The notes under the pieces were generated by a model. That model was not told where the DNA came from and made no database searches. It worked only from the letters and a program-made list of their open reading frames with translations. DNA of 64,000 nt from positions 62,001 through 126,000 of the forward strand of contig JAFTKX010000056.1 of assembly GCA_017453045.1 (NCBI GenBank), written 5' to 3'. This document shows, one piece after another, positions 1 through 64,000 of the stretch. This DNA is from Clostridia bacterium. Lineage in GTDB: Bacteria; Bacillota; Clostridia; Christensenellales; Borkfalkiaceae. Position numbers and translations under genes: made by a program. Within the stretch, counting starts at the first letter, position 1; each line of letters starts with the position of its first letter.

Positions 1-915
1 TTACCCGATTATTTCGGTTTTGTAAAAGGCGTAGTTGATAGCGAACTTTCCTTAAACATTTCGCGTGAAACAATCCAACAAAGTCGTCAACTTAAACTCA
101 TAGGCTCTAATATCGAAAAGAAAATCAAAAACGAACTTTTAGATATGCAGAAAAACGAGCGCGAAAAATACGACGAGTTTTTCCAAAATTTTGGGCTTGG
201 GCTTAAGTACGGGCTTTATTCGAGTTACGGTTTAAACGCCGAAAATTTGAAAGACTTACTTATGTTTAAGTCTGCTAAAGACGGTAAGTTCGTTACCTTA
301 AAAGAATACGTTGAAAACCTTTCCAAAGAAGATAAATTTATCTATTACGGAACGGCGAAAACGGTTGACGCCGTTAAAAATTTGCCAAAGAGCGAAAGTT
401 TGTTAGAGAGCGGAAAGGATATACTTTGCTTTTTAGACGACGTTGACGAGTTTGCTATAAAAATGCTCGGCGAATATCAAGGAAAAACCTTTAAAAACGT
501 TTTAAGCGAAGATTTAAGTCAAAACGACGACGATCAAAAACTAAACCAAGAAAACGACGGAATTTTGCAAGAAATCAAAAATTGTCTTGGGGAAAAGGTT
601 GCAAAAGTTAAACTTTCGTCAAACCTTAAATCAAGACCTGTAAGCCTTTCTTCCGAAGGTGAAATTACGCTCGATATGGAAAGGGTTTTATCTACAATGC
701 CGGGTGGCGTAGAAGGCGTGAAAGCGCAAAAAGTTCTTGAAATAAATCCAAATCACGCTATCTTTGAAAAGTTAAAAAAGGTGTATTTAGAAGATAAAGA
801 CGCTCTTAAAGATTACGCGGAAATTTTATATTTTTCGGCGAGAATTTCTTTAGGGCTTGAAGTTGATAATTCAGCCGAAATGACGGATAAAATAATAGAC
901 GTTATTTCAAAATGA
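1..915 (+). CDS. htpG: Chaperone HtpG (Hsp90 family), C-terminal part
   Basis: The reading frame is open from base 1, so the start lies upstream of the window. The first codons read LPDYFGFVKGVVDSELSLN followed by ISRETIQQSRQL, which is the conserved Hsp90 middle-domain block (FVKGVVDS, LNISRE). The rest is the middle/C-terminal dimerisation region, which is less conserved and includes the typical run ending near the STMPGG segment. HtpG is a cytosolic ATP-dependent homodimeric chaperone; its N-terminal ATPase domain is outside the window. The gene ends 46 bp before cls on the same strand. No frameshift is visible. Identification is secure; the full length cannot be judged. Confidence 0.93.
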   Translation, partial: LPDYFGFVKGVVDSELSLNISRETIQQSRQLKLIGSNIEKKIKNELLDMQKNEREKYDEFFQNFGLGLKYGLYSSYGLNAENLKDLLMFKSAKDGKFVTLKEYVENLSKEDKFIYYGTAKTVDAVKNLPKSESLLESGKDILCFLDDVDEFAIKMLGEYQGKTFKNVLSEDLSQNDDDQKLNQENDGILQEIKNCLGEKVAKVKLSSNLKSRPVSLSSEGEITLDMERVLSTMPGGVEGVKAQKVLEINPNHAIFEKLKKVYLEDKDALKDYAEILYFSARISLGLEVDNSAEMTDKIIDVISK

Positions 916-961
916 TAGGCTATAAGTCGTTTAACATTAAAATTTTAACGAAGGCGGTAAT

Positions 962-2497
962 ATGAAAAGCAAAAAAACGCTACTGTTCGCGTCGCGATTT
1001 GTAATTATATTTTTAGCAATTATTTTACAAGTTGCTTCCATTTGGGTGTTGTTTGCAATGCTGGGCGTAAAATACGTTTGGGTAGACGCTTTGTTTAAAA
1101 TTGCAGGCGCGGTGTTGTTCTTCTCTATAATTAATAAAGACAAGCCTGCCGTTTATAAGTTGCCGTGGGTAATAGTTATACTTCTTGCTCCGCTAATGGG
1201 CATAGTAATTTATTATACTTTTGGAAACGTAAAACTCAGCAAAAAGCAAATGAGAAAATTTCGCCGAATTTACGACGAAAAACACGACGAATATTACAAA
1301 CAGTCCGAAATTTTTAGTCAAATGGAAAAGGACGGACTTATGGGCGCAGGCGCGATTAAATACGTAAAGAGTACGACTTCGCTCCCGGTGTTTAACAACT
1401 CGAAAACCACCTATCTGCCGTCTGGCGAAACTTTTTTTGAAAGTCTTTGCGAAGAACTTTTAAAAGCCGAAAAATATATCTTTTTAGAGTATTTTATCGT
1501 CGAAGAAGGTCAGATGTTAGACGGGGTTTTAAAAGCGTTAGAAGATAGGATAAATCACGGCGTTAAAATCTACTTTATGTACGACGACGTTGGTAGCATT
1601 GCAAAGGTTGAAAGCAAGTTTGATAAAAAACTTCGCGCAAAAGGCATAAATGCGAGAAAGTTTTTTAAGTTCGTGCCTATCGCGTCGGTCATTCACAACA
1701 ATAGAGACCATAGAAAAATTGCCGTAATTGACGGAAAGGTTGGTTTTATGAGTGGAGCGAATATTGCCGACGAGTATATCAACGTAAAAAAACCGTTTGG
1801 CAGATGGCTCGATAACGCTATAAAAATCGAAGGTCAAGCAACCGACAATTTGGTAAAACTTTTTATTCAACTTTACAACTTAACGGGTGGCGAAACTCTA
1901 AAAGAAGAAGACTTTATTTCTGTAGAGCATACAAACTTTTCCGATGGTTACGTTTTGCCTTTCGGGGACTCTCCGTCGCCGATTGATAAGGATAGAATTG
2001 CCGAGGGCGTTTATTTAGACGTTATTTCAAGGGCGCAAAAATATTTGTATATAACCACCCCCTATCTCATAGTTGACACCAACATTTTAGACGCATTAAA
2101 ACACGCGGTAAAAAGGGGGGTTGACGTAAGAATTATAATTCCGAAAATACCTGATAAAAAAGCGGTGTATTCGCTTACCAAGTCCGAGTGTAGAAATCTT
2201 AAAAAAGAAGGGGTAAGAATTTACGCTTACAAGGACGGATTTATTCATTCTAAAACAGTACTTGCAGACGGCGAAATTGCAATAGTGGGAACGGCGAACT
2301 TTGACTTTAGGTCTTTCGTTCATCACTTTGAATGCGCAACCCTACTTTGCAAAACTTCGTCAATAAACGATATATACGAAGACTTTTTGCGACTTTTCGA
2401 TAGAGAAACGGTTGAATTTACAGAACGAGAACTTACGCTTAAATGGTATGAACGACCGATTAAGGCAATAATAAATATTATCGCTCCGCTTATGTAA
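962..2497 (+). CDS. cls: Cardiolipin synthase (PLD family)
   Basis: This 511-residue protein has hydrophobic helices near residues 8-30, 34-55 and 60-80, followed by two phospholipase D motifs: HRKIAVIDG around residue 250 and HSKTVLADG around residue 429, each followed by a conserved Asp/Gly segment (GFMSGANIADEY; AIVGTANFDFRSF). This is the standard bacterial cardiolipin synthase layout and near the usual length (about 480-515). The enzyme condenses two phosphatidylglycerol molecules to cardiolipin and glycerol at the membrane. The start ATG follows AAGGCGGTAAT. It lies between htpG and an independently promoted rubrerythrin gene, so no pathway context is evident. A related PLD phosphatidyltransferase role is the only real alternative. 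Confidence 0.93.
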   Translation: MKSKKTLLFASRFVIIFLAIILQVASIWVLFAMLGVKYVWVDALFKIAGAVLFFSIINKDKPAVYKLPWVIVILLAPLMGIVIYYTFGNVKLSKKQMRKFRRIYDEKHDEYYKQSEIFSQMEKDGLMGAGAIKYVKSTTSLPVFNNSKTTYLPSGETFFESLCEELLKAEKYIFLEYFIVEEGQMLDGVLKALEDRINHGVKIYFMYDDVGSIAKVESKFDKKLRAKGINARKFFKFVPIASVIHNNRDHRKIAVIDGKVGFMSGANIADEYINVKKPFGRWLDNAIKIEGQATDNLVKLFIQLYNLTGGETLKEEDFISVEHTNFSDGYVLPFGDSPSPIDKDRIAEGVYLDVISRAQKYLYITTPYLIVDTNILDALKHAVKRGVDVRIIIPKIPDKKAVYSLTKSECRNLKKEGVRIYAYKDGFIHSKTVLADGEIAIVGTANFDFRSFVHHFECATLLCKTSSINDIYEDFLRLFDRETVEFTERELTLKWYERPIKAIINIIAPLM

Positions 2498-2511
2498 AAT
2501 TTCAAAATCTA

Positions 2512-2540
2512 TTGACAAGTAAAAAATGTGGTATTATAAT
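2512..2540 (+). promoter_or_regulatory. Sigma-A type promoter of the rubrerythrin gene
   Basis: TTGACA (2512-2517), a 17-bp spacer and TATAAT (2535-2540) form a perfect consensus promoter. It lies about 30 bp upstream of the rubrerythrin start, with an AAAGGAGA ribosome-binding site between. The strength suggests high constitutive expression. Confidence 0.85.
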
Positions 2541-2571
2541 AAAATCAATAAGTTAAAAGGAGATAAAATCT

Positions 2572-3105
2572 ATGGAACTTAAAGGTTCAAAAACCGAAAG
2601 AAACTTATGGGAAGCGTTCGCAGGCGAAAGTCAAGCGAGAAACAAATACACCTATTTTGCAAGCGTTGCTAAAAAGGCAGGCTACGAACAAATAGCCGAA
2701 ATCTTTTTAAAGACTGCTGAAAACGAAAAAGAACACGCTAAACTTTGGTTTAAAGCGCTCGGCGAACTTGGCGACACCGCTCAAAATCTTCTTCACGCAG
2801 CCGAAGGCGAAAATTACGAGTGGACTGATATGTACGCTAAATTTGCAGAAGAAGCCGAAGAAGAAGGCTTTTTAGAACTTGCGTTCAAGTTTAGAGAAGT
2901 TGCCAAAATAGAAAAATCTCACGAAGAAAGATATAGAGCGCTTTTAAATAACGTCGAAATGAAAGCCGTATTTGAAAAAGCGGGCGAAACAATGTGGGAA
3001 TGCCGTAATTGCGGACATCTCGTAATGGGTAAAAAAGCCCCCGAAGTATGTCCTGTATGCGCTCATCCGCAGGCTTACTTCGAAGTTAGAAAAGAAAACT
3101 ACTAA
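2572..3105 (+). CDS. rbr: Rubrerythrin
   Basis: The 177-residue protein has an N-terminal ferritin-like four-helix domain with the diiron ligand pattern (Glu in [20 protein letters not shown], and a second pair in the EEAEEEGF and [10 protein letters not shown] segments). A C-terminal rubredoxin-like zinc ribbon/Fe(Cys)4 domain follows, with CRNCGH near residue 144 and CPVCAHP near 161. Rubrerythrins reduce hydrogen peroxide in the cytosol of anaerobes using NAD(P)H-derived electrons. The gene stands alone with its own consensus promoter at 2512-2540 and is followed directly by a block of structured repeats. The domain order is the classical ferritin-rubredoxin order. Confidence 0.96.
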
Positions 3106-3230
3106 TTTAAAGGTTTATAAACTGCATTATACTTCGTTTCTAAAAAGCGATAGCAACTGGGATGACCAACAAGGTCTATCCCACCTGCTATCGTTTTTTG
3201 AGCCTTGTCTAACTTGTTTCTAACCCTTTA
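3106..3230 (+). repeat. Structured repeat, copy A
   Basis: This is the first of a tandem array that begins at the last base of the rubrerythrin stop codon. The left end TTTAAAGGTTTATAAAC is imperfectly complementary to the right end TTTCTAACCCTTTA. Inside, GCGATAGCA pairs with TGCTATCGT and TGGGA pairs with TCCCA, separated by an AC/CC internal loop. The apex is TGACCAACAAGGTCTA at 3163-3178. A T-rich tract and GAGCCTT follow the stem, so it could also terminate rbr transcription. No ORF is present. Confidence 0.8.
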
Positions 3231-3231
3231 A

Positions 3232-3356
3232 TTTAAAGGCTATATACATCGCACCGCGTTGTTTACTGTATCAAAAAGGCGACCACAATGACCAACAAGG
3301 TCTATTGTGTCCGCCTTTTTTACGAGCCTTGCGGTGTTCGTATCTAATCCTTTAAA
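3232..3356 (+). repeat. Structured repeat, copy B
   Basis: Second unit of the array. The termini TTTAAAGGCTATATAC and GTATCTAATCCTTTAAA are complementary. A second stem pairs CACCGC (about 3251-3256) with GCGGTG (about 3331-3336). The central stem pairs AAAAAGGCG with CGCCTTTTT, then an AC/TC internal loop, then CACAA with TTGTG around the apex TGACCAACAAGGTCTA (3289-3304). GAGCCTTG follows. Confidence 0.8.
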
Positions 3357-3477
3357 TACTACATTGTAAGGGCAGAGCAAAATACACGGATGCAACGTCA
3401 CATTGCTGACCAACAAGGTCAACCAAGTCTTCTCGCGATCACGAGCCTTGGTGTGCTCGTATCTAAGCCTTTAAACG
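3351..3477 (+). repeat. Structured repeat, copy C (divergent)
   Basis: Third unit, sharing its first bases with the end of copy B. It keeps the TGACCAACAAGGTC motif (3407-3420), the GAGCCTTG block and the right end CTCGTATCTAAGCCTTTAAA. Its central part differs: it carries CACGGATGCAACGTCACATTGCT, which resembles the copies at 27165-27373, so it looks like a hybrid of two subtypes. Confidence 0.65.
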
Positions 3478-3478
3478 A

Positions 3479-3556
3479 GTTTAAAGCGAATATTTCGTAG
3501 GGGGGCTTGCCCCTCCCTATTCTAATTATTAACTTGCTCGTATCAAATTTTAAATA
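3479..3556 (+). repeat. Shortened repeat-like unit, copy D
   Basis: The end CTTGCTCGTATC plus TTTTAAA matches the family's right end and GTTTAAAGCGA resembles its left end, but the apical motif is replaced by the hairpin AGGGGGGCTTGCCCCTCCCT. The same hairpin recurs at 27397-27419. It is probably a degenerate or fused unit. Confidence 0.5.
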
Positions 3557-3573
3557 CTCATTTCATATAAAGA

Positions 3574-3603
3574 AAAAACGATAGCGACGTTGCTATCGTT
3601 TTT
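3574..3603. terminator. Bidirectional terminator hairpin after sepF
   Basis: AAAAACGATAGC pairs with GCTATCGTTTTT around a 6-nt loop. A-tracts and T-tracts on both sides allow termination in both directions, for sepF (minus) and for anything read through the repeat array (plus). The stem sequence CGATAGC also appears in the central stem of repeat copy A. Confidence 0.75.
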
Positions 3604-3610
3604 AAAATTT

Positions 3611-3937
3611 TTAGTTTGTTCTTACACCGTTTGGGGTAAAAATGTAAATGTCTTTTTGCAGTTCGCTAACACCGCCGTTTATAGCGTATACCGCGCCCGA
3701 AAGCAAGTCTACAACCCTTTGCGCCGTTGATTCTCTAACTTCCGAAAGGTGAACTATCGCAGGTCTGCCTGCTAAAAGCGTGTCGATAATTTTTGCAACG
3801 TCGTCAAAAGAGCGTGGTTTAAAAATATCTATATTGCTATTTGAAGTTGAAAAGCCCGAACGTTGCGATTGCTCTTTTTTAGTCGCGCTTTTTTCTTCGG
3901 CAGTTTTTTTCTTTGAAAAGAAATCGAAAATTCCCAT
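3611..3937 (-). CDS. sepF: Cell division protein SepF
   Basis: The 108-residue protein starts with the short amphipathic membrane-binding helix MGIFDFFSKKK, then a low-complexity linker, then the conserved SepF core (IDIFKPRSFDDVAKIID, GRPAIVHL, VVDLLSGAVYAINGG, FTPNGV). SepF tethers FtsZ to the membrane and shapes the Z-ring in Gram-positive bacteria. It is somewhat shorter than B. subtilis SepF because the linker is short. It lies 5 bp downstream of yggS, the usual yggS-sepF pairing, with an AAAGGAG site ahead of its ATG. Confidence 0.95.
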   Translation of the reverse strand: MGIFDFFSKKKTAEEKSATKKEQSQRSGFSTSNSNIDIFKPRSFDDVAKIIDTLLAGRPAIVHLSEVRESTAQRVVDLLSGAVYAINGGVSELQKDIYIFTPNGVRTN

Positions 3938-3942
3938 AATAA

Positions 3943-4602
3943 TTAACTCCTTTTACCGAATAGCGAAGAACCTATCCTTATCATATTGCTTCCGTTTTGA
4001 ATTGCTATTTTATAGTCGCCCGACATACCTATCGAAAGGTATTTTAGGGTTTGAGTGTCAAATTTTATTTGGTCGTAAAAATCTCTAACGTTTTTGCAAG
4101 CAGTCGCCAAAACTTCTTGGTCGTCGCTTATGGGAAGCATTGCCATAACTCCTACAAGTTCAAGGCTATTTTGCTCAATAATCGACTTATAGAGCGTTTT
4201 TGCTTGCTTTAAACTCGCTCCCGTCTTGTTTTCTTCTTCGCCTGCGTTAATTTCGAGCATAACTTTTTGTACTATGCCGAGTTGCTCTGCTTTTTTGCCT
4301 ATTGCTTGGGCTAAATCTATTGACGAAACCGAGTCTATTATATCGGCTTTCCCCACGACATATTTTAACTTATTTTCTTGCAAAGTTCCAATAAAGTGTT
4401 TTACGCAAGGGTGGTAAAGCGAAAACTTATCTCTAAACTCTTGCGCTCTGTTTTCGCCGATATGGGTAAGCCCTAAATCTATGGCTTGATTAACCCTTTC
4501 TATATCAACGAATTTAGTCGCGCCGACGAGCGTTATTTTTTCACCGAGATTATTGCCGTTTTCAATTTCTTTAAAAAACTTTTGCAAATTTTCTTTAAGC
4601 AT
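3943..4602 (-). CDS. yggS: YggS/PROSC-type pyridoxal-phosphate homeostasis protein
   Basis: The 219-residue protein is a single PLP-binding TIM barrel of the YggS/PLPBP family. The PLP lysine is in LVGATK near residue 30, and the family blocks IGENRAQEF, HFIGTLQENKLKY and SIGMSGDYKIAI are all present; the last binds the phosphate. The family buffers free PLP and affects amino-acid balance and has no confirmed catalytic activity. It heads a two-gene operon with sepF. The Q in LQENK matches the common LQxNK motif. Identification is secure; the symbol follows the family name. Confidence 0.94.
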   Translation of the reverse strand: MLKENLQKFFKEIENGNNLGEKITLVGATKFVDIERVNQAIDLGLTHIGENRAQEFRDKFSLYHPCVKHFIGTLQENKLKYVVGKADIIDSVSSIDLAQAIGKKAEQLGIVQKVMLEINAGEEENKTGASLKQAKTLYKSIIEQNSLELVGVMAMLPISDDQEVLATACKNVRDFYDQIKFDTQTLKYLSIGMSGDYKIAIQNGSNMIRIGSSLFGKRS

Positions 4603-4624
4603 AATCTCCCCCTACTAAAATCAA

Positions 4625-4648
4625 GCGGTCGGAAAAAATCCCGACCGC
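4625..4648 (-). terminator. Terminator downstream of the SRP RNA
   Basis: GCGGTCGG and CCGACCGC form a perfect 8-bp stem with an 8-nt loop of A/T bases. It lies just past the 3' end of the minus-strand SRP RNA and before yggS. On the minus strand it is followed by TTGATTTTAG, so termination is plausible but the T-tract is weak. Confidence 0.6.
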
Positions 4649-4660
4649 GTTTTAGTCAAA

Positions 4661-4926
4661 ACTGCGCAACTCTCTTTGACACGTCGCACCGAAGCGGAAA
4701 CGGGGCAGGTCGCTACTTCAAAGCTACCTTATGGCACACGCAAAATACCGTTTAGTGCTGCTATATTCCTATCCTGACACGGTTCGCGGGTTTACGTTGC
4801 ATAAGACCTTGTTATCAACACGCCTTACCACGCGCAGCCAACCATACGTCGTGCCGGGGAGAGTATTCAGCCTTGCTATAGCGGATTGCAAGTACAGGGC
4901 ACCGCTAACTCCCCGCCTAGCGCAGT
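4661..4926 (-). ncRNA. ffs: Signal recognition particle RNA, large (Bacillus/Clostridium) type
   Basis: On the minus strand the 5' part reads CTGCGCTAGGCGGGGAGTT followed by AGCGGTGCCCTGTAC and CAATCCGCTATAGC, the Alu-domain sequence of large Gram-positive SRP RNAs. The Ffh-binding domain reads GTGTCAGG-ATA-GGAA-TAT-AGCAGCAC, with the invariant GTCAGG/AGCAGC asymmetric loop and a GGAA tetraloop. The extreme 5' CTGCGC and 3' GCGCAG pair to close the molecule. The length is about 266 nt, typical of the class. The three base pairs under the tetraloop are A-T rather than the common TCC/GGA, a compensated change. It scaffolds Ffh for co-translational targeting. Confidence 0.95.
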
Positions 4927-4932
4927 AAATAC

Positions 4933-4961
4933 ATTTTACATTACTTTTCAAATTTTTGCAA
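4933..4961 (-). promoter_or_regulatory. Promoter of the SRP RNA gene
   Basis: On the minus strand TTGCAA, a 17-bp spacer and TAAAAT are followed 7 bp later by the first bases of the SRP RNA, which fits the expected transcription start. Confidence 0.75.
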
Positions 4962-4991
4962 CCGATTTTATGCCTATATTTGTCAAAACGC

Positions 4992-5040
4992 TTTACACGG
5001 GTAAAAATTTTTGCTAATATATATTAGTAATTACTAATAT
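4992..5040 (+). promoter_or_regulatory. Promoter of the ileS leader with a 20-bp palindrome at +1
   Basis: TTTACA (4992-4997), 17 bp and TAATAT (5015-5020) give a good sigma-A promoter. Immediately downstream, 5021-5040 is a perfect palindrome with arms ATATTAGTAA and TTACTAATAT. The predicted start site (about 5027) lies inside it, so it may be an operator or simply an AT-rich start region. Confidence 0.7.
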
Positions 5041-5272
5041 TAAAGGCGTTGACGGAAACAAGTCTTTTAAAAAAGCCCACTACAGCGAGTCGGAACGGTG
5101 AGAGCCGACGTGAAGATTTTTAAAAGGTATCCTTCCCGAGCCGTAGGGCTGAAAGGTAACGATTAAGCCTTGCCGTTTACTTTGCGTTAAAAGTTTAAGT
5201 GCCGAACAAGTATTGTTTGGAAAAGAAGTGGTACCGCGAGCAAAATCGTCTTCTTGCAAGACGATTTTTTTT
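5041..5272 (+). promoter_or_regulatory. T-box leader of ileS
   Basis: The T-box bulge sequence AGAAGTGGTACCGCG is at 5224-5238 and the terminator hairpin is at 5245-5265 (arms ATCGTCTT and AAGACGAT, then a run of T). The upstream region has Stem I features: AGTCGGAACGGTGAGAGCCGAC, then CCCGAGCCGTAGGGCTGAAAGG. The codon ATC at 5129-5131 is the likely specifier and would match isoleucine. Uncharged tRNA-Ile should stabilise the antiterminator and allow ileS transcription. Recognition of the class is firm; the specifier position is inferred. Confidence 0.88.
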
Positions 5273-5393
5273 GTGCTTATAAACTTCGTTATGCGTCGTT
5301 TCTGTGTCGCCCTCAAAACTTTGGTGACCAACAAGGTCTACCAAATCTTTTCGGGCTCACGAGCCTTGCCTAACTCGTTTCTAAACCCAAAAA
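5268..5393 (+). repeat. Structured repeat, copy E1
   Basis: This copy starts in the T-tract of the T-box terminator. The left end is GTGCTTATAAACTTCG and the right end CTCGTTTCTAAACCC. TTTGG pairs with CCAAA around the apex TGACCAACAAGGTCTA (5325-5340), with the AC/TC internal loop beneath and a stem of AAA/TTT and CCC/GGG with two mismatches. GTTATGC faces GCCTAAC with a single mismatch, forming the second stem. Confidence 0.78.
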
Positions 5394-5514
5394 TTGTGCT
5401 TATAAACTTCGTTATGCATCGTTTCTGTTTCAAAAACCCGACGTCAATGACCAACAAGGTCTATTGACTCCGCGTTTTTTCACGAGCCTTGCCTAACTCG
5501 TTTCTAAACCCAAA
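5394..5514 (+). repeat. Structured repeat, copy E2
   Basis: Tandem to E1 at a 123-bp period, with nearly identical flanks but a different core. GTCAA pairs with TTGAC around TGACCAACAAGGTCTA (5448-5463), above the AC/TC loop and a lower stem of AAAAACCCG with CGCGTTTTTT. It ends about 77 bp before the ileS start codon, so both copies are in the ileS mRNA 5' leader. Confidence 0.78.
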
Positions 5515-5590
5515 TCGCACTTTATATCAATCAAAAAATCAACAAAATTTTAAAACTATAGTCAAAAGTTTAACTGTTAAAGGAGAAACT

Positions 5591-8500
5591 ATGTACAAAA
5601 AAGTAGACGCGTCGCTTAATTTTTTAGGCAGAGAAAAAGAAGTTATTGATTTTTGGAACGAAAATCACGTCTTTGAAAAGAGCATTGCTAAAAACGAAGG
5701 TAATGAAGAATTTACTTTTTACGACGGTCCGCCGACGGCAAACGGCAAACCGCATATAGGGCACGTTTTAACCCGTGTTATGAAAGACATTATCCCAAGA
5801 TACCAAACAATGAAAGGCAAGCACGTTTTAAGAAAAGCGGGCTGGGATACGCACGGTCTTCCCGTTGAACTTGAAATCGAGAAAAAACTCGGGCTTGACG
5901 GCAAGCAAGATATTGAAAAGTACGGTATTGAACCTTTCATAAAAGAGTGTAAGCAGTCTGTTTGGAAATACACTTCAGAGTGGAAAGTTATGAGCGAAAG
6001 GCTCGGATACTGGGTAGATATGGAAAAACCGTACGTAACTTACGACGATAACTATATCGAATCGGTATGGTGGGCGCTTAAAACTATCAGCGACAAAGGG
6101 CTTTTATACAAGGGTTATAAAATCGTTCCTTATTGTCCGCGTTGTGGAACGGCTCTTTCTTCGCACGAAGTTGCGCAAGGTTATAAAGACGTAAAAGAAA
6201 AGTCTATTTTCGTTAAATTTAAGGTTAAGGAAAAGGAGAATACCTATTTCCTCGTTTGGACTACTACGCCTTGGACTCTTTCTTCAAACGTTGCTCTTTG
6301 TATGCATGCCGATTACGACTACGTTGAAATTTCGGCAAACGGCGAAAATTATATTTTAGCCGAAGCGCTCGTTCCAACTCTTTTTGAAGATTACGAAATA
6401 ATCTCTCGTAAAAAAGGTAGCGAGTACGAAAGAGTAGAATACGAACCTATGTACCCTTACGCTCTCGGCACGTTCAAGCAAAAGGCTTACTACGTAACCA
6501 ACGCCGAATACGTAACGCTTACCGACGGTACGGGTATCGTCCACATTGCGCCTGCCTTTGGTGAAGACGACGCGCAGGTTGGTAGAAAATACGACCTTCC
6601 GTTTGTTCAAATGGTAAACGAAAGGGGTAGATTCGTTGAAGAAGTTACGCCGTATAAAGATATGTTCGTAAAAGACGCGGACAAACTTATCATAAAAGAC
6701 TTAAAAGAATCGGGCGTGTTATTTAAAGAAACTCTTTTTGAGCACAGTTATCCTTTCTGTTGGAGATGTAACACACCGCTACTTTACTATGCGAGAAGTT
6801 CTTGGTTTATAAAGACTACGGCTATAAAAGATCAACTTATCGCGTCGAACAAGTCGGTAAACTGGATGCCCGAAACTATCGGAACGGGTAGAATGGGCAA
6901 TTTCTTAGAAAACGTTATCGACTGGGGACTTTCGAGAGAAAGATACTGGGGAACTCCGCTTCCTATTTGGGTTTGCGACGACTGCTCAGAGATTCACGTA
7001 ATGGGCTCTAAAGCCGAACTCAAAGAAAAATGCGGACTTTCGGGCGATATTGAACTTCACCGTCCGTATATCGACGCTCCTACTTGCAAGTGCGGTAAGT
7101 GCGGTGGGGTAATGAGAAGGGTAAAAGAAGTTATCGACTGTTGGTTTGACTCTGGCTCAATGCCGTTTGCTCAACACCACTATCCTTTTGAAAATAAAGA
7201 ACTTTTTGAAAAGCAATTCCCTGCCGATTTTATATCCGAAGCAGTTGACCAAACTCGCGGATGGTTCTATACGCTTTTGACAATTTCGACCTTGCTTTTT
7301 GGCAAAGCGCCGTTTAAAAATTGTATCGTTTTAGGACACGTCAACGATAAAAACGGTCTTAAAATGAGTAAGCATATCGGAAACGTAGTAGATCCTTGGA
7401 CTATACTCGACAAGCAAGGCGCGGACGCTGTAAGATGGTATTTCTACACGGGTAGCGCGCCGTGGCTTCCGTCAAGATTCTCTGAAGAAGCCGTTTCCGA
7501 AGGTCAAAGAAAGTTTATGGGTACGCTTTGGAATACCTACGCGTTTTTCGTGTTATACGCGGACATTGATAAGTATAATCCTGCGGACTATAAACTTGAA
7601 GATTGTAAACTTTCTCTTATGGATAAATGGGCTTTGTCTAAACTCAACACTTTGATAAAGACGGTTGACGAAGGCTTGGCTGAATATAAGATTTTTGAAA
7701 CTGCAAGGCTTATTCAAGACTACGTTGACGAACTTTCCAACTGGTACGTTCGCCGTGGTAGAGAAAGATATTGGGGTAAGGAAATGACCGAAGATAAGGT
7801 TGCCGCTTACACCACTTTGTATACGATTTTAGTAACTTTAGCAAAGATAAGCGCGCCTTACGTTCCGTTTATGGCGGAGAGTATTTATCAAAATCTCGTT
7901 CCTAATTTCCATAAAGACGCGCCCGTTTCAGTTCACCTTTGCGACTTCCCCGTTTGCGACGAAAAGATGGTTGATAGCGAACTTGAAGAAGGTATGCAAG
8001 ACGTATTAGAAATAGTTGCTTTAGGTAGAGCGGCGAGAAACGGTAGCAATATTAAAAACCGTCAACCACTTAAAAAACTCTATGTTGCAACCGATAGAAA
8101 GGTTAAACTTACCGAAGGTCTTTACGAGATTGCAAGGGACGAACTCAACATTAAAGAGTTTGAAATTCTTGCCGACGCGTCGGCTTTCGTAATTTATAAA
8201 CTTAAACCGCAACTCAAGATTTTAGGACCTAAATACGGCTCTAAACTCGGCGCTATTAGGAATTTCCTTGACACTTGCAATGCAAAAGAAGTCGTTGCAA
8301 CGGTAAAAGCAGGCAAGACCTACACCGTAAATTTAGGTGGAACTGACGTCGAATTTACTTTAGACGACCTTTTGATTTCAAGCGAGCCTGCCGAAGGTTT
8401 CGTGTCTGAAAGTTCTCTTGGCTTAACCGTCGTTTTAGACGCTCACATAACCGAAGAACTTTTACTCGAAGGTATGGAAAGAGAACTCGTTTCTCGTATT

Positions 8501-8713
8501 CAAAATATGAGAAAGGAAGCCGGCTTTGAAGTTACCGACAGAATAGTTTTAGGATATAAAGCAGAGGGCGTTGCGGAAAGAGTATTAAAGCAAAACGCCG
8601 AAGAAATTAAGTCGGACGTTTTAGCCGAAAACGTTTTGGAAACGTTAGACGGATTTACCAAAGAATTTGATATAAACGGCGAAAAGGTTACCCTTTCGGT
8701 AAAAAAGGTATAA
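5591..8713 (+). CDS. ileS: Isoleucyl-tRNA synthetase
   Basis: The frame is open back to 5489, but the ATG at 5591 follows AAAGGAGA and starts MYKKVDASLNFLGREKEV, the usual N-terminus. That gives 1040 residues. The class I signatures are PHIGHV near residue 55 and KMSKH near residue 591, with an intact CP1 editing region between. Length and the KMSKHIGN form place it in the long, eukaryote-like (type 2) group common in Clostridia, which is often insensitive to mupirocin; that property is inferred, not shown. It charges tRNA-Ile in the cytosol. Regulation is by the upstream T-box. The methyltransferase gene begins 2 bp after its stop. Confidence 0.97.
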   Translation: MYKKVDASLNFLGREKEVIDFWNENHVFEKSIAKNEGNEEFTFYDGPPTANGKPHIGHVLTRVMKDIIPRYQTMKGKHVLRKAGWDTHGLPVELEIEKKLGLDGKQDIEKYGIEPFIKECKQSVWKYTSEWKVMSERLGYWVDMEKPYVTYDDNYIESVWWALKTISDKGLLYKGYKIVPYCPRCGTALSSHEVAQGYKDVKEKSIFVKFKVKEKENTYFLVWTTTPWTLSSNVALCMHADYDYVEISANGENYILAEALVPTLFEDYEIISRKKGSEYERVEYEPMYPYALGTFKQKAYYVTNAEYVTLTDGTGIVHIAPAFGEDDAQVGRKYDLPFVQMVNERGRFVEEVTPYKDMFVKDADKLIIKDLKESGVLFKETLFEHSYPFCWRCNTPLLYYARSSWFIKTTAIKDQLIASNKSVNWMPETIGTGRMGNFLENVIDWGLSRERYWGTPLPIWVCDDCSEIHVMGSKAELKEKCGLSGDIELHRPYIDAPTCKCGKCGGVMRRVKEVIDCWFDSGSMPFAQHHYPFENKELFEKQFPADFISEAVDQTRGWFYTLLTISTLLFGKAPFKNCIVLGHVNDKNGLKMSKHIGNVVDPWTILDKQGADAVRWYFYTGSAPWLPSRFSEEAVSEGQRKFMGTLWNTYAFFVLYADIDKYNPADYKLEDCKLSLMDKWALSKLNTLIKTVDEGLAEYKIFETARLIQDYVDELSNWYVRRGRERYWGKEMTEDKVAAYTTLYTILVTLAKISAPYVPFMAESIYQNLVPNFHKDAPVSVHLCDFPVCDEKMVDSELEEGMQDVLEIVALGRAARNGSNIKNRQPLKKLYVATDRKVKLTEGLYEIARDELNIKEFEILADASAFVIYKLKPQLKILGPKYGSKLGAIRNFLDTCNAKEVVATVKAGKTYTVNLGGTDVEFTLDDLLISSEPAEGFVSESSLGLTVVLDAHITEELLLEGMERELVSRIQNMRKEAGFEVTDRIVLGYKAEGVAERVLKQNAEEIKSDVLAENVLETLDGFTKEFDINGEKVTLSVKKV

Positions 8714-8714
8714 T

Positions 8715-9578
8715 ATGAAAATAGCGGAAAAATGGAAAGATTATTCCATAATAGCAACGGGCGACGGATACAAGTTGGAGCGTTGGGGCGACGTAACGCT
8801 CCTTCGTCCCGACCCGCAGGTGATTTGGCCCGCAAGAATAGATATGTCGGCGTATAAGTCGTTAAACGCTAAATATACCCGTAGCGAAAGCGGTGGCGGA
8901 GAGTGGCAATATCTTAAAAAAATGCCTACCGAGTGGACCGTTTCTTACGGCGACCTTAAGTTTAAAGTAAAGCCTATGGGCTTTAAACATACGGGGCTTT
9001 TCCCCGAGCAAGCGGCAAACTGGGAAACTATGACGTCGCTTATCAAAAACGCGGGTAGACCGATTAGCGTTCTTAACTTATTTGCTTACACGGGCGGAGC
9101 AACCGTCGCTTGTCTTTCGGCAGGCGCAAGCGTTTGCCACGTCGACGCGAGCAAAGGTATGGTAGAGCGCGCAGGCGAAAACGTGCGACTTTCGGGGCTT
9201 GGAGATAAACCCGTTAGATTTATAATAGACGACTGTAAAAAATTCGTTCAAAGAGAAATAAGAAGGGGTAGACGTTACGACGCTATAATAATGGATCCCC
9301 CAAGTTACGGGCGTGGACCAAACGGCGAAATGTGGAAGATAGAGAGCGAACTCTATCCGCTCGTTGAACTTTGCAGTCAAGTTTTGTCTGACAATCCTCT
9401 TTTCTTTTTGATAAACAGTTATACCACGGGGTTACAACCTATGGTACTTGAAAACATTTTAACTCTTACAGTAAAAAACAAATTCGGCGGAAGAATAGAA
9501 GCCTACGAAGTGGGACTTCCTACCGAAGAAGGAATAAATTTGCCTTGTGGCGCAGGGGGTATATTTATAAATGACTGA
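8715..9578 (+). CDS. Class I SAM-dependent methyltransferase (RlmI/RlmL-K-like)
   Basis: The 287-residue protein has the Rossmann SAM-binding motif VLNLFAYTGGATVACLSAGA (about residues 118-137), an acidic ribose-binding VDASKGMVE loop, and motif IV IIMDPPSYGRG near residue 195. This is the PF10672-type pattern found in RlmI and RlmK, which methylate 23S rRNA cytosine or guanine. There is no PUA domain, so the exact target is open. It starts 2 bp after ileS and its end overlaps the next gene by 8 bp. Together with the pseudouridine synthase downstream this forms an RNA-modification operon. Confidence 0.85.
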   Translation: MKIAEKWKDYSIIATGDGYKLERWGDVTLLRPDPQVIWPARIDMSAYKSLNAKYTRSESGGGEWQYLKKMPTEWTVSYGDLKFKVKPMGFKHTGLFPEQAANWETMTSLIKNAGRPISVLNLFAYTGGATVACLSAGASVCHVDASKGMVERAGENVRLSGLGDKPVRFIIDDCKKFVQREIRRGRRYDAIIMDPPSYGRGPNGEMWKIESELYPLVELCSQVLSDNPLFFLINSYTTGLQPMVLENILTLTVKNKFGGRIEAYEVGLPTEEGINLPCGAGGIFIND

Positions 9579-10296
9579 ACAAATGAAAGTTGAAGACCTT
9601 ATCATTTTACATGAAGACAATCACGTTATCGTAGTTTTAAAACCGCAAAACGTACCTTCTTGTGAAGACGAGTCTAAAGATAAAGATTTACTTACCGTCA
9701 TAAAAGAGTATATCAAAATAAAAAACAACAAGCCGGGCAACGTTTACGTTGGGCTTGTTCATAGGCTTGACCGCCCGACAGGCGGAGTAATGGTTTACGC
9801 AAAATCGTCAAAGGCGGCGGCAAGACTTTCCGAACAAATGAAAACGGGCGATTTTGAAAAGAAATATTATACCGTACTCGTCGGCGTTCCAAGAGAAAGT
9901 AAGGCAACCCTTACCAACTATATGAAGAAAAACCCTATAAACAATATGGTTTACGTTTGTCCGCAAACGGTTGAAGGTGCAAAGTTTGCCGAACTTGAAT
10001 ATAGAGTAATTGAAGAAAAGAGCGGTTATTCGTTCACCGAAGTTACGTTGCATACGGGTAGAAGTCATCAAATTCGCGTGCAAATGGCAAATATCGGAAC
10101 TCCCGTTTACGGCGATATGCGTTACGGTGGCGAAAATGCTAAAAAAGGTAGGCTTGCGCTTTGGGCAACGTCGCTTACATTTACTCATCCCGTTTCAAAA
10201 GAAAGGCTTTGCTTTAAGGTAGAACCGCCTAAAGATTTAGCCCCTTGGAAAATTTTTGACACTTCTAAAGCCGTTGATATAACTTACAAAGGATAA
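9571..10296 (+). CDS. RluA-family pseudouridine synthase
   Basis: The 241-residue protein carries the RluA catalytic motif VHRLDRPTGGVMVYAKSS near residues 64-81, where the Asp is the nucleophile, plus the later GRSHQIRVQMA and PVYGDMRYGG blocks. It converts uridine to pseudouridine in rRNA or tRNA. There is no N-terminal S4 domain, which places it with the shorter RluA/RluC-like or TruC-like members; the specific target cannot be read from sequence. It overlaps the methyltransferase gene by 8 bp, which implies translational coupling, and is followed 6 bp later by the FNT channel. Confidence 0.92.
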   Translation: MTEQMKVEDLIILHEDNHVIVVLKPQNVPSCEDESKDKDLLTVIKEYIKIKNNKPGNVYVGLVHRLDRPTGGVMVYAKSSKAAARLSEQMKTGDFEKKYYTVLVGVPRESKATLTNYMKKNPINNMVYVCPQTVEGAKFAELEYRVIEEKSGYSFTEVTLHTGRSHQIRVQMANIGTPVYGDMRYGGENAKKGRLALWATSLTFTHPVSKERLCFKVEPPKDLAPWKIFDTSKAVDITYKG

Positions 10297-10301
10297 AGTT
10301 T

Positions 10302-11069
10302 ATGTTAAAACCAAATCAAATAGCCGAAACCTATCTTTCGGTAGGCGAGGCAAAAGTAAAACAATCGATATTAAAAACGTTTTTACTTGCAATAATGGCA
10401 GGGGCGTTTATAGCGTTTGCAGGCGTTGGAGCGACTTTTGGAAACGTTTACGCAAACAAGGTCGTAGGCGCGGCGATTTTCCCGGGCGGACTTGCAATGG
10501 TTATCCTTGCAGGTAGCGAACTTTTTACGGGTAATTGCTTACTTATTATGCCACTTTTGCAAGGTAGAATAAAAGGGACTGACCTTATTAAAAACTTAGC
10601 AATCGTCTATCTCGGCAATTTAGTAGGAGCAGTTTTGGTGTCGGCAATAACCGTATTTAGCGGAGCGTTTGACGCAATTAGTCAAACGGTAATAGCAACC
10701 GCAACCGCAAAGGCAACCTTACAGTTTTTCCCTGCGTTTTTAAAGGGCGTTGCTTGTAACGTTCTCGTATGTTTAGCAGTTTGGATGGGCTTTTCAGCGG
10801 AAACGGCAGGTGGAAAAATACTTGCGATTTTCTTTCCCATTTTGATTTTCGTAGTTGCAGGTTTTGAACACTCGGTAGCAAATATGTTTTATCTTCCGGC
10901 AGGCTTTTTCTCCGTGCTTAAAACGGGGGCAAACGCAGGCTCGCTTACACTTTTAAACGCTCTTTTAAACAATCTTTTGCCCGTAACGCTTGGAAATATC
11001 GTCGGCGGTATGGCAATCGGCGCGGTGTATAAAGTTATTTACTTGCCTAAAGCAAATCAAGAAAAATAA
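10302..11069 (+). CDS. Formate/nitrite transporter (FNT) family channel
   Basis: The 255-residue membrane protein has six hydrophobic segments and the FNT signatures: AGAFIAFAGVGATFGN, GSELFTGN in the first half, and CNVLVCLAVWMGF and EHSVANMFYLP in the second half, with the central His of FEHSVANM. Members conduct formate, nitrite, acetate or hydrosulfide as pentamers in the inner membrane. Formate is the likely substrate in an organism with pyruvate:ferredoxin metabolism, but no pyruvate formate-lyase gene is in view. It is the last gene of the ileS operon-like run. Confidence 0.9.
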   Translation: MLKPNQIAETYLSVGEAKVKQSILKTFLLAIMAGAFIAFAGVGATFGNVYANKVVGAAIFPGGLAMVILAGSELFTGNCLLIMPLLQGRIKGTDLIKNLAIVYLGNLVGAVLVSAITVFSGAFDAISQTVIATATAKATLQFFPAFLKGVACNVLVCLAVWMGFSAETAGGKILAIFFPILIFVVAGFEHSVANMFYLPAGFFSVLKTGANAGSLTLLNALLNNLLPVTLGNIVGGMAIGAVYKVIYLPKANQEK

Positions 11070-11119
11070 TTTAAACTTTAAGAAGTTAAATCTTTTGCTA
11101 TATATATAGGAGCGATAAA

Positions 11120-12121
11120 ATGAGTAATATCGTAAAAAAAGAGAACTATTTAGAAATAGTAGATATTATTAAGTCCGCAAGAGAGCGCGCGTATAGTAAA
11201 GTAAATGAAGAATTGATTTTAATGTATCGCCAAATCGGAAGATAGATTAGCGAAAAAACGCAAAAATCTTCTTACGGCGACTCCTACGTTCAAGGACTTG
11301 CAGATTTTTTTGAAAAGGAATATCCTGAACTTAAGGGGTTTACTCGTCGCGGACTATACAGGATGAAGCAATTTTACGAACTTTATAAAGACGATGAAAA
11401 AGTGTCAACGCTGTTGACACAATTAAGTTGGTCTAATCATTTAAAAATTATGTCTGCCTGTAAAACAAAGGAAGAACGTTATTTTTATATCGGTTTATGT
11501 ATAAAAGAGAGATATAGCGCACGGGGACTTGCTCGTCAAATAGATAGTGGTTATTATGAACGATATATGTTATCACAAAAGCCAACGACTCCTGCGCTCT
11601 CCGAAACAAAGCAAGCAACGGGAAATATCTTTTTAGATACTTATATTCTTGATTTTCTTGACGTTCCTGAAACAGTTTCGGAAAGAGATTTGCAAAAATC
11701 TATTATCAAGAACTTGAAGAACTTTATATGAGAAATCGGTAAAGACTTTACTTTTATAGGCGAGGAATATAGATTGCAGGTTGGGAATCACGATTATTTT
11801 GTAGATTTGCTTTTCTACCACCGTGGACTTTCTTGTTTGGTTGCTTTTGAACTTAAAATCGGCGAATTTAAGCCTGAGTATGTTGGTAAAGTGAATTTGT
11901 ATTTAGAAGCGCTTGACCGAGAGGTTAAAAAGCCAAATGAAAATCCAAGCGTAGGCGTAATCTTATGCGCAAAGAAAGATGATGAAGTTGTCGAATTTGC
12001 ATTAAGTCGCAGTCTTTCTCCTACAATGGTGTCGGAATATAAATTAAAACTAATTGATAAAAAGTTATTGCAAGATAAATTGAAAGAATACGTTGAACTT
12101 GCAAGAGATGACGAAGAATAA
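11120..12121 (+). pseudogene. YhcG/DUF1016-type PD-(D/E)XK nuclease gene broken by two in-frame stops
   Basis: One continuous frame from the ATG at 11120 encodes a typical YhcG-like protein of about 334 codons. It is interrupted by TAG at 11243-11245 (MYRQIGR*ISEKTQ) and TGA at 11729-11731 (KNLKNFI*EIGKDF). The N-terminal helical domain (LSWSNHLKIM, AKT-like ERYFYIGLCIKERYSARGLARQI) and the C-terminal nuclease domain (DYFVDLLFYHRGLSCLVAFELK, with the D and ExK residues) are otherwise intact. No indels are seen, so decay seems recent. TGA and TAG end other genes here, so a changed code is unlikely. These proteins are often found near restriction or mobile loci. Confidence 0.88.
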
Positions 12122-12136
12122 AAACTTTTATAAAAA

Positions 12137-12170
12137 TAGGCAGACGTCCACGTTCTTGGACGTCTGCCTA
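12137..12170 (+). terminator. Terminator after the broken nuclease gene
   Basis: TAGGCAGACGTCCA and TGGACGTCTGCCTA form a perfect 14-bp stem followed by TTGATTTT. The 198 bp from here to 12368 contain no gene that I can see; there is a weak inverted repeat near 12300-12325 (CCAAA and TTTTGG) only. Confidence 0.75.
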
Positions 12171-12368
12171 TTGATTTTATGCGTGTATTAATTATACTTT
12201 GCTTTGCGAAGCGCGGTATTTGCGAGATTAATTGATATAAAAAGTTCTTAAAATAAAAGGGAAATTGAGTGGGTTGGGCTTATACAAACTTACTTAAAAT
12301 TCCCAAAGAGCGCCACACTTTTGGGGTGCATTTCATTTATCTATCTGGGACTTTTAAATTGTTAAAAT

Positions 12369-12611
12369 TTAGTCGATTTCTAAAAGTTCGGAACGGAAAA
12401 CTTCGTCGTCAAGAAATTCCATATACGACATCTCAAAACCCCTTGCTAACTTGTAAATCGTAGTTAAAGTTACAGTCTTATTTTGTCCATTTAAAATTCT
12501 ATCAAGCGCGCCGTGTAAAATTCCTGATTTACGTTCAAGCCTATAATTAGTCATTTTCTTTTCTCTTAATAATTTTACTACACGTTTTGCAACTGCGTCG
12601 TTTAAAGTCAT
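12369..12611 (-). CDS. Small XRE-family helix-turn-helix regulator
   Basis: The 80-residue protein is a single lambda-repressor-like HTH domain: VVKLLREKKMTNYRLERKSGILHGALDRILNGQNKTVTLTTIYKLARGFEMSYMEFL. It has a recognition helix in the SGILHGALDRIL segment. Such solo domains act as autoregulators or toxin-antitoxin partners; no toxin gene is adjacent. Start follows AGGGGTAGAACA. It diverges from the SLOG-like gene across about 130 bp that contains the palindrome CATTTATAAATG (12671-12682), a possible binding site. Confidence 0.8.
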   Translation of the reverse strand: MTLNDAVAKRVVKLLREKKMTNYRLERKSGILHGALDRILNGQNKTVTLTTIYKLARGFEMSYMEFLDDEVFRSELLEID

Positions 12612-12705
12612 TGTTCTACCCCTACATATTTATTTAGTTCAGTATAAACAATTACGCGATTAAAAACACACATTTATAAATGCGTTATTAAAAAGACATA
12701 AACGC

Positions 12706-12734
12706 TTGACAAAAATATTATTTTGTTTAATAAT
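12706..12734 (+). promoter_or_regulatory. Promoter placing +1 at the start codon of the SLOG-like gene
   Basis: TTGACA (12706-12711), 17 bp and AATAAT (12729-12734) lie 6 bp before the ATG at 12741. No Shine-Dalgarno sequence is present, so the transcript is probably leaderless. Confidence 0.65.
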
Positions 12735-12740
12735 AAAAAT

Positions 12741-13175
12741 ATGATAATTAGTTTTTTTGGACATGCAAAATATACTTACGACGAAGATCTATTAAACAAA
12801 ACTCTTGAAATTTTGGAAAACGTTATAGGCGAAAGAGAAGTGGAATTTTTAGTTGGATTTCACGGCAACTTTGAAAATTTTGGGTTTAAATGCGCCCTAC
12901 AGTATAAAAAAAGACATAAAAATGCAATAGTAACCTACGTTACGCCCTACTTAGACGTAGAGAGATTTGCAAATTCAGTTAAAAAGTGCGACTGTAGTAT
13001 TTACCCCGAAATTGAGCGAACGCCTTTAAAATTTGCTATAATTAAGCGTAACGAGTGGGTTATCGACCGTTCGGACTTTATCATTTTTTATAAAAAGTAT
13101 ATAGGCAAAACTAACGACTTTTTCGATTATGCAACGAGGAAAAATAAAAAGATTGTCAATCTTGCAGACTTGTAG
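12741..13175 (+). CDS. SLOG-like (YpsA/DUF1273-type) protein
   Basis: Starting at the ATG at 12741 the protein has 144 residues. It opens with MIISFFGHAKYTYDEDLL, then FLVGFHGNFENFGFKCALQYKKRHKNAIVTYVTPYLD. The FFGH and GxxGxFE-like turns and the following strand resemble the nucleotide-binding SLOG fold of YpsA/DUF1273 proteins, which are of unknown biochemical function and sometimes occur in nucleotide-signalling conflict systems. The TTG at 12723 would add six residues, but it lies upstream of the expected transcript. The 3' end overlaps murG, convergent, by 20 bp. Family assignment is from motif memory and moderately sure. Confidence 0.7.
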   Translation: MIISFFGHAKYTYDEDLLNKTLEILENVIGEREVEFLVGFHGNFENFGFKCALQYKKRHKNAIVTYVTPYLDVERFANSVKKCDCSIYPEIERTPLKFAIIKRNEWVIDRSDFIIFYKKYIGKTNDFFDYATRKNKKIVNLADL

Positions 13176-14214
13176 AAAGTATAAGTTTTGCTATTTTTTG
13201 GTTTGGATTTTTTGCAAACGTTTTAGCGCAGTTTTGCGACAGTTTATTTGCGTTTGTTTCAAGCATCGTTACGGCGTTATAAAAAGAATTTTCAGTCATA
13301 TCTTCTTCTTTTAAAACTTCAATCATCTTACGCTTTTTGAAATATTCGGCGTTTTCAATTTGGTCTCCCCTTGAATTTCCCTTAGGTAGCGGAATTGCGA
13401 GGGTAGGCTTTTTTAATGCCGTAAGTTCAAAAAGCGAGTTTGCTCCAGCCCTTGAAACGACTAAATCGCAAAGATAAAAAAGTTCGCCTATATTATCGCA
13501 AAACTCAAATTTTAAATATCCCTTTTTTCGTAAATTTTCGCCCTTACCCTTACCGCACAAATGAATTACGTCGTAGCGATTTACGAGCCTATACAGGCAC
13601 TTTTCGACGATTTTATTGATAGAAAGACTGCCCGAACTCCCTCCGAATATAAGCAAAATCTTCTTCCTGCCCGAAAGACCGTACTTTTTTAGTAACGCTT
13701 GCCTATCGTAAGGGGTAAACAGTTTTTCGTTTAGCGGACTGCCCGTAAAAACCGTTTTAACTCCGTCTAAACGGGTGCAATCGAAAGAAGTTAAAAATAG
13801 GTCGGAATATTTCGCGCTTATTTTATTAGCAAGCCCAACCGAAATATCCGATTCGTGCGAGATTACGGGTATTTTAAGTTTCTTTCCTGCAATAACCGTC
13901 GGTAAAGAAACGAAACCGCCTTTTGAAAAAATTGCCGACGGTTTCTCGCTTTTGATAATTTTTTTAGCGTCGGATATTCCCTTTGTAAGTTTAAAGGGAA
14001 TAAGTAAATTTTTAGGGGTTAGTTTTCTTTCAAGTTTTGCCGTTGAAACTGCAAAAAAAGGTAGATTTTCTCTCTTTGCAAGGCTTTCTTCAATGCCACC
14101 AAAACTACCAACGTAAATTATTTTGTCAAAGTGTTTTTTAAGTTCTGGAAGTAGGGCGATATTTGGGGTAACGTGCCCAGCCGTGCCACCGCCCGTTAAA
14201 ATTAACGTTCTCAT
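13156..14214 (-). CDS. murG: MurG, undecaprenyl-PP-MurNAc-pentapeptide N-acetylglucosaminyltransferase
   Basis: The 352-residue GT-B glycosyltransferase starts with MRTLILTGGGTAGHVTPN, the G-loop of MurG, followed by SKGGFVSLP (third G-loop equivalent) and, in the C-domain, LLIFGGSSGSLSINK, SRAGANSLFEL and KPTLAIPLP. MurG transfers GlcNAc from UDP-GlcNAc to lipid I at the inner membrane face, giving lipid II. It stands alone rather than in a dcw cluster. Its -10 box is 7 bp from the ATG and there is no Shine-Dalgarno site. The gene ends inside the convergent SLOG-like gene. Confidence 0.93.
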   Translation of the reverse strand: MRTLILTGGGTAGHVTPNIALLPELKKHFDKIIYVGSFGGIEESLAKRENLPFFAVSTAKLERKLTPKNLLIPFKLTKGISDAKKIIKSEKPSAIFSKGGFVSLPTVIAGKKLKIPVISHESDISVGLANKISAKYSDLFLTSFDCTRLDGVKTVFTGSPLNEKLFTPYDRQALLKKYGLSGRKKILLIFGGSSGSLSINKIVEKCLYRLVNRYDVIHLCGKGKGENLRKKGYLKFEFCDNIGELFYLCDLVVSRAGANSLFELTALKKPTLAIPLPKGNSRGDQIENAEYFKKRKMIEVLKEEDMTENSFYNAVTMLETNANKLSQNCAKTFAKNPNQKIAKLILSTSLQD

Positions 14215-14221
14215 ATTTCAT

Positions 14222-14250
14222 AGTATGTTTAAATTTCAATAAATTAACAA
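14222..14250 (-). promoter_or_regulatory. Promoter of murG, likely leaderless
   Basis: On the minus strand TTGTTA, 17 bp and CATACT are followed by 7 bp and the murG ATG. There is no purine-rich ribosome-binding site between. Confidence 0.6.
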
Positions 14251-14307
14251 AAATTCTTGCATAAGGGGTTGAAAAATATATAAAAGTAGTTTAAAATTGA
14301 AAATGGA

Positions 14308-14339
14308 TATAATATTAAAGCATAATTATTATGCTTTAA
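14308..14339 (+). promoter_or_regulatory. glpK -10 box and 25-bp palindromic operator
   Basis: TATAAT is at 14308-14313. Directly after it, TTAAAGCATAAT (14315-14326) and ATTATGCTTTAA (14328-14339) form a perfect 12-bp inverted repeat around one T. It covers the expected start site and ends 3 bp before the GGGAG ribosome-binding site. An alternative promoter, TTGAAA (14269) and TAAAAT (14292) with 17 bp spacing, would put the palindrome in the leader. A repressor operator for glycerol or carbon control is the natural reading. Confidence 0.7.
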
Positions 14340-14350
14340 AGGGAGAAAGT

Positions 14351-15814
14351 ATGAGATATATCGTTGCTATTGACGAAGGAACGACCAGTACGAGAGCCGT
14401 TTTGTACGACCTTGAGAAAAGACAAATAGTAAATCAAAAGGCGTCGGCTATAAAACAAATTTATCCAAAGCCGTCTTTCGTTGAAGAAAACGCAAGCGAA
14501 ATTTACGCCGAAACTTTGTCTTCTCTCGTCGAAATTTTGGAAAGCGCCGACGACTTAAGGCAAATTGCAGGCATAGGCATAACCAACCAAAGAGAAACGG
14601 TTATCGCTTGGGACAGGGTTAGTGGTAAACCGCTTTATAACGCTATCGTTTGGCAATGTAGAAGAACGAGCGATTTTATGAGCGAACTTGAAAAAACTCA
14701 CGGCGAGATTATCCGTCAAAAAACGGGGCTGGTTATGGACGCATATTTTTCGGCGAGCAAAATAAAGTGGCTTATAGACAACGTGCCAATCGTCAAAGAA
14801 AAACTTGCAAAAGGCGAAGTGTGTTTTGGCACGGTAGACAGTTATTTAATATACAAACTTACGGGTGGAAAGGCTTTCGTTACCGACGTTACCAACGCAT
14901 CTCGAACAATGCTTTTCAATCTTGAAACGCTATCTTACGACAAGGAACTTTTAGACCTTTTCGCAATTCCCGAAAACTCTTTGCCGAAAGTCGTTGCGAG
15001 CGACGAAAAGGTTGGCGAGTTTGAATATTCGGGGGTAAAAATTCCCATTTGCGGTATTGCAGGCGATCAGCAATCGGCGCTAATTGGTCAAGGCTGTTTT
15101 GAAGTGGGAACTAGTAAAGTTACCTACGGAACGGGGCTTTTTATGCTATATAATTTAGGCGAAACGCCTACGATTTCAAAAAACGGACTGATAACGACGG
15201 TTGCCTATACGATAGGCGGAAAGACTGCATACGCTTTTGAAGGTAGCGTTTTTAACGCAGGTAGCACTATTCAATGGCTCAGGGATAATTTAGGTTTTTT
15301 CAAGTCGTCTAAAGACAGCGAAAAACTTGCAAAATCGTTAGAAGACAACGGCGGAGTTTATTTAGTTCCTGCCTTTACAGGTCTTGGCGCGCCCGTTTGG
15401 AATAGCGACGCAAGGGGTGTAATTTGCGGTCTTACCCGTGGCGCAACCAAAGCGCATATAACAAGGGCTGGGCTTGAGGCGATGGCTTATTCTACCAAAG
15501 ATTTAGCAACCGTAATGGAAGAAGAAAGCGGTCAAAAAATGCAAGAACTCCGCTCGGACGGCGGAGCGTCGGCGAACGATTTTTTAATGGGTTTCCAAGC
15601 CGAAGTTTTGGGGATAAACGTCAATCGTCCCGTCGAAAAAGAAAGCACGGCTCTCGGCGCTGTATATCTTTGCGCGATAGGGCTTGGGCTTATCAAAAAG
15701 GAACAAGTTTCCACCTACCGCCAAACCGAAAAAGTATTTACGCCGAGTGGCGACGAAAAATATAAAAAATATTATAAAGAGTGGCAAAAAGCACTAAATA
15801 GGAGCGTTTTATGA
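14351..15814 (+). CDS. glpK: Glycerol kinase
   Basis: The ATG at 14351 after GGGAGAAAGT gives 487 residues, the normal GlpK length; an upstream in-frame ATG lies before the operator and is rejected. The FGGY-kinase signatures are present: AIDEGTTSTRAVLYD at the N-terminus, GITNQRETVIAWDR, NAIVWQCRRTSDF, the adenosine-binding VTYGTGLFM, and LRSDGGASANDFLMGFQAE. It phosphorylates glycerol to glycerol-3-phosphate in the cytosol. The FGGY-family loop with a phosphorylatable His in Firmicute GlpK was not clearly seen. It overlaps the hydrolase gene by 4 bp, which suggests glycerol released from lipids could feed it. Confidence 0.96.
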   Translation: MRYIVAIDEGTTSTRAVLYDLEKRQIVNQKASAIKQIYPKPSFVEENASEIYAETLSSLVEILESADDLRQIAGIGITNQRETVIAWDRVSGKPLYNAIVWQCRRTSDFMSELEKTHGEIIRQKTGLVMDAYFSASKIKWLIDNVPIVKEKLAKGEVCFGTVDSYLIYKLTGGKAFVTDVTNASRTMLFNLETLSYDKELLDLFAIPENSLPKVVASDEKVGEFEYSGVKIPICGIAGDQQSALIGQGCFEVGTSKVTYGTGLFMLYNLGETPTISKNGLITTVAYTIGGKTAYAFEGSVFNAGSTIQWLRDNLGFFKSSKDSEKLAKSLEDNGGVYLVPAFTGLGAPVWNSDARGVICGLTRGATKAHITRAGLEAMAYSTKDLATVMEEESGQKMQELRSDGGASANDFLMGFQAEVLGINVNRPVEKESTALGAVYLCAIGLGLIKKEQVSTYRQTEKVFTPSGDEKYKKYYKEWQKALNRSVL

Positions 15815-16710
15815 GAGAAAAAGAATTTAAAGGCGCGGACGGAAAAATAATATTTTATAGACTTTGGGAATGCGAAAATCCCAAAGGTATGGTGCAAATC
15901 GTACACGGTATGGCTGAAAATTCTTTAAGGTACGAAAAGATTGCCGAACACTTAGTCGAGCAAGGTTTTTTAGTTTTTGCCGACGACCATAGGGGACACG
16001 GCAAAACCGACGACTGCTTAGGCTATTCGGACGGAGATATGTTTTTCGACACCTTAAAAGACGTTGCGATTTTGAGCGATATTTATAAAAATCTTTACCC
16101 CAAATTACCGCTTATTATTTTGGGGCACAGTTACGGCTCGTTTTTAACTCAAGCCTATCTTGAACGGTACGGCGACAAAATAGACGGGGCTATAATCGGC
16201 GGTAGCGCAATGATGAAAGGCGCGTTAATTACGGCTGGCGGATTTATATCGAGTTTAGGCTGTCTTTTTGGCAAAAAGAAAAAGCCTGCTAAACTTTTGG
16301 CTAATATGAGTTTCGGTTCGTACAATAAAAAGTTTAGCGAAGGCACTTTTATTTCGTCGATAAATAAAGAGTGCGAAATTTACGCAAAAGCGTGGGGTTG
16401 TGGCTTTACTTTAAGTTATAATTTTTACAAATATTTCTTTAAAGGATTAAAAACCCTTTACATAAAGAAAAACTACAAAAACGTACCGACGGACAAACCG
16501 ATTTTACTTATTGCTGGCAGACAAGACCCCGTTGGAGATATGGGCGTTTCGGTTAAAAAACTTGAAAAATTTTATCTTGAAACGGTAGGCGTAAAATCGC
16601 TTGAAACCGTTTTATACGACGGGGTAAGGCACGAATATTTTAACGACACTTCGAGAGATGCGTCGTTTGAAAAAGTATCGGAATTTTGCAATAAAATAGT
16701 TGAAGGATAA
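15811..16710 (+). CDS. Alpha/beta hydrolase, monoacylglycerol lipase/lysophospholipase-like
   Basis: The 299-residue protein has the serine hydrolase elbow GHSYGS near residue 110, an oxyanion-type VHGMAENSLRYEKIAEHL start, and FADDHRGHGKTD, the pattern of the serine aminopeptidase S33/monoacylglycerol lipase group. The likely acid is the Asp in GRQDPVGDMG and the His is in GVRHEYFND. No signal peptide is present, so it acts in the cytosol. It overlaps glpK by ATGA; a role in releasing glycerol from monoacylglycerols or lysolipids is inferred from that context. Confidence 0.85.
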   Translation: MREKEFKGADGKIIFYRLWECENPKGMVQIVHGMAENSLRYEKIAEHLVEQGFLVFADDHRGHGKTDDCLGYSDGDMFFDTLKDVAILSDIYKNLYPKLPLIILGHSYGSFLTQAYLERYGDKIDGAIIGGSAMMKGALITAGGFISSLGCLFGKKKKPAKLLANMSFGSYNKKFSEGTFISSINKECEIYAKAWGCGFTLSYNFYKYFFKGLKTLYIKKNYKNVPTDKPILLIAGRQDPVGDMGVSVKKLEKFYLETVGVKSLETVLYDGVRHEYFNDTSRDASFEKVSEFCNKIVEG

Positions 16711-16712
16711 AT

Positions 16713-18056
16713 ATGCAAAGCGTGAAAATAAATATTCCACTCGGGGCTAAACTAATAATTGAAAAACTAAATAAAGCAGGTTATAAAGCCTACGCCGTAG
16801 GCGGTTGCGTGCGCGACAGTTTGCTTATGAAAAAGCCTGAAGATTGGGATATAACGACTTCGGCGAGCCCAGAAAAAGTCGTTGAATTATTTTCGCCAAA
16901 CGTAATTTTAACGGGGCTTAAACACGGAACGGTAACGGTAAGACACGACGGGAAAAGTTACGAAGTTACAACGTTTCGTAGCGATGGTAAATATAACGAC
17001 TCTCGCCATCCCGAAAAGGTCGAATTCGTAAGTTGTTTAGAAGAAGATTTAAAACGTCGCGATTTTACGGTAAACGCAATGGCTTATAGCGAAGAGAGTG
17101 GATTAATCGACTTATACGGCGGTTTAGCCGACTTGAAAAACGGCGTTTTAAGGGCTGTTGGCGAGCCTATGGAGCGTTTTGAAGAAGACGCGTTACGCAT
17201 TTTAAGGGGCGTAAGATTTGTTTCGTCGACGGGTTTTTCTATTGAAGAAAACACCCTAAACGCAATGAAAAAACGTAAAGATTTACTTAAAAACGTATCG
17301 GTAGAAAGAATTTTCGTAGAACTTGAAAAAACCCTTTTGGGAGAGTTTGTCGACAAAGCCCTTTTAGATGCTCCAGAGATAATATTTACGATTATTCCCG
17401 AAATGGAAAAGTGTTACGGTTTTTTACAGCATAGCAAGTGGCATTTGCACGACGTTTACACGCACACGGTTATAGCCGTAAAAAGCGTAAGGGCGGATAG
17501 GGCTTTAAGATGGTGTATGCTACTTCACGATATTGCAAAGCCCGATAAATTCTTTTTAGACGATAAAGGAGAAGGGCATTTTTACGGGCATCCCGAACAG
17601 TCTTTCGAGATGGCGAAAGTTATTTTAAAAAGGTTAAAAACACCTACTAAACTTTCTGAAGAAGTTTTGATTTTAATAAAAAATCACGACGTCTATCTTC
17701 CTACCGAAAGCAAAAAGATAAAGCGAAATTTGCGTAAGTTTGGCGAAGAAATCTTTTTAAAACTTTTAGAAGTAAAATTTGCCGATAATCAAGGTCAAGG
17801 AACGCAACTTGCCCTTGCAGAAAATAAAAAACTTACTCAAATTAAAGAGATTATAGAAAACGTCGTAAAAAGCGGAGAGTGTTATAATTTAAAAACTCTT
17901 GCAGTAAACGGAGAAGATTTAATTTCTTTAGGCTATAAGGGTAAAGAGATAGGCAAGGTTTTAGACGACCTTTTAGACGACGTGATAAACGGAAATCTTC
18001 CAAACGAAAAACAGCGACTTTTAAAGAGTTTAAAAAAGAGAAAAATAGGGCTATAA
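16713..18056 (+). CDS. cca: CCA-adding tRNA nucleotidyltransferase
   Basis: The 447-residue protein has the nucleotidyltransferase head YAVGGCVRDSLLMKKPEDWDITT (metal-binding DxD in the WDITT stretch), the RRDFTVNAMAY and DALRILRGVRF blocks of bacterial class II enzymes, and an HD domain (HDIAKP; HLHDVYTHT). It adds or repairs the CCA tail of tRNAs. An HD-containing CCA enzyme of this length is typical of Clostridia. It begins 2 bp after the hydrolase stop and precedes uvrC by 41 bp. Poly(A) polymerase activity is an alternative but less likely. Confidence 0.93.
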   Translation: MQSVKINIPLGAKLIIEKLNKAGYKAYAVGGCVRDSLLMKKPEDWDITTSASPEKVVELFSPNVILTGLKHGTVTVRHDGKSYEVTTFRSDGKYNDSRHPEKVEFVSCLEEDLKRRDFTVNAMAYSEESGLIDLYGGLADLKNGVLRAVGEPMERFEEDALRILRGVRFVSSTGFSIEENTLNAMKKRKDLLKNVSVERIFVELEKTLLGEFVDKALLDAPEIIFTIIPEMEKCYGFLQHSKWHLHDVYTHTVIAVKSVRADRALRWCMLLHDIAKPDKFFLDDKGEGHFYGHPEQSFEMAKVILKRLKTPTKLSEEVLILIKNHDVYLPTESKKIKRNLRKFGEEIFLKLLEVKFADNQGQGTQLALAENKKLTQIKEIIENVVKSGECYNLKTLAVNGEDLISLGYKGKEIGKVLDDLLDDVINGNLPNEKQRLLKSLKKRKIGL

Positions 18057-18097
18057 GCCGATAAACGATAAATTTTTAAAAGAAAGGAGGTGAAAGG

Positions 18098-19924
18098 GTG
18101 AACGAAAAAATTGCGCAAAAACTTGCAATGCTACCCGAAAGTCCGGGAGTGTACGTAATGTTAAACGCCGAAAATACCGTTATTTACGTAGGCAAGGCAA
18201 AGGTCTTAAAAAATAGAGTAAGACAATATTTTCACTCGAGCAAAAAGCCCGAAAAAGTTTTGGCGATGGTCTCGAATATCGCCGACTTTTATTATATAAT
18301 TACTTCGTCTGAAATCGACGCCCTTTCGCTTGAAAACAACCTTATAAAAAAATACAAGCCGAGATATAACATTCTTTTAAAAGACGACAAAACTTACCCA
18401 TATATCAAGGTAAATTTAAAAGACGCGTTCCCAACCTTTTCTGTAACGAGAAAAATTAGGCGAGACGGGGCGAAATATTTTGGTCCGTTTATGGGCGGAG
18501 TTTCGGCAAGCGAAACTTTAGAGATCATAAACACGGCGTTTATGACGAGAAGTTGCGGAATAAAAATCGACGTGGAAAAGCCTAAAAAAGAGTGCTTAAA
18601 CTTTCATATAAAAAGATGTTTAGCCCCTTGCGCAGGCAAATGTTCCCAAGTCGACTACCGCGAGAGAGTAAACGGCGCGATAGACTTTTTGTCGGGTAAC
18701 GACGATGACGTAGAGCAAATTTTAAAGGAAAAAATGATAAAATTTTCTTCCCTTCAAGAATTTGAACTCGCCATTTCTTATCGCGAAAAACTAAAGATGC
18801 TCGAAAAGATAAAATTAAAGAGAATTACTGCGCTTAACAAGTTCGTTGATATCGACGTTTTGGCGGTTGCAACCAACGGCGTATATTCGAGCGCAAACCT
18901 TTTGATAACTCGTGGCGGTAGAATGCAGGGCGGTAAAAATTTTGCTTTAGAAGACGCATCGAGCGATAATAAAGAAAGACTTTCCGACTTTATTTTGCAG
19001 TATTATTCAGTCGGCGTTGAAATTCCCGACGAGATAATAATTTCAGAAGATTTGCCCGATAAAGTGCTTATAGCCGAGTATTTTAAAACAAACTTTGGTA
19101 AAACGGTGGTCTTAACGCTCCCCGAACGCGGAGTGAAAAAGCAACTTTTAGAAATGGCTAAAACAAACGCCGAAGACTATCTCGAAAAGGAAATTGATAA
19201 AATTAAACACAAAGACGATATGACGAGAGTAGCGTGTGAAAAACTCAAAAAAGTCCTTTCGCTTAAACGTTATCCGCGCCGTATGGAGTGTTTTGATATT
19301 TCGCATATAAGCGGTGTTGATAAAGTTGGCTCTATGGTAGTTTTTATCGACGGCGAACCTGACAAAACGAGTTACAGGCGGTTTAAGATAAAGACTGTTG
19401 AAGGCAACGACGACTTTTCCTGTTTAAAAGAAGTTTTGCGCCGTAGATTAAGTAAACTTGGTACGGGCGAAGAAGAAAATTTCCCCAAACCCGACCTTAT
19501 TGTTATCGACGGCGGAAAGGGGCAATTATCGTCGGTTAAAGAGGTTTTCGACGAATTTGGCAAATTAGATATAGACCTTATTTCCCTTGCCGAAAGGGAA
19601 GAAGAAATATTTACGCTTTTTTCAAAAGAGCCTATCGTTTTACCCCGCAGAGAGTTCGTTTTGAAAATGTTGCAAAGGCTTCGCGACGAAGCGCATAGGT
19701 TTGCCATAACCTATCATAAAAACACTCATCAAAAGACTAATTTAACGTCGGTTTTAAAGCAAATCGACGGTATAGGCGAAAAGCGTAGAAAGGCTTTAAT
19801 GAGCGAATTTGGCAGTATTGAAAACATAAAGCGAGCAAGCGTAAACGACCTTGCAAAAGTAGACGGCATAGGAAAGGCTCGCGCGGAAAAAATAAAGGAG
19901 TTTTTTAACGGTTATGAAGGGTAG
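18098..19924 (+). CDS. uvrC: UvrABC system protein C
   Basis: A GTG start at 18098 is supported by AAAGGAGGTGA just upstream. The 608-residue protein has the GIY-YIG nuclease domain (PGVYVMLNAENTVIYVGKAK), cysteines in the CLNFHIKRCLAPCAGKC segment, a UVR motif near residues 208-240, the RNase H-like 5' incision domain (CFDISHISG, VIDGGKGQLSS) and C-terminal helix-hairpin-helix repeats (LKQIDGIGEKRRKAL, LAKVDGIGKARAEKI). It makes both incisions in nucleotide excision repair. It overlaps hprK by 11 bp. Confidence 0.97.
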   Translation: MNEKIAQKLAMLPESPGVYVMLNAENTVIYVGKAKVLKNRVRQYFHSSKKPEKVLAMVSNIADFYYIITSSEIDALSLENNLIKKYKPRYNILLKDDKTYPYIKVNLKDAFPTFSVTRKIRRDGAKYFGPFMGGVSASETLEIINTAFMTRSCGIKIDVEKPKKECLNFHIKRCLAPCAGKCSQVDYRERVNGAIDFLSGNDDDVEQILKEKMIKFSSLQEFELAISYREKLKMLEKIKLKRITALNKFVDIDVLAVATNGVYSSANLLITRGGRMQGGKNFALEDASSDNKERLSDFILQYYSVGVEIPDEIIISEDLPDKVLIAEYFKTNFGKTVVLTLPERGVKKQLLEMAKTNAEDYLEKEIDKIKHKDDMTRVACEKLKKVLSLKRYPRRMECFDISHISGVDKVGSMVVFIDGEPDKTSYRRFKIKTVEGNDDFSCLKEVLRRRLSKLGTGEEENFPKPDLIVIDGGKGQLSSVKEVFDEFGKLDIDLISLAEREEEIFTLFSKEPIVLPRREFVLKMLQRLRDEAHRFAITYHKNTHQKTNLTSVLKQIDGIGEKRRKALMSEFGSIENIKRASVNDLAKVDGIGKARAEKIKEFFNGYEG

Positions 19925-20849
19925 AAAAGTTAACGAAGAAGTAGTAAAAGTGTCCATTTTGGACTTTGCTAAAGAACTTGAACTTGAAGTTGTTTCAAGC
20001 GGTAGGGGAGAAATCGTTTTAAGTTCGATAAGCGTTTCCCGTCCCGGTCTTCAACTTTCGGGTTATTTCGTGCATTTCGACAAGAGCAGAGTTCAAGTTA
20101 TAGGTAACGCTGAAAACGAATATCTTGCAGGTATGTCAGCCGAAAAGAGATACGACGCGTTGGAAAATTTGATAAAAAGGGGTATTCCCTGTTTGATTAT
20201 CGCTCGCGATATGCCGATAATGGACGAAGTTAAAGAACTTTGCGAAAAGTATTCTTGCCCCCTTCTCCGTTCAAAAAAGATAACCACCGTACTTATAAAC
20301 GACATTACGGCGTACAAAAGCGAAATTTTAGCGCCTACGCAAGTTGAACACGGCGTTCTCGTCGACGTTTTCGGCATAGGTATTTTAATAGTCGGAAAAT
20401 CGGGCGTAGGTAAAAGCGAAATTGCTCTCGACCTTGTAAATCGCGGACACAGACTCGTTGCCGACGACTCGGTCGTAATTAAAAATATCAACGACAAACT
20501 TATAGGAAAATCGCCAGTAAATATTCGTTATTATATGGAAATAAGGGGACTTGGAATAATAAACGTTCAACAAATGTTCGGACCGGGCGCAATCACGCCG
20601 AGTAAGGCTATTGATATTATTGCAGAACTTTCGCCTTGGGAACACGGCAAGGGTTACGAGCGTATAGGCAACGAAGACGAATACGAAGAAATTTTGGGCG
20701 AAAAGATTTTAAAGGTAAAAATTCCAGTAACGCCGGGAAGAAATATTCCTATCGTACTTGAAACCGCCGCAAGAAAATTCCGTTTAAAACAAGCGGGTTA
20801 CGACGCTGCTGCAGACCTTATGAATTCTATATTCGGCTCGGTAAAATAA
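19914..20849 (+). CDS. hprK: HPr kinase/phosphorylase
   Basis: The 311-residue protein has the N-terminal domain ending in ITAYKSEILAPTQVEHGVLVDVFG and the kinase domain with Walker A GKSGVGKSEIALDLVNRGH and the ADDSVVI segment, followed by the HPrK signature EIRGLGIINVQQMFG. It phosphorylates HPr on Ser46 and reverses this with phosphate, linking sugar supply to catabolite control in Gram-positive bacteria. The start overlaps uvrC by 11 bp, so translation is probably coupled. A strong terminator follows. Confidence 0.96.
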   Translation: MKGRKVNEEVVKVSILDFAKELELEVVSSGRGEIVLSSISVSRPGLQLSGYFVHFDKSRVQVIGNAENEYLAGMSAEKRYDALENLIKRGIPCLIIARDMPIMDEVKELCEKYSCPLLRSKKITTVLINDITAYKSEILAPTQVEHGVLVDVFGIGILIVGKSGVGKSEIALDLVNRGHRLVADDSVVIKNINDKLIGKSPVNIRYYMEIRGLGIINVQQMFGPGAITPSKAIDIIAELSPWEHGKGYERIGNEDEYEEILGEKILKVKIPVTPGRNIPIVLETAARKFRLKQAGYDAAADLMNSIFGSVK

Positions 20850-20865
20850 AATAGATTACGATAAA

Positions 20866-20897
20866 GTTCGCCACACTACCCAAGTAGTGTGGCGGAC
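20866..20897 (+). terminator. Terminator after hprK
   Basis: GTTCGCCACACTAC and GTAGTGTGGCGGAC form a long stem (one G-T wobble) with a short CCAA loop, then TTTTCTTTG. It closes the glpK-hprK run. An upstream in-frame ATG of the next gene falls inside this hairpin, which argues for the later start at 21003. Confidence 0.85.
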
Positions 20898-21002
20898 TTT
20901 TCTTTGTTGGACTATTACGTTTGGTTAAAATTCTATCTAATAAGATTTTTAAAAGTTTTGCAAAGGGGTTATGTTAGCGTAAATATATTCATATATTTAA
21001 TT

Positions 21003-21983
21003 ATGAGAATTTTTAGAAAGGCTCTGCCTTTTTTTCTTTGCGCCGTAATAATTTTAATAACCCCTTACGCATATTCTAAAACGACGAAAAAAGAAGAATT
21101 TCCCTTGCAAACGACTAAACAAAAAATGATACTAACGCTTTGGAATTTGGATTTGTTTGAGGGCGGAGTTTGGTCAAGGGCAGATTTTTTATCTACCGTC
21201 GCAACAGAATATTCAAAAGACGGCGTTTTGATAATGGTCGTAAGCCATACCTTAGAGAGCGCGAAAAAAATGATTGAAAGCGGAGTTTTGCCCGATATGT
21301 TGTCATTTAGCGCGGGCGCGGATTTTGCTACTTTCTACGCCAAAAAACTTCCCAAGATTTCTTTTTCTGGCGGGGAGATAAACGGCGATTGCTTTGCTTA
21401 TCCTTGGTGCGCGGGCGGTTACTTTTTAATAAGTAAAAATGAGAATAATCAACCTATAGACAGGCTTTTTGTGTCGCAAAACACGTATACAAATCCATTA
21501 TTTGCAATAGAAGAAAATAAAATTGACGCGAAAGAAAAAATAAAAAAAGAGCCTCTTGACGCGTACACGGCTTTTTTGTCCGGGGAAAGCGGAGATTTTT
21601 TACTCGGTACGCAAAGGGATTTATTTAGGCTTGAAAGAAGGGGCGTTGAACACTACGCAAAACCGCTTGAAAAATTTTCGGATATAGTTCAGTATCTATC
21701 GGTTTTCGCAAGCGGAGAAAGGTACGACGAAAGTTTAAAATTCGCCGAGTTTTTAATAGGTGAAAAGGTGCAAAAAACGCTTGGTAAAATAGGTATGGTT
21801 TCCCCGTATTTTAGCGAAAATCAAGTTCAAACTTTAAAAGATTTCGACTTTAAAAAAATAACGACAACCATAAGTCCTTTTACCGACTCGTCTATAATTT
21901 TAAACATTATAGACGGCGCTTGGCGAAAAAACTCAAGCCCCGAAGAATTTGCAAAATTTAAAAATGTGTTAAAACGCTTGTAA
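21003..21983 (+). CDS. Secreted protein resembling an extracellular solute-binding protein
   Basis: From the ATG at 21003 the protein has 326 residues and begins with a signal peptide (MRIFRKALPFFLCAVIILITPYAYSK) with a likely cleavage after AYS. The mature part has a MILTLWNLDLFEGGVWSRADFL segment, as in family 1 solute-binding proteins, and a hydrophobic mid-region consistent with a periplasmic-binding fold (AGGYFLIS, DFLLGTQRD). No lipobox Cys is present and no permease genes are adjacent. No good Shine-Dalgarno site precedes the ATG. It sits between hprK and murB, genes that are usually close neighbours. Function is not known. Confidence 0.6.
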   Translation: MRIFRKALPFFLCAVIILITPYAYSKTTKKEEFPLQTTKQKMILTLWNLDLFEGGVWSRADFLSTVATEYSKDGVLIMVVSHTLESAKKMIESGVLPDMLSFSAGADFATFYAKKLPKISFSGGEINGDCFAYPWCAGGYFLISKNENNQPIDRLFVSQNTYTNPLFAIEENKIDAKEKIKKEPLDAYTAFLSGESGDFLLGTQRDLFRLERRGVEHYAKPLEKFSDIVQYLSVFASGERYDESLKFAEFLIGEKVQKTLGKIGMVSPYFSENQVQTLKDFDFKKITTTISPFTDSSIILNIIDGAWRKNSSPEEFAKFKNVLKRL

Positions 21984-22019
21984 TAATAATAAATTTATAG
22001 TAAAATAGGAGAGAACAAA

Positions 22020-22925
22020 ATGTTTAAAGTGGAGCATTTCGTCAAAAATTTGGAACAAAACGCAGTTCGCTACGCGCGAGATTTTTGCCTTAAAGATAAA
22101 AACACCTATCAAACGGGCGGTAGAGCAAAACTTGCGGTTTTCCCAAATTCAATACAAAAGGCAAGGTTTGTTTTTGACGAAATAAAAAACGCGAACTTGC
22201 CGTATTCGGTTTTAGGCGGTGGCTCTAATTTGCTCGTGTCCGACGACGGATACGACGGCGTTTTGGTTTGCTCGCACGATTTAAAGGGCTTGTCCGTAAG
22301 CGGTAATTTAGTTACTTGTATGGCAGGCGAAAGGGTTAGCGACTTTTTAAAATTCACTCTTTTGTCAAGTCTTGGCGGAGTTGAGTTTTTAAGCGGAATT
22401 CCCGCGACGGTAGGCGGAGTAGTCGCAATGAACGCAGGTTGTTTTGGAAAAAACGCGGGCGATTACGTTTCTTACGTTACTTCGACAAGCGGAATTTACA
22501 GTTTTGCGGACTGTGGATTTGATTACAGAACGAGCAGGTTTAAAGAGCAAAAAGATATGATTTTGTCAGTTTGCTTTAATCTTGAAAACGTCGAGTACGA
22601 ACAGTCGGAAAGTAAATCCGAATATTTTTTAAAACTCAGAAAGGGCAAGCAACCAAAGGGTAGGTCTTGCGGTAGCGTTTTTAAAAACGACGGGTACGTA
22701 GCGGGTAAAGTTATTGAAAGTTGCGCCCTCAAAGGCTATCAAATAGGCGGAGCGAAAGTTTCCGAGCGCCACGCGAATTTTATTATTGCCGACAAAACGG
22801 CAAAAAGTCAAGACGTTAAAAAACTCATTGAGTTTATAAAGCGGACGGTAAAAGAAAAAAAGGGAATTTCCTTGCAGGAAGAAATAGAATACTTGGGTAA
22901 TTTTGAAGATGAAAATCAATCTTGA
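22020..22925 (+). CDS. murB: UDP-N-acetylenolpyruvoylglucosamine reductase
   Basis: The 301-residue flavoprotein has the FAD-binding GGRAKLAVFP and LPYSVLGGGSNLLVSDDG motifs, GGVEFLSGIPATVGGVVAMNAG, and the type II MurB ending with the catalytic GRSCGSVFKN (Ser general acid) and ISLQEEIEYLG (Glu). It reduces enolpyruvyl-UDP-GlcNAc to UDP-MurNAc in the cytosol using NADPH. The ATG follows AGGAGAGAACAAA. The PHP gene begins inside its end. Confidence 0.96.
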   Translation: MFKVEHFVKNLEQNAVRYARDFCLKDKNTYQTGGRAKLAVFPNSIQKARFVFDEIKNANLPYSVLGGGSNLLVSDDGYDGVLVCSHDLKGLSVSGNLVTCMAGERVSDFLKFTLLSSLGGVEFLSGIPATVGGVVAMNAGCFGKNAGDYVSYVTSTSGIYSFADCGFDYRTSRFKEQKDMILSVCFNLENVEYEQSESKSEYFLKLRKGKQPKGRSCGSVFKNDGYVAGKVIESCALKGYQIGGAKVSERHANFIIADKTAKSQDVKKLIEFIKRTVKEKKGISLQEEIEYLGNFEDENQS

Positions 22926-23691
22926 TTTACATACCCATACCGTGTATAGCCACGGCAAAGGGACTATAGAAGAAAACGCCGTTTCGGCAAAGGAGAAAGG
23001 TCTTTACGGAATAGCGATAACCGACCACGGTTTTTCGCATCCCGCGTTTGGTATGCGTAGAAAGAAAGTTGCCAAAATGCGTGAAGAATGTGACTTAGCC
23101 GAACAAAAAACGGGTGTAAAAGTTTTTCTTGGAATAGAATCGAATATTCGTGGCAAAGATGGAACTATTGACGTAAAAGTAGAAGATTACGAAAATTTAG
23201 ACGTCGTTTTGGCAGGCGTTCACAAGTTTATTTATTACAAAACGGTAGGCGATTTCGGTAGATTGTTACTTAAAAATATGTTGCACGACAAGTTTAAGAT
23301 GAAAGCGTCGGACAAGCTTGTAAAGTACAATACCGAGTGCTATATAAACGCCGTAAAAAACAATCCGATTGACGTTTTGACGCACGTTGGCTACGGTTGC
23401 GTGTGCGACGCCGTTGAAGTTGCAAAGGCTTGCGCGGACTACGGGACTTATTTTGAAATCAATTCTAAAAAAACGCACTTAACTGACGACGAGTGGCAAA
23501 GGGTAATTGAAACGGGCGTTAATTTCGTAGTGGATAGCGACGCTCATTCGATAGACAGAATAGGCGATACTGCGCTGGTTGACGACCTTTTTACAAGGGT
23601 AAGTTTCCCTTTGGATAGAATAAAAAATATCGACGGAAAAATTCCGTCGCTCAGGTTTTCGGAATATAAGCAAAAACACGGCATAAAATAG
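22909..23691 (+). CDS. PHP-domain metallophosphatase
   Basis: The ATG at 22909 gives 260 residues and overlaps murB by 17 bp; the TTG two codons earlier is less likely. Motifs are DLHTHTVYSHGKGTIEE, AITDHGF, GIESN, AGVHKF, LTHVGYG and VVDSDAHSIDRIG, the four metal-binding motifs of PHP phosphoesterases, in order. It is similar to the polymerase-independent YcdX/histidinol phosphatase-like group; substrate unknown. The murB-PHP-whiA order is common in Clostridia, though rapZ and yvcK, often between them, are absent here. Confidence 0.9.
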   Translation: MKINLDLHTHTVYSHGKGTIEENAVSAKEKGLYGIAITDHGFSHPAFGMRRKKVAKMREECDLAEQKTGVKVFLGIESNIRGKDGTIDVKVEDYENLDVVLAGVHKFIYYKTVGDFGRLLLKNMLHDKFKMKASDKLVKYNTECYINAVKNNPIDVLTHVGYGCVCDAVEVAKACADYGTYFEINSKKTHLTDDEWQRVIETGVNFVVDSDAHSIDRIGDTALVDDLFTRVSFPLDRIKNIDGKIPSLRFSEYKQKHGIK

Positions 23692-23707
23692 CCGAAAAGG
23701 AGAAAAA

Positions 23708-24649
23708 ATGAACTTTTCCGAAGATGTAAAATCCCAAATACTTGGCGTAAAACATCAACCGCTATGTTGCAAAAGGGCGCTACTTGCGGCGTTTTTGAGA
23801 ACGGCGGGCTCGATAGGGATAAAGGGCGGAAATATAGGCGTAGAAATGGCAACCGATATAAAAGCGGTAGCCGACGCCGTTGCTAAAATAATTACCGAAC
23901 TTTACGGTCTTACGCCCGTTTTTACCCAATCGGACAAGTCTTCCAAAAAGAAAAAACGCACGGTTTTTTCTTGCATTGACGAAAACAGTATACACCTTTT
24001 AATCGACCTTGGAATAATAGAAGTAGACGAAGAAGGGGCTAACATAAAACTTAACATAAACTGGGAAATAGTCGAAGACGATTGCTGTAAAGCCTCGTAT
24101 ATAAGGGGCGCGTTTTTAGGTAGCGGTAGCGTTACGATTCCAAAATCCGACGGCAGTTCGTCAACGGGCTATCACCTTGAATTCGTTTTTACAAACTACC
24201 AAACGGCAACTGATTTTTGCGAACTTTTAAGCGAAGTTTACTTAATGCCAAAACTTATCGAAAGAAAGGAAACCTTTATAGTTTACCTTAAAACGATAGA
24301 CGAAATTTGCGAACTTTTAGCAATAATGGGCGCAAGTCAGGCGGTTGAAAAAATTGCCAAACTCGCCACGCTAAAAGAAGAAAAAAATTATTACAATCGC
24401 AAATTAAATTGCGAAATATCAAATATGTCCAAGCAGATGGGCGCGTCTGCAAAGCAGATTAACGCCGTTTTAAAAATAGATCAGGTTATGGGGCTTAAAG
24501 AACTGCCCGAAAACTTAAGGGTGGTAGCCGAAGCGAGAGTAAAATATAAACACTTAACGCTTTCAAGCCTTGCCGAAAAATTAAATTTAACCAAAAGTTG
24601 TTTAAATCATAGACTTCGGAAAATCGTAGAAATTTCCGAAAATATTTAG
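23708..24649 (+). CDS. whiA: DNA-binding protein WhiA
   Basis: The 313-residue protein has the N-terminal LAGLIDADG-like half ([42 protein letters not shown]) and the C-terminal helix-turn-helix ([28 protein letters not shown]). In Firmicutes WhiA affects division and chromosome segregation; in Streptomyces it controls sporulation. The start follows AAAAGGAGAAAAA. It is the usual third member of the murB-PHP-whiA group. Confidence 0.96.
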
Positions 24650-24659
24650 GAGAATAAAG

Positions 24660-25745
24660 ATGTCAAAAATTATTTTAACGGGCGACAGACCGACGGGAAG
24701 GCTTCACGTAGGACATTACGTCGGCTCGCTTTCAAGGAGAGTTGAAATTCAACAAAAAGGCGATTTTGACGAAATGTTCGTTATGATTGCCGACGCGCAA
24801 GCGCTTACCGACAACGCCGAAAATCCCGAAAAGGTAAGGCAAAATATCATTGAAGTTGCGCTCGATTATCTCTCTTGCGGTTTAGATCCCGAAAAAATTA
24901 CTATATTTATTCAGTCGCAAGTTCCCGAACTTACCGAACTCGCGTTTTACTATATGAATTTGGTAACAGTTTCCCGTCTTCAAAGAAACCCAACGGTAAA
25001 AAGCGAAATTCAAATGCGTAACTTTGAAACGAGTATACCCGTCGGCTTTTTCACTTATCCTATAAGTCAAGCGTCGGATATCACGGCTTTTAAAGCGAAT
25101 ATCGTGCCCGTTGGCGAAGACCAACTTCCCATGATTGAACAAACCAACGAAATAGTAAGAAAGTTCAATTCGGTTTACGGCGAAACTTTAGTCGAAGCAA
25201 AAGCCGTTTTACCCGAAAGAAAGGTTTGTTTAAGACTTCCCGGAACGGACGGAAAAGCCAAGATGAGTAAGTCGCTCGGAAACTGCATTTATCTTGCCGA
25301 CACGCCGGAACAAGTTAAACAAGCGGTTATGAGTATGTATACCGACCCAGACCATATAAAAGTTTCCGATCCCGGTAAAATCGAAGGTAACGTCGTATTT
25401 ACTTATCTCGACGCGTTCGCAACCGACGAGCATTTTGAAAAATTCCTTCCCGAATATAAAAATCTTCAAGAACTTAAAGACCATTATCAAAGGGGCGGTC
25501 TTGGCGATATGAAAGTAAAAAGGTTTTTAAACGCCGTTTTAGAAAGCGTTTTAGAGCCTATAAGACAAAGAAGAAAGCAATTTGAAAAAGATATTCCCGC
25601 CGTTTACGAGATCTTAAGAAAAGGTAGCGAAAAGGCGAGAGCAGTTGCCTCTAAAACTTTAGAAGAAGTTAAAAACGCAATGAAAATCAATTATTTTTCA
25701 GACGAAGAACTTATAAAAGTTCAAAGTGAAAAATATTCAGGATAG
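24660..25745 (+). CDS. trpS: Tryptophanyl-tRNA synthetase
   Basis: The 361-residue class I synthetase has the HIGH-like HVGH in [17 protein letters not shown] near residue 17 and KMSKSLGN near residue 201. AGGAG precedes the ATG. It charges tRNA-Trp. Length is slightly above the common 330-340, mostly in the C-terminal helices. No T-box is visible upstream, only 10 bp from whiA, so it is co-transcribed. A promoter starts at its stop codon for the next gene. Confidence 0.97.
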
Positions 25746-25785
25746 TATTGACAAAAGCCTTGCTGATACAGTATACTGTCAATAC
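25745..25785 (+). promoter_or_regulatory. Promoter in nested inverted repeats ahead of the acidic repeat protein
   Basis: TTGACA (25748-25753), 18 bp and TATACT (25772-25777). The -35 lies in GTATTGACA (25745-25753), which is an exact inverted repeat of TGTCAATAC (25777-25785), and the -10 lies in the perfect palindrome ACAGTATACTGT (25768-25779). The symmetry over both boxes suggests repression by a dimeric regulator. Confidence 0.65.
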
Positions 25786-25814
25786 GAAAAAAATAATTTG
25801 CATAGGAGAGTACT

Positions 25815-27041
25815 ATGGCACTCGTTAATAATGGAAGAAAAAGACCTAAAATTCGCAAAAAATACCAACCGCAAGATAGCGTTGTGGAAGAAACGGTTGT
25901 AGATAGCGTTGAAATGGAAGAAACTCCCACTGTGGAAGAAGTTGTCGAAACCGTAGAAGAAGTAGCGGTTGAAACTCCCGTAGAAATTGAAGAAACTACT
26001 GAAGAAATTGCAGAAGAAGTAGTTGAAACCGTTGAAGAAGTCGAAGAAGAACTTGACGAAGTTCCGCTTGAAATGAGCGAAGACGAAATGCAAGTCGCTT
26101 TAGACGAAGAAGGCAGTTTAGACGGTAGCGCTGAAGAAGTTGAAGAACTCGCGTCGGAAGAAACGGTAGAAGAAACTTTGGAAGAAGTCGAAGAAGTTGT
26201 AGAAGTCACCGAAACCGAAGATTTGCCGATTGAACAACCTGTCGAAGAAAATCCCGTAGTGGACGAGCCAAGCGAAGAAATCGTTGAAGAACCGATTGAA
26301 GAAACTGTTGAAGTCGTTGAACAACCCGTTGAAGAAGTCGTTGAAACTGCGGTAGACGAGCCTTTAACCGAAACTGCTGAAGAAGTGGTTGAAGTTGTTG
26401 AAGAAACTGTTGAAGTTGCTCCGATTGAAAACGTCGAAGAAAAACCTAAAAAAGACGAATTTAAACTTACAGCGCCCGCAAATTTAGAAGATATTTTGGC
26501 TAATATTTGCACCAAGAGAGCGCGTAAACTTATATATAGACCGAGCGAAGTTATCTTCTCGCACACGACCACCGTTTTAGGAACGGACAAGGCTAACGAC
26601 GAAAAGATTAAGATTAAAAATATTCTCGACGCAGAAATTAAGCAAGGCGTAAAACTCGGCTATCTCGACAAGTTCGACGGTCTTAAAATGAGCGAACTTA
26701 AAGAAGAATACGAAAACGATATCGTTTACGAATACGCAGACCAAGAATTTAAGCGTACGGGTATACTTTTAGACGGCGACAAGGTAAAAGTTTACGTTTA
26801 CGACTGGGATATGAAGGCTTGCCATCACGTAGGTTATATCAACGACGAAAGCGCCGAACTCGTTAAACCTTATATATTAGACAGAGAAAAATACAGTTTT
26901 GATATAAATGGTATTATCGTTGGCGGTAAGTATAAAAAGATTATCAAAGACGAAAAGAGCGGTAAAATTACCGTCGAAAAAGGAAACGACGGAAATCTCG
27001 GCTTGGAGATAGATATTAACGTTATTAATCGCAAAGACTAA
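25815..27041 (+). CDS. Very acidic Val/Glu-repeat protein with a conserved-looking C-terminal domain
   Basis: The 408-residue protein starts with a short basic tail (RKRPKIRKKYQP, residues 7-18), then about 190 residues built from degenerate VEE, VVE, EEV and ETV repeats, with many Glu and almost no aromatic residues. Residues of about 217-408 form a normal globular segment: LEDILANICTKRARKLIYRP, a Glu/Lys helix, then KVKVYVYDWDMKACHHVGYINDE and a repeat-free end. The VYVYDW..HHVGYI stretch is faintly like HIRAN domains, which bind DNA ends; this is only a resemblance. No signal peptide. AGGAGAG precedes the ATG. A Ser/Thr-rich ORF on the other strand is a shadow of the repeats. Confidence 0.85.
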   Translation: MALVNNGRKRPKIRKKYQPQDSVVEETVVDSVEMEETPTVEEVVETVEEVAVETPVEIEETTEEIAEEVVETVEEVEEELDEVPLEMSEDEMQVALDEEGSLDGSAEEVEELASEETVEETLEEVEEVVEVTETEDLPIEQPVEENPVVDEPSEEIVEEPIEETVEVVEQPVEEVVETAVDEPLTETAEEVVEVVEETVEVAPIENVEEKPKKDEFKLTAPANLEDILANICTKRARKLIYRPSEVIFSHTTTVLGTDKANDEKIKIKNILDAEIKQGVKLGYLDKFDGLKMSELKEEYENDIVYEYADQEFKRTGILLDGDKVKVYVYDWDMKACHHVGYINDESAELVKPYILDREKYSFDINGIIVGGKYKKIIKDEKSGKITVEKGNDGNLGLEIDINVINRKD

Positions 27042-27042
27042 T

Positions 27043-27171
27043 TTTTGACGGCTTATATACGTCGCAAAAGTGCGTTACTGTTTCAAAAGGGCGACCATGA
27101 TGACCAGCAAGGTCTATCGTGTCCGCCCTTTTTTCACGAGCCTTCTTTTGCTTGTATCTAAATCGTCAAAA
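27043..27171 (+). repeat. Structured repeat, copy F1
   Basis: The ends TTTTGACGG and CGTCAAAA pair, in contrast to TTTAAAGG/CCTTTAAA elsewhere: a compensatory change. GCAAAAG (27064-27070) pairs with CTTTTGC. The core pairs AAAAGGGCG with CGCCCTTTT and CATGA with TCGTG (one G-T wobble), with the AC/TC internal loop, around TGACCAGCAAGGTCTA (27101-27116). It begins 1 bp after the acidic-protein stop codon. Confidence 0.8.
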
Positions 27172-27269
27172 CGAGTGTAAAAGGGCGTGGATAAACACGG
27201 AAGCAACGTCACGTTGCTCTATCTCACCCGTTACCACTTTTTGAGCCTTGTCTTGCTTGTATCTAAACC
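27165..27269 (+). repeat. Structured repeat, copy F2 (second subtype)
   Basis: A 105-bp unit that shares GTCAAAACGAG, GAGCCTTG and CTTGTATCTAAACCGTC with F1 but has a different apex: AGCAACG-TCA-CGTTGCT. The same apex type occurs in copy C. Confidence 0.75.
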
Positions 27270-27373
27270 GTCAAAACGAGTGTAAAAGGGCGTGGATAAA
27301 CACGGAAGCAACGTCACGTTGCTCTATCTCACCCGTTACCACTTTTGAGCCTTCTTTTGCTTGTATCTAAACC
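27270..27373 (+). repeat. Structured repeat, copy F3 (tandem duplicate of F2)
   Basis: Nearly identical to F2 over its full length. Differences are one missing T after CCAC and CTTTTG for GTCTTG near the right end, so the duplication is recent. Confidence 0.75.
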
Positions 27374-27396
27374 GTCCTACTCAATAAACGTTTCGT

Positions 27397-27419
27397 AGGG
27401 GAGGGGCTTGCCCCTCCCT
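27397..27419. repeat. Hairpin shared with copy D
   Basis: TTTCGTAGGGG plus GGGGCTTGCCCCTCCCT forms a GC-rich hairpin nearly identical to 3495-3517. It lies next to the repeat array in both places. Sequences of this type are common short palindromic repeats in gut Clostridia, from general knowledge. Confidence 0.5.
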
Positions 27420-27495
27420 TTAATATTTGAAAATAGTGAAAAGACAAAATATCACCTTATTTTCACATAAATTTATTGTAAAAAATAACAATTTC

Positions 27496-27524
27496 TTGAC
27501 AAATTCATATTAATATTATATACT
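27496..27524 (+). promoter_or_regulatory. Promoter of the small membrane protein gene
   Basis: TTGACA (27496-27501), 17 bp, TATACT (27519-27524). The gene starts at 27573 after AAGGAGA, leaving a leader of about 40 nt. The 120 bp between the last repeat and this promoter hold no gene. Confidence 0.8.
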
Positions 27525-27572
27525 ACTGTTTGATAAAACCATTTGTGGTATAAATTTTAAGGAGAAACAAAA

Positions 27573-27827
27573 ATGAAACAATTATTCCCATTATCTTTTA
27601 AGTGGTCTAAAGACCTTGTTAGTATGATTATCGGTATCGTAGTATACGTTCTCGTAGGCGCGCTTGCAGGCGTTTGTATTTGGCTTGCAGGATTGCTCGG
27701 CGGTTGGATTCCCGTTGTAGGCGTAGTGCTCGGTTTAGTTCTTCGTATCGTAAGCATTATCGTTGACGTTTACGTAGTAGTAGGTATCGTAATTTTAGTG
27801 CTTGCTTTTTTAAAAGTTGTTAAATGA
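27573..27827 (+). CDS. Small hydrophobic membrane protein
   Basis: The 84-residue protein has a short polar head (MKQLFPLSFKWSKDL) and two hydrophobic segments, about residues 17-44 and 50-80, with a Gly-rich turn GLLGGWIPVVGVVLG between. The ATG follows AAGGAGA and the gene has its own consensus promoter and a strong terminator. Similar small two-helix proteins are widespread in Clostridia as hypothetical proteins; no function is known to me. It is likely a real, well-expressed gene. Confidence 0.8.
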   Translation: MKQLFPLSFKWSKDLVSMIIGIVVYVLVGALAGVCIWLAGLLGGWIPVVGVVLGLVLRIVSIIVDVYVVVGIVILVLAFLKVVK

Positions 27828-27876
27828 GTTAAAAGGAACAAGATTTAAAAGTTATTAAATACGTTTGTAAATTAAA

Positions 27877-27911
27877 GCCCCGAATAAGTTGCTACACAAC
27901 TTATTCGGGGC
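27877..27911. terminator. Strong bidirectional terminator
   Basis: GCCCCGAATAAGTTG and CAACTTATTCGGGGC form a perfect 15-bp stem with a CTACA loop. AGTTTTAAT follows on the plus strand and TTTAATTTAC on the minus strand, so it can serve both the membrane-protein gene and the convergent XRE gene. Confidence 0.85.
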
Positions 27912-27915
27912 AGTT

Positions 27916-28116
27916 TTAATCTATTAAACCAAGTAAAAAATCCGCGCTTTCATTGAAAAAACGAGCGAGTATTATTATTGCAGATGCCGAAGGTTCGGTT
28001 TTGCCAAGTTCCCATTTTGCTATTGCAGACTGGCTTATTCCCGTTGCTTTTGATAATTCCATTTGACTTACGTTTAATTGCAATCTTAATTCTTTTAATC
28101 TATCTTTAAACATCAT
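27916..28116 (-). CDS. XRE-family repressor, single HTH domain
   Basis: The 66-residue protein is one HTH domain (KDRLKELRLQLNVSQMELSKATGISQSAIAKWELGKTEPSASAIIILARFF) ending ADFLLGLID, a typical Gram-positive phage-repressor-like or autoregulatory form. TATAAT lies 6 bp ahead of its start ATG (28114-28116) with no Shine-Dalgarno site. It diverges from the unknown gene at 28204, and two matching inverted repeats lie between them, so it probably represses both. Confidence 0.85.
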   Translation of the reverse strand: MMFKDRLKELRLQLNVSQMELSKATGISQSAIAKWELGKTEPSASAIIILARFFNESADFLLGLID

Positions 28117-28135
28117 ACAATTATTATATATAAAA

Positions 28136-28179
28136 CAAGTCTAAAAATACTTGACAAGTCCAAAAAGACTTGATAAAAT
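28136..28179. promoter_or_regulatory. Twin operators and divergent promoter of the XRE module
   Basis: Two 18-bp half-matched inverted repeats, CAAGTCTAAAAATACTTG (28136-28153) and CAAGTCCAAAAAGACTTG (28155-28172), are 19 bp apart centre to centre. The plus promoter TTGACA (28151-28156), 17 bp, TAAAAT (28174-28179) overlaps the second one and its edge with the first; the minus -10 TATAAT (28123-28128) is beside the first. The layout is typical of an autoregulated XRE switch. Confidence 0.8.
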
Positions 28180-28203
28180 ATAATAAAACTATGGGTGATA
28201 AAT

Positions 28204-28485
28204 ATGGTGGAAAATTCTGTTATAAAAAAATTGTTTCAATCGGTTGAAGAATTAAGTCATAATGATAACGAAATTAACGAGATATTAGATAAAATAATAG
28301 AGAGTGAAGAAATACTTTTAAAAGAAATAGAAGAAAACTCCCAAGTTAGCATCGCCTTAAACAAATTTAAAGAGAGTGTCGAAAAACTTAATAGTTGTGT
28401 CATATATTTATATTTTAAACAAGCCTTCAAAATGGGTTTTATTCTTGGGTGTGAAATTAGTGATTGTATAAAAGTCCCCGAATAG
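28204..28485 (+). CDS. Unknown small protein of the XRE module
   Basis: From the ATG at 28204 the protein has 93 residues; a GTG at 28195 would add three. It is largely helical and acidic at the start (VENSVIKKLFQSVEEL, NEINEILDKIIESEEILLKEIEE), with a C-terminal hydrophobic stretch CVIYLYFKQAFKMGFILGCEISD that is similar to the MGFxLG ends of small phage-type proteins. It is driven by the operator-controlled promoter and its stop codon is in the terminator stem. Target of the XRE protein, function not recognised. Confidence 0.7.
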   Translation: MVENSVIKKLFQSVEELSHNDNEINEILDKIIESEEILLKEIEENSQVSIALNKFKESVEKLNSCVIYLYFKQAFKMGFILGCEISDCIKVPE

Positions 28486-28515
28486 GTTTATAATCAACCT
28501 GTTCGGGGACTTTTT
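28471..28515 (+). terminator. Terminator of the XRE-module gene
   Basis: AAAGTCCCCGAATAGGTT pairs with AACCTGTTCGGGGACTTT (one G-T wobble) around TATAATC, followed by TTTTGTTT. The TAG stop codon of the gene at 28204 lies within the 5' arm. Confidence 0.85.
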
Positions 28516-28535
28516 GTTTAAATTAATTTTATTTT

Positions 28536-28680
28536 TTTGTCACTCTGGAGCGAGCGATAGCGAGAGATAGAGTCTATCATTTATAAGTGAAATCTATCGT
28601 TTGCTATGCAAACTGCCAAAATGACGGTGATAAAAACGAGATTCTATCATTACCTGTTGTAATACCAAAATGACGGCTAA
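28536..28680. repeat. Degenerate short palindromic-repeat region
   Basis: TTGTCACTCTGGAGCGAGCG plus ATAGCGAGAGATAGAGTCTATC resembles the widespread interspersed element that begins GTCATTCTGAGCGAAGCGAAG in many bacteria. Within it, CCAAAATGACGG occurs twice (near 28614 and 28663) and TCTATCATT/TCTATCGTT three times. It separates the XRE module from ychF. I see no gene in it. Confidence 0.45.
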
Positions 28681-28682
28681 AA

Positions 28683-29780
28683 TTAAACGTTAAATCTAAA
28701 TAAAACTACGTCTCCGTCTTTCATAACGTATTCTTTACCTTCCGAGCGCACTTTACCAAGTTCTTTCGCCTTTGTGTAACTACCGCACTCTAAAAGTAAT
28801 TGCCAGTCGATACACTCGGCTCTAATAAAGCCTCTTTCAAAATCGGTGTGTATTTTACCTGCCGCTTGTGGCGCTTTAGTTCCTTCTTTAATAGTCCACG
28901 CTCTCGTTTCAGGCTCTCCTGCCGTCAAATAACTTATAAGCCCTAAAAGTTTATACGACGCTTTAACCAAACGGTTTAGTCCGCTTTCGGTAAGCCCTAA
29001 TTCTTCCAAGAAAAAGCCTACTTCTTCGGGTGGAAGTTCAGAAAGTTGTTCTTCCGTTCTTGCGCAAATGGTTAAGGTTTCACTATTTTCAGTCTTTGCA
29101 AATTCCTTAACTTTTACAACGAGCGGAATTTCGTCGTCAGATTTTGCCATATCGTCTTCTGCGATATTCGCAGCGTAAATTACGGGTTTTGACGTGAGAA
29201 GAAAAAGACTGTCTACGTATTTTTGTTCTTCGTCGGTAAAGTCAAGCCCCCTTACAGGTTTTTCTTGTTCGAGCCTATCTAAAATACGGCGTAAAAGGTC
29301 GCTTTCAATTTTATATTTTTTATCGCCCGACTTAATCATACCAAACGCCTTGTCGTAGCGTTTTTGCACCGTTTCCATATCGGCTAAAATGAGTTCGAGA
29401 TTGATAATATTTATATCTCTAATCGGGTCAACAGAGTCTTCAACGTGGGTAACGTTTTCGTCTTCAAAACATCTTACGACGTGAATAATTGCGTCGACTT
29501 CTCTAATGTGCGAAAGGAATTTATTTCCAAGACCTTCGCCTTTCGACGCGCCTTTAACAAGCCCTGCAATGTCTACGAATTCGATAGTTGCGGGAACTAT
29601 TTTTTTACAGTTATAAAGGCTTGCGAGTTTTTCAAGTCTTTCATCGGGAACTGCAACAACGCCGACGTTTGGCTCTATCGTGCAAAAGGGGAAGTTTGCC
29701 GCTTGCGCGCCTGCGTGCGTAATTGCGTTAAAAAGTGTAGATTTTCCTACGTTTGGGAGTCCTACTACGCCTAATTTCAT
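28683..29780 (-). CDS. ychF: Ribosome-binding ATPase YchF (OLA1 family)
   Basis: The ATG at 29780 is preceded by TTGGAG; a GTG 9 bp upstream overlaps that site and is rejected. The 365-residue protein has Walker [19 protein letters not shown], the GxxxxG region [39 protein letters not shown], and a C-terminal TGS domain ([25 protein letters not shown]). It is an Obg-related nucleotidase that prefers ATP and binds the 70S ribosome. Length is standard. Confidence 0.96.
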
Positions 29781-29916
29781 TTTAAACACTCCAATAATAG
29801 TTATTGCATAACTATTCTACCACAAATTTAACAAATTGTACAATAGTTTTGTTGCGGTATTTTTTATTTTGTGATAAAATTAACGGGTAAAAAAGAAAGA
29901 TTTATAAAGGCGAAAT

Positions 29917-31614
29917 ATGGATTACAAAAAGTACATTGCGGAAAAATTGAGCGGATTTGGCGTTGACGTTGAAGAAATCGCGTCTACTATTGCCGTTCCA
30001 CCCGAAAAAAATATGGGCGATTACGCTCTCCCTTGTTTTAAATTTGCCAAAACTATGCGCAAATCACCCGTTATGATTGCAAACGAACTTTGCGAAAATT
30101 TCGTTTGCGACGAAGTTATAGCAAAAGTTGAAGCCGTGAACGGCTACCTTAACTTTAAGGTAAATAGACAAGGGCTTGTAAAAGATAGCCTTGCAAAAAT
30201 ACTTTCGGAAGGCGAAAATTACGGTAAGTCTACGCTTGGAAAAGGAAAGACCGTTTGTATAGACTATTCGTCTATAAATATTGCAAAGCCTTTCCATATA
30301 GGGCACCTTTCTACCACGGTTATAGGTGGCGCGCTTTACCGTATCTTTAACTTTTTGGGTTATAATACGGTCGGTATAAATCACCTTGGCGACTATGGTA
30401 CGCAGTTTGGAAAACTCATTTACGCCTATAAAAACTGGGGCGATAAACAAGCCGTTGAGCAAGGCGGAATTAAGGAATTAACCCGTCTATACGTTCATTA
30501 TCACACGGAAAGCGAAAAAAATCCCGCTATGGACGACGAGGCGAGAAGGTATTTCAAACTTATCGAACAAGGCGATAAAGAGTGTAACGAACTTTTCAAC
30601 TGGTTTAAAGAAATCACTTTGAAAGATATTGAAAAGATTTATAAGGAACTCGACGTTTCTTTCGATTCTTACGCGGGTGAAAGTTTTTACATTGACAAGA
30701 TGCAACCCGTTATCGACGAACTTAAAGAGAAAGGTCTTTTAAAAGAAAGCGACGGGGCAAAGATTGTCGATTTAGAAGAATATAATATGCCACCTTGTCT
30801 TATTCTCCGTTCGGACGGCGCGTCGATATACGCAACGAGAGATTTGGCGGCGGCGCTTTATAGAAAGAATACTTATAATTTCGACAAGTGTTTATACGTC
30901 GTAGCATACCAACAAAATCTCCACTTTAAACAAATTTTCAAAGTTCTTGAACTTATGGGTAAAGACTGGGCGAAAGATATGGTGCACGTTTCTTACGGTA
31001 TGGTATCACTTCTCGACGAAAACGGCAATCAAGTTGCAATGAGCACTCGTCACGGAACGGTAGTTTTACTTGAAGACGTTTTACAAAAGTGCCACGAAAA
31101 GTGTCTTGCCGTTATCGAAGCCAAAAATCCCAACCTTGAAGATAAGGAAAATATCGCAAAGCAGGTTGGCACGGGCGCGGTAATTTTTGCCGCTTTATCT
31201 AACAGTAAAATAAAAGACATAGCCTTTTCATACGATAAAATTCTTAATTTCGACGGAGAGACCGGCCCTTACGTTCAGTATACGGCTGCAAGAATTAAGA
31301 GCGTTTTAAGAAAGGGAGGAAATCCGTCCGCTTACCAAATTAAAGACATAAACGAAGACGAATATCAACTTATATCCGCGCTTTCAAATTTCCCCGAAGT
31401 AGTAAAATCTTCGGCGGAAAAACTCGAGCCGTTCTACGTTACGAGATACGCCATAGAAGTCGCGTCGCTTTTTAACAAGTTCTATTTTAACTGTAAAATT
31501 ATCGGCGAAGAACAAAATACCGAAAGTTTCCGTTTGGAAATTTGCAAGGCGACTTTAACAGTTTTAACCAACGCTTTGGGCTTGCTTGGAATTAAAGTTC
31601 CCGAGAGAATGTAA
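29917..31614 (+). CDS. argS: Arginyl-tRNA synthetase
   Basis: The 565-residue class I enzyme has the N-terminal Add1 domain, the HIGH motif in SSINIAKPFHIGHLSTTVIG near residue 120, catalytic-domain blocks (NHLGDYGTQFGKLI, LILRSDGASIYATRDLAAA) and the DALR C-terminal anticodon-binding domain (GPYVQYTAARIKSVLR). As in most ArgRS, KMSKS is not strict (here MSTRHGTVV). It charges tRNA-Arg. The HAD gene overlaps its stop by one base. Confidence 0.97.
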   Translation: MDYKKYIAEKLSGFGVDVEEIASTIAVPPEKNMGDYALPCFKFAKTMRKSPVMIANELCENFVCDEVIAKVEAVNGYLNFKVNRQGLVKDSLAKILSEGENYGKSTLGKGKTVCIDYSSINIAKPFHIGHLSTTVIGGALYRIFNFLGYNTVGINHLGDYGTQFGKLIYAYKNWGDKQAVEQGGIKELTRLYVHYHTESEKNPAMDDEARRYFKLIEQGDKECNELFNWFKEITLKDIEKIYKELDVSFDSYAGESFYIDKMQPVIDELKEKGLLKESDGAKIVDLEEYNMPPCLILRSDGASIYATRDLAAALYRKNTYNFDKCLYVVAYQQNLHFKQIFKVLELMGKDWAKDMVHVSYGMVSLLDENGNQVAMSTRHGTVVLLEDVLQKCHEKCLAVIEAKNPNLEDKENIAKQVGTGAVIFAALSNSKIKDIAFSYDKILNFDGETGPYVQYTAARIKSVLRKGGNPSAYQIKDINEDEYQLISALSNFPEVVKSSAEKLEPFYVTRYAIEVASLFNKFYFNCKIIGEEQNTESFRLEICKATLTVLTNALGLLGIKVPERM

Positions 31615-32264
31615 TGAAAAAAGCCATACTTTTTGATTTGGACGGAACGCTTACCAACACGTCCGTAGATATATGGGAAAACGTAAACCTTACGATGCGT
31701 AAATTCGGTTACCCCGAAATAACCGTAGAAGAAGCAAAACTTTTCGTGGGAAACGGCGCGGTAAAACTTATTGAAAGGTCGTTAAAAGGCGCAAGTTGCG
31801 AAAATTTAAAAGAAGTAGTTGATTTTTATAATATGTCGTATAACTTTTGCGGTAGTCCTAAAACTTTCGTTTACGACGGGATGAAAGACCTTTTGAAGAA
31901 ACTTAAAAGCGAAGGTTATCTTCTCGCCGTTATTTCAAATAAACCCCAAGACGGAACGGTAGAAGTTTGTAAAACTTTCTTTTCAGATATTGAATTCGAT
32001 TGTCTTTTCGGACAGAGAGAAGGGGTTAAAGTAAAACCCGATAGAGAGTGCGTAGATTTAACTTTAAAAGCTCTTGGCGTAAGCGCCGAAGAAGCGATTT
32101 TCGTAGGGGATAGCGACGTCGACGCAATGACCGCTATAAACGCAGGGGTTGACGGCGTTTGCGTTCTTTGGGGGTATAGACCAAGGCAACTTTTAGAAGA
32201 AGTTGGAGCAACCGTTTTTGCTCAAACCGCCGACGAATTGTATAAAAAAATTAAGGCTTTTTAA
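31614..32264 (+). CDS. HAD-family phosphatase, phosphoglycolate phosphatase-like
   Basis: The 216-residue protein has HAD motif I FDLDGTLTNTSVDI, motif II ISNKPQ, motif III KVKPDRECV and motif IV FVGDSDVDAMTAINAG, with a C1 cap, the layout of Gph/PGP-type phosphatases. Substrate prediction is loose: phosphoglycolate, pyrophosphate or a sugar phosphate are possible. Its ATG is in the TAATG junction with argS, so expression is coupled. Confidence 0.85.
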   Translation: MKKAILFDLDGTLTNTSVDIWENVNLTMRKFGYPEITVEEAKLFVGNGAVKLIERSLKGASCENLKEVVDFYNMSYNFCGSPKTFVYDGMKDLLKKLKSEGYLLAVISNKPQDGTVEVCKTFFSDIEFDCLFGQREGVKVKPDRECVDLTLKALGVSAEEAIFVGDSDVDAMTAINAGVDGVCVLWGYRPRQLLEEVGATVFAQTADELYKKIKAF

Positions 32265-32265
32265 G

Positions 32266-32793
32266 ATGGACGTTAATATTATAAAAGGAAAGGGCGAAGT
32301 AATCGCTTTCACTATTTTTCCGATAGGCGTAGTAGGTTGGGGAAGTAGTGAAAATCAGGCGATAATCGACTTAAACGACAACTTATACGACTTTTGCAAC
32401 TGGCTTTTGTGGAAACTCCCCAAAGAGCCTACCGCAACTGTAAAGGGTAGATATTCGGGCGAAGTAGGGGATATTTCGTTTAAAGAAGACGATAAAAAAC
32501 TTTTTAAAAAATACGCTGAAGTGGTACTACAAACGGCGTTTTCTTTTAAAAGTATGATAGATAGCGTAAGTTTTTCAAATGAAGATTTATTAAAGGTCGA
32601 AAAAGTCTTTAAAGATTTAGGCTTTACAAACGGGGAAGGAATTTTAGAGTGTTCCGCCACCGTTTCAGAAAGCGAAGATTTTTGTTTAGCGAGAGCGTTT
32701 ATATATAAGGTGTATCGCTTGGCAAAGGAATTGTTTTTTGATTTAAAAAACAGGGGAGAACAAGTTTTTGACGCGTTTAAATTTGCAGTATAA
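32266..32793 (+). CDS. Unknown cytosolic protein
   Basis: The ATG at 32266 follows the HAD stop by one base and gives 175 residues; an earlier in-frame start lies inside the HAD gene. The sequence is a mix of short strands and helices with no signal peptide or membrane segment: MDVNIIKGKGEVIAFTIFPI, a GWGSSENQAI turn, then helices to the end. I do not recognise it. The position in the argS-HAD run and typical codon use support a real gene. Confidence 0.7.
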   Translation: MDVNIIKGKGEVIAFTIFPIGVVGWGSSENQAIIDLNDNLYDFCNWLLWKLPKEPTATVKGRYSGEVGDISFKEDDKKLFKKYAEVVLQTAFSFKSMIDSVSFSNEDLLKVEKVFKDLGFTNGEGILECSATVSESEDFCLARAFIYKVYRLAKELFFDLKNRGEQVFDAFKFAV

Positions 32794-32796
32794 AAG

Positions 32797-32840
32797 AGCC
32801 CTTGTCGCTTTTCCCAAAAGGGATTGCGACAAGGGCTTTT
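32797..32840 (+). terminator. Terminator after the unknown gene
   Basis: AGCCCTTGTCGC and GCGACAAGGGCT make a 12-bp stem with an inner CCC/GGG pair, followed by TTTTCAT. It closes the argS run. Confidence 0.85.
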
Positions 32841-32850
32841 CATCTGTATA

Positions 32851-33033
32851 TTACGATACTAAATATAAAGAGATTTCAGTTTCGCCTGACGCCGTATAAA
32901 ATAGAGAGTTGCTTGAAATTTCGTTTTCTAATGGAATTTCATATTCTATATTTTCGGGCATCATATAAGTATCGTTTTCGGTTTTTTGCGCGAAAGATTG
33001 AACGGTATAAAATATAGTTTTTTTGCTCGTCAT
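32851..33033 (-). CDS. Small hydrophilic ORF, possible gene
   Basis: A 60-codon frame, MTSKKTIFYTVQSFAQKTEN with an acidic middle and TASGETEISLYLVS end, has codon use like its neighbours. It sits 20 bp past the terminator of the LRR lipoprotein gene and no ribosome-binding site or promoter is clear upstream. It may be a real small protein or chance. Function unknown. Confidence 0.35.
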   Translation of the reverse strand: MTSKKTIFYTVQSFAQKTENDTYMMPENIEYEIPLENEISSNSLFYTASGETEISLYLVS

Positions 33034-33053
33034 AACGTTAAAGCGGTATAAAA

Positions 33054-33095
33054 AAGGCGAACGTTTAAAACGGTTAAGTTTTAAATGATCGCCTT
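33054..33095 (-). terminator. Terminator of the LRR lipoprotein gene
   Basis: AAGGCGA and TCGCCTT close a longer imperfect stem, ATTTAAAAC pairing with GTTTTAAA-like bases, with GGTTAA at the apex. On the minus strand it is followed by a run of T (TTTTTTAT). Confidence 0.75.
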
Positions 33096-33127
33096 AAATG
33101 TTTTAAATTGCGTTTTATTAATTTGTA

Positions 33128-34339
33128 TTATTCTGCAACGGTTACTTCTAATTCTTCGTTTTCGCCAAAGATTCTTGCTTTAGTATCGTCGTCTAACGTA
33201 GCGCTAACGAGAACGTATTTTAACGAAGTACAACCCGAGAACGCGTCGTCGCCAATATTGTCAAGGTCAAGAGAAGAAAGGTCTAATTTATTTTTAGAAA
33301 CTGCAGTTCCAGTACCGAGAGTAGTACAGCCGGAGAACGCTCCGTCTTTAACTTCTTCAACGCCCGTTAAGGTTAAAAGTCTTAAAGAACTACAGTTAGC
33401 AAAAGCGTATTTACCAACTACTTTAGCGGTAACGTTTAAAGTCTTAATTCCTGTACAGCCGTAGAAAGCGTAATCGGGAATTTCGTCAACGGTAACGCCT
33501 TCAGCAAAAACAACTTCTTTAATCATAGTTACGCTGTGGAAAGCGAAAGGTTGAATCGCGCTGTTTTCGTAAGAGTAGTTAGTGAACGAATATACGGGCT
33601 TGCCGTCAACTTCAGTAGGAGCGGTTTCGCCTTCTTCAACGGTAACTTCAACTTCTTGTTGGTCGTCGTTTATATAGTAATAAATCGTTGACGTTTCTTG
33701 CTTTACGTCGCCAGTTATAACAACCGTTTCAAGCGACGAAGGAATTTGATAAGATGCGGTAACCGTTGCGTCTTCAGCGTTGCTATCGTTGAAAGTTTGG
33801 GTAATAGCAGTAAGACCGTCTCCGCCAACCGTTCCAAAAATATAACCGAAAAGTTTTGCTCCGTCAACTGCTCCAAGTTTACCGCCTACGAAAGGAATGG
33901 TAATTTTCTTGAGAGAAGAAAGACCTGCAAAAGCGCCTTCGCTAATTTCTTCGACCGCACTACCAACTACGAGTTCGGTAACGTAAGCAAGGTTAGAAAG
34001 GGCGTTGGTTTCGATATGAGTAACTTCTGCGGGGATAGTAAGTCTTAATCCGTCTTCTAAAACGGTTAAGTCTTTAGTGTTTTCCGCGTGGTTTTCAAAG
34101 AGTTTTTTCAAACCGTCGTAATCTTCGTTGTCAACGTAGTTTTTAGCAGCCGCCGATAACGAAAACTCGGTAAGAGTATGGGTAACGACGTCGTCAACGG
34201 TTTTTGATTTGATAACGAAGTTTACCGGATCTACGTTTTCATCAAAACTTTCTTCATTGCCTTTTTTACAAGCGGTAACGCTGAAAGTAAGGGCGAGAAC
34301 GAGCATAATTGAAAGTAAAACGCTAAATAATTTCTTCAT
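33128..34339 (-). CDS. Lipoprotein with BspA-type leucine-rich repeats
   Basis: The 403-residue protein starts with a lipoprotein signal (MKKLFSVLLSIMLVLALTFSVTAC), Cys as the lipid-modified residue at about 24. After a polar region it has several LRR_5-like repeats such as IETNALSNLAYVTELVVGSA, ISEGAFAGLSSLKKITIPF, IPDYAFYGCTGIKTLNVTA, KDGAFSGCTTLG, IGDDAFSGCTSLKYVLVSA. Such repeats occur in surface proteins for adhesion or glycan binding in gut bacteria. It has its own promoter and terminator. Confidence 0.9.
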   Translation of the reverse strand: MKKLFSVLLSIMLVLALTFSVTACKKGNEESFDENVDPVNFVIKSKTVDDVVTHTLTEFSLSAAAKNYVDNEDYDGLKKLFENHAENTKDLTVLEDGLRLTIPAEVTHIETNALSNLAYVTELVVGSAVEEISEGAFAGLSSLKKITIPFVGGKLGAVDGAKLFGYIFGTVGGDGLTAITQTFNDSNAEDATVTASYQIPSSLETVVITGDVKQETSTIYYYINDDQQEVEVTVEEGETAPTEVDGKPVYSFTNYSYENSAIQPFAFHSVTMIKEVVFAEGVTVDEIPDYAFYGCTGIKTLNVTAKVVGKYAFANCSSLRLLTLTGVEEVKDGAFSGCTTLGTGTAVSKNKLDLSSLDLDNIGDDAFSGCTSLKYVLVSATLDDDTKARIFGENEELEVTVAE

Positions 34340-34407
34340 TTATTATTGCTCCTTAGCACTTAGTTTGGGCGCGCATACGCGTGCCACTATTATATATGCA
34401 CTTTAAG

Positions 34408-34436
34408 ATTTTAACATTAAATAATTCATTTGTCAA
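34408..34436 (-). promoter_or_regulatory. Promoter of the LRR lipoprotein gene
   Basis: On the minus strand TTGACA, 17 bp, TAAAAT, about 70 bp upstream of the start. A second TATAAT lies 12 bp further on. Confidence 0.75.
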
Positions 34437-34515
34437 CAAGTAATGAGTTAAAATAATATATTTTAAGCAAAAATTTACGCAAGTTGACTGGAAAAAGCGA
34501 GTTTGTAAAAATAAA

Positions 34516-34713
34516 TTACCCGCAACCGCTACAATTTTTACAATTTCCCGAGCATTTTTTCGTCTGTTTGCCCGTTTGAGTATACATTTGCCCGCTATAA
34601 CACCTATCGGCCTTTTGATTGCAATCGGGGCAAAATACTTCGTCGTCGTATTTTTTTACGAGTTCGTCGAAAACTTTTCCGCAAATTTTACATTTATATT
34701 CGAGTAACGGCAT
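34516..34713 (-). CDS. FmdB-family zinc ribbon protein
   Basis: The 65-residue protein matches FmdB putative regulatory proteins: MPLLEYKCKICGKVFDEL with CxxC near residues 8-11, FCPDCNQKADRCYSG with the second CxxC, and a Cys-rich tail (KKCSGNCKNCSGCG). It should bind one zinc, perhaps another metal through the tail. The name comes from the formamidase locus of Methylophilus and does not fix the function here. ATG follows AAGGAGATG. Confidence 0.88.
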   Translation of the reverse strand: MPLLEYKCKICGKVFDELVKKYDDEVFCPDCNQKADRCYSGQMYTQTGKQTKKCSGNCKNCSGCG

Positions 34714-34803
34714 TTTTTCATCTCCTTACTCGTCTATTTTAGTATAAAAATCCGTTAAATCATTGCGTTTTGGCAATTATTTGCCAAAACGCAAAATTTT
34801 TAT

Positions 34804-36237
34804 CTAAATTATCACTTTGCCGTCTACGAACGAATTAAAATGGTCGGCGCGACCAAACGCTTTTATAATTTCGGCTCGCGTTATTTCCCGTCCGTAATTG
34901 TCCGAGTATAATTTTTTAAGAGCGGACAAAGTTTTATTTTTGCCAAATTTAGAGTAGTATTCGTAGAACATTAAAAGCGATTTATTATACGACAAATTAG
35001 CGTATTCATACTCGCTTTTAAACGTTGAAAGTGGGCGTTCCATAGTCGTGTCGACGTTTCCTGATAAAACCGATTGTAAGTCGAAAAACGACTTATAGGC
35101 GTGTTTAGCGTTTGAAATCATCTCGTTTGCGAGTTCTAAAGACGAGTTTTCAAAAAACAAAAACGCCGAAAATTCGGCAAGCCCTTCGTCTATATAAGCC
35201 GAGTTGTACTGATCGTTTGAAACTCCGCCGTGCCACCATTGGTGAGCAATTTCGTGCGCTATGGCGTTTTGTTTTTCTTCTTTTTCAAGTTCGGTGGAAA
35301 TGTAGCAGAGCGAAGAAAATTCCATACCGCCGAATAAGAAACCAGTTTCGGCAAGCGACAGCGTTTGGTAAGGATAATCGCCGAAGTTTTTGCTAAAAAA
35401 TTCAAGCGCCGAAATAGCGGTTTTTAAATAACTTTCGCCGTCGTCGGAAAAAGAATAGTAATTCACGGTTACGTCGTCGTGATTTTGGGAGAACACTTTA
35501 AAATCTTTTGATAAAACGAAAGCGAAATCTCTTGCTGATTTCAGTTCGTAAGAGTAAGTGGTAGTCAGTTCTTCAACGAGAGTTTGGGTTGGTTTTCCGC
35601 ACGACGCGACCGTAAATTCCGACGGGACTGTCAGATTTACCGAATAGTCGCTTATTTCCGAAAGGTAGGGGTCGCCAAAAGGCGAATACGGAATTTGCAA
35701 AAAACCACCGTCTTTTACGTAGCAAGCCGTGGGGAAAAAGTCGGCGAGATTTACTGCGTATGCGTTTTCGCCAAGTCGGAGTTTGCTGTTTGGAATACTC
35801 GTTTTAAAGGCTATATCAATTTCAACCGTTTCGCCTTGATAGACGGTTGGCGTTTTTACTCTTAAAAAGCAGTTAGAATCGCCAAAAATATCAAACTCTG
35901 CGTTTTGGTTTAAAATTTCCACCTTTAAAATTTCAATTCCGCCGTAAGACAAGCCGTTTGGGTACGCTCTCGCAAGGTTGTTATCCGTTACGGGTTTAGT
36001 CGTAGAATTTTCACAGTAAGCGTTTGCGTGCAAGTTAAAATCAACGTGGTCGAAAGCCGTATCGTAGCGATTAACGAACTTATAGCGCAGTTTTCCGTCT
36101 AACGCGCCCTCGTGATAAGTCGCGTTTAACGAATAAGAAGAAAGGCTCTCCGATTTTTTGCAACCGCCGAGATTTACAATCGGCAAAACGCATACTATAC
36201 ATAAAAAAAGTAAAAGTCTATTTTTTAATAAGGACAT
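34804..36237 (-). CDS. Lipoprotein M1-family metallopeptidase
   Basis: The ATG at 36237 gives 477 residues; an in-frame ATG 18 bp upstream lies in a hairpin and is rejected. A lipoprotein signal (LLLFLCIVCVLPIVNLGGC) ends in a Cys at about residue 26. The N-terminal beta domain is followed by GGMEFSSL (the GxMEN-like substrate loop) and HEIAHQWWHGG near residue 327, with the third ligand Glu in DEGLAEFS about 19 residues on. It is a zinc aminopeptidase-like enzyme outside the membrane. The C-terminal ERAP-type domain is short, as in bacterial lipoprotein members. Substrate unknown. Confidence 0.9.
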   Translation of the reverse strand: MSLLKNRLLLFLCIVCVLPIVNLGGCKKSESLSSYSLNATYHEGALDGKLRYKFVNRYDTAFDHVDFNLHANAYCENSTTKPVTDNNLARAYPNGLSYGGIEILKVEILNQNAEFDIFGDSNCFLRVKTPTVYQGETVEIDIAFKTSIPNSKLRLGENAYAVNLADFFPTACYVKDGGFLQIPYSPFGDPYLSEISDYSVNLTVPSEFTVASCGKPTQTLVEELTTTYSYELKSARDFAFVLSKDFKVFSQNHDDVTVNYYSFSDDGESYLKTAISALEFFSKNFGDYPYQTLSLAETGFLFGGMEFSSLCYISTELEKEEKQNAIAHEIAHQWWHGGVSNDQYNSAYIDEGLAEFSAFLFFENSSLELANEMISNAKHAYKSFFDLQSVLSGNVDTTMERPLSTFKSEYEYANLSYNKSLLMFYEYYSKFGKNKTLSALKKLYSDNYGREITRAEIIKAFGRADHFNSFVDGKVII

Positions 36238-36276
36238 AAAAACTCTCCCGTACATTTTACGGGAGAGAGTTTTTAA
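36238..36276 (-). terminator. Hairpin carrying the ribosome-binding site of the M1 gene
   Basis: On the minus strand AAAAACTCTCTCCCGTA pairs with TACGGGAGAGTTTTT (one bulge), followed directly by the M1 ATG. The 3' arm contains GGGAGAG, the only Shine-Dalgarno candidate. It may end the M23 transcript or hide the M1 start; both readings fit. Confidence 0.7.
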
Positions 36277-36302
36277 ATATTCTTTAAAGACTAAAAACGC
36301 CC

Positions 36303-37016
36303 TTATTTTTCATTCATCATAAGATATTCGTCGGGATCTACCTTTTCGCCGTTTAGCGTAACTTCAAAGTGAAGGTGCGGTCCGTCTTTGTATTCTTGCC
36401 TGTTATTATCGGAAACCAAGCCGATAACTTCACCCGCGCTAACCGATTGACCTTCTTGTAAACTTTCGAGAGCGTCGATAGAATTATATATGCTCTTAAG
36501 TCCGTTGCCGTGGTCTATAACAATGGTTGTGCCTTGCAAATAAGACGAGGTAATGCTTTCAATCTTTCCCCCGTAAGCAGCCATAACTTCAGTTCCTTTT
36601 TCAGCGCCGAAGTCAATGCCCATGTGTCCCGTATAAACGCCGAGGGTTTGGTTGTAAACTACGGTAGAAGAAGTGTAATCTTTAAGAACCGCGCTTTCGG
36701 CAATCGGCATGTTGAAAACTATTTTTGTGTCAACGGGCGTGTTCGACGGATTGTTAGGTTGGTTGTCGTCCGGCTTTTGGGTAGGCTCTTGGGTTTGGTC
36801 GTTAGGCGTTTTATCGCTTTCTCCACTCGGCTCGCTGTCTATGGTCGGCGTACTCTCGTTTACGGAAGGTACTTTGCCTTCGTCAACTGACGCGGAGTTG
36901 GTTGCTAAAACGATAGCGATTACCGTTGCGATTATGATAAGGGAAATCCCTATCAAGATGTAGTATAAGTTTTTTTTGATAAAATTGATAACCGTGTTGG
37001 TTTTCTTTTCCGACAT
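36303..37016 (-). CDS. Membrane-anchored M23 metallopeptidase, SpoIIQ-like
   Basis: From the ATG at 37016 (TTGGAGG upstream) the protein has 237 residues: a short cytoplasmic tail, one membrane helix (about 17-40), a Ser/Thr/Pro/Gln linker, then a LytM domain. Active-site residues are present: HMGIDF near residue 132 and HLHFEV near 213. SpoIIQ is the sporulation partner of SpoIIIAH at the engulfing membrane; NQTLGVYTGHMGIDFGA is close to the SpoIIQ form, and Clostridial versions keep the zinc ligands. An M23 endopeptidase unrelated to sporulation is the alternative. Confidence 0.8.
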   Translation of the reverse strand: MSEKKTNTVINFIKKNLYYILIGISLIIIATVIAIVLATNSASVDEGKVPSVNESTPTIDSEPSGESDKTPNDQTQEPTQKPDDNQPNNPSNTPVDTKIVFNMPIAESAVLKDYTSSTVVYNQTLGVYTGHMGIDFGAEKGTEVMAAYGGKIESITSSYLQGTTIVIDHGNGLKSIYNSIDALESLQEGQSVSAGEVIGLVSDNNRQEYKDGPHLHFEVTLNGEKVDPDEYLMMNEK

Positions 37017-37121
37017 TTTAAAATCCTCCAAATAATTTTCGGCGTAGTCGTCCGCCGTATGCAAAATGATTATTGACAGGTTTTTTTGCGTTTATACACG
37101 AATAAAAAATTAAAACGCCAA

Positions 37122-37541
37122 TTAAAAACTTCCGAAAACGATAGGCGTGCCAACTAAAACGCCGTTTTTCGTAAAACAGACGTGTAGGTTTATTTTGTTG
37201 CCCTTTAAAATAATATAGTCGTCTATTTTTTCGGCGTAGTAATATTCGCAGTTAAAATCGTCGCCACTTTCGCAAAACACTTTTTTTGCAGACAATTCGT
37301 TTAAAAGTTCGTTCACTCTTTTTTGGTCGTAAAAAACTACGCTTTCTCCTTTTAACGAATTTTTAAAATAAATAAAATAGTTTGCTTTTTCTTCGGTCAA
37401 AGTTATAATTTTTGCGTTTGACGACTTATTATAAAAATAAAAAGTATGACTTCCTTCGCCCTTTAAATTCCCCCCAAAGTCCAAGCAAAAACAAAGACAA
37501 AAAAGTAAAGCGACAGAAAATTTGAATAAAAGTTTAAACAT
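37122..37541 (-). CDS. Unknown secreted protein
   Basis: The 139-residue protein begins with a signal peptide (MFKLLFKFSVALLFCLCFCL), then a beta-rich segment ending VCFTKNGVLVGTPIVFGSF. Two central Cys could form a disulfide. It lies upstream of the SpoIIQ-like gene in the same direction and could be a small YwmB-like or sporulation-related protein, since ywmB sits near spoIIQ in Bacillus; this is only a positional guess. I do not recognise a family. Its Shine-Dalgarno site lies in a hairpin. Confidence 0.65.
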   Translation of the reverse strand: MFKLLFKFSVALLFCLCFCLDFGGNLKGEGSHTFYFYNKSSNAKIITLTEEKANYFIYFKNSLKGESVVFYDQKRVNELLNELSAKKVFCESGDDFNCEYYYAEKIDDYIILKGNKINLHVCFTKNGVLVGTPIVFGSF

Positions 37542-37546
37542 AAAAA

Positions 37547-37568
37547 ACCCCCGTGTATTTACGGGGAT
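37547..37568 (-). terminator. Hairpin carrying the ribosome-binding site of the unknown secreted protein
   Basis: On the minus strand CCCCGT and ACGGGG pair around AAATAC, then GTTTTTT and the start ATG at 37541. The GGGGG arm is the Shine-Dalgarno site, so the arrangement repeats that at 36238-36276. Confidence 0.65.
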
Positions 37569-37631
37569 TATAGACGGATATTTTGAATTTTAAACGAGCT
37601 TTATCAACTATTTATCGTGATAAATAAAAAA

Positions 37632-37682
37632 CCCTTGCGTTTAGGTAAAGTCTTTAACGGATACTTACGCTAAAAGCAAGGG
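37632..37682 (-). terminator. Terminator of the unknown 387-residue gene
   Basis: On the minus strand CCCTTGC and GCAAGGG pair over a long internal region with further weak pairing, followed by GTTTTTTATTT. Confidence 0.7.
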
Positions 37683-37688
37683 ATAAAA

Positions 37689-38852
37689 TTATTTAGTTCC
37701 AACTCTTGAGTAGAGTTTAATTCTTTCTTCTAAAGAGGGGAAACGCTCGGCAGTCGTTTTGGTAAACATTCCGTCTTCGGGGTTTATCGAAGAAGAAATT
37801 TCGTGCCCGACTATGCAAGACGCCGTGTCGTTAAACTTAACCGCAAGTTCTACGTCCGTAAACTTATTGTCGGGTTTTTTACGCGGATGAGAAACGAGAG
37901 TTCTAACGAAAGGGAGAATTCCGTTTTGCATACACTTATCGTAAAACTCTTGCATAAAACCTTGGTCGTTTGCCGAAAATTCAGCCGTCGCGCTATTTAT
38001 ATTTAGAGCCTTTAAGTTACTTAAAAACTCGTCTAAATCTCCGCCTTTAAAGGTCGCCGAACTTATAGCGCCGTATTTTTCACAAAGGGATAAGAAATGC
38101 TCAGCCGTGTGAAGTTGTTCTTCGGGGAGTTTTATTTTAAGTTTGTTTTTAAGGGCGTACGATAGGTCGAAAAGATAAAGAGTGCTAGTTTCGTCGCTTA
38201 ATTTTTTGCTTTCGTCTTCTAAAAATTCAAACCCTAAATCTTCAATTAAAAACTTATTTATAAGGTCGGCAGTTTTAAATTTTTCAACGATTTTGCTCGC
38301 AAGATTTACGTATAAATCTTCAACGCTCGTCGTTTTTACCGCTCCAAAAAGCGACCAAAAAGCGTAGGGGAGCGAAATAGAATATTTTTTAAACTTTGAA
38401 TTGAGTTTTTCTCTTAAAGCGTTGGTAAACGCAAGCCTTTGACTTCTATAAGGAGCAAGGTCGTCGTTAAAAGCCTTTACGTTTTTATGCGGAATACCTA
38501 CCGCAGAAAGAACTATTCTTTCGCCTTTTGGACTTTTTACTGCGACTTCAGCGCCACAGTAATAAGTTCCGCCAGCAAACTTTTCTGCTTTGATAAGTTC
38601 TTCCGCGCTAGATAGCGACGCGTAGTCGACTAAGCCCGTAAGTGGCATACCGAATTTATAAGTGTAGTAAACGGCTAGCGACGGACTTCTGTCAAAACAA
38701 GAATAAACCGTTCTAAACACGCAGTTTATATTACTGTCTTTTTCAAAAGCAAGCGTTTGGGTTTCACCGTCTTGCGTTAATGCCTTTAACGCTTTAAGAC
38801 GGGTTTTCATACGTTTATCGTTAAGTTTTGCTACGAGTTGTTCGTTTTGCAT
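37689..38852 (-). CDS. Unknown cytosolic protein, 387 residues
   Basis: No signal peptide or membrane segment. Visible features are an N-terminal Lys-rich segment (KLNDKRMKTRLKALKAL), a mid-region with FGMPLTGLVDYASLSSAEELIKAEKFAGG, and a C-terminal block HPRKKPDNKFTDVELAVKFND. LTGLVDYAS and SAEELIKAEKFAGG might faintly suggest a PHP-like or metal-dependent hydrolase fold, but the metal motifs are not there. I do not recognise it. It has a promoter and terminator of its own. Confidence 0.75.
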   Translation of the reverse strand: MQNEQLVAKLNDKRMKTRLKALKALTQDGETQTLAFEKDSNINCVFRTVYSCFDRSPSLAVYYTYKFGMPLTGLVDYASLSSAEELIKAEKFAGGTYYCGAEVAVKSPKGERIVLSAVGIPHKNVKAFNDDLAPYRSQRLAFTNALREKLNSKFKKYSISLPYAFWSLFGAVKTTSVEDLYVNLASKIVEKFKTADLINKFLIEDLGFEFLEDESKKLSDETSTLYLFDLSYALKNKLKIKLPEEQLHTAEHFLSLCEKYGAISSATFKGGDLDEFLSNLKALNINSATAEFSANDQGFMQEFYDKCMQNGILPFVRTLVSHPRKKPDNKFTDVELAVKFNDTASCIVGHEISSSINPEDGMFTKTTAERFPSLEERIKLYSRVGTK

Positions 38853-38910
38853 AAAAATTCCTATTTTTGCGACGCGTAAAGGCAGTCGCTCAATTAAATA
38901 TATGAGTTAA

Positions 38911-38939
38911 GTTTAATATAAAACACCACGTTTTGTCAA
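38911..38939 (-). promoter_or_regulatory. Promoter of the unknown 387-residue gene
   Basis: On the minus strand TTGACA, 17 bp, TTAAAC; about 60 bp upstream of the gene start. Confidence 0.7.
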
Positions 38940-38985
38940 GTATATACAAAAATTTGAATAAAAGTAAAGAAATTTTAAAAAAATG

Positions 38986-39013
38986 TTGAAAAATTTAAAA
39001 TAGATGGTATAAT
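38986..39013 (+). promoter_or_regulatory. Promoter of the HU gene
   Basis: TTGAAA (38986-38991), 16 bp, TATAAT (39008-39013), about 35 bp upstream of the HU start, which follows GGGAGG. Confidence 0.8.
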
Positions 39014-39047
39014 AATATTAGAAATATATAATTTCTGGGAGGAAAAT

Positions 39048-39320
39048 ATGAACAAAAGTGAATTTATCAGGGCTTACGCGGACAATCTCGGCGTAACCAT
39101 CAAAGAGGCAGAAGGCAATTTTAACGCTTTCGTAGACACTCTTACCGCATGTCTTGCAAGGGGCGAATACGTACACATTTCAGGTTTTGCAACTTTCGAC
39201 CTTAAAGAAAAGGCAGAGCGCGACGGCGTTAACCCACTTACCGGTGAAAAAGTAGTTATCAAGGCTTGCAAAGCGCCAACCGCTAAATTCAGTAAGGCTT
39301 ATAAAGAAAAATTCAACTAA
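39048..39320 (+). CDS. hup: HU-family DNA-binding protein
   Basis: The 90-residue protein is HU: MNKSEFIRAYADNLGVTIKEAEGNFNAFVDTL, the ARGEYVHISGFATF strand, then NPLTGEKVVIKACKAPTAKFS with the DNA-binding arm (in place of the usual RNPxTG it has DGVNPLTG). It compacts DNA as a dimer and helps initiation at the origin. Its own promoter and terminator are strong. IHF-like alternatives are unlikely in this phylum. Confidence 0.95.
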   Translation: MNKSEFIRAYADNLGVTIKEAEGNFNAFVDTLTACLARGEYVHISGFATFDLKEKAERDGVNPLTGEKVVIKACKAPTAKFSKAYKEKFN

Positions 39321-39330
39321 TAAAAAGCAA

Positions 39331-39354
39331 AACGCAGTTCAAACGAACTGCGTT
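39331..39354 (+). terminator. Terminator of the HU gene
   Basis: AACGCAGTTC and GAACTGCGTT pair perfectly around AAAC and are followed by TATTTTTTTG. Confidence 0.9.
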
Positions 39355-39374
39355 TATTTTTTTGTAAATTAAAA

Positions 39375-39641
39375 TTAGTCTTCAACGACGTCTATACTTT
39401 TAAGTTGGGAAATAAATTTATCAACGTCAACTTCAACCGTTTGTCTATCAACGTCGTAATCTTTTAAAATGGCGTCAACGACTTCGTCGCGCGTAGTATC
39501 CTTTTGTAAAAGGTCAAAAATAAGCGCGCCCATATCGTTTAAACCGAGCATTCCTTTAAAACTTTTAGCAACTTCTCCCGTTGCTACGGCATACTTTTTA
39601 CCGCCTACTTCTCTTACTACGAAACCTTTTTTTATTTTCAT
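39375..39641 (-). CDS. PqqD-family (RiPP recognition element) protein, standalone
   Basis: The ATG at 39641 follows AAAGGAGAATATT and gives 88 residues; a start 30 bp further upstream lacks a site. The sequence matches PqqD-like proteins: KIKKGFVVREVGGKKYAVATGEV, LNDMGALIFDLLQKDTTRDEVVDAILKDYDV, VEVDVDKFISQLK. The PqqD fold binds leader peptides of ribosomal peptides, usually beside a radical SAM enzyme. None is adjacent, so it is an orphan; many Clostridia have such standalone copies. Confidence 0.85.
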   Translation of the reverse strand: MKIKKGFVVREVGGKKYAVATGEVAKSFKGMLGLNDMGALIFDLLQKDTTRDEVVDAILKDYDVDRQTVEVDVDKFISQLKSIDVVED

Positions 39642-39675
39642 AATATTCTCCTTTATATAGGAAATCGTCAAATAT

Positions 39676-39704
39676 ATTATATACTAAAATTTATTTTTAA
39701 TCAA
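39676..39704 (-). promoter_or_regulatory. Promoter of the PqqD-like gene
   Basis: On the minus strand TTGATT, 17 bp, TATAAT, about 35 bp upstream of the start. Confidence 0.75.
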
Positions 39705-39743
39705 TAGTTTTAAACTTTATCTTAAAATTTTATTGAAAAGTAG

Positions 39744-39762
39744 CCTATAAGTTGATTATTTG
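39744..39762. repeat. 19-bp direct repeat, left copy
   Basis: CCTATAAGTTGATTATTTG occurs here and again, identically, at 40734-40752, one on each side of the 2-hydroxyacid dehydrogenase gene. The flanking bases differ. Confidence 0.8.
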
Positions 39763-39766
39763 CAGT

Positions 39767-40726
39767 TTACACTCTATCGTTTACAGAATTTTGCGGTTTT
39801 CCGTTCAAAAAAGCAAGGGCGTTTTGGCGCGCAACGGTTAAAAGCCTTTTCCTCGCTTCAACGGTAGTCCAAGCGATATGCGGTGTTATAATGCAGTTAG
39901 AAAGGTTATAAAGCGGGCAGGTTTTATCCATAGGCTCTTTTACTAAAACGTCGAGCGCAGCGCCTGCGATTTTACCGCTTTTTAAAGCGGTTGCAAGGGC
40001 GTTTTCGTCGATAACCCCACCCCTTGACGTGTTTATTAAAAACGCAGTCGGCTTCATAAGCGAAAGAGTAGTTTCGTTTATAAGATTTTCCGTTTGTTTA
40101 TTTAACGGGCAATGAATCGTTAAAAAGTCGGAAGTTTTAAAAAGTTCTTCTTTACTTACCAAAGTTACGCCTTGTACGGCTTTTGCAGTTCTCGTATAAG
40201 CGATAACTTTCATATTAAAAGCGTTTGCAATTTTAGCAACCTTTTCGCCTATTTCGCCAAGCCCGAAAATACCTAAAATCTTTCCTTCAAGTTCTGAAAA
40301 TTTATAGGGAAAGTAAGAAAAGGTTGAACTTTCTATCCATTTTCCTTTATGTGTGGATTGATTGTATTTTGAAAGGCTCGACGCAAGTTCTAAAATAAAC
40401 GAAAAAGTAAGTTGGGCAACCGAAGCCGTTGAATATGACGGCACGTTGCAAACGGTTATACCGCGTTTGTTTGCTTCAATTAAATCTACGTTGTTAAAGC
40501 CTGTTGCGAATATGCCGATATATTTAAGTTTTTTAGACGCGTCGAAAAGTTCTTTATCGTATTTTGTCTTATTTATAAGCACCATTTCGGCGTCTTTTAC
40601 GGCGTCTTTTAATTCTTCGCCTTTTATCGAATTGAAAAATTCAACGTCGCCAAGCGAATAAAACGGAGTGAAATCCATATCGCCATTAGTCAGCGTATCT
40701 TTTTCTAAAATTACAACTTTTGCCAT
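39767..40726 (-). CDS. D-isomer-specific 2-hydroxyacid dehydrogenase
   Basis: The 319-residue protein has the NAD-binding GIFGLGEIGEKVAKIANAF (about residue 150), INTSRGGVIDENAL and the catalytic Arg/Glu/His set with the His in CIITPHIAWTT. It is related to glycerate dehydrogenase and hydroxypyruvate reductase; the substrate is likely glycerate, phosphoglycerate or a similar 2-hydroxyacid. No ACT domain, so not a full SerA. It lies between two identical 19-bp repeats. Confidence 0.9.
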   Translation of the reverse strand: MAKVVILEKDTLTNGDMDFTPFYSLGDVEFFNSIKGEELKDAVKDAEMVLINKTKYDKELFDASKKLKYIGIFATGFNNVDLIEANKRGITVCNVPSYSTASVAQLTFSFILELASSLSKYNQSTHKGKWIESSTFSYFPYKFSELEGKILGIFGLGEIGEKVAKIANAFNMKVIAYTRTAKAVQGVTLVSKEELFKTSDFLTIHCPLNKQTENLINETTLSLMKPTAFLINTSRGGVIDENALATALKSGKIAGAALDVLVKEPMDKTCPLYNLSNCIITPHIAWTTVEARKRLLTVARQNALAFLNGKPQNSVNDRV

Positions 40727-40733
40727 AAATGCA

Positions 40734-40752
40734 CCTATAAGTTGATTATTTG
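40734..40752. repeat. 19-bp direct repeat, right copy
   Basis: Identical to 39744-39762; it sits just upstream of the dehydrogenase start on the minus strand. The repeats are 990 bp apart, one gene length. Confidence 0.8.
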
Positions 40753-40758
40753 ATAAAA

Positions 40759-40914
40759 TTACCAGTCTTGTCTGTCGCTTATTTTAATATCGTCGTAATA
40801 GTCGAAATATCTGCGCTTAAAATCTTCGTTTGAAGATTTTTTCTTTTTTGGGGGTTCAACTTTTTTTACGGGCTTTTTTTCCGTAGTTTTATTTTTGTTT
40901 TCTTGATTTTCCAT
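40759..40914 (-). CDS. Small lysine-rich protein downstream of mnmG
   Basis: A 51-residue frame, MENQENKNKTTEKKPVKKVE then PPKKKKSSNEDFKRRYFDYYDDIKISDRQDW. AAAGGGG precedes the ATG, which is only 3 bp after the mnmG stop. The Lys/Glu-rich start is disordered and the end is acidic and aromatic. It looks like a translated small protein of the dnaA-mnmG operon. Function unknown. Confidence 0.6.
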   Translation of the reverse strand: MENQENKNKTTEKKPVKKVEPPKKKKSSNEDFKRRYFDYYDDIKISDRQDW

Positions 40915-40917
40915 ATT

Positions 40918-42783
40918 TTACCCCTTTGCAAGTCGTAAATAAACCATTAAAACTGCGATATCGGCGGGGTTTACACCCGAAATTCTCGACGCTTGTCCTA
41001 AATTTTCAGGCATAATTTTAGCGAGTTTTTCTTGCGCTTCAAGCCTTAATCCCGAAATCTTATAGTAATCTATATCCTTTGGAATTTTCTTTTCGTCGAG
41101 TTTTTTAGCCTTTTCGATTTGTTCAAGACCTTTTTTAAGGTATCCTTCGTATTTAGCGTCCGTTTCAACTCTTTCCAAAATATCGTAAGGGTAGTCTTTG
41201 AAAAGGTCGAAATATTCCATAATATCTTCAAGCGATATATTTCTCTTTATCATATCCCTAACCGAAAGACCGCCGTAAACGTCGCCCGTAGACTTGCTTT
41301 TAATAAATTCAGCCGTTTGTTTTGGGGAAAAGTTTACCGAAATTTCTTGGTTGAGTTTTTGAATTTGCTCTTGTCTTTGTAAAAATTTAGCGTATCTTTC
41401 GTCAGAAACAAGCCCTATATCCCTGCCTATTTGGGTAAGTCGGCTATCCGCGTTGTCTTGACGTAAGAAAATTCTATATTCGGCTCTCGACGTCATCATT
41501 CTATACGGTTCGTCCGTGCCTTTGGTTACTAAATCGTCAATGAGTACCCCAATATACGCTTGGTCGCGAGAGAGTACGAGCGGTTCTTTACCGCGCATAT
41601 AGTTAGACGCGTTTATGCCTGCCATAAGTCCTTGCGCCGCCGCTTCTTCGTAACCGCTCGTTCCGTTGATTTGTCCTGCCGTAAAAAGACCTTTGACCTT
41701 TTTAAATTCAAGGCTCGGCTTTAAATCTAAACTGTCGATACAATCGTATTCGATAGCGTAAGCAAAGCGCATAATTTTACAGTTTTCTAACCCTTTAATC
41801 GACCTATACATTGCTATTTGCACGTCGTGGGGCATAGAAGTCGACATGCCTTGAACGTAAATTTCGTTGGTGTCAGCCCCCTCGGGTTCTAAAAAGATTT
41901 GATGTCTGTCCTTGTCTTTAAACCTTACGACTTTGGTTTCGATAGACGGACAATATCTCGGACCTGCGCTCAAAATATTTCCGTTGTAAAGGGGAGAGCG
42001 CTCTAAATTGTCAAGTATGATTTTGTGTGTGTTTTCGTTTGTGTAAGTAATATAACAAGGCTCTTGTTTTTCGGGTATTCCGTCTGTCATAAACGAAAAC
42101 GGATAAACCTTGGTTTCGCCTTCTTGAGTTTCAAGTTTAGAAAAATCAATGGAATTTCTATCAAGTCTTGCAGGCGTTCCCGTTTTAAATCTTCTAACGG
42201 TAAAGCCAAGTTCCATTAAATTTGCTGTAAGAGCGTTCGCAGGAGAAAAACCAGAAGGTCCTTCGTCTTTTACCCACTCGCCGGCAATTACGCGACTGTT
42301 TAGGTAAACGCCCGTGGCAACTACGACGGTTTTACAAGGAATAACGCAGTTAAAAGAAGTTTCCACTCCCGTTACTTTTCCGCCGTCGGTTAAAATTTTA
42401 GTCGCTTCGCATTGAATAAGCCTTATATTCGGCGTGTTTTCAAGCGTTTTTTTCATAATTTTTTGATACGCGTACTTGTCCGACTGCGAACGGAGCGACT
42501 GAACGGCAGAGCCTTTACCCCTGTTGAGCATTTTTATTTGGAGCATTGCCTTGTCCGCGTTTATGCCCATTTCACCGCCCAAAGCGTCGACTTCTCTAAC
42601 TAAATGACCTTTTGCAGTTCCCCCGATTGACGGGTTGCACGCCATATACGCGATATTGTCAAGGTTTACGGTAAGTAGAGCGGTTTTATGTCCAAGCCTT
42701 GCAAGCGCCAAAGCCGATTCTACCCCCGCATGCCCCGCGCCGATTACTACGGCGTCAAAATTTTCTTCTAAATAAAGTGCCAT
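40918..42783 (-). CDS. mnmG: tRNA uridine 5-carboxymethylaminomethyl modification enzyme MnmG
   Basis: The 621-residue FAD protein begins FDAVVIGAGHAGVESALALARLGHK and has the family blocks NPSIGGTAKGHLVREVDALGGEMG, AGPRYCPSIETKVVRF, GLFTAGQINGTSGYEEAAAQG and the C-terminal helical GidA domain. With MnmE it modifies U34 of several tRNAs. It follows dnaA by 2 bp. In many Bacillota mnmE-mnmG lies near the origin; here mnmE is not in view. Confidence 0.97.
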   Translation of the reverse strand: MALYLEENFDAVVIGAGHAGVESALALARLGHKTALLTVNLDNIAYMACNPSIGGTAKGHLVREVDALGGEMGINADKAMLQIKMLNRGKGSAVQSLRSQSDKYAYQKIMKKTLENTPNIRLIQCEATKILTDGGKVTGVETSFNCVIPCKTVVVATGVYLNSRVIAGEWVKDEGPSGFSPANALTANLMELGFTVRRFKTGTPARLDRNSIDFSKLETQEGETKVYPFSFMTDGIPEKQEPCYITYTNENTHKIILDNLERSPLYNGNILSAGPRYCPSIETKVVRFKDKDRHQIFLEPEGADTNEIYVQGMSTSMPHDVQIAMYRSIKGLENCKIMRFAYAIEYDCIDSLDLKPSLEFKKVKGLFTAGQINGTSGYEEAAAQGLMAGINASNYMRGKEPLVLSRDQAYIGVLIDDLVTKGTDEPYRMMTSRAEYRIFLRQDNADSRLTQIGRDIGLVSDERYAKFLQRQEQIQKLNQEISVNFSPKQTAEFIKSKSTGDVYGGLSVRDMIKRNISLEDIMEYFDLFKDYPYDILERVETDAKYEGYLKKGLEQIEKAKKLDEKKIPKDIDYYKISGLRLEAQEKLAKIMPENLGQASRISGVNPADIAVLMVYLRLAKG

Positions 42784-42785
42784 AA

Positions 42786-44132
42786 TTATTTCTTTAAAAT
42801 AAGGTTTTTAAGGTCTTTTACTTCTGTTTGAATACGCTGATTTTCTTTGATAAGTTCTGCAATTTTATCTCTTGCGTGAATAATAGTAGTATAGTCCCTT
42901 CCGCCTAAAGCCTGACCTATCGTAACGAGCGGAATAGAGAGCATTTCAGTCATAAGATAAGCGCAAATTTGTCTTGGCTCAACTATGTCTTTATTTCTCT
43001 TTTTGCCCGTTAAATCGCTCCTTTGAATTTTATAAAAAGAGCAAACGGCTTCAATAATCGTATCGGTTGTAACGATTTCTTCTTTGCGGTCTCCGCCAAC
43101 GCTTTCTGAAATTGCTTCTTTTGCAAGGTCGATAGAAATGGGGCGTTCGTGAAGCATTGACGCAAAAATTACTTTGTTTAACATTCCTTCAAGAGAACGA
43201 ACGTCGCTATCGGACTGTTCGGCAAGGAAAAGGGCTACGTCGAGATTTAAAACGTACTTTCTCATCTCTGCCTTTTTTTGCAAAATGGCGATTTTCGTTT
43301 CAATATCGGGCGGAAGAACTTGCGCCATTAAACCGCCTTCAAATCTCGTTTTTAACCTATCCGATAAAAGTTCGATTTCCTTTGGATGACAGTCTGCGGA
43401 TAAAACTATCTGTTTGTTTTGACCGTAAAGTTCGTTAAAGGTGTGGAAAAATTCTTCTTGAGTAGATTGCTTTTTAGCCAAAAACTGAACGTCGTCAATA
43501 ATTAAAACGTCCACGTTTCTATATTTATTCCTAAAATCCATACCTTCTTGCGAATACGCTTTACCCTGACGGAGATTAGTTATAAGGTCGCTCGCAAACT
43601 TTTCGCAAGTAGCGTACAAAACGTTGAGAAGGGGGTTGTTGAGTTTTATGTAGTTTGCGATTGCGTGCATCATGTGCGTTTTGCCAAGCCCCGCGCCACC
43701 GTAGATAAAAAGTGGGTTATAACTGTTTCCGGGGTTTTCGGCAACTGCTTTCGCCGCAGCGTAAAGGTAGCGGTTAGACGAGCCGACCACGAAGGAATCA
43801 AAAGTATATTTAGGGTTAATAGGGGTAGATTCAATTTCGTCCGACGGCGAAGCAAACCCCTTGCGCTTTAAGTAGTCAACCTTGCTGTCGCCAACGTAAA
43901 GTTCAATATCGGTAATACCCGTATTCGTTCTTTTAAGCGCTTCGCGAATTTTATCGTGAAGTCTGGTTGCGACTTCCGACGCGAACGTTTCGGATACGGT
44001 TGCCAAAATAAGTTTAGTTCCAACGACGTCAATAGGTTTTAAATTGACTATGTAAGTGTTGTAAGATATAGGACTTACCGAAACTTGAAGTTCTCTTAAA
44101 GCCATGTCCCAATAAAGTTTGTAACTTTCCAT
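42786..44132 (-). CDS. dnaA: Chromosomal replication initiator DnaA
   Basis: The 448-residue protein has domain I (YKLYWDMALRELQVSV), the AAA+ domain III with Walker A GGAGLGKTHMMHAIANY, Walker B VLIIDDVQFLAKK and Sensor I SADCHPKEI, and domain IV with ICAYLMTEMLSIPLVTIGQALGGRDYTTIIHARDKI, the DnaA-box-binding signature. It opens the origin. It starts the dnaA-mnmG-small ORF operon. dnaN is not next to it, which is unusual. Confidence 0.97.
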   Translation of the reverse strand: MESYKLYWDMALRELQVSVSPISYNTYIVNLKPIDVVGTKLILATVSETFASEVATRLHDKIREALKRTNTGITDIELYVGDSKVDYLKRKGFASPSDEIESTPINPKYTFDSFVVGSSNRYLYAAAKAVAENPGNSYNPLFIYGGAGLGKTHMMHAIANYIKLNNPLLNVLYATCEKFASDLITNLRQGKAYSQEGMDFRNKYRNVDVLIIDDVQFLAKKQSTQEEFFHTFNELYGQNKQIVLSADCHPKEIELLSDRLKTRFEGGLMAQVLPPDIETKIAILQKKAEMRKYVLNLDVALFLAEQSDSDVRSLEGMLNKVIFASMLHERPISIDLAKEAISESVGGDRKEEIVTTDTIIEAVCSFYKIQRSDLTGKKRNKDIVEPRQICAYLMTEMLSIPLVTIGQALGGRDYTTIIHARDKIAELIKENQRIQTEVKDLKNLILKK

Positions 44133-44405
44133 TGTTCCCCCTTTTTCAGCAATTGTATTTGCCGACTCGGTTTTATCGTGTGAGTATTTATCTTTTGCGG
44201 TAAAATGAGTAAATTAACAATCGAAAAATAAAAATTTAAACAACTTCAAAGCCCAAAAACACTTTACTATTTTTACCGCGTTATATATAATTATATATAA
44301 GGTTTCTTTCGGCGACGTTTTTTTGTCGCTTATAAAAAACGCGTGGTTATTGTATTATACTATAACGAATAAAAAAAATCAATCAAATTAAAGCAAGGCG
44401 AATAA
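44133..44405. other. Divergent dnaA-recF intergenic region, possible origin
   Basis: The 273 bp are AT-rich, with a perfect 20-bp palindrome at 44281-44300 (arms TTATATATAA and TTATATATAA) and scattered TATA runs. The position between dnaA and recF, with genes leading away on both sides, suits an origin. I see no convincing TTATCCACA-type DnaA box, so this is not shown. No gene is visible here. Confidence 0.4.
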
Positions 44406-45491
44406 ATGCTTATAAAAAATCTTGAACTTACCAACTTCAGAAATTACTCTTTTGCTCGGTTTGAGTATTCGGACGGGGTAAATATAGTCAGCGGAGGCAA
44501 CGCGCAAGGCAAAACTAACTCTGCGGAGGCTATATTTTTTCTATGCACGGGTTATTCGCCGAGAGCGGTAAGAGAAAAACAAGTTATAAAGCACGACGAG
44601 AATTTTGCAAAAATCAAGGGCGTAGCGTCGTCAAATTACGGCGACGTGTCCGTTAGCATTGATTTTTTTGCCGATAAGAACAAAATAATTAAGGTAAACG
44701 AAGTTCCCGTAGGGAAAATAGGCGAACTTTTAGGCAATATAAATTCGGTATTTTTTAACCCGGGCGAACTTAAACTTATCCAAGAAGCCCCCGAAGACAG
44801 AAGAAGGTTTTTAGATGTTTCGCTCTCGCAAATTTCAAAAGGGTATTTTTACGCTTTACAAACCTACAAAAAGATTTTGTCGCAAAGAAACAACCTTTTA
44901 AAAAGCGAAGATAGGGAACTTATTTTAGACACTTTGCCCGTTTGGGATATAAGTCTTGCAAAGGCGGGCGCTAAAATTATTTTCGAGCGTAACGTGTATA
45001 TAAAATTACTTTCTCCGTTCGCAGGTTTTTGCCACGAAGAAGTTACGGGCGGTGGAGAAGTCCTTACGGTAAAGGGCGACTATAAGTACGAAGGAACGGA
45101 AGACGATATTTATATTCAGTTTTTGTCCGCTTTAAGTGAAAAAACTGAAAAGGATATCGAAACGGGCTATACGACGGTAGGTCCGCACCGCGACGATTTA
45201 AAGATAAAAGTAAACGGCGTTGACGTAAGGGCGTACGGCTCGCAAGGTCAACAAAGAACGGCGTCTATCGCCTTAAAACTTGCCGAAACGGAGATTTTTA
45301 GGGAAAAATTCGGCGAGTATCCCGTGCTTATTTTAGACGACGCTATGAGCGAACTCGACAAAAAAAGACGGGCAAGACTTATAGATTACGTCAAAAAAAT
45401 GCAAACGATTATAACCTGTACCGAGCCGGAGTGCGTACCAAACTACCAAAATTATAATAATATAGAAGTAGAAGATGGAAAGATATTATGA
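44406..45491 (+). CDS. recF: DNA replication and repair protein RecF
   Basis: The 361-residue SMC-like ATPase begins with NLELTNFRNYSFARFEYSDG and Walker A GGNAQGKTNSAEAIFFLCTG, with FNPGELKLIQEAPEDRRRFLDVSLSQ, the signature TVGPHRDDL, SQGQQRTASIALKLAE and Walker B PVLILDDAMSELD. It loads RecA at gapped DNA with RecOR. dnaN and yaaA, usual partners, are not adjacent. A 4-bp overlap couples it to cysK. Confidence 0.96.
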   Translation: MLIKNLELTNFRNYSFARFEYSDGVNIVSGGNAQGKTNSAEAIFFLCTGYSPRAVREKQVIKHDENFAKIKGVASSNYGDVSVSIDFFADKNKIIKVNEVPVGKIGELLGNINSVFFNPGELKLIQEAPEDRRRFLDVSLSQISKGYFYALQTYKKILSQRNNLLKSEDRELILDTLPVWDISLAKAGAKIIFERNVYIKLLSPFAGFCHEEVTGGGEVLTVKGDYKYEGTEDDIYIQFLSALSEKTEKDIETGYTTVGPHRDDLKIKVNGVDVRAYGSQGQQRTASIALKLAETEIFREKFGEYPVLILDDAMSELDKKRRARLIDYVKKMQTIITCTEPECVPNYQNYNNIEVEDGKIL

Positions 45492-46378
45492 CGCTTGTCG
45501 AAATTGAACGTACGCTTGGTAAAACCCCTATAAAAAGACTTGGAGATACAAACCTTTTCGTAAAACTTGAAAGTTGCAACTTGGCAGGTAGCATAAAAGA
45601 TAGAACGGCGTTTTTTATGATAAGGGGCGCTATCGAAAAAGGGTTGATTTATAGCGGTGGAACTTTTATCGAGCCAACGAGCGGTAACACGGGTATAGGG
45701 ATTGCTTATATTTGTCAAAAACTTGGCTATAAGTCGATTATCGTTATGCCGAAAGGCGTTACAAGCGAGAGAATAAGGCTAATCGAGTCGTTAGGCGGGC
45801 GCGTTGAAATAAGCGACGGCGACGGAATTAAAGGCGCGATTTCCGTAGCCGAAAAGTTAAATAAAGAGATTGAAAATTCAGTAATATTAGGTCAGTTTAA
45901 AAATCAAGACAATCCGCTCGCGCACGAAAAAACAACCGCTCCCGAAATAGATAGGTATTTTAAAGGCGATATAGATATAATTATTGCAGGCGTAGGAACG
46001 GGCGGAACGATAACGGGGCTCGGTAGATATTTTAAAAAACAAAGCAAAAATAAGATGATAATCGGCGTAACCGCCGAAGGATCGGCAATAGTAAATAACG
46101 GCGTTGGCGTAAACCATAAAATTTTTGGAATAGGCTCTAATATAATTCCACAGGTTTTAGATAGGAGCGTAGTGGATATGATTTTGCCCGTTTCCGAAGA
46201 AGAAACGTATTCTTCGGTAAAAGAAATCTACCAAAAATACGGGTTAAAACTCGGCGTTTCGTCGGGCGCGTGTTACGCTATTGCAAAAAAGGTGGAAATA
46301 GTATATCCAAAGAGAAAAATAATTTTTATATCGGCAGATGGTGAAGATAGATATTCGTCGCTAAACTTGTATAACTGA
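45488..46378 (+). CDS. cysK: Cysteine synthase A (O-acetylserine sulfhydrylase)
   Basis: The 296-residue PLP enzyme has the catalytic Lys in LAGSIKDRTAFFMIRGA, the PTSGNTGIGIA substrate loop, the phosphate-binding GVGTGGTITG and the C-terminal LKLGVSSGACYAIAKKV. It forms cysteine from O-acetylserine and sulfide. The ATGA overlap with recF is unusual as an operon partner. A cystathionine beta-synthase-like role is possible but less likely at this length. Confidence 0.93.
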   Translation: MTLVEIERTLGKTPIKRLGDTNLFVKLESCNLAGSIKDRTAFFMIRGAIEKGLIYSGGTFIEPTSGNTGIGIAYICQKLGYKSIIVMPKGVTSERIRLIESLGGRVEISDGDGIKGAISVAEKLNKEIENSVILGQFKNQDNPLAHEKTTAPEIDRYFKGDIDIIIAGVGTGGTITGLGRYFKKQSKNKMIIGVTAEGSAIVNNGVGVNHKIFGIGSNIIPQVLDRSVVDMILPVSEEETYSSVKEIYQKYGLKLGVSSGACYAIAKKVEIVYPKRKIIFISADGEDRYSSLNLYN

Positions 46379-46472
46379 ATAACCGTAAAGTCGTTTAAAA
46401 AAGGTAAACCTTCTCAGCCTCAACGAGAAGCCTTAAAAGTTGATAAATTTTACTAAAAAGGAGCAATATATA

Positions 46473-47291
46473 ATGAGTTCTTGTAATCACGATTGTTCTT
46501 CGTGCAAAGAAAAATGTGACAAAAGTCAGTTTATGGCAACGCCTAAACCGACGACTAAAATCGGCAAAATGATAGCAGTCGTTAGCGGAAAGGGTGGCGT
46601 AGGCAAATCAATGGTTACCGACCTTTTGGCAGTCGGTACGCTTAGAAAGGGCTATAAGGTAGCCGTGTTGGACGCGGATATTACAGGTCCGTCCGTACCG
46701 AAAGCGTTTGGTATAACCGAAAAGGCTTACGGAAATGAAGACGGTACGACTATTTATCCCGTATTATCAAGTCAAGGCGTAAAACTTATGTCTATGAACC
46801 TTTTGCTTGACGACGAAAATTCACCCGTCGTTTGGCGCGGTCCGGTTATAAGCGGAGCGGTTAAGCAGTTTTATACCGACGTAGAGTGGGGAGAAGTAGA
46901 CTATATGTACGTGGACATGCCTCCGGGAACGGGCGATGTTCCGCTTACCGTTTTTCAATCTCTCCCGATAGATGGAATCGTGGTAGTTACAACACCGCAA
47001 GATTTGGTTTCTATGATAGTTGAAAAGGCGGTAAAAATGGCGGAACTTATGGGCGTAAAGATAGTGGGGCTTATCGAAAATATGAGTTATATCGCTTGTC
47101 CTTGTTGCGGAGAAAAGATTTATCCTTACGGCAAGAGCAAATTAGAAGCGGTAGCGTCGAAGTATTCTTTACCTATTTTAGGTAGACTTGCCATTGACGA
47201 AAACTTATCTAAATCCGTCGACGAAGGAAAAATTGAAGAAATTTCGGGCGAGCCTTTAGATGACGCGATAACGGTAATAACTGCCGTTTAA
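46473..47291 (+). CDS. Mrp/NBP35-type iron-sulfur cluster carrier ATPase
   Basis: The ATG at 46473 (AAGGAG at 9 bp) gives 272 residues; an upstream in-frame start is rejected. The N-terminus has SSCNHDCSSCKEKC, a likely cluster-binding Cys set, then AVVSGKGGVGKSMVTDLLA with the Walker A deviant, DADITGPSVPKAFG, VDMPPGTGDVPLT, and a CPCC motif (YIACPCCGEKIYPYG) of the Mrp/ApbC family. It carries 4Fe-4S clusters to apo-proteins such as those needed by PFOR. Confidence 0.93.
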   Translation: MSSCNHDCSSCKEKCDKSQFMATPKPTTKIGKMIAVVSGKGGVGKSMVTDLLAVGTLRKGYKVAVLDADITGPSVPKAFGITEKAYGNEDGTTIYPVLSSQGVKLMSMNLLLDDENSPVVWRGPVISGAVKQFYTDVEWGEVDYMYVDMPPGTGDVPLTVFQSLPIDGIVVVTTPQDLVSMIVEKAVKMAELMGVKIVGLIENMSYIACPCCGEKIYPYGKSKLEAVASKYSLPILGRLAIDENLSKSVDEGKIEEISGEPLDDAITVITAV

Positions 47292-47298
47292 TCGACTT

Positions 47299-48048
47299 AT
47301 GGGCAGGGTTTTTAAAATTTCAAGCAAAGTTTTAACCGTCTTGTTTACAATTTCGGTATTTTTTATAACGGGATTTATCGCAATAATGATACCGTCAAAT
47401 AGCAAGGCGTTTTACCGATGGCAATTTCAAAAAGAAGACGATTACGGCTACACGGCGCTTGAATACGTAAAGTTAGAAAGGGCTTATGCAACCGACCTAT
47501 CTACGATAGAGTATTTAAGCGAATTAGACCAAGACGGGCTCGTTGAACTAATGATGCATACAATGCGCTATTGTCTGTTTTTAGAAGACGATTTAAACCC
47601 CGAAGTAAACGGTGAAAAAATCAATCTCTTCCGTCAAGACGAAATAAGTCATATGAAAGACGTAAAAGGGATTTTCGGCGGAGGGGTAGTTCTCGTTGTA
47701 CTATCGCTAATAGTCGTTGCGGTAAGTATTCCGCTCGGGCTTGTTAAAAAGAGAGGTTATTACGAAAATTGCCGAAAAGTTCCGCTATATACGATAATAG
47801 GCATAGGTTGTTTTTTCGTGATAGTGGGGCTTTTTGCCATATTTGCATTTGACTTTGCTTTTGAAATTTTTCACAGAATATTTTTTAGTGGAAATTACGC
47901 GTTTGAAAACGGCGTGATGATAGGTATGATAGGCGGAATTTTTTACGATTTAGCGCCTATTATAATAGGCTTATGGCTTGTCCTTTTCGGCGGTTTTTCA
48001 GTCGGGCTTTACTACTACCACAAATGGCTAAAGAAAATTTTTGAGTAA
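47299..48048 (+). CDS. DUF1461-family membrane protein
   Basis: The 249-residue protein has an N-terminal membrane helix, a soluble segment with LFRQDEISHMKDVKG (the DUF1461/TIGR01906 signature) and three or four more helices: about 125-150, 164-190, 205-240. Membership in this family of integral membrane proteins seems sound; function is not known. It begins 7 bp after the Mrp gene. Confidence 0.8.
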   Translation: MGRVFKISSKVLTVLFTISVFFITGFIAIMIPSNSKAFYRWQFQKEDDYGYTALEYVKLERAYATDLSTIEYLSELDQDGLVELMMHTMRYCLFLEDDLNPEVNGEKINLFRQDEISHMKDVKGIFGGGVVLVVLSLIVVAVSIPLGLVKKRGYYENCRKVPLYTIIGIGCFFVIVGLFAIFAFDFAFEIFHRIFFSGNYAFENGVMIGMIGGIFYDLAPIIIGLWLVLFGGFSVGLYYYHKWLKKIFE

Positions 48049-48054
48049 AAAACC

Positions 48055-48082
48055 GCGCCCTACTGCAGTTGCAGTAGGGCGC
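48055..48082 (+). terminator. First terminator of a triple set
   Basis: GCGCCCTACTGC and GCAGTAGGGCGC form a perfect stem with an AGTT loop. It lies just after the DUF1461 gene. Confidence 0.75.
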
Positions 48083-48106
48083 TAATCATTATACATATAA
48101 CGTAGT

Positions 48107-48137
48107 TACGCCCCGTTGCGAAAGACAACGGGGCGTA
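48107..48137. terminator. Second terminator of a triple set
   Basis: TACGCCCCGTTG and CAACGGGGCGTA pair perfectly, with the loop CGAAAGA. T-rich flanks are short. Confidence 0.7.
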
Positions 48138-48170
48138 AATTATATAAAGCGTATTTATCAATAATATATA

Positions 48171-48198
48171 GTGGGCGACTGAAATTTCAGTCGCCCAC
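48171..48198. terminator. Third terminator, next to PFOR
   Basis: GTGGGCGACTGAAA and TTTCAGTCGCCCAC form a perfect 28-bp palindrome. It follows the PFOR stop on the minus strand. Confidence 0.75.
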
Positions 48199-48222
48199 CA
48201 TTTTTAAGCCAAAGGCTAATTA

Positions 48223-51200
48223 TTACTTGTTAGCAAGTCTTTTATAAGAGTTAAGTCTTGCGGTGTTTTCTTCTTCAGCAGTTTCAAAGAGTCTTTCAGC
48301 AAGTTCAGGTTGAGATTTCTTTAAGGTTGCGTATCTGTTTTCGCCAAGAAGGAAATCTTTGTAACTTGCAGTAGGATCTTTACTGTCTAAAGTGAACGGA
48401 TTTACGTCTGTGCCAACTTTATCAGGGTTGTATCTGTAAAGGTGCCAGTAACCTGCGTCAACGGCTCTCTTACCTTCAAGTTGAGATTGACTCATCTTGA
48501 TACCGTGGTTGATACATGGAGCGTAGCAGATAAGAAGTGAAGGTCCGTCGTATGCTTCTGCTTCTACGATAGCGTTAAGGAATTGTTGCTTGTTAGCGCC
48601 CATAGAACATTGAGCAACGTAAACGTAACCGTAACTCATAGCCATCATACCAAGGTCCTTTTTCTTAACTCTCTTACCGCCTGCAGCGAATTTAGCAACA
48701 GAACCGGTAGGAGTAGACTTACTTGCTTGTCCACCCGTGTTAGAGTAAACTTCGGTATCTACGACTAAAACGTTAACGTCTTCGCCCATAGCGAGAACGT
48801 GGTCAAGACCGCCGTAACCGATATCGTAAGCCCAACCGTCGCCACCGATAATCCAGATAGACTTCTTAATTACGCAGTCAAGGCTCTTTTCAACTTCTTT
48901 AAGGAGTTCTTTAAGTTCGCCCTTGTTATTCTTAATAGCAGATGGGAGAGCAATTTCCAAAGTCTTAGCAACTTGCTTGGTGATGTCTGCGCTCTTTTTA
49001 TTGTCAAGCCAAAGTTTGAACGCTTCGCCAACTCTACCGCGGAGATTAAGTTCAAGCGCCCTTCTCATCATGTCGGCAAGTTTTGCCCTTCTTTGAGTGT
49101 AAGCAAGGTTAAATCCGTAACCGTATTCAGCGTTGTCTTCAAACAAACTGTTAGCCCAAGCAGGACCTTTACCTTCAGCGTTCTTGGTGTATGGACAAGT
49201 TGGAGAAGAACCGCCGTAGATTGAAGAACATCCAGTTGCGTTAGCAACTACCATTCTGTCGCCGAAAAGTTGAGTAATAACTTTAATATATGGAGTTTCG
49301 CCACAGCCTGCGCATGCGCCCGAGAACTCGAAAAGAGGCTTGTTAAATTGAGAACCCTTAACGGTAGTAGGTTTGAAGTTAGCGGAAGTGTCAACTGCAG
49401 GAACGGTTTCGCTGAATTCGTAGTTTACGGTCTCGTCAGCAACAGCCGATTCTAAGGTAACCATAGTGATTGCTCTCTTGTCTTCCTTAGTAGGACATAC
49501 GGTAGCGCACACTTCACAACCCATACAGTCGAGCGGACTAACTTGCATTCTGTATTCGTAACCCTTTAAACCGATAGCGGCTTTCGTAGTGAACGTTGCA
49601 GGTCTTTCGTCGCCTTCCTTAATAAGAACAGGACGGTAACAAGCGTGCGGACATACGAACGCGCATTGGTTACATTGAATACAGTTTTCAGCGTGCCAAG
49701 CAGGAATTTTAACTGCAACGCCACGTTTTTCAAATCTGGTAGTTCCAGTAGGAACAGAACCGTCGGCGTTGAACGCAGATGCAGGGAGTTTGTCGCCCTT
49801 TAAGGTAAGGATAGGATGAACTACCGTCTTAAAGTATTCGTCGTCTGCAACTTTTGCAGGATCAGCGCCGTCAGTAGCGGTAGCCCAGTCGGCAGGAACG
49901 GCGATTTCTTTAAGTTCAGAAGACGCCATATCAATAGCAGAGTAGTTCATGTTAACTACTGCGTCGCCTTTCTTTCCGTAAGATTTCTTAACGTATTGCT
50001 TCATCCAGTCTTCTGCTTCAGTGTAAGGCATAATTTCAGGGTTAATCTTGAAGAATGCCGCTTGCATGATAGCGTTTGTTCTTCCGCCAAGACCTATTCC
50101 TTGAGCAATTTTAATTGCGTCGATAACGTAGAGTTTAGCGTTCTTTTTAGCGAGCGCTTGTTTCATCGTTGCAGGAAGGTTTTTAGAAAGAGCGTCAACG
50201 GTATTCCATTCGCAGTTAAGAAGGAATTTACCGCCGTCTTTAAGGTCGGAAACCATATCGTATCTCGTTACGTACGAAGGTTGCGAACAAGCGATAAAGT
50301 CCGCAGCGTCGATAAGGTAAGAAGATTGGATAGGAGTTTTACCAAAACGAAGGTGAGAAACGGTGATACCACCAGACTTTTTAGAGTCGTAGAAGAAGTA
50401 GCCTTGAGCGTACATATCCGTGTGGTCGCCGATAATCTTAATAGAGTTCTTGTTAGCGCCAACCGTACCGTCAGAGCCAAGACCGTAGAACTTACAACTT
50501 ACCGTGCCTTCCGGAGCGGCGTTGTATTGAGTGCTAAAGTCAAGAGAAGTGTTGGTTAAGTCGTCGTAAATACCAACGGTAAAGTGATTCTTTGGATTAG
50601 CAAGTTCAAGGTTTTTGTAAACTGCGTAAACCATTGATGGATTGAATTCTTTAGAACCAAGACCGTATCTACCGCCAACAACCTTAATCTTTTTCTTGCC
50701 TGCTTCCATTAAAGCGGTGCAAACGTCAAGATATAAAGGTTCGCCAAGTGAACCGGGTTCTTTAGTTCTGTCTAAAACGGCAATCTTCTTAACGGTCTTT
50801 GGAAGAGCCTTGATAAACGCCTTTTGAGCGAAAGGTCTGTAAAGTCTTACTTTAACAACGCCGACCTTGTGTCCTTCAGCGTTCATCTTGTTGATAGTTT
50901 CTTCGATAGCGTCAGCGCCACTACCCATAACTACGATTACGTTTTCAGCGTCAGGAGCGCCAACGTAGTCGAAAAGGTGATAACTTCTACCAGTTAAAGC
51001 AGAAACCTTATCCATCATCTTTTGAACGATAGCGGGAGTTGCTTCGTAGTATTTGTTAGCAGTTTCTCTGTTTTGGAAGTAAGTGTCGCTGTTTTGAGCC
51101 GTACCCTTTTGAATTGGGTGGTCTGGGTTAAGCGCTCTTGCTCTAAAATCTTCAACGTCTTTCATATCTACGAGTTTTCTCATATCTTCGTAGTCGATTG

Positions 51201-51747
51201 CTTCGATTTTAGAAACTTCGTGGCTCGTTCTAAAGCCGTCGAAGAAGTGAAGGAACGGAACTTTAGATTTTAAAGTTGCAAGGTGAGAAACGAGCGCTAA
51301 ATCCATAACTTCTTGTACGGAGTTAGAAGCGATCATTGCAAAACCGGTTTGACGGCAAGCCATAACGTCTGAGTGGTCGCCGAAAATGTTAAGAGAGTGA
51401 GCGGCGAGAGCTCTTGCGCTTACGTGGAATACGCAAGGGAGAAGTTCGCCCGAGATTTTGTACATGTTAGGAATCATAAGGAGCAAGCCTTGAGAAGCCG
51501 TATAAGTTACGGTTAAAGCGCCTGCTGAAAGAGATCCGTGAACTGCGCCTGCAGCGCCTGCTTCAGATTGCATTTCTGCAAGTCTTAAAGTTTGACCGAA
51601 CATATTAGTTCTGTTTGCAGTTGCCCATTCGTCTGCTACTTCTGCCATAGGAGAAGAGGGAGTGATCGGGTAAATTGCCGCTACTTCTGAGAACGCATAT
51701 GCAACGTGGCTGGCAGCGGTATTACCGTCGATAGTCATTACCTTCAT
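48223..51747 (-). CDS. nifJ: Pyruvate:ferredoxin oxidoreductase, single-chain
   Basis: The 1174-residue protein is a full-length homodimeric PFOR: the N-terminal TPP-binding domain begins [20 protein letters not shown], two 4Fe-4S motifs lie near residues 690 ([15 protein letters not shown]) and 736 ([12 protein letters not shown]), a third cluster site begins [12 protein letters not shown], and the TPP motif is [20 protein letters not shown]. It converts pyruvate and CoA to acetyl-CoA and CO2 and reduces ferredoxin, central to anaerobic energy metabolism. GGAGGTTACTC precedes the ATG. The three terminators block read-through from both sides. Confidence 0.97.
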   Translation of the reverse strand: [1174 protein letters not shown]

Positions 51748-51840
51748 TTGAGTAACCTCCGTGTATAATAATAAATTTTTAATTAGTTAATGATTGCTAC
51801 CGAATAAAAATTCCCGTAGAAATCAGGTTAAACCTTATCC

Positions 51841-51869
51841 ATTATAAACTATAAACGTTTTTAAGTCAA
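51841..51869 (-). promoter_or_regulatory. Promoter of the PFOR gene
   Basis: On the minus strand TTGACT, 17 bp, TATAAT, about 95 bp upstream of the start, which leaves a long leader of unknown role. Confidence 0.8.
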
Positions 51870-51970
51870 TAGTATTTTTAATTTTTTAGTAAAATTTATA
51901 ATAAATTTTATTGTTATAGTGGCGACGAAACTAAAAATATTTCCAAAAAATAAACAGGGGGTAAAAATGC

Positions 51971-52000
51971 TTGTTAAAAAATAAGTTTTTGTGTTATAAT
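51971..52000 (+). promoter_or_regulatory. Promoter of ecfA1, likely leaderless
   Basis: TTGTTA (51971-51976), 18 bp and TATAAT (51995-52000) lie 7 bp before the ecfA1 ATG at 52008. No Shine-Dalgarno sequence is present. Confidence 0.7.
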
Positions 52001-52007
52001 AATCGGT

Positions 52008-52850
52008 ATGCAGGCAATAGAGTTTAAAAACGTGAGTTTTTCTTATGGGGACGGCGATTCGCGTAAGGAAGTTTTAAAAGATTTTTCACTCACCATAAAA
52101 AAAGGCTCTTTCGTAGCGCTACTTGGTAGAAACGGTAGCGGTAAATCTACTTGCGCCAAACTTATCAACGGGCTTTTAATTCCAACGAGCGGAACGGTTA
52201 CCGTTTTTGGTATGGATACCAAAGATAAGAGCAACTTGTTCGAGATAAGAAAGCGCGCGGGTATGGTTTTTCAAAATCCCGACAATCAGCAAATAGCGTC
52301 TATCGTTGAAGACGACGTTGCGTTTGGACCTGAAAATATAGGCGTTCCAAGAAAAGAGATTAAGGAGAGAATAGACTACGCTTTAAGCGTTACGGGTACG
52401 GAAGAATTCCGCCACAGCGAAGTGGCAAGGCTTTCGGGCGGTCAAAAACAAAGGGTGGCGATAGCCGGCGCGATAGCCCTTTTACCCGAAATTTTGATTT
52501 TGGACGAATCTACTTCAATGCTCGATCCAAAGGGCAGAAAAGAAGTAATGGAAGTCGTTAGAACTTTAAATCGCGAAAAAGGTATGACCGTTATCGACAT
52601 AACTCACTATATGGACGAAGCGGTAGAAGCCGACGAAATTTGTATTATGGATAACGGCGTTATAACCGCGCAAGGAACGCCAAACCAAGTTTTTGCCCAA
52701 AAAGAATTGATAGCGAAATGCGGTCTTGAACTTCCCGTATCTGCAAAAATAGCCGAAAAACTTAAATCGGCGGGGCTACCTTTGCCCGAAGGAATACTGA
52801 CAAAGGAGGCTCTTTCGGATAAGTTATGCGAATTGTTGCGGAAAATTTAA
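52008..52850 (+). CDS. ecfA1: ECF transporter ATPase EcfA1
   Basis: The 280-residue ABC ATPase has Walker A LLGRNGSGKSTCAK, Q-loop VFQNPDNQ, signature LSGGQKQR and Walker B ILILDEST, and the EcfA1 type QNPDNQIASIVEDDVAFGPEN. With EcfA2 and EcfT it forms the shared energising module of vitamin and metal ECF transporters at the membrane. It overlaps ecfA2 by 25 bp. No substrate-binding EcfS protein is in this region, so the module is of group II type. Confidence 0.95.
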   Translation: MQAIEFKNVSFSYGDGDSRKEVLKDFSLTIKKGSFVALLGRNGSGKSTCAKLINGLLIPTSGTVTVFGMDTKDKSNLFEIRKRAGMVFQNPDNQQIASIVEDDVAFGPENIGVPRKEIKERIDYALSVTGTEEFRHSEVARLSGGQKQRVAIAGAIALLPEILILDESTSMLDPKGRKEVMEVVRTLNREKGMTVIDITHYMDEAVEADEICIMDNGVITAQGTPNQVFAQKELIAKCGLELPVSAKIAEKLKSAGLPLPEGILTKEALSDKLCELLRKI

Positions 52851-53698
52851 GTTTTACTTACAATAAAAAAAGCAAGTTTAAAGTCGACGCGTTAGCAGGC
52901 GTTACGTTAACCATAGAAGAAGACAGTTTCTTTGGTATAATAGGACACACGGGTAGCGGAAAATCGACTTTTATTCAGCATTTAAACGGGCTTATTCCCG
53001 TAGAAAAAGGCTCGCTTACCGTTGGTGATATAAACCTTGCGGATAAGTCTAAAATCGTAAAAAAGAGATATAAAGAACTTCGTTCAAAGGTCGGTATGGT
53101 TTTTCAATATCCCGAATACCAACTCTTTGCCGAAACCGTTTACGAAGACGTTGCATTTGGCTTTAGAAATTTCTTTCCAGACGCAAGTAAGGAAGAAGAA
53201 AAGAAAGCCGTTTTTCAAACACTCGCGCTTATGGGGCTTGGGGCTGAATATATCAATCAATCTCCGCTCGATTTGTCAGGCGGACAAAAGCGTAGGGTAG
53301 CGATAGCGGGTGTTTTAGTTACCAAACCCGAAATTTTGGTGTTAGACGAGCCTGTCGCAGGGCTTGACCCCGTAGGTAAAAACGAACTTATGAAAACGCT
53401 TCGCGTTTTGCTCGATAACGGCGTTGTAAAAACGGTAATCGTCGTTTCTCACGATATGGACGAAGTGTGCGAAAATTGCGATAGCGTAGCCGTTTTTTCG
53501 GAAGGACGAGTAGTTTTATCGGGTAGTCCGAAAGAAGTTTTTAAAAATTCCAAAGAGATGAGCGAACTTCGCTTGGGAGTTCCCGTAACGGGATATTTAA
53601 AAGACGAACTGTCAAAAATGGGCGTTGAAATAGACGTCGATTTTACAAGGGACGACTTTGTAGAAAAAGTAGTAGAATATTATAAAAATATCAAATAA
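52826..53698 (+). CDS. ecfA2: ECF transporter ATPase EcfA2
   Basis: The 290-residue ABC ATPase has Walker A GHTGSGKSTFIQHLNG, Q-loop VFQYPEYQ, signature LSGGQKRR and Walker B ILVLDEPVAGLD, typical of EcfA2. It pairs with EcfA1. The start overlaps ecfA1, so translation is coupled. Confidence 0.95.
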   Translation: MRIVAENLSFTYNKKSKFKVDALAGVTLTIEEDSFFGIIGHTGSGKSTFIQHLNGLIPVEKGSLTVGDINLADKSKIVKKRYKELRSKVGMVFQYPEYQLFAETVYEDVAFGFRNFFPDASKEEEKKAVFQTLALMGLGAEYINQSPLDLSGGQKRRVAIAGVLVTKPEILVLDEPVAGLDPVGKNELMKTLRVLLDNGVVKTVIVVSHDMDEVCENCDSVAVFSEGRVVLSGSPKEVFKNSKEMSELRLGVPVTGYLKDELSKMGVEIDVDFTRDDFVEKVVEYYKNIK

Positions 53699-53753
53699 AC
53701 GACCTATAGCCCCATTTTTAAGTGGCTATATAATAAAGCCTAAGGAAAAGAAT

Positions 53754-54590
53754 ATGCTTTCAGAAGTAACTTTTGGACAGTATTATCCGTCAAAGTCTTT
53801 CGTTCATAGGTTAGACCCAAGGGTTAAAATACTGCTTTTAATTGCATATATAGTAATGATTTTCACAGCCCAAAATTTTCTTGGGCTTATTGCGTCGTTA
53901 CTCTTTTTAAGCCTGACTATAATTTTTTCGGGCGTGCCGATAGGCTCGGTGTTAAAAAGCATAAAAGCAATTTTGTTTTTAGTAATTTTTACCGCCATAC
54001 TTAATATTTTGTTTTATTCGCCGAAACAAGGCGATACTCATTTGTTTTGGGTTGTTTACGTCGAAGGTTTAATTTCGGCAGGGTTTTTAGCCCTTAGACT
54101 TATTTCGCTCGTTATGGGCAGTTCGATTTTGACCTTAACTACGACGCCCGTGAGTTTAACCGACGGTATAGAAAGTTTACTTTCGCCTTTAAAACTCGTT
54201 AAATTTCCCGTACACGATTTGGCTCTTATAATGTCGATTGCGCTCCGCTCAATTCCAACCTTAGCAAATGAAACGGAAAGAATAATAAACGCTCAAAAGG
54301 CAAGGGGAGCGGACTTTGATAGCGGTAATATAATAAAGAAAGCAAAGGCTTTAGTGCCCGTTTTAATTCCGCTACTTATAAGCGCGTTCCGTCGTGGCGA
54401 CGAACTTGGCGACGCTATGGACGCAAGGTGTTATTCGGGAAGTAAAGTTAGAACTAAATACAAAAAACTTACTTTGTCGGTAAGAGATTTGATTGCTTTT
54501 TTAGTAACCGTAGTTGCTTTTGCAGGCGTAATTTTACTTAATATTTACGAGTTAAACGTGTTGGCTTATTTTGCTAAAATATGGGGATAA
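53754..54590 (+). CDS. ecfT: ECF transporter transmembrane protein EcfT
   Basis: The 278-residue membrane protein begins FGQYYPSKSFVHRLDPRVKILL, with several helices and the conserved Ala-Arg-Gly coupling motifs INAQKARGADFDSG and AMDARCYSG, which contact EcfA. AAGGAAAAG precedes the ATG. It follows ecfA2 by 55 bp and ends 9 bp before truA. Together the three genes form a housekeeping ECF module used by several EcfS units. Confidence 0.94.
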   Translation: MLSEVTFGQYYPSKSFVHRLDPRVKILLLIAYIVMIFTAQNFLGLIASLLFLSLTIIFSGVPIGSVLKSIKAILFLVIFTAILNILFYSPKQGDTHLFWVVYVEGLISAGFLALRLISLVMGSSILTLTTTPVSLTDGIESLLSPLKLVKFPVHDLALIMSIALRSIPTLANETERIINAQKARGADFDSGNIIKKAKALVPVLIPLLISAFRRGDELGDAMDARCYSGSKVRTKYKKLTLSVRDLIAFLVTVVAFAGVILLNIYELNVLAYFAKIWG

Positions 54591-54599
54591 TCGACTTAT

Positions 54600-55334
54600 A
54601 TGCGTATTTTTATAAAAATTGAGTATGACGGAACTAATTACTGCGGTTGGCAAATTCAACCGAACGGAATTAGCGTACAGCAAAAAATTGAAAACGCGGT
54701 TTTGCTCCTTACGGGCGAGAACGTTTCGGTCGTGGGTAGCGGAAGAACGGACAGCGGTGTTCACGCTCTTGGACAAGTTGCGCATTTTGATACCGAAAGC
54801 AATATTCCTCCGTCAAGATTTTCGTCTGCGCTCAATCAGTTTTTGCCCGACGATATAAAGGTGATGGAAAGTTATCAAGTCGATAGCGATATGCACGCGA
54901 GATTTTCCGCAAAGCACAAGACTTATCAGTATAGAATTTATATTTCAAAGCATCCTCGTCCGCTTATGGATAGATATTCGGCAAGGGTAGAATTTCCGCT
55001 CGATATATCGGCAATGCAAAAGGCGAGCCAAAAGTTTGTTGGAAAACACGATTTCGCATGTTTTTTGGCGTCGGGTTCGGAAGTTAAGGACACGGTGCGA
55101 GAAATTTATTTTTCAAAGGTTGAAAAAATAGGCGAAGAAATACTTTTTACCGTATGCGGAAACGGATTTTTATATAATATGGTGCGCATAATGGCGGGAA
55201 CGCTCGTTAAAGTAGGCGCAGGGAAATTGTCCCCCGACGATATTGATCAAATTTTAATTTCGGGAGATAGAAAAAAGGCGGGAATTACGATGCAAGCGCA
55301 AGGCTTGACTCTCGTTAGTGTAGATTACGAATAA
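54600..55334 (+). CDS. truA: tRNA pseudouridine(38-40) synthase TruA
   Basis: The 244-residue protein has IEYDGTNYCGWQIQPNG, the catalytic Asp in GSGRTDSGVHALGQVAHFDT, and the C-terminal GNGFLYNMVRIMAGTL. It modifies U38-40 in the anticodon stem of tRNAs. The ecfA1-A2-T-truA-rplM-rpsI order is the conserved Bacillota arrangement. Confidence 0.96.
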   Translation: MRIFIKIEYDGTNYCGWQIQPNGISVQQKIENAVLLLTGENVSVVGSGRTDSGVHALGQVAHFDTESNIPPSRFSSALNQFLPDDIKVMESYQVDSDMHARFSAKHKTYQYRIYISKHPRPLMDRYSARVEFPLDISAMQKASQKFVGKHDFACFLASGSEVKDTVREIYFSKVEKIGEEILFTVCGNGFLYNMVRIMAGTLVKVGAGKLSPDDIDQILISGDRKKAGITMQAQGLTLVSVDYE

Positions 55335-55385
55335 CCTCGCGCGGACGAATTATATAATAAAATTTAAAAAAGCGTGGAAAAACGC

Positions 55386-55414
55386 TTGACAAACCGTTTG
55401 TAATTTAATAAAAT
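55386..55414 (+). promoter_or_regulatory. Promoter of rplM-rpsI
   Basis: TTGACA (55386-55391), 17 bp, TAAAAT (55409-55414). It leaves a leader of about 95 nt before rplM. Confidence 0.85.
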
Positions 55415-55424
55415 ATTTTGGCGA

Positions 55425-55485
55425 TTATAAGGAAACGTACGCTTGACGAACTAGCCCCTCAATACAGCGACGAAACCTTTATATA
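55425..55485 (+). promoter_or_regulatory. Putative ribosomal-protein leader (L13-type) of rplM
   Basis: TATAAGG and CCTTTATA close a stem with inner CGTACGC, ACTAGCCCCTC and GCGACG sequences between. Position in the leader of rplM, the presence of known L13-binding leaders in Firmicutes, and the closed fold suggest feedback by L13. The exact match to the known class is not checked. Confidence 0.5.
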
Positions 55486-55516
55486 AATTATTTAAATAAA
55501 AATTTGGAGAATTATC

Positions 55517-55951
55517 ATGAAGAGTTTTATGGCTAAGAGCCACGAAGTAAAAAGAGAATGGTTCGTAGTTGACGCTTCTGGGATGACTCTTGGTAGACTT
55601 GCATCTCAAGTTGCTACCGTTTTAAGAGGTAAGCATAAGCCTACTTTCACCCCAAACGTTGACACAGGCGATTTCGTTATAGTATTAAACAGCGACAAGG
55701 TAGTTTTAACTGGTAAGAAACTTGAACAAAAGATGTACACTTATCACACCGGTTATATCGGCGGACTTAAGCAAACCCCATACAAAGATATGATGGCTAA
55801 AAAGTCTGACGTAGTTGTTTACGAAGCAATCAAAGGTATGCTTCCAAAGAACAGCCTTGGCAGACAAATGTTAACTAAACTTAGAGTATACAAAGGCGCT
55901 GAGCACAATCATCAAGCTCAACAACCTAAAGTATTAGAACTCAGCAAGTAA
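55517..55951 (+). CDS. rplM: 50S ribosomal protein L13
   Basis: The 144-residue protein starts [20 protein letters not shown] and has [23 protein letters not shown], the L13 signature, and [19 protein letters not shown]. It binds 23S rRNA early in 50S assembly. It is followed 18 bp later by rpsI, as in most bacteria. Confidence 0.98.
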
Positions 55952-55969
55952 TCGGAGGAATAGAGTATT

Positions 55970-56383
55970 ATGGCAAAAGTATCTGTTAAAAAGAAACTTC
56001 AATACTGGGGAACTGGTAGAAGAAAGAGCGCTGTTGCACGTGTAAGACTTATCCCCGGTGGCAACGGAGCAATCACTATCAACGATAGAAGTATCGACGA
56101 ATATTGCGATCTCGACACTTTAAAACTTATTATCCGTCAACCACTTGTTCTCACCGAAACTGAAAGCAAGTATGACGTATTCGTAAACGTTAAGGGCGGT
56201 GGTTTCACCGGTCAAGCAGGCGCAATCCGTCACGGTATTGCAAGAGCGCTTATCGTTGCAGAACCTGAACTTCGTTCGGCTCTTAAGGCTGCTGGATATC
56301 TTACGAGAGATCCAAGAATGAAGGAAAGAAAGAAGTACGGCTTAAAGAAAGCAAGACGTGCTCCACAATTCTCAAAGAGATAA
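55970..56383 (+). CDS. rpsI: 30S ribosomal protein S9
   Basis: The 137-residue protein has [19 protein letters not shown] and the C-terminal [24 protein letters not shown] tail that reaches the P-site tRNA. GGAGG-type site upstream. A terminator follows. Confidence 0.98.
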
Positions 56384-56405
56384 TTTCATATTATTTCAAA
56401 ACTTA

Positions 56406-56429
56406 CAGCGACTGTTTTTTCAGTCGCTG
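56406..56429 (+). terminator. Terminator of rplM-rpsI
   Basis: CAGCGACTG and CAGTCGCTG pair around TTTTTT, followed by TTTTTTTG. Confidence 0.9.
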
Positions 56430-56598
56430 TTTTTTTGTCTTTACCACGTTCGCTGGAAAAAGTTATTTGCTACGCAATATTAGTTTTTTATAGGTTAAAG
56501 CGAATTTAATTGTTAATGAGCCGTAAAGCGATTGTTTTTTTGTTGCTTTTCGGCTTTTTTGTGCTATAATAAGGTAAAAATTGAAATTAGGGGGTAAT

Positions 56599-57201
56599 AT
56601 GGCAAATTTAATAGTAATATGCGGACCGCAAGCGGTAGGTAAAATGACCGTTGCGGAAAGCGTAAGAGATAAACTTAAATATAATCTAATGATAAATCAC
56701 GACAGTATTGAAGTTTCGGACAAAATCTTTGGCTTTGCTACCCCTGCGCAAAAAGAGTTTAATGCAATTTTTAGAGAAAAAGCCTTTGAAATAGCGATAA
56801 AACATAACGTTGATTTATTATTTACTTACGTTTGCGCGTTCGACGTTCCAAAAGAACGCGAATATTTAACAAAACTTGCTAACGCGTTTGAAAATAGCGG
56901 TGGAAATTTCTATTTTGTTGAACTCTACGCCGATATTGAAACCCGACTTGCAAGAAACGAAACGCAACACCGTTTGGACAGAAAACCGTCTAAGAAAAAC
57001 GTAGAGTGGAGTAAGGCAAATCTTTTAAAGGATGCCCAAAGGTATAGGCTCAATTCATTACCCGACGAGACTTGGTTTGCAAATCATCTTAAAATTGACA
57101 ATACAAAATTAAGCCCAAACGAAGTTGCGGATATTATTATCACTACTTTCAAACTCGTTGCAAACGATAAAAAAGAGAGTGAATATCGTTTTGGAGAATA
57201 A
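56599..57201 (+). CDS. P-loop kinase-like protein
   Basis: The ATG at 56599 (GGGGG upstream) gives 200 residues. Walker A is ICGPQAVGKMTVAESV near residue 7-15, an unusual form with QAVGKMT; a lid segment RLARNETQHRLDRKPSKKNVEW follows. It resembles shikimate/gluconate kinase-type or chloramphenicol phosphotransferase-like P-loop proteins of accessory regions. Substrate unknown. It is followed 18 bp later by the GNAT gene. Confidence 0.75.
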   Translation: MANLIVICGPQAVGKMTVAESVRDKLKYNLMINHDSIEVSDKIFGFATPAQKEFNAIFREKAFEIAIKHNVDLLFTYVCAFDVPKEREYLTKLANAFENSGGNFYFVELYADIETRLARNETQHRLDRKPSKKNVEWSKANLLKDAQRYRLNSLPDETWFANHLKIDNTKLSPNEVADIIITTFKLVANDKKESEYRFGE

Positions 57202-57219
57202 AGTTTTGAGGGAGGATTT

Positions 57220-57828
57220 ATGAACGCTGAGTTTAAAATAGACGGAAAAATAATAGAAACGGAAAGACTTATACTTCGCCCCTTTAGACAGAGTGATTTA
57301 GAAGACTTTTATAACTATGCTAAAGTTGACGGCGTGGGAGAAATGGCAGGGTGGCGACATCACGAAAATAGGCAAAAAACGCAACAAATTTTGGATAATT
57401 TTATAAATGAAGATAAAACTTTTGCTATTTTTTATAAAAAAGACGGTAAACTAATAGGCTCGCTTGGCGTGGAAAAATATGGAAAGGAAGAAGTTTTAAG
57501 CGAGTTTTTCGACTATCAAGGCAGAGAAATCGGCTACGTTTTATCTAAAGATTACTGGGGAAAGGGTATTATGCCCGAAGCCGTAACTGCAGTAATAAAC
57601 TATCTTTTTAACGAGCAAAATTTAGACTTTTTACTTTGCGGTTATTATGATTTTAACGTTCAGTCAAAAAGAGTGCAAGAAAAGTGCGGGTTTAAACCGT
57701 ATAGGAAACTCGTTATGGATACAAGGCTCGGTACTAAAGAGCAGGGTACTTTAAATTTGCTTGCAAACCCAAATAAAAATATTACTTTCAAATTTTCTCA
57801 TCCCGAAACCTTAATTTACGGTAATTAA
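57220..57828 (+). CDS. GNAT acetyltransferase, RimJ/RimL-like
   Basis: The 202-residue protein has ETERLILRPFRQSDLEDFYNYA and the acetyl-CoA region EIGYVLSKDYWGKGIMPEAVTAVINYLF (R/QxxGxG/A-like GKGIMPEA), then NVQSKRVQEKCGF, typical of RimJ/RimL-type N-acetyltransferases. Substrate may be a protein N-terminus or an antibiotic or metabolite. AGGGAGGAT precedes the ATG. Confidence 0.88.
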   Translation: MNAEFKIDGKIIETERLILRPFRQSDLEDFYNYAKVDGVGEMAGWRHHENRQKTQQILDNFINEDKTFAIFYKKDGKLIGSLGVEKYGKEEVLSEFFDYQGREIGYVLSKDYWGKGIMPEAVTAVINYLFNEQNLDFLLCGYYDFNVQSKRVQEKCGFKPYRKLVMDTRLGTKEQGTLNLLANPNKNITFKFSHPETLIYGN

Positions 57829-57939
57829 ACAAGAAAATGCAAAATTCTACTAACGGTAGAGTAAAATCTCTCCAAACTCAACCGTTGGTGCGTGGTTTTT
57901 TAAGATAAATTCGGCTATAATGAAAGCAGGAGGTGGCAA

Positions 57940-58554
57940 ATGGACCAAATAAAAATAGGCAAATTTATTGCCGAAAGAAGAAAAGCCGAAAATTTAACGC
58001 AAAATCGGCTGGCTGAAATTTTAGGCGTAACAGATAGGGCGGTTTCTAAATGGGAAAACGGTAGGTCTATGCCCGATTCGTCCATTATGCTTGAATTATG
58101 CCAAATTTTAAAAATATCGGTTACCGAACTACTTAAAGGAGAGAAAATTTCAATGAAAGAAAGAGACGAAAAATTAGAACAAACCCTACTTGAAACTATA
58201 AAACAAAAAGAAGACGCGGACAAAAGACTACTTACCATAGAGATTGTTTTGGGTGTAACGCTTGTATGTATAATGCTTGCAGTATGTATGATTGCCGCGT
58301 ACGCTCAAATAGAAGACTGGCTTAGAATAACGCTTATTATAATAGCAATCGCGCCGATTTTAATAGCAACGCCGTTTATGATAAAAATTGAACAAACGGC
58401 AGGTTATTATCATTGCGAAAAATGTGGTCATAAATACGTGCCTAAATATAAAAGCGTGTTTATGGCTATGCATATGGGTAGAACTCGGTATATGAAATGC
58501 CCTAAATGCGAAAAACGCTCTTGGCAAAAGAAAGTCGTTTCAAAAGAAGATTGA
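57940..58554 (+). CDS. XRE regulator fused to a two-helix membrane segment and zinc ribbon
   Basis: The 204-residue protein has an XRE HTH (FIAERRKAENLTQNRLAEILGVTDRAVSKWENGRSMPDSSIMLELC), a coiled-coil-like stretch (about residues 70-95), two membrane helices (about 98-120 and 127-147) and a C-terminal ribbon with YHCEKCGHKYV and MKCPKCEKRSW. Membrane-tied XRE proteins are frequent in Clostridia; the signal is unknown. AGGAGGTGGC precedes the ATG; TATAAT is at 57915-57920. Confidence 0.85.
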   Translation: MDQIKIGKFIAERRKAENLTQNRLAEILGVTDRAVSKWENGRSMPDSSIMLELCQILKISVTELLKGEKISMKERDEKLEQTLLETIKQKEDADKRLLTIEIVLGVTLVCIMLAVCMIAAYAQIEDWLRITLIIIAIAPILIATPFMIKIEQTAGYYHCEKCGHKYVPKYKSVFMAMHMGRTRYMKCPKCEKRSWQKKVVSKED

Positions 58555-58559
58555 TTAAA

Positions 58560-58598
58560 AAGGCTCGAGTAAAATCTTTGAGATTTTGATCGAGCCTT
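58560..58598 (+). terminator. Terminator of the membrane XRE gene
   Basis: AAGGCTCGA and TCGAGCCTT pair with inner AAAATCT/AGATTTT, followed by TATTTGT. Confidence 0.8.
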
Positions 58599-58621
58599 TA
58601 TTTGTAAATATCAGTTTTTTA

Positions 58622-58650
58622 TTGCAAAGTAGTCGCGTTTAGTGTATAAT
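58622..58650 (+). promoter_or_regulatory. Promoter of the metallophosphoesterase, likely leaderless
   Basis: TTGCAA (58622-58627), 17 bp and TATAAT (58645-58650) lie 6 bp before the ATG at 58657. There is no Shine-Dalgarno sequence. Confidence 0.7.
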
Positions 58651-58656
58651 AAAAGC

Positions 58657-59343
58657 ATGAGATATGCAATAATTACAGACGTGCACGCAAACGTGTTCGC
58701 GCTCAAGGCTGTTTTAAAAGAGATTGACGAGTTAAACGTAGACAAAATAATTTGCCTTGGCGATATAGTAGGCGGTGGCGCATACCCCGACGAAACGGTA
58801 CAACTTATTAAAAAGAGAAAAGATATTCTTTGCGTAAAAGGCAATCACGATATGTTTGCCACTTTAGATTTGAAAAAGTTACCGCCCGTGGACTCGCGAA
58901 TAAAAATGTTCGCTTGGCAACAAAAAGTTTTAACAAAATCGGCAAAGGCTTTTTTAGAAAGTTTGCCACTCGTTTTAACTTTTGAAGATTGCGGTAAAAA
59001 AATCGTCGCTTTTCACTATCCAAAAAACGAAAGGGGTAGATTTAAAGATTTAATCTATCTTCCGTCTGACGACGAGGTAAGACAACTTTTCAAAGGTTTA
59101 GACGGAGATATTTTCCTTTTTGGGCACGAACATACAGGCTCTTTAACCGAACTTGACGGCAAATATTATCTCAATTTCGGAACTTTGGGAAATATGCTCG
59201 AAAAGGATTCCGCGCATTACGGAATTTTAGACGTAAGCGAAGAAAAGGTCGCCTATAAGTCGATTATCGCCCATTATGACGATAGTTTACCTCGCAGAAG
59301 AAAGGAGGAGATATACTCTCTTTTAGGGATAGAAATAAAATAA
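58657..59343 (+). CDS. Calcineurin-like metallophosphoesterase
   Basis: From the ATG at 58657 the protein has 228 residues; a GTG five codons upstream overlaps the promoter and is rejected. The metal motifs are TDVHANVFALKAVL, CLGDIVGGGAYPDETV, VKGNHDMFAT, and FLFGHEHTGSLTEL with the NFGTLGNM strand, the YfcE/DNA-repair-like phosphoesterase set. Substrate may be a cyclic nucleotide, phosphodiester or nucleotide. It is monocistronic. Confidence 0.92.
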   Translation: MRYAIITDVHANVFALKAVLKEIDELNVDKIICLGDIVGGGAYPDETVQLIKKRKDILCVKGNHDMFATLDLKKLPPVDSRIKMFAWQQKVLTKSAKAFLESLPLVLTFEDCGKKIVAFHYPKNERGRFKDLIYLPSDDEVRQLFKGLDGDIFLFGHEHTGSLTELDGKYYLNFGTLGNMLEKDSAHYGILDVSEEKVAYKSIIAHYDDSLPRRRKEEIYSLLGIEIK

Positions 59344-59366
59344 ATTAGCAAGAACTAATCAAAATT

Positions 59367-59388
59367 AAAGGATACTTCAGTATCCTTT
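59367..59388 (+). terminator. Terminator of the metallophosphoesterase gene
   Basis: AAAGGATACT and AGTATCCTTT pair around TC and are followed by TTTTCTTTT. Confidence 0.9.
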
Positions 59389-59423
59389 TTTTCTTTTGGC
59401 TCTATCACAACTCGTGACTGCTA

Positions 59424-59549
59424 TTTAAAGGCTTATACACTTCGCAATACTAGTCTTTTTACGGCTTTTGCAATTCCTATTACTAGCAAGGTAATTCCCT
59501 TGCAAAAATCTCGTAAAAATCCCGTCTTGCTCGTATCTAACCCTTTAAA
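59424..59549 (+). repeat. Structured repeat, copy H (divergent apex)
   Basis: The ends TTTAAAGGCTTATACAC and CTCGTATCTAACCCTTTAAA are family-typical. GCAA pairs with TTGC beneath, and the core has an outer TTTTTACG/CGTAAAAA stem and inner ATTAC-TAGCAAG-GTAAT, keeping the AGCAAGG loop while the apical stem has changed. The 326 bp between the metallophosphoesterase gene and pheS hold only this, the terminator and a promoter-like TATACTTATTATTATAA. Confidence 0.75.
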
Positions 59550-59669
59550 TTTTATCAGTCGTACATTGTGACATAGCCATTCTTTTTTTCTGCGTTAAAC
59601 AGTTTACAATAATTTTTATATTTGTTATACTTATTATTATAAGTAATAAAACTTTTTAGGAAGTGGAAT

Positions 59670-60695
59670 ATGGAAAACAGAATTGAACAGATTAAGAGAG
59701 ATATAGCCGTCGAACTCGAAAGCGTAAACGACAGTAAGGCTTTATACGAACTTAAAACGAAGTACGTTTTAAATAAGGTGGGCATTATACCCGCTCTTAT
59801 GAAAGAACTCGGCAAAGCCCCAAAAGAAGATAGACCAAGGCTCGGTCAAATTATCAACGCCTTAAAAGATTGGGCTAGCGAAGTTTTTGCCGAAAAGGAA
59901 AAGGGTATCGAAGAAGTTGAGAGAAAGGCTCGTTATCAAAAGGAAGCCGTAGATATTACTATGCCGTCTAAAAGGACTGAGGTCGGCACTTTGCATCCCG
60001 TAACGCTTATTAAAAACGAACTCGTCGACGTATTTGCGGGTATGGGCTTTAGAGTTGTAGAAACGAGAGAAATTGAAGACGATTTCCATAACTTTACCGC
60101 GCTTAACACTCCGCAAGAACACCCTGCGAGAGATAAGCAAGATACTTTCTACGTTTCCGACGACTTTATGCTTAGAACGCATACTTCGCCGGGACAAATT
60201 AGAAGTTTAACCACTATTAAACCGCCTTTTAAAGTGCTTATTCCGGGCAGAGTATACAGAGCCGACGACGACGCTACTCACTCGCCTATGTTTCATCAAA
60301 TGGAAGGGCTCGTTATAGATAAAAATATCACTATGTGCGACCTTCAAGGTATGCTTGACGTACTCGTTAAAAAGATGTTCGGCGAAGAAACAAAAACGAG
60401 ATTCCGTCCGTCGTTTTTCCCGTTCACCGAGCCGTCGGTTGAAGTTGACGTAAGTTGTTTTGAATGCGGTGGCAAGGGCTGTAAACTTTGCAAAGGCACG
60501 GGTTGGATTGAAATTCTCGGCGGAGGCATAGTAAATAGAAAAGTTTTAGAAAACTGTGGCGTAAATCCTGACGAATGGACGGGTTTTGCGTTCGGACTTG
60601 GCCTTGACCGTATTGCAATGCTTAAAAACGGGGTAAACAATATTCACATTTTATACGACGACGACGTAAGAGCGTTAAAGCAATTCAAGGATTAA
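59670..60695 (+). CDS. pheS: Phenylalanyl-tRNA synthetase alpha subunit
   Basis: The 341-residue class II subunit has the N-terminal coiled coil, HPVTLIKNELVDVFAGMGF (motif 1 region), the catalytic HTSPGQIRSL and VYRADDDATHSPMFHQMEGL (motif 2), FRPSFFPFTEPSVEVD and the motif 3 GFAFGLGLDRIAM. With PheT it charges tRNA-Phe as an alpha2-beta2 tetramer. It is 14 bp from pheT. No T-box is seen upstream, though the repeat lies there. Confidence 0.97.
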   Translation: MENRIEQIKRDIAVELESVNDSKALYELKTKYVLNKVGIIPALMKELGKAPKEDRPRLGQIINALKDWASEVFAEKEKGIEEVERKARYQKEAVDITMPSKRTEVGTLHPVTLIKNELVDVFAGMGFRVVETREIEDDFHNFTALNTPQEHPARDKQDTFYVSDDFMLRTHTSPGQIRSLTTIKPPFKVLIPGRVYRADDDATHSPMFHQMEGLVIDKNITMCDLQGMLDVLVKKMFGEETKTRFRPSFFPFTEPSVEVDVSCFECGGKGCKLCKGTGWIEILGGGIVNRKVLENCGVNPDEWTGFAFGLGLDRIAMLKNGVNNIHILYDDDVRALKQFKD

Positions 60696-60709
60696 GGGGG
60701 TAATAGACA

Positions 60710-63109
60710 ATGTTAGCACCACTCAGTTGGCTTAAAGATTTCGTAGATATAGACGTAACCGTTGAAGAACTTGAAAAAAGGCTTTTCGACAGCGGTTTTG
60801 AAGTTGAACAAGTAATTGCTTACGGCGACAAACTCGACAAAGTCGTAACTTGTAAAATTTTAGAAATTACACAGCATCCAAACGCTGAAAAACTCCGCGT
60901 TTGCCAAGTTGACGCAGGTTCTTACGGCAAATTGCAAATTATAACCAACGCCCAAAACGTAAAGGTTGGCGATATCGTTCCCGTTGCCGTTGACGGAGCA
61001 ACGCTTGCTACGGGCGATAGAATTTTTAACGGAAAACTTCGTGGGGAAGATTCTTTCGGTATGTTCTGCGGTGGAGAAGAAATCGGCATTACCGACGATT
61101 ATTACGACGGCGCGTCGTCAGACGGCGTTCTCGTTTTCCACGACGATTTTCCACTCGGCGCAGAAGTTAGAGATTTATTAGGTCTTAAAGATTACGTCTT
61201 TGATATTTCCGTTTTGGCAAACAGGCCCGACTGTCAGTCGGTAGTCGGTATCGCAAGGGAAATCGCGTGCGCTTTAAACAAGCCGTTTAAAGAACCCGAC
61301 CTTACTTTTAACGCCGTTAGCGGTAAATACGAAAATATTAAAGTAAGCATAAAAGATACCGAACTTTGTCCAAGATATATCGCTCATCTTATAAAGGACG
61401 TAAAGATTGAAAAATCGCCTAAATGGATGAGTCGTCGTCTTGCTCTTTGCGGTCTTAATTCGATAAATAATATCGTAGATATTACTAACTATGTTCTTCT
61501 CGAAATGGGACAACCTATGCACGCTTTCGATCTCGATAACGTTGAGAATAACGAAATAGTAGTAAGAAGGGCGGAAACTAACGAAAAAATCGTTACTTTA
61601 GACGAAAAAGAGTGTCTTTTAAACAGCGAAAATCTCCTTATTTGCGACGGTGTAAAACCGATAGGTCTTGCAGGTATTATGGGCGGACTTAACAGCGAAA
61701 TTAAGGACGAAACAAACACCGTATTATTTGAATGCGCTAAATTCAAAAGAGATAATATTCGTCGTTCGGCGAGAACTTTGGGTAAAAGTAGCGATTCGTC
61801 AAAGAGATTTGAAAAGGGCGTAGACGAATATACAACTGAGCGAGCAATGAAAAGGGCTCTCCATCTTGTAGACTTATTAAAAGCGGGCGTCGTTACCGAC
61901 GTTGACGTTGACTGTTCGGCGTTCAAAGAACAAGAGAATAGAGAAGTTAGCACTACTTTTGCAAAAATCAACGGCGTTTTGGGTATCGAAGTTCCAAAAG
62001 ATACTATCGTTGATATTTTAACAAGACTCGGCTTTGGCGTTACGGTTGACGGGGATAATATTAAAACGGTTGCTCCGCCGTACCGTGAAGACGTTGAAGG
62101 TTATCCCGATCTTGCCGAAGAAGTTATTAGAACTTACGGCTACGAACATATCAAACCCACTCTTTTAAAAGACGCGGTAATTACCGCAGGTGGTTTTTCA
62201 AAAGAACAACAAAACGAATTAAAAGTCAAAAAGGCGCTCGTAAATTTAGGTTATAGCGAAGCAATGACTTTCTCGTTCTATTCTAAAAAGGACGTTTCAG
62301 CCCTTCATTTAAGCGAAGGCGACGATGAAGCGAACGCAATTATCATAGGAAATCCGATAAGCGACAACTACGAAGTTTTAAGAAGAACTCTCGTTCCGTC
62401 AATGCTTAAAGTCGTTTCTTCAAACGTTAAAAAAGGCAATATGCAAGGCAGAATATTTGAAATTGCCAAGGCGTTTATTCCAAAATCTCTCCCCGTTAGC
62501 GATTTCCCGATTGAAAAAAGACATTTGGCAATAGCAACCTTTGGCGGAGAAGACGATTTCTTTACCTTAAAAGGCGTTTTAGAAGAATTAGCAAGCGTAT
62601 TTAGAGTAAATCTTGACTTGAACACGAGAGCCGAAAAGACTTATCTTCACCCCGGTATTTCGGCAAAGATAATAGTCGGCGGTCAAGAAATCGGCGCGTT
62701 CGGTCAAGTTTCATATGAAACGGCGGCGGAATTCGATATTGAAAACAAAGTTTTCGTTGCCGAACTCGATTACGACGCGTTAGCCGAATTTTTCACCGTA
62801 CCGTTTAAGTATAAAAATCTTCCTAAATTTAAAAACGTTGAAAGAGATTTAGCGCTCGTGGCTGACGAAAAGGTAACTTGCGCCGAAATCGAAGCGGTAA
62901 TAAAGTCGGCTTGCAAAAACAACGTTGAAAGCGTTAGACTTTTCGACGTTTACGTTGGCGAACAAGTAGGCGAAGGCAAAAAGAGTATGGCTTTCTCGGT
63001 AACTTTCAAAGCGGGCGAAGACAAACCGCTCGAAACTGCCGACGTCGACGGATTCGTTAAGAGAATACTCGGAAGTTTACAACATAGACTTGGCGTAAGC
63101 CTTAGATAA
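60710..63109 (+). CDS. pheT: Phenylalanyl-tRNA synthetase beta subunit
   Basis: The 799-residue protein has the tRNA-binding (EMAP-like) domain near the start (DKVVTCKILEITQHPNAEKLRVCQVDAG), the B3/B4 editing region (LANRPDCQSVVGIAREIAC), B5 (FEKGVDEYTTERAMKRAL), and a C-terminal FDX-ACB domain (FPCxxRDL-like FKNVERDLALVADEKVTCAEIEAVI). It is a normal full-length PheT. A terminator follows. Confidence 0.97.
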   Translation: MLAPLSWLKDFVDIDVTVEELEKRLFDSGFEVEQVIAYGDKLDKVVTCKILEITQHPNAEKLRVCQVDAGSYGKLQIITNAQNVKVGDIVPVAVDGATLATGDRIFNGKLRGEDSFGMFCGGEEIGITDDYYDGASSDGVLVFHDDFPLGAEVRDLLGLKDYVFDISVLANRPDCQSVVGIAREIACALNKPFKEPDLTFNAVSGKYENIKVSIKDTELCPRYIAHLIKDVKIEKSPKWMSRRLALCGLNSINNIVDITNYVLLEMGQPMHAFDLDNVENNEIVVRRAETNEKIVTLDEKECLLNSENLLICDGVKPIGLAGIMGGLNSEIKDETNTVLFECAKFKRDNIRRSARTLGKSSDSSKRFEKGVDEYTTERAMKRALHLVDLLKAGVVTDVDVDCSAFKEQENREVSTTFAKINGVLGIEVPKDTIVDILTRLGFGVTVDGDNIKTVAPPYREDVEGYPDLAEEVIRTYGYEHIKPTLLKDAVITAGGFSKEQQNELKVKKALVNLGYSEAMTFSFYSKKDVSALHLSEGDDEANAIIIGNPISDNYEVLRRTLVPSMLKVVSSNVKKGNMQGRIFEIAKAFIPKSLPVSDFPIEKRHLAIATFGGEDDFFTLKGVLEELASVFRVNLDLNTRAEKTYLHPGISAKIIVGGQEIGAFGQVSYETAAEFDIENKVFVAELDYDALAEFFTVPFKYKNLPKFKNVERDLALVADEKVTCAEIEAVIKSACKNNVESVRLFDVYVGEQVGEGKKSMAFSVTFKAGEDKPLETADVDGFVKRILGSLQHRLGVSLR

Positions 63110-63120
63110 CGATAAATAAA

Positions 63121-63150
63121 GCGCCGTAAACCTATTGCGGTTTACGGCGC
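63121..63150. terminator. Terminator between pheT and the UPF0291 gene
   Basis: GCGCCGTAAACC and GGTTTACGGCGC pair perfectly around TATTGC. It serves convergent genes on both sides. Confidence 0.85.
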
Positions 63151-63163
63151 GTAAGCGTAGATA

Positions 63164-63367
63164 TCAATGTTTTTTCTTGTCGGACAGTTTGGTTTTGTTG
63201 CCGTTTTCGTCAACGACGTAAGTCGAATTGAGTGAAGAACGCAAATTTCCCACAACGCTGTCGATATATTCTCTGCGAAGTTTCGCCTGTTCGATTTTTT
63301 CTTCTTCGGTAAGACCTACTTCGCGAGATTTTTTGGCAAGATAATTTATTCTTTCAATGTTCGGCAT
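63164..63367 (-). CDS. UPF0291/DUF896 (YnzC-like) protein
   Basis: The 67-residue protein begins MPNIERINYLAKKSREVGLTEEEKIEQAKLRREYIDSVVGNLRSSL, the two-helix hairpin of the YnzC family, whose structure is known but function is not. The C-terminus is polar. AAGGAAG precedes the ATG. Confidence 0.92.
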   Translation of the reverse strand: MPNIERINYLAKKSREVGLTEEEKIEQAKLRREYIDSVVGNLRSSLNSTYVVDENGNKTKLSDKKKH

Positions 63368-63455
63368 ATTATTTACTTCCTTAAATTAGTAAGTAAATTG
63401 TATCATTTAAGTCTATAAAAAGCAAGGGTTTAAAGGCTTTTAGGAGAAACGAATT

Positions 63456-64000
63456 ATGAAACAGGGGCTTAAAAACAAACTTTTAGAGTATTTAATCATA
63501 GCCTTTTTATCTTTTTGTATGGCTGTGATTTACGAAATTCTCATTTTCCCCAACGCTTTCGCTCCTGCGGGGATAAACGGTTTGGCGACCATTATTCAAC
63601 ACGTTTTCGGCTTTTCAATCGGCTATATGTCGATTATCATCAATATACCGCTCCTTATAATTTCGTTTTTATGGGACGATAAAGATTTTGCAATCAAAAC
63701 TCTTTGTTACGTTTTGATATTTTCACTATTTACCTTGATTATTAAAAACGGCGAAATCGTAGGCGGAGTTTGTGAAAACGGCGACGGGCAGGGAATTATT
63801 AGTCTTGAAAGTTTCGTTTATAAAAACTCGCCCGTAAGCACGATTTTAGCGCCTATCGTTTCGGGAGCGTTTAACGGGCTTATTTACGGCTTTTCAATAA
63901 GACGAAATTCGTGTACGGGCGGTACTGATATAGTTGCAAGACTCGTAAAGAAAAAACGCCCCGAACTCAATATAATGTGGCTTACTTTCGCTTTAAATAG
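63456..64000 (+). CDS. YitT-family membrane protein, N-terminal part
   Basis: The frame starts with ATG at 63456 after AGGAG and is open to the window end. It has membrane helices and FAPAGINGLATIIQHVFGFSIGYMSIIINIPLLI and FSIRRNSCTGGTDIVARLVKK, typical of YitT/DUF161 proteins. The cytosolic DUF2179 end is beyond the window. Function in the family is not settled. Confidence 0.88.
   Translation, partial: MKQGLKNKLLEYLIIAFLSFCMAVIYEILIFPNAFAPAGINGLATIIQHVFGFSIGYMSIIINIPLLIISFLWDDKDFAIKTLCYVLIFSLFTLIIKNGEIVGGVCENGDGQGIISLESFVYKNSPVSTILAPIVSGAFNGLIYGFSIRRNSCTGGTDIVARLVKKKRPELNIMWLTFALN

Follow-up and report, generated by a model that had tools for sequence, protein, structure and literature searches.

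The two repeats E1 and E2 in the leader of ileS are, with a probability of about 60%, two copies of a dispersed and probably non-autonomous DNA hairpin element, which has inserted behind the terminator of the ileS T-box and is tolerated in this position. They lie in a window of 64,000 nt, that is, the whole stretch of DNA analysed here (contig coordinates C52:67266-67394 and C52:67389-67517, the window position being the contig position minus 62000). The repeats are not peculiar to ileS, as the family model recognises at least four further copies in the same window. The family can be described as an ERIC-like dispersed stem-loop repeat that is unusual for its strand lock, the DNA-like evolution of its stems and its host-derived arms. 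The ileS locus is composed as follows.

5040-5256, + strand: T-box leader of ileS (Rfam RF00230, 115.6 bits)
5242-5268, + strand: stem of the intrinsic terminator of the T-box (terminator scan), whose T-run is the insertion side of E1
5266-5394, + strand: E1, first copy of the hairpin element (family model 124 bits, E 3.9e-27; z -4.4)
5389-5517, + strand: E2, second copy, in tandem to E1 (family model 118 bits, E 1.6e-25; z -4.2)
5591-8713, + strand: ileS, isoleucine--tRNA ligase (TIGR00392, 998.5 bits against a cut-off of 621)

The hairpin pair and its family

The original prediction placed two structured repeats between the T-box terminator and ileS, and this is borne out by a tandem repeat of two copies with a 123-nt period and 77% matches at 5271-5514 (TRF), by the family model, and by the folds, each copy forming one long hairpin (-33.8 kcal/mol for E1 and -28.2 kcal/mol for E2) that beats 200 of 200 shuffles. 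E1 does begin inside the terminator T-tract, as had been claimed, and the distance of some 318 nt proposed between the T-tract and the start codon agrees with the roughly 320 nt measured to the ATG at 5591. It is also right that the repeats belong to the read-through portion of the ileS mRNA. The outer parts of E1 and E2 are near-identical (the first ~39 and the last ~36 nt are common), but their central stem modules differ. The only Rfam matches in the window are the T-box and a large bacterial SRP RNA (4662-4925, - strand, 175 bits), which lies divergently upstream of the ileS T-box and is matched at 11 of 13 ileS loci of the genus.

A search that allowed one mismatch found the loop motif TGACCAACAAGGTCTA at 43 places in the genome and at none in the reversed control. 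A covariance model of 48 pairs (R1), built from an alignment of 21 copies, gave 76 hits at E <= 0.01 in the 1.62-Mb draft genome, six of them in the window. These copies are multiple, intergenic and share a quasi-palindromic fold of ~125 nt, as a dispersed stem-loop repeat should. Besides E1 and E2, the window holds the following copies.

3104-3233, + strand: copy directly after the stop codon of the rubrerythrin gene (2572-3105, RuberyRbr; 129.6 bits; z -7.8)
3230-3357, + strand: copy in tandem with the preceding one (113.4 bits)
27042-27171, + strand: copy directly after the stop codon of ORF 25815-27041 (125.7 bits; z -8.2)
59422-59550, + strand: diverged copy inside a longer inverted repeat, 3' of a terminator (50.3 bits, E 1.6e-8; the site is empty in the relative L226)

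ORF 25815-27041 itself encodes 408 aa with many short Glu/Val-rich repeats and has no NCBIfam match.

Beyond this genome, 132 of the 201 genomes searched from the same family gave a hit at E <= 1e-3, a figure to be read with the facts that the data are draft MAGs with genes from a simple ORF caller, that E-values are rough and that the model may reward any long hairpin. Only strong hits were therefore trusted: those at E <= about 1e-15 come from some nine genera, all in this family of uncultured Clostridia, while weak hits in several genera of the family, and those at the level of the order (E 1e-9 to 1e-12), may be generic long hairpins and were not counted. A fuller search of nine genomes returned 8 to 63 copies each, and the exact motif occurs 0 to 50 times per genome within the genus. 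Named records that carry the element are uncultured Clostridia, nearly all labelled ruminant gut. The element matched none of the 4227 Rfam families at gathering scores or at relaxed E-values, an IMG/VR scan with the core pattern returned one contig only and hence no sign of a phage-borne element, and our literature search found no description of the hairpin family.

Several composite forms were also observed. At 27138-27376 and 3358-3478 of the window, another module, containing the hairpin GCAACGTCACGTTGC (or CAACGTCACATTG), precedes the 3' half of the element, and the composite at 27138 forms a tandem array with a period of 105 nt. Unpaired 3' halves occur often in the sequence analysed (122 of 361). 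A G+C-rich palindromic repeat of the GTAGGGGAGGGGCTTGCCCCTCCC type (about 3495-3520 and 27395-27425) recurs beside arrays of the element, and is also present at C35 and C52:17510. The region 59395-59580 holds a diverged subtype inside a longer inverted repeat (GGCTATGTCACAACTCGTGACTGA ... TCAGTCATACGTTATGACACAGCC type), and similar composites at C1:12320, C16:9974, C25:32563 and C48 are usually 3' of terminators. Several copies, in more than one genome (C50 and C65 of the own genome; L184; L264), break off abruptly and pass into one common other sequence, GCGTCGCAAATCG(A/G)C....

Strand, gene ends and host-matching arms

Each of 26 contigs of the own genome has its copies on a single strand, which by GC skew is always the G-rich (leading) one. 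With 78.5% of genes running with the G-rich strand, agreement of all 49 clusters by gene direction alone would have a P of 7e-6. Among the copies listed for relatives, a single strand is used in 34 of 36 multi-copy contigs and 112 of 114 copies are on the majority strand of their contig, GC skew agreeing in 18 of 19 sampled pieces with one-strand copies. At G060:C20 the copies switch strand where the skew changes sign, and G060:C4 holds one true exception to the lock. Gaps between two lagging-strand genes make up 0 of 42 occupied gaps, where 12-15% would be expected (P about 0.001-0.005). Of the same 42, 3 follow a lagging-strand gene, compared to 30% of the unoccupied gaps. Orientation is thus fixed relative to replication in the own contigs and in relatives, as in IS200/IS605-like elements, which insert into the single-stranded DNA of the lagging-strand template (PMC6006769). 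Since the G-rich strand and the lagging-strand template are identical in sequence, this single-stranded DNA could be the entry site of the element.

The second orientation rule concerns the neighbouring gene, as 66 of the 68 copies that have a preceding gene are in sense with it, the two exceptions being E1 and E2, which follow the T-box terminator and are in sense with ileS. Where a site holds a copy, the first one typically begins no more than a few bases from a stop codon, or right on the T-run of a terminator. Entry into the lagging-strand template at T-rich gene ends would explain both orientation rules at once.

The outer 3' arm is complementary to the end of the host gene. In 91 copies near a stop codon, it can pair with the preceding host sequence at 9.4 of 14 positions, compared to 8.0 when arms are swapped among copies (maximum 8.4 over 200 shuffles, none as high as 9.4). 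At C1:4247, for example, host CTGAAGACG stands against arm CGTCTTCAG, and at the same site G006, the closest relative, has neither element nor arm, its gene continuing a few codons further. In L123 the gene end GKIQRNKL, which presumably resembles an acyl-CoA ligase C-terminal motif, has its codons AGAAATAAGTTA facing TAACTCATTTCT. The copy at C52:17510 sits between a stop codon and a terminator that adjoins the stop codon in a relative, and should therefore be transcribed there.

Orthologous sites were found both occupied and empty, at ileS and elsewhere, as expected of a mobile element, though the unoccupied ones could partly be deletions. The automatic search of empty sites found no clean target duplication, most of its results being module exchanges or duplications in tandem. 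Owing to the variable outer arms, neither a target duplication nor an exact junction or sharp end of the element can be fixed.

Stem evolution and a possible route of movement

The common hairpin begins with the outer arms, followed by TTA.AUAC / GUAU.UAA, a variable 6-pair helix and the fixed GUU(U/A) / GAGC, beyond which lie a variable long stem and the loop GACC-AACAA-GGUC. Internal loops are the same across copies, whereas stems vary widely. In a set of 41 copies, mostly from other genomes, double-sided changes were seen at 38 of 48 pairs and the covariation score was 0.487, compared to 0.134 for shuffled and at most 0.105 for slid partners; the own-genome set gave 0.509 against 0.141 shuffled. 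The kind of pair exchanged was compared with that at variable stem pairs of SRP RNA and the ileS T-box of the same genus, which contain G-U at 17.8% and 20.4% and A-C at 1.4% and 1.9%, respectively. In the element, the unguided MAFFT alignment A1 with the structure given contains G-U at 1.4% and A-C at 1.8% (alignments A2-A4 were fitted to structure, A3 to the model), and three other random sets with predicted structures contain G-U at 4-6% and A-C at 2-2.5%. Compensatory changes through common G-U intermediates, the mark of RNA selection, are accordingly not what the element displays. Given this scarcity of G-U, changes are mostly whole Watson-Crick exchanges, which is what arm-to-arm template switching in replication would yield, a process that creates and repairs hairpin stems (PMC8794818). 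This points to stems that evolve more like DNA hairpins than RNA. The constancy of the internal loops, by contrast, requires selection, with some factor recognising the hairpin in its folded state.

It could be argued that the family is a structured RNA element under selection in the mRNA, a 3'-end stabiliser or processing site as has been proposed for REP and ERIC. It would have been spread by an unspecified mobile mechanism, and in the ileS leader it would adjust the stability or translation of the RNA. The sense orientation of copies that follow genes, often right after the stop codon, the one copy between stop codon and terminator and the strong common fold all agree with such a role, and in Yersinia ERIC acts on neighbouring genes via RNA hairpins (PMC2267715). 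We nevertheless consider it unlikely, as G-U pairs are few in comparison to RNA controls from the same genus, orientation also tracks the replication strand, over and above the direction of genes, terminators precede many of the copies, E1 and E2 are located in a 5' leader, and some species of the genus have no or few copies.

In the explanation that we prefer, a mobile DNA hairpin, the element would enter the single-stranded lagging-strand template at T-rich gene ends, driven by a putative trans-acting enzyme. DNA-polymerase template switching within the hairpin would then copy one arm, plus preceding host sequence, into the other, and switching of this kind during replication may refresh the hairpin. 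A point against this explanation is that template switching alone does not supply the selection that fixed internal loops need, and among Y1 transposase, integron integrase and reverse transcriptase no fitting enzyme candidate was found. A reverse transcriptase is present in 3 of 15 genus genomes, which does not fit a mobiliser, and integron integrase TIGR02249 is below cut-off in 15 of 15. A strict pattern search for an ORF flanked by the two halves of a copy returned only truncated or rearranged halves.

Y1 transposases deserve closer attention, since the hairpin, a strand locked to that of the lagging-strand template and a position after T-rich sequence all resemble IS200/IS605 biology; hairpins and a lagging-strand bias are also shared with the MITEs of that family. 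A non-autonomous derivative of an IS200/IS605-type or TnpA-REP (RAYT) element is nonetheless rather improbable. In G006 a Y1 gene lies 238 nt behind a copy, but the other two intact IS200 loci checked have none nearby, and a copy is near a Y1 gene at just 1 of 4 loci with an intact Y1 domain, which speaks against a REP/RAYT system. The IS200 ends in G006, G002 and G008 are unlike those of the element when read by eye. Mobilisation by Y1 in trans fares no better: the gene is missing in several copy-rich drafts (G000, which is the own genome, G001, G010 and G021, incomplete as these are), and across the family it is not associated with copy number, being present in 6 of 28 copy-rich genomes and 69 of 201 overall. 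At G000:C59 near 15302 (- strand) and in L309, a truncated element is joined at the loop to a sequence like an IS200 right end (GAACTGGTGGTTTG); in G000 itself no Y1 gene was found despite this junction.

The near-complete strand lock, together with tandem growth (seen at ileS and also at other sites) and module exchange, might even suggest that no transposition takes place, copies arising from recombination and template switching or being kept as strand-polarised signals like KOPS or Chi. This is very unlikely, as new copies at unrelated genes require a copy-and-insert step, and genomes of the same genus with no or few copies argue that the element has no essential role.

Likeness to known repeats is partial in each case. 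REP, BIME and REPIN sequences are palindromic, occur in many copies at the 3' end of transcription units and form both single units and clusters (PMC6006769). The element shares this abundance, palindromic form and location, and differs from REP/RAYT in its longer unit and one fixed orientation, inverted doublets and the GT[AG]G foot not being seen and no Y1 gene being associated. With ERIC (about 127 bp) it has no recognised sequence relation, and by description it is set apart by stems that differ widely among copies around fixed internal loops, by the leading-strand lock and by an outer arm that matches the host gene end. Integron attC sites are folded recombination sites located just after stop codons, with variable stems and conserved unpaired bases. 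The element is likewise folded, follows stop codons and has variable stems; unlike attC, it lies behind unrelated chromosomal genes and forms no cassette arrays. The bcr1-type repeats of the Bacillus cereus group are multi-copy, mobile-like repeats of 100-150 nt in Firmicutes, and by description alone the element is similar to them in being multi-copy and mobile-like, in its length and in its host phylum.

The ileS leader across relatives

Spacing at ileS was compared in the twelve genus genomes with a placeable T-box core, this one counted. From the T-box core to the ATG there are 363 nt here with two copies, 244 nt in G006 with one E2-like copy, and 280 nt in G010 with one copy that differs from that here; the remaining nine, close relatives among them, have no copy and a spacing of 59-150 nt, in keeping with the claim that a T-box is normally close to its gene. 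The central module of E1 shares 95% identity with its counterpart in the copy at C50:21089, and the outer part just 79%. As G006 holds the simpler one-copy state, E1 beside E2 is best read, on sequence comparison, as a tandem duplication after which the central module would have been exchanged with that of another genomic copy.

The original prediction left a choice between an element that tolerates insertion in leaders and one that was recruited there. Tolerance gains from this comparison, as the copies are absent in most of the genus, vary in number and type and are found at dozens of unrelated genes; being lineage-specific at ileS, they indicate that the leader tolerates them. Recruitment into ileS regulation, for instance as an additional attenuator downstream of the T-box or as a means to control stability there, could appeal to the location in the read-through leader, to the two copies kept in this genome and to the different copy at the same place in G010, but is highly improbable in view of a locus that is not conserved (a test for a cis-regulatory RNA that fails with the element missing in nine genus genomes), a terminator and promoter scan that found no such site on the + strand 3' of E1 and E2, the dozens of unrelated genes followed by the same element, and stems of more DNA-like evolution. 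E1 and E2 hence look like a tolerated insertion rather than a regulator, regulation of ileS by the repeats is not supported, and their sole effect on ileS is likely a lengthened read-through leader.

The interval from a T-box terminator to its gene can therefore take up 250 nt of hairpin, and a long leader is no sign of extra regulation. It is possible, and we offer it only tentatively, that the family stands for mobile DNA hairpins of a new class, with insertion confined to the lagging-strand template behind gene ends, in which the mobile unit is essentially a fold: its stems, with outer arms copied from the host gene end, would be rewritten by template switching, and its fixed internal loops would serve as identity for an undescribed enzyme. 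The strand lock makes the copies usable as markers of replication direction in draft contigs. Moreover, the family lends itself to a natural test between DNA template switching and stepwise RNA selection as the origin of compensatory stem changes, since it offers many copies per genome, G-U control RNAs from those genomes and host-derived arms in which the event is recorded.
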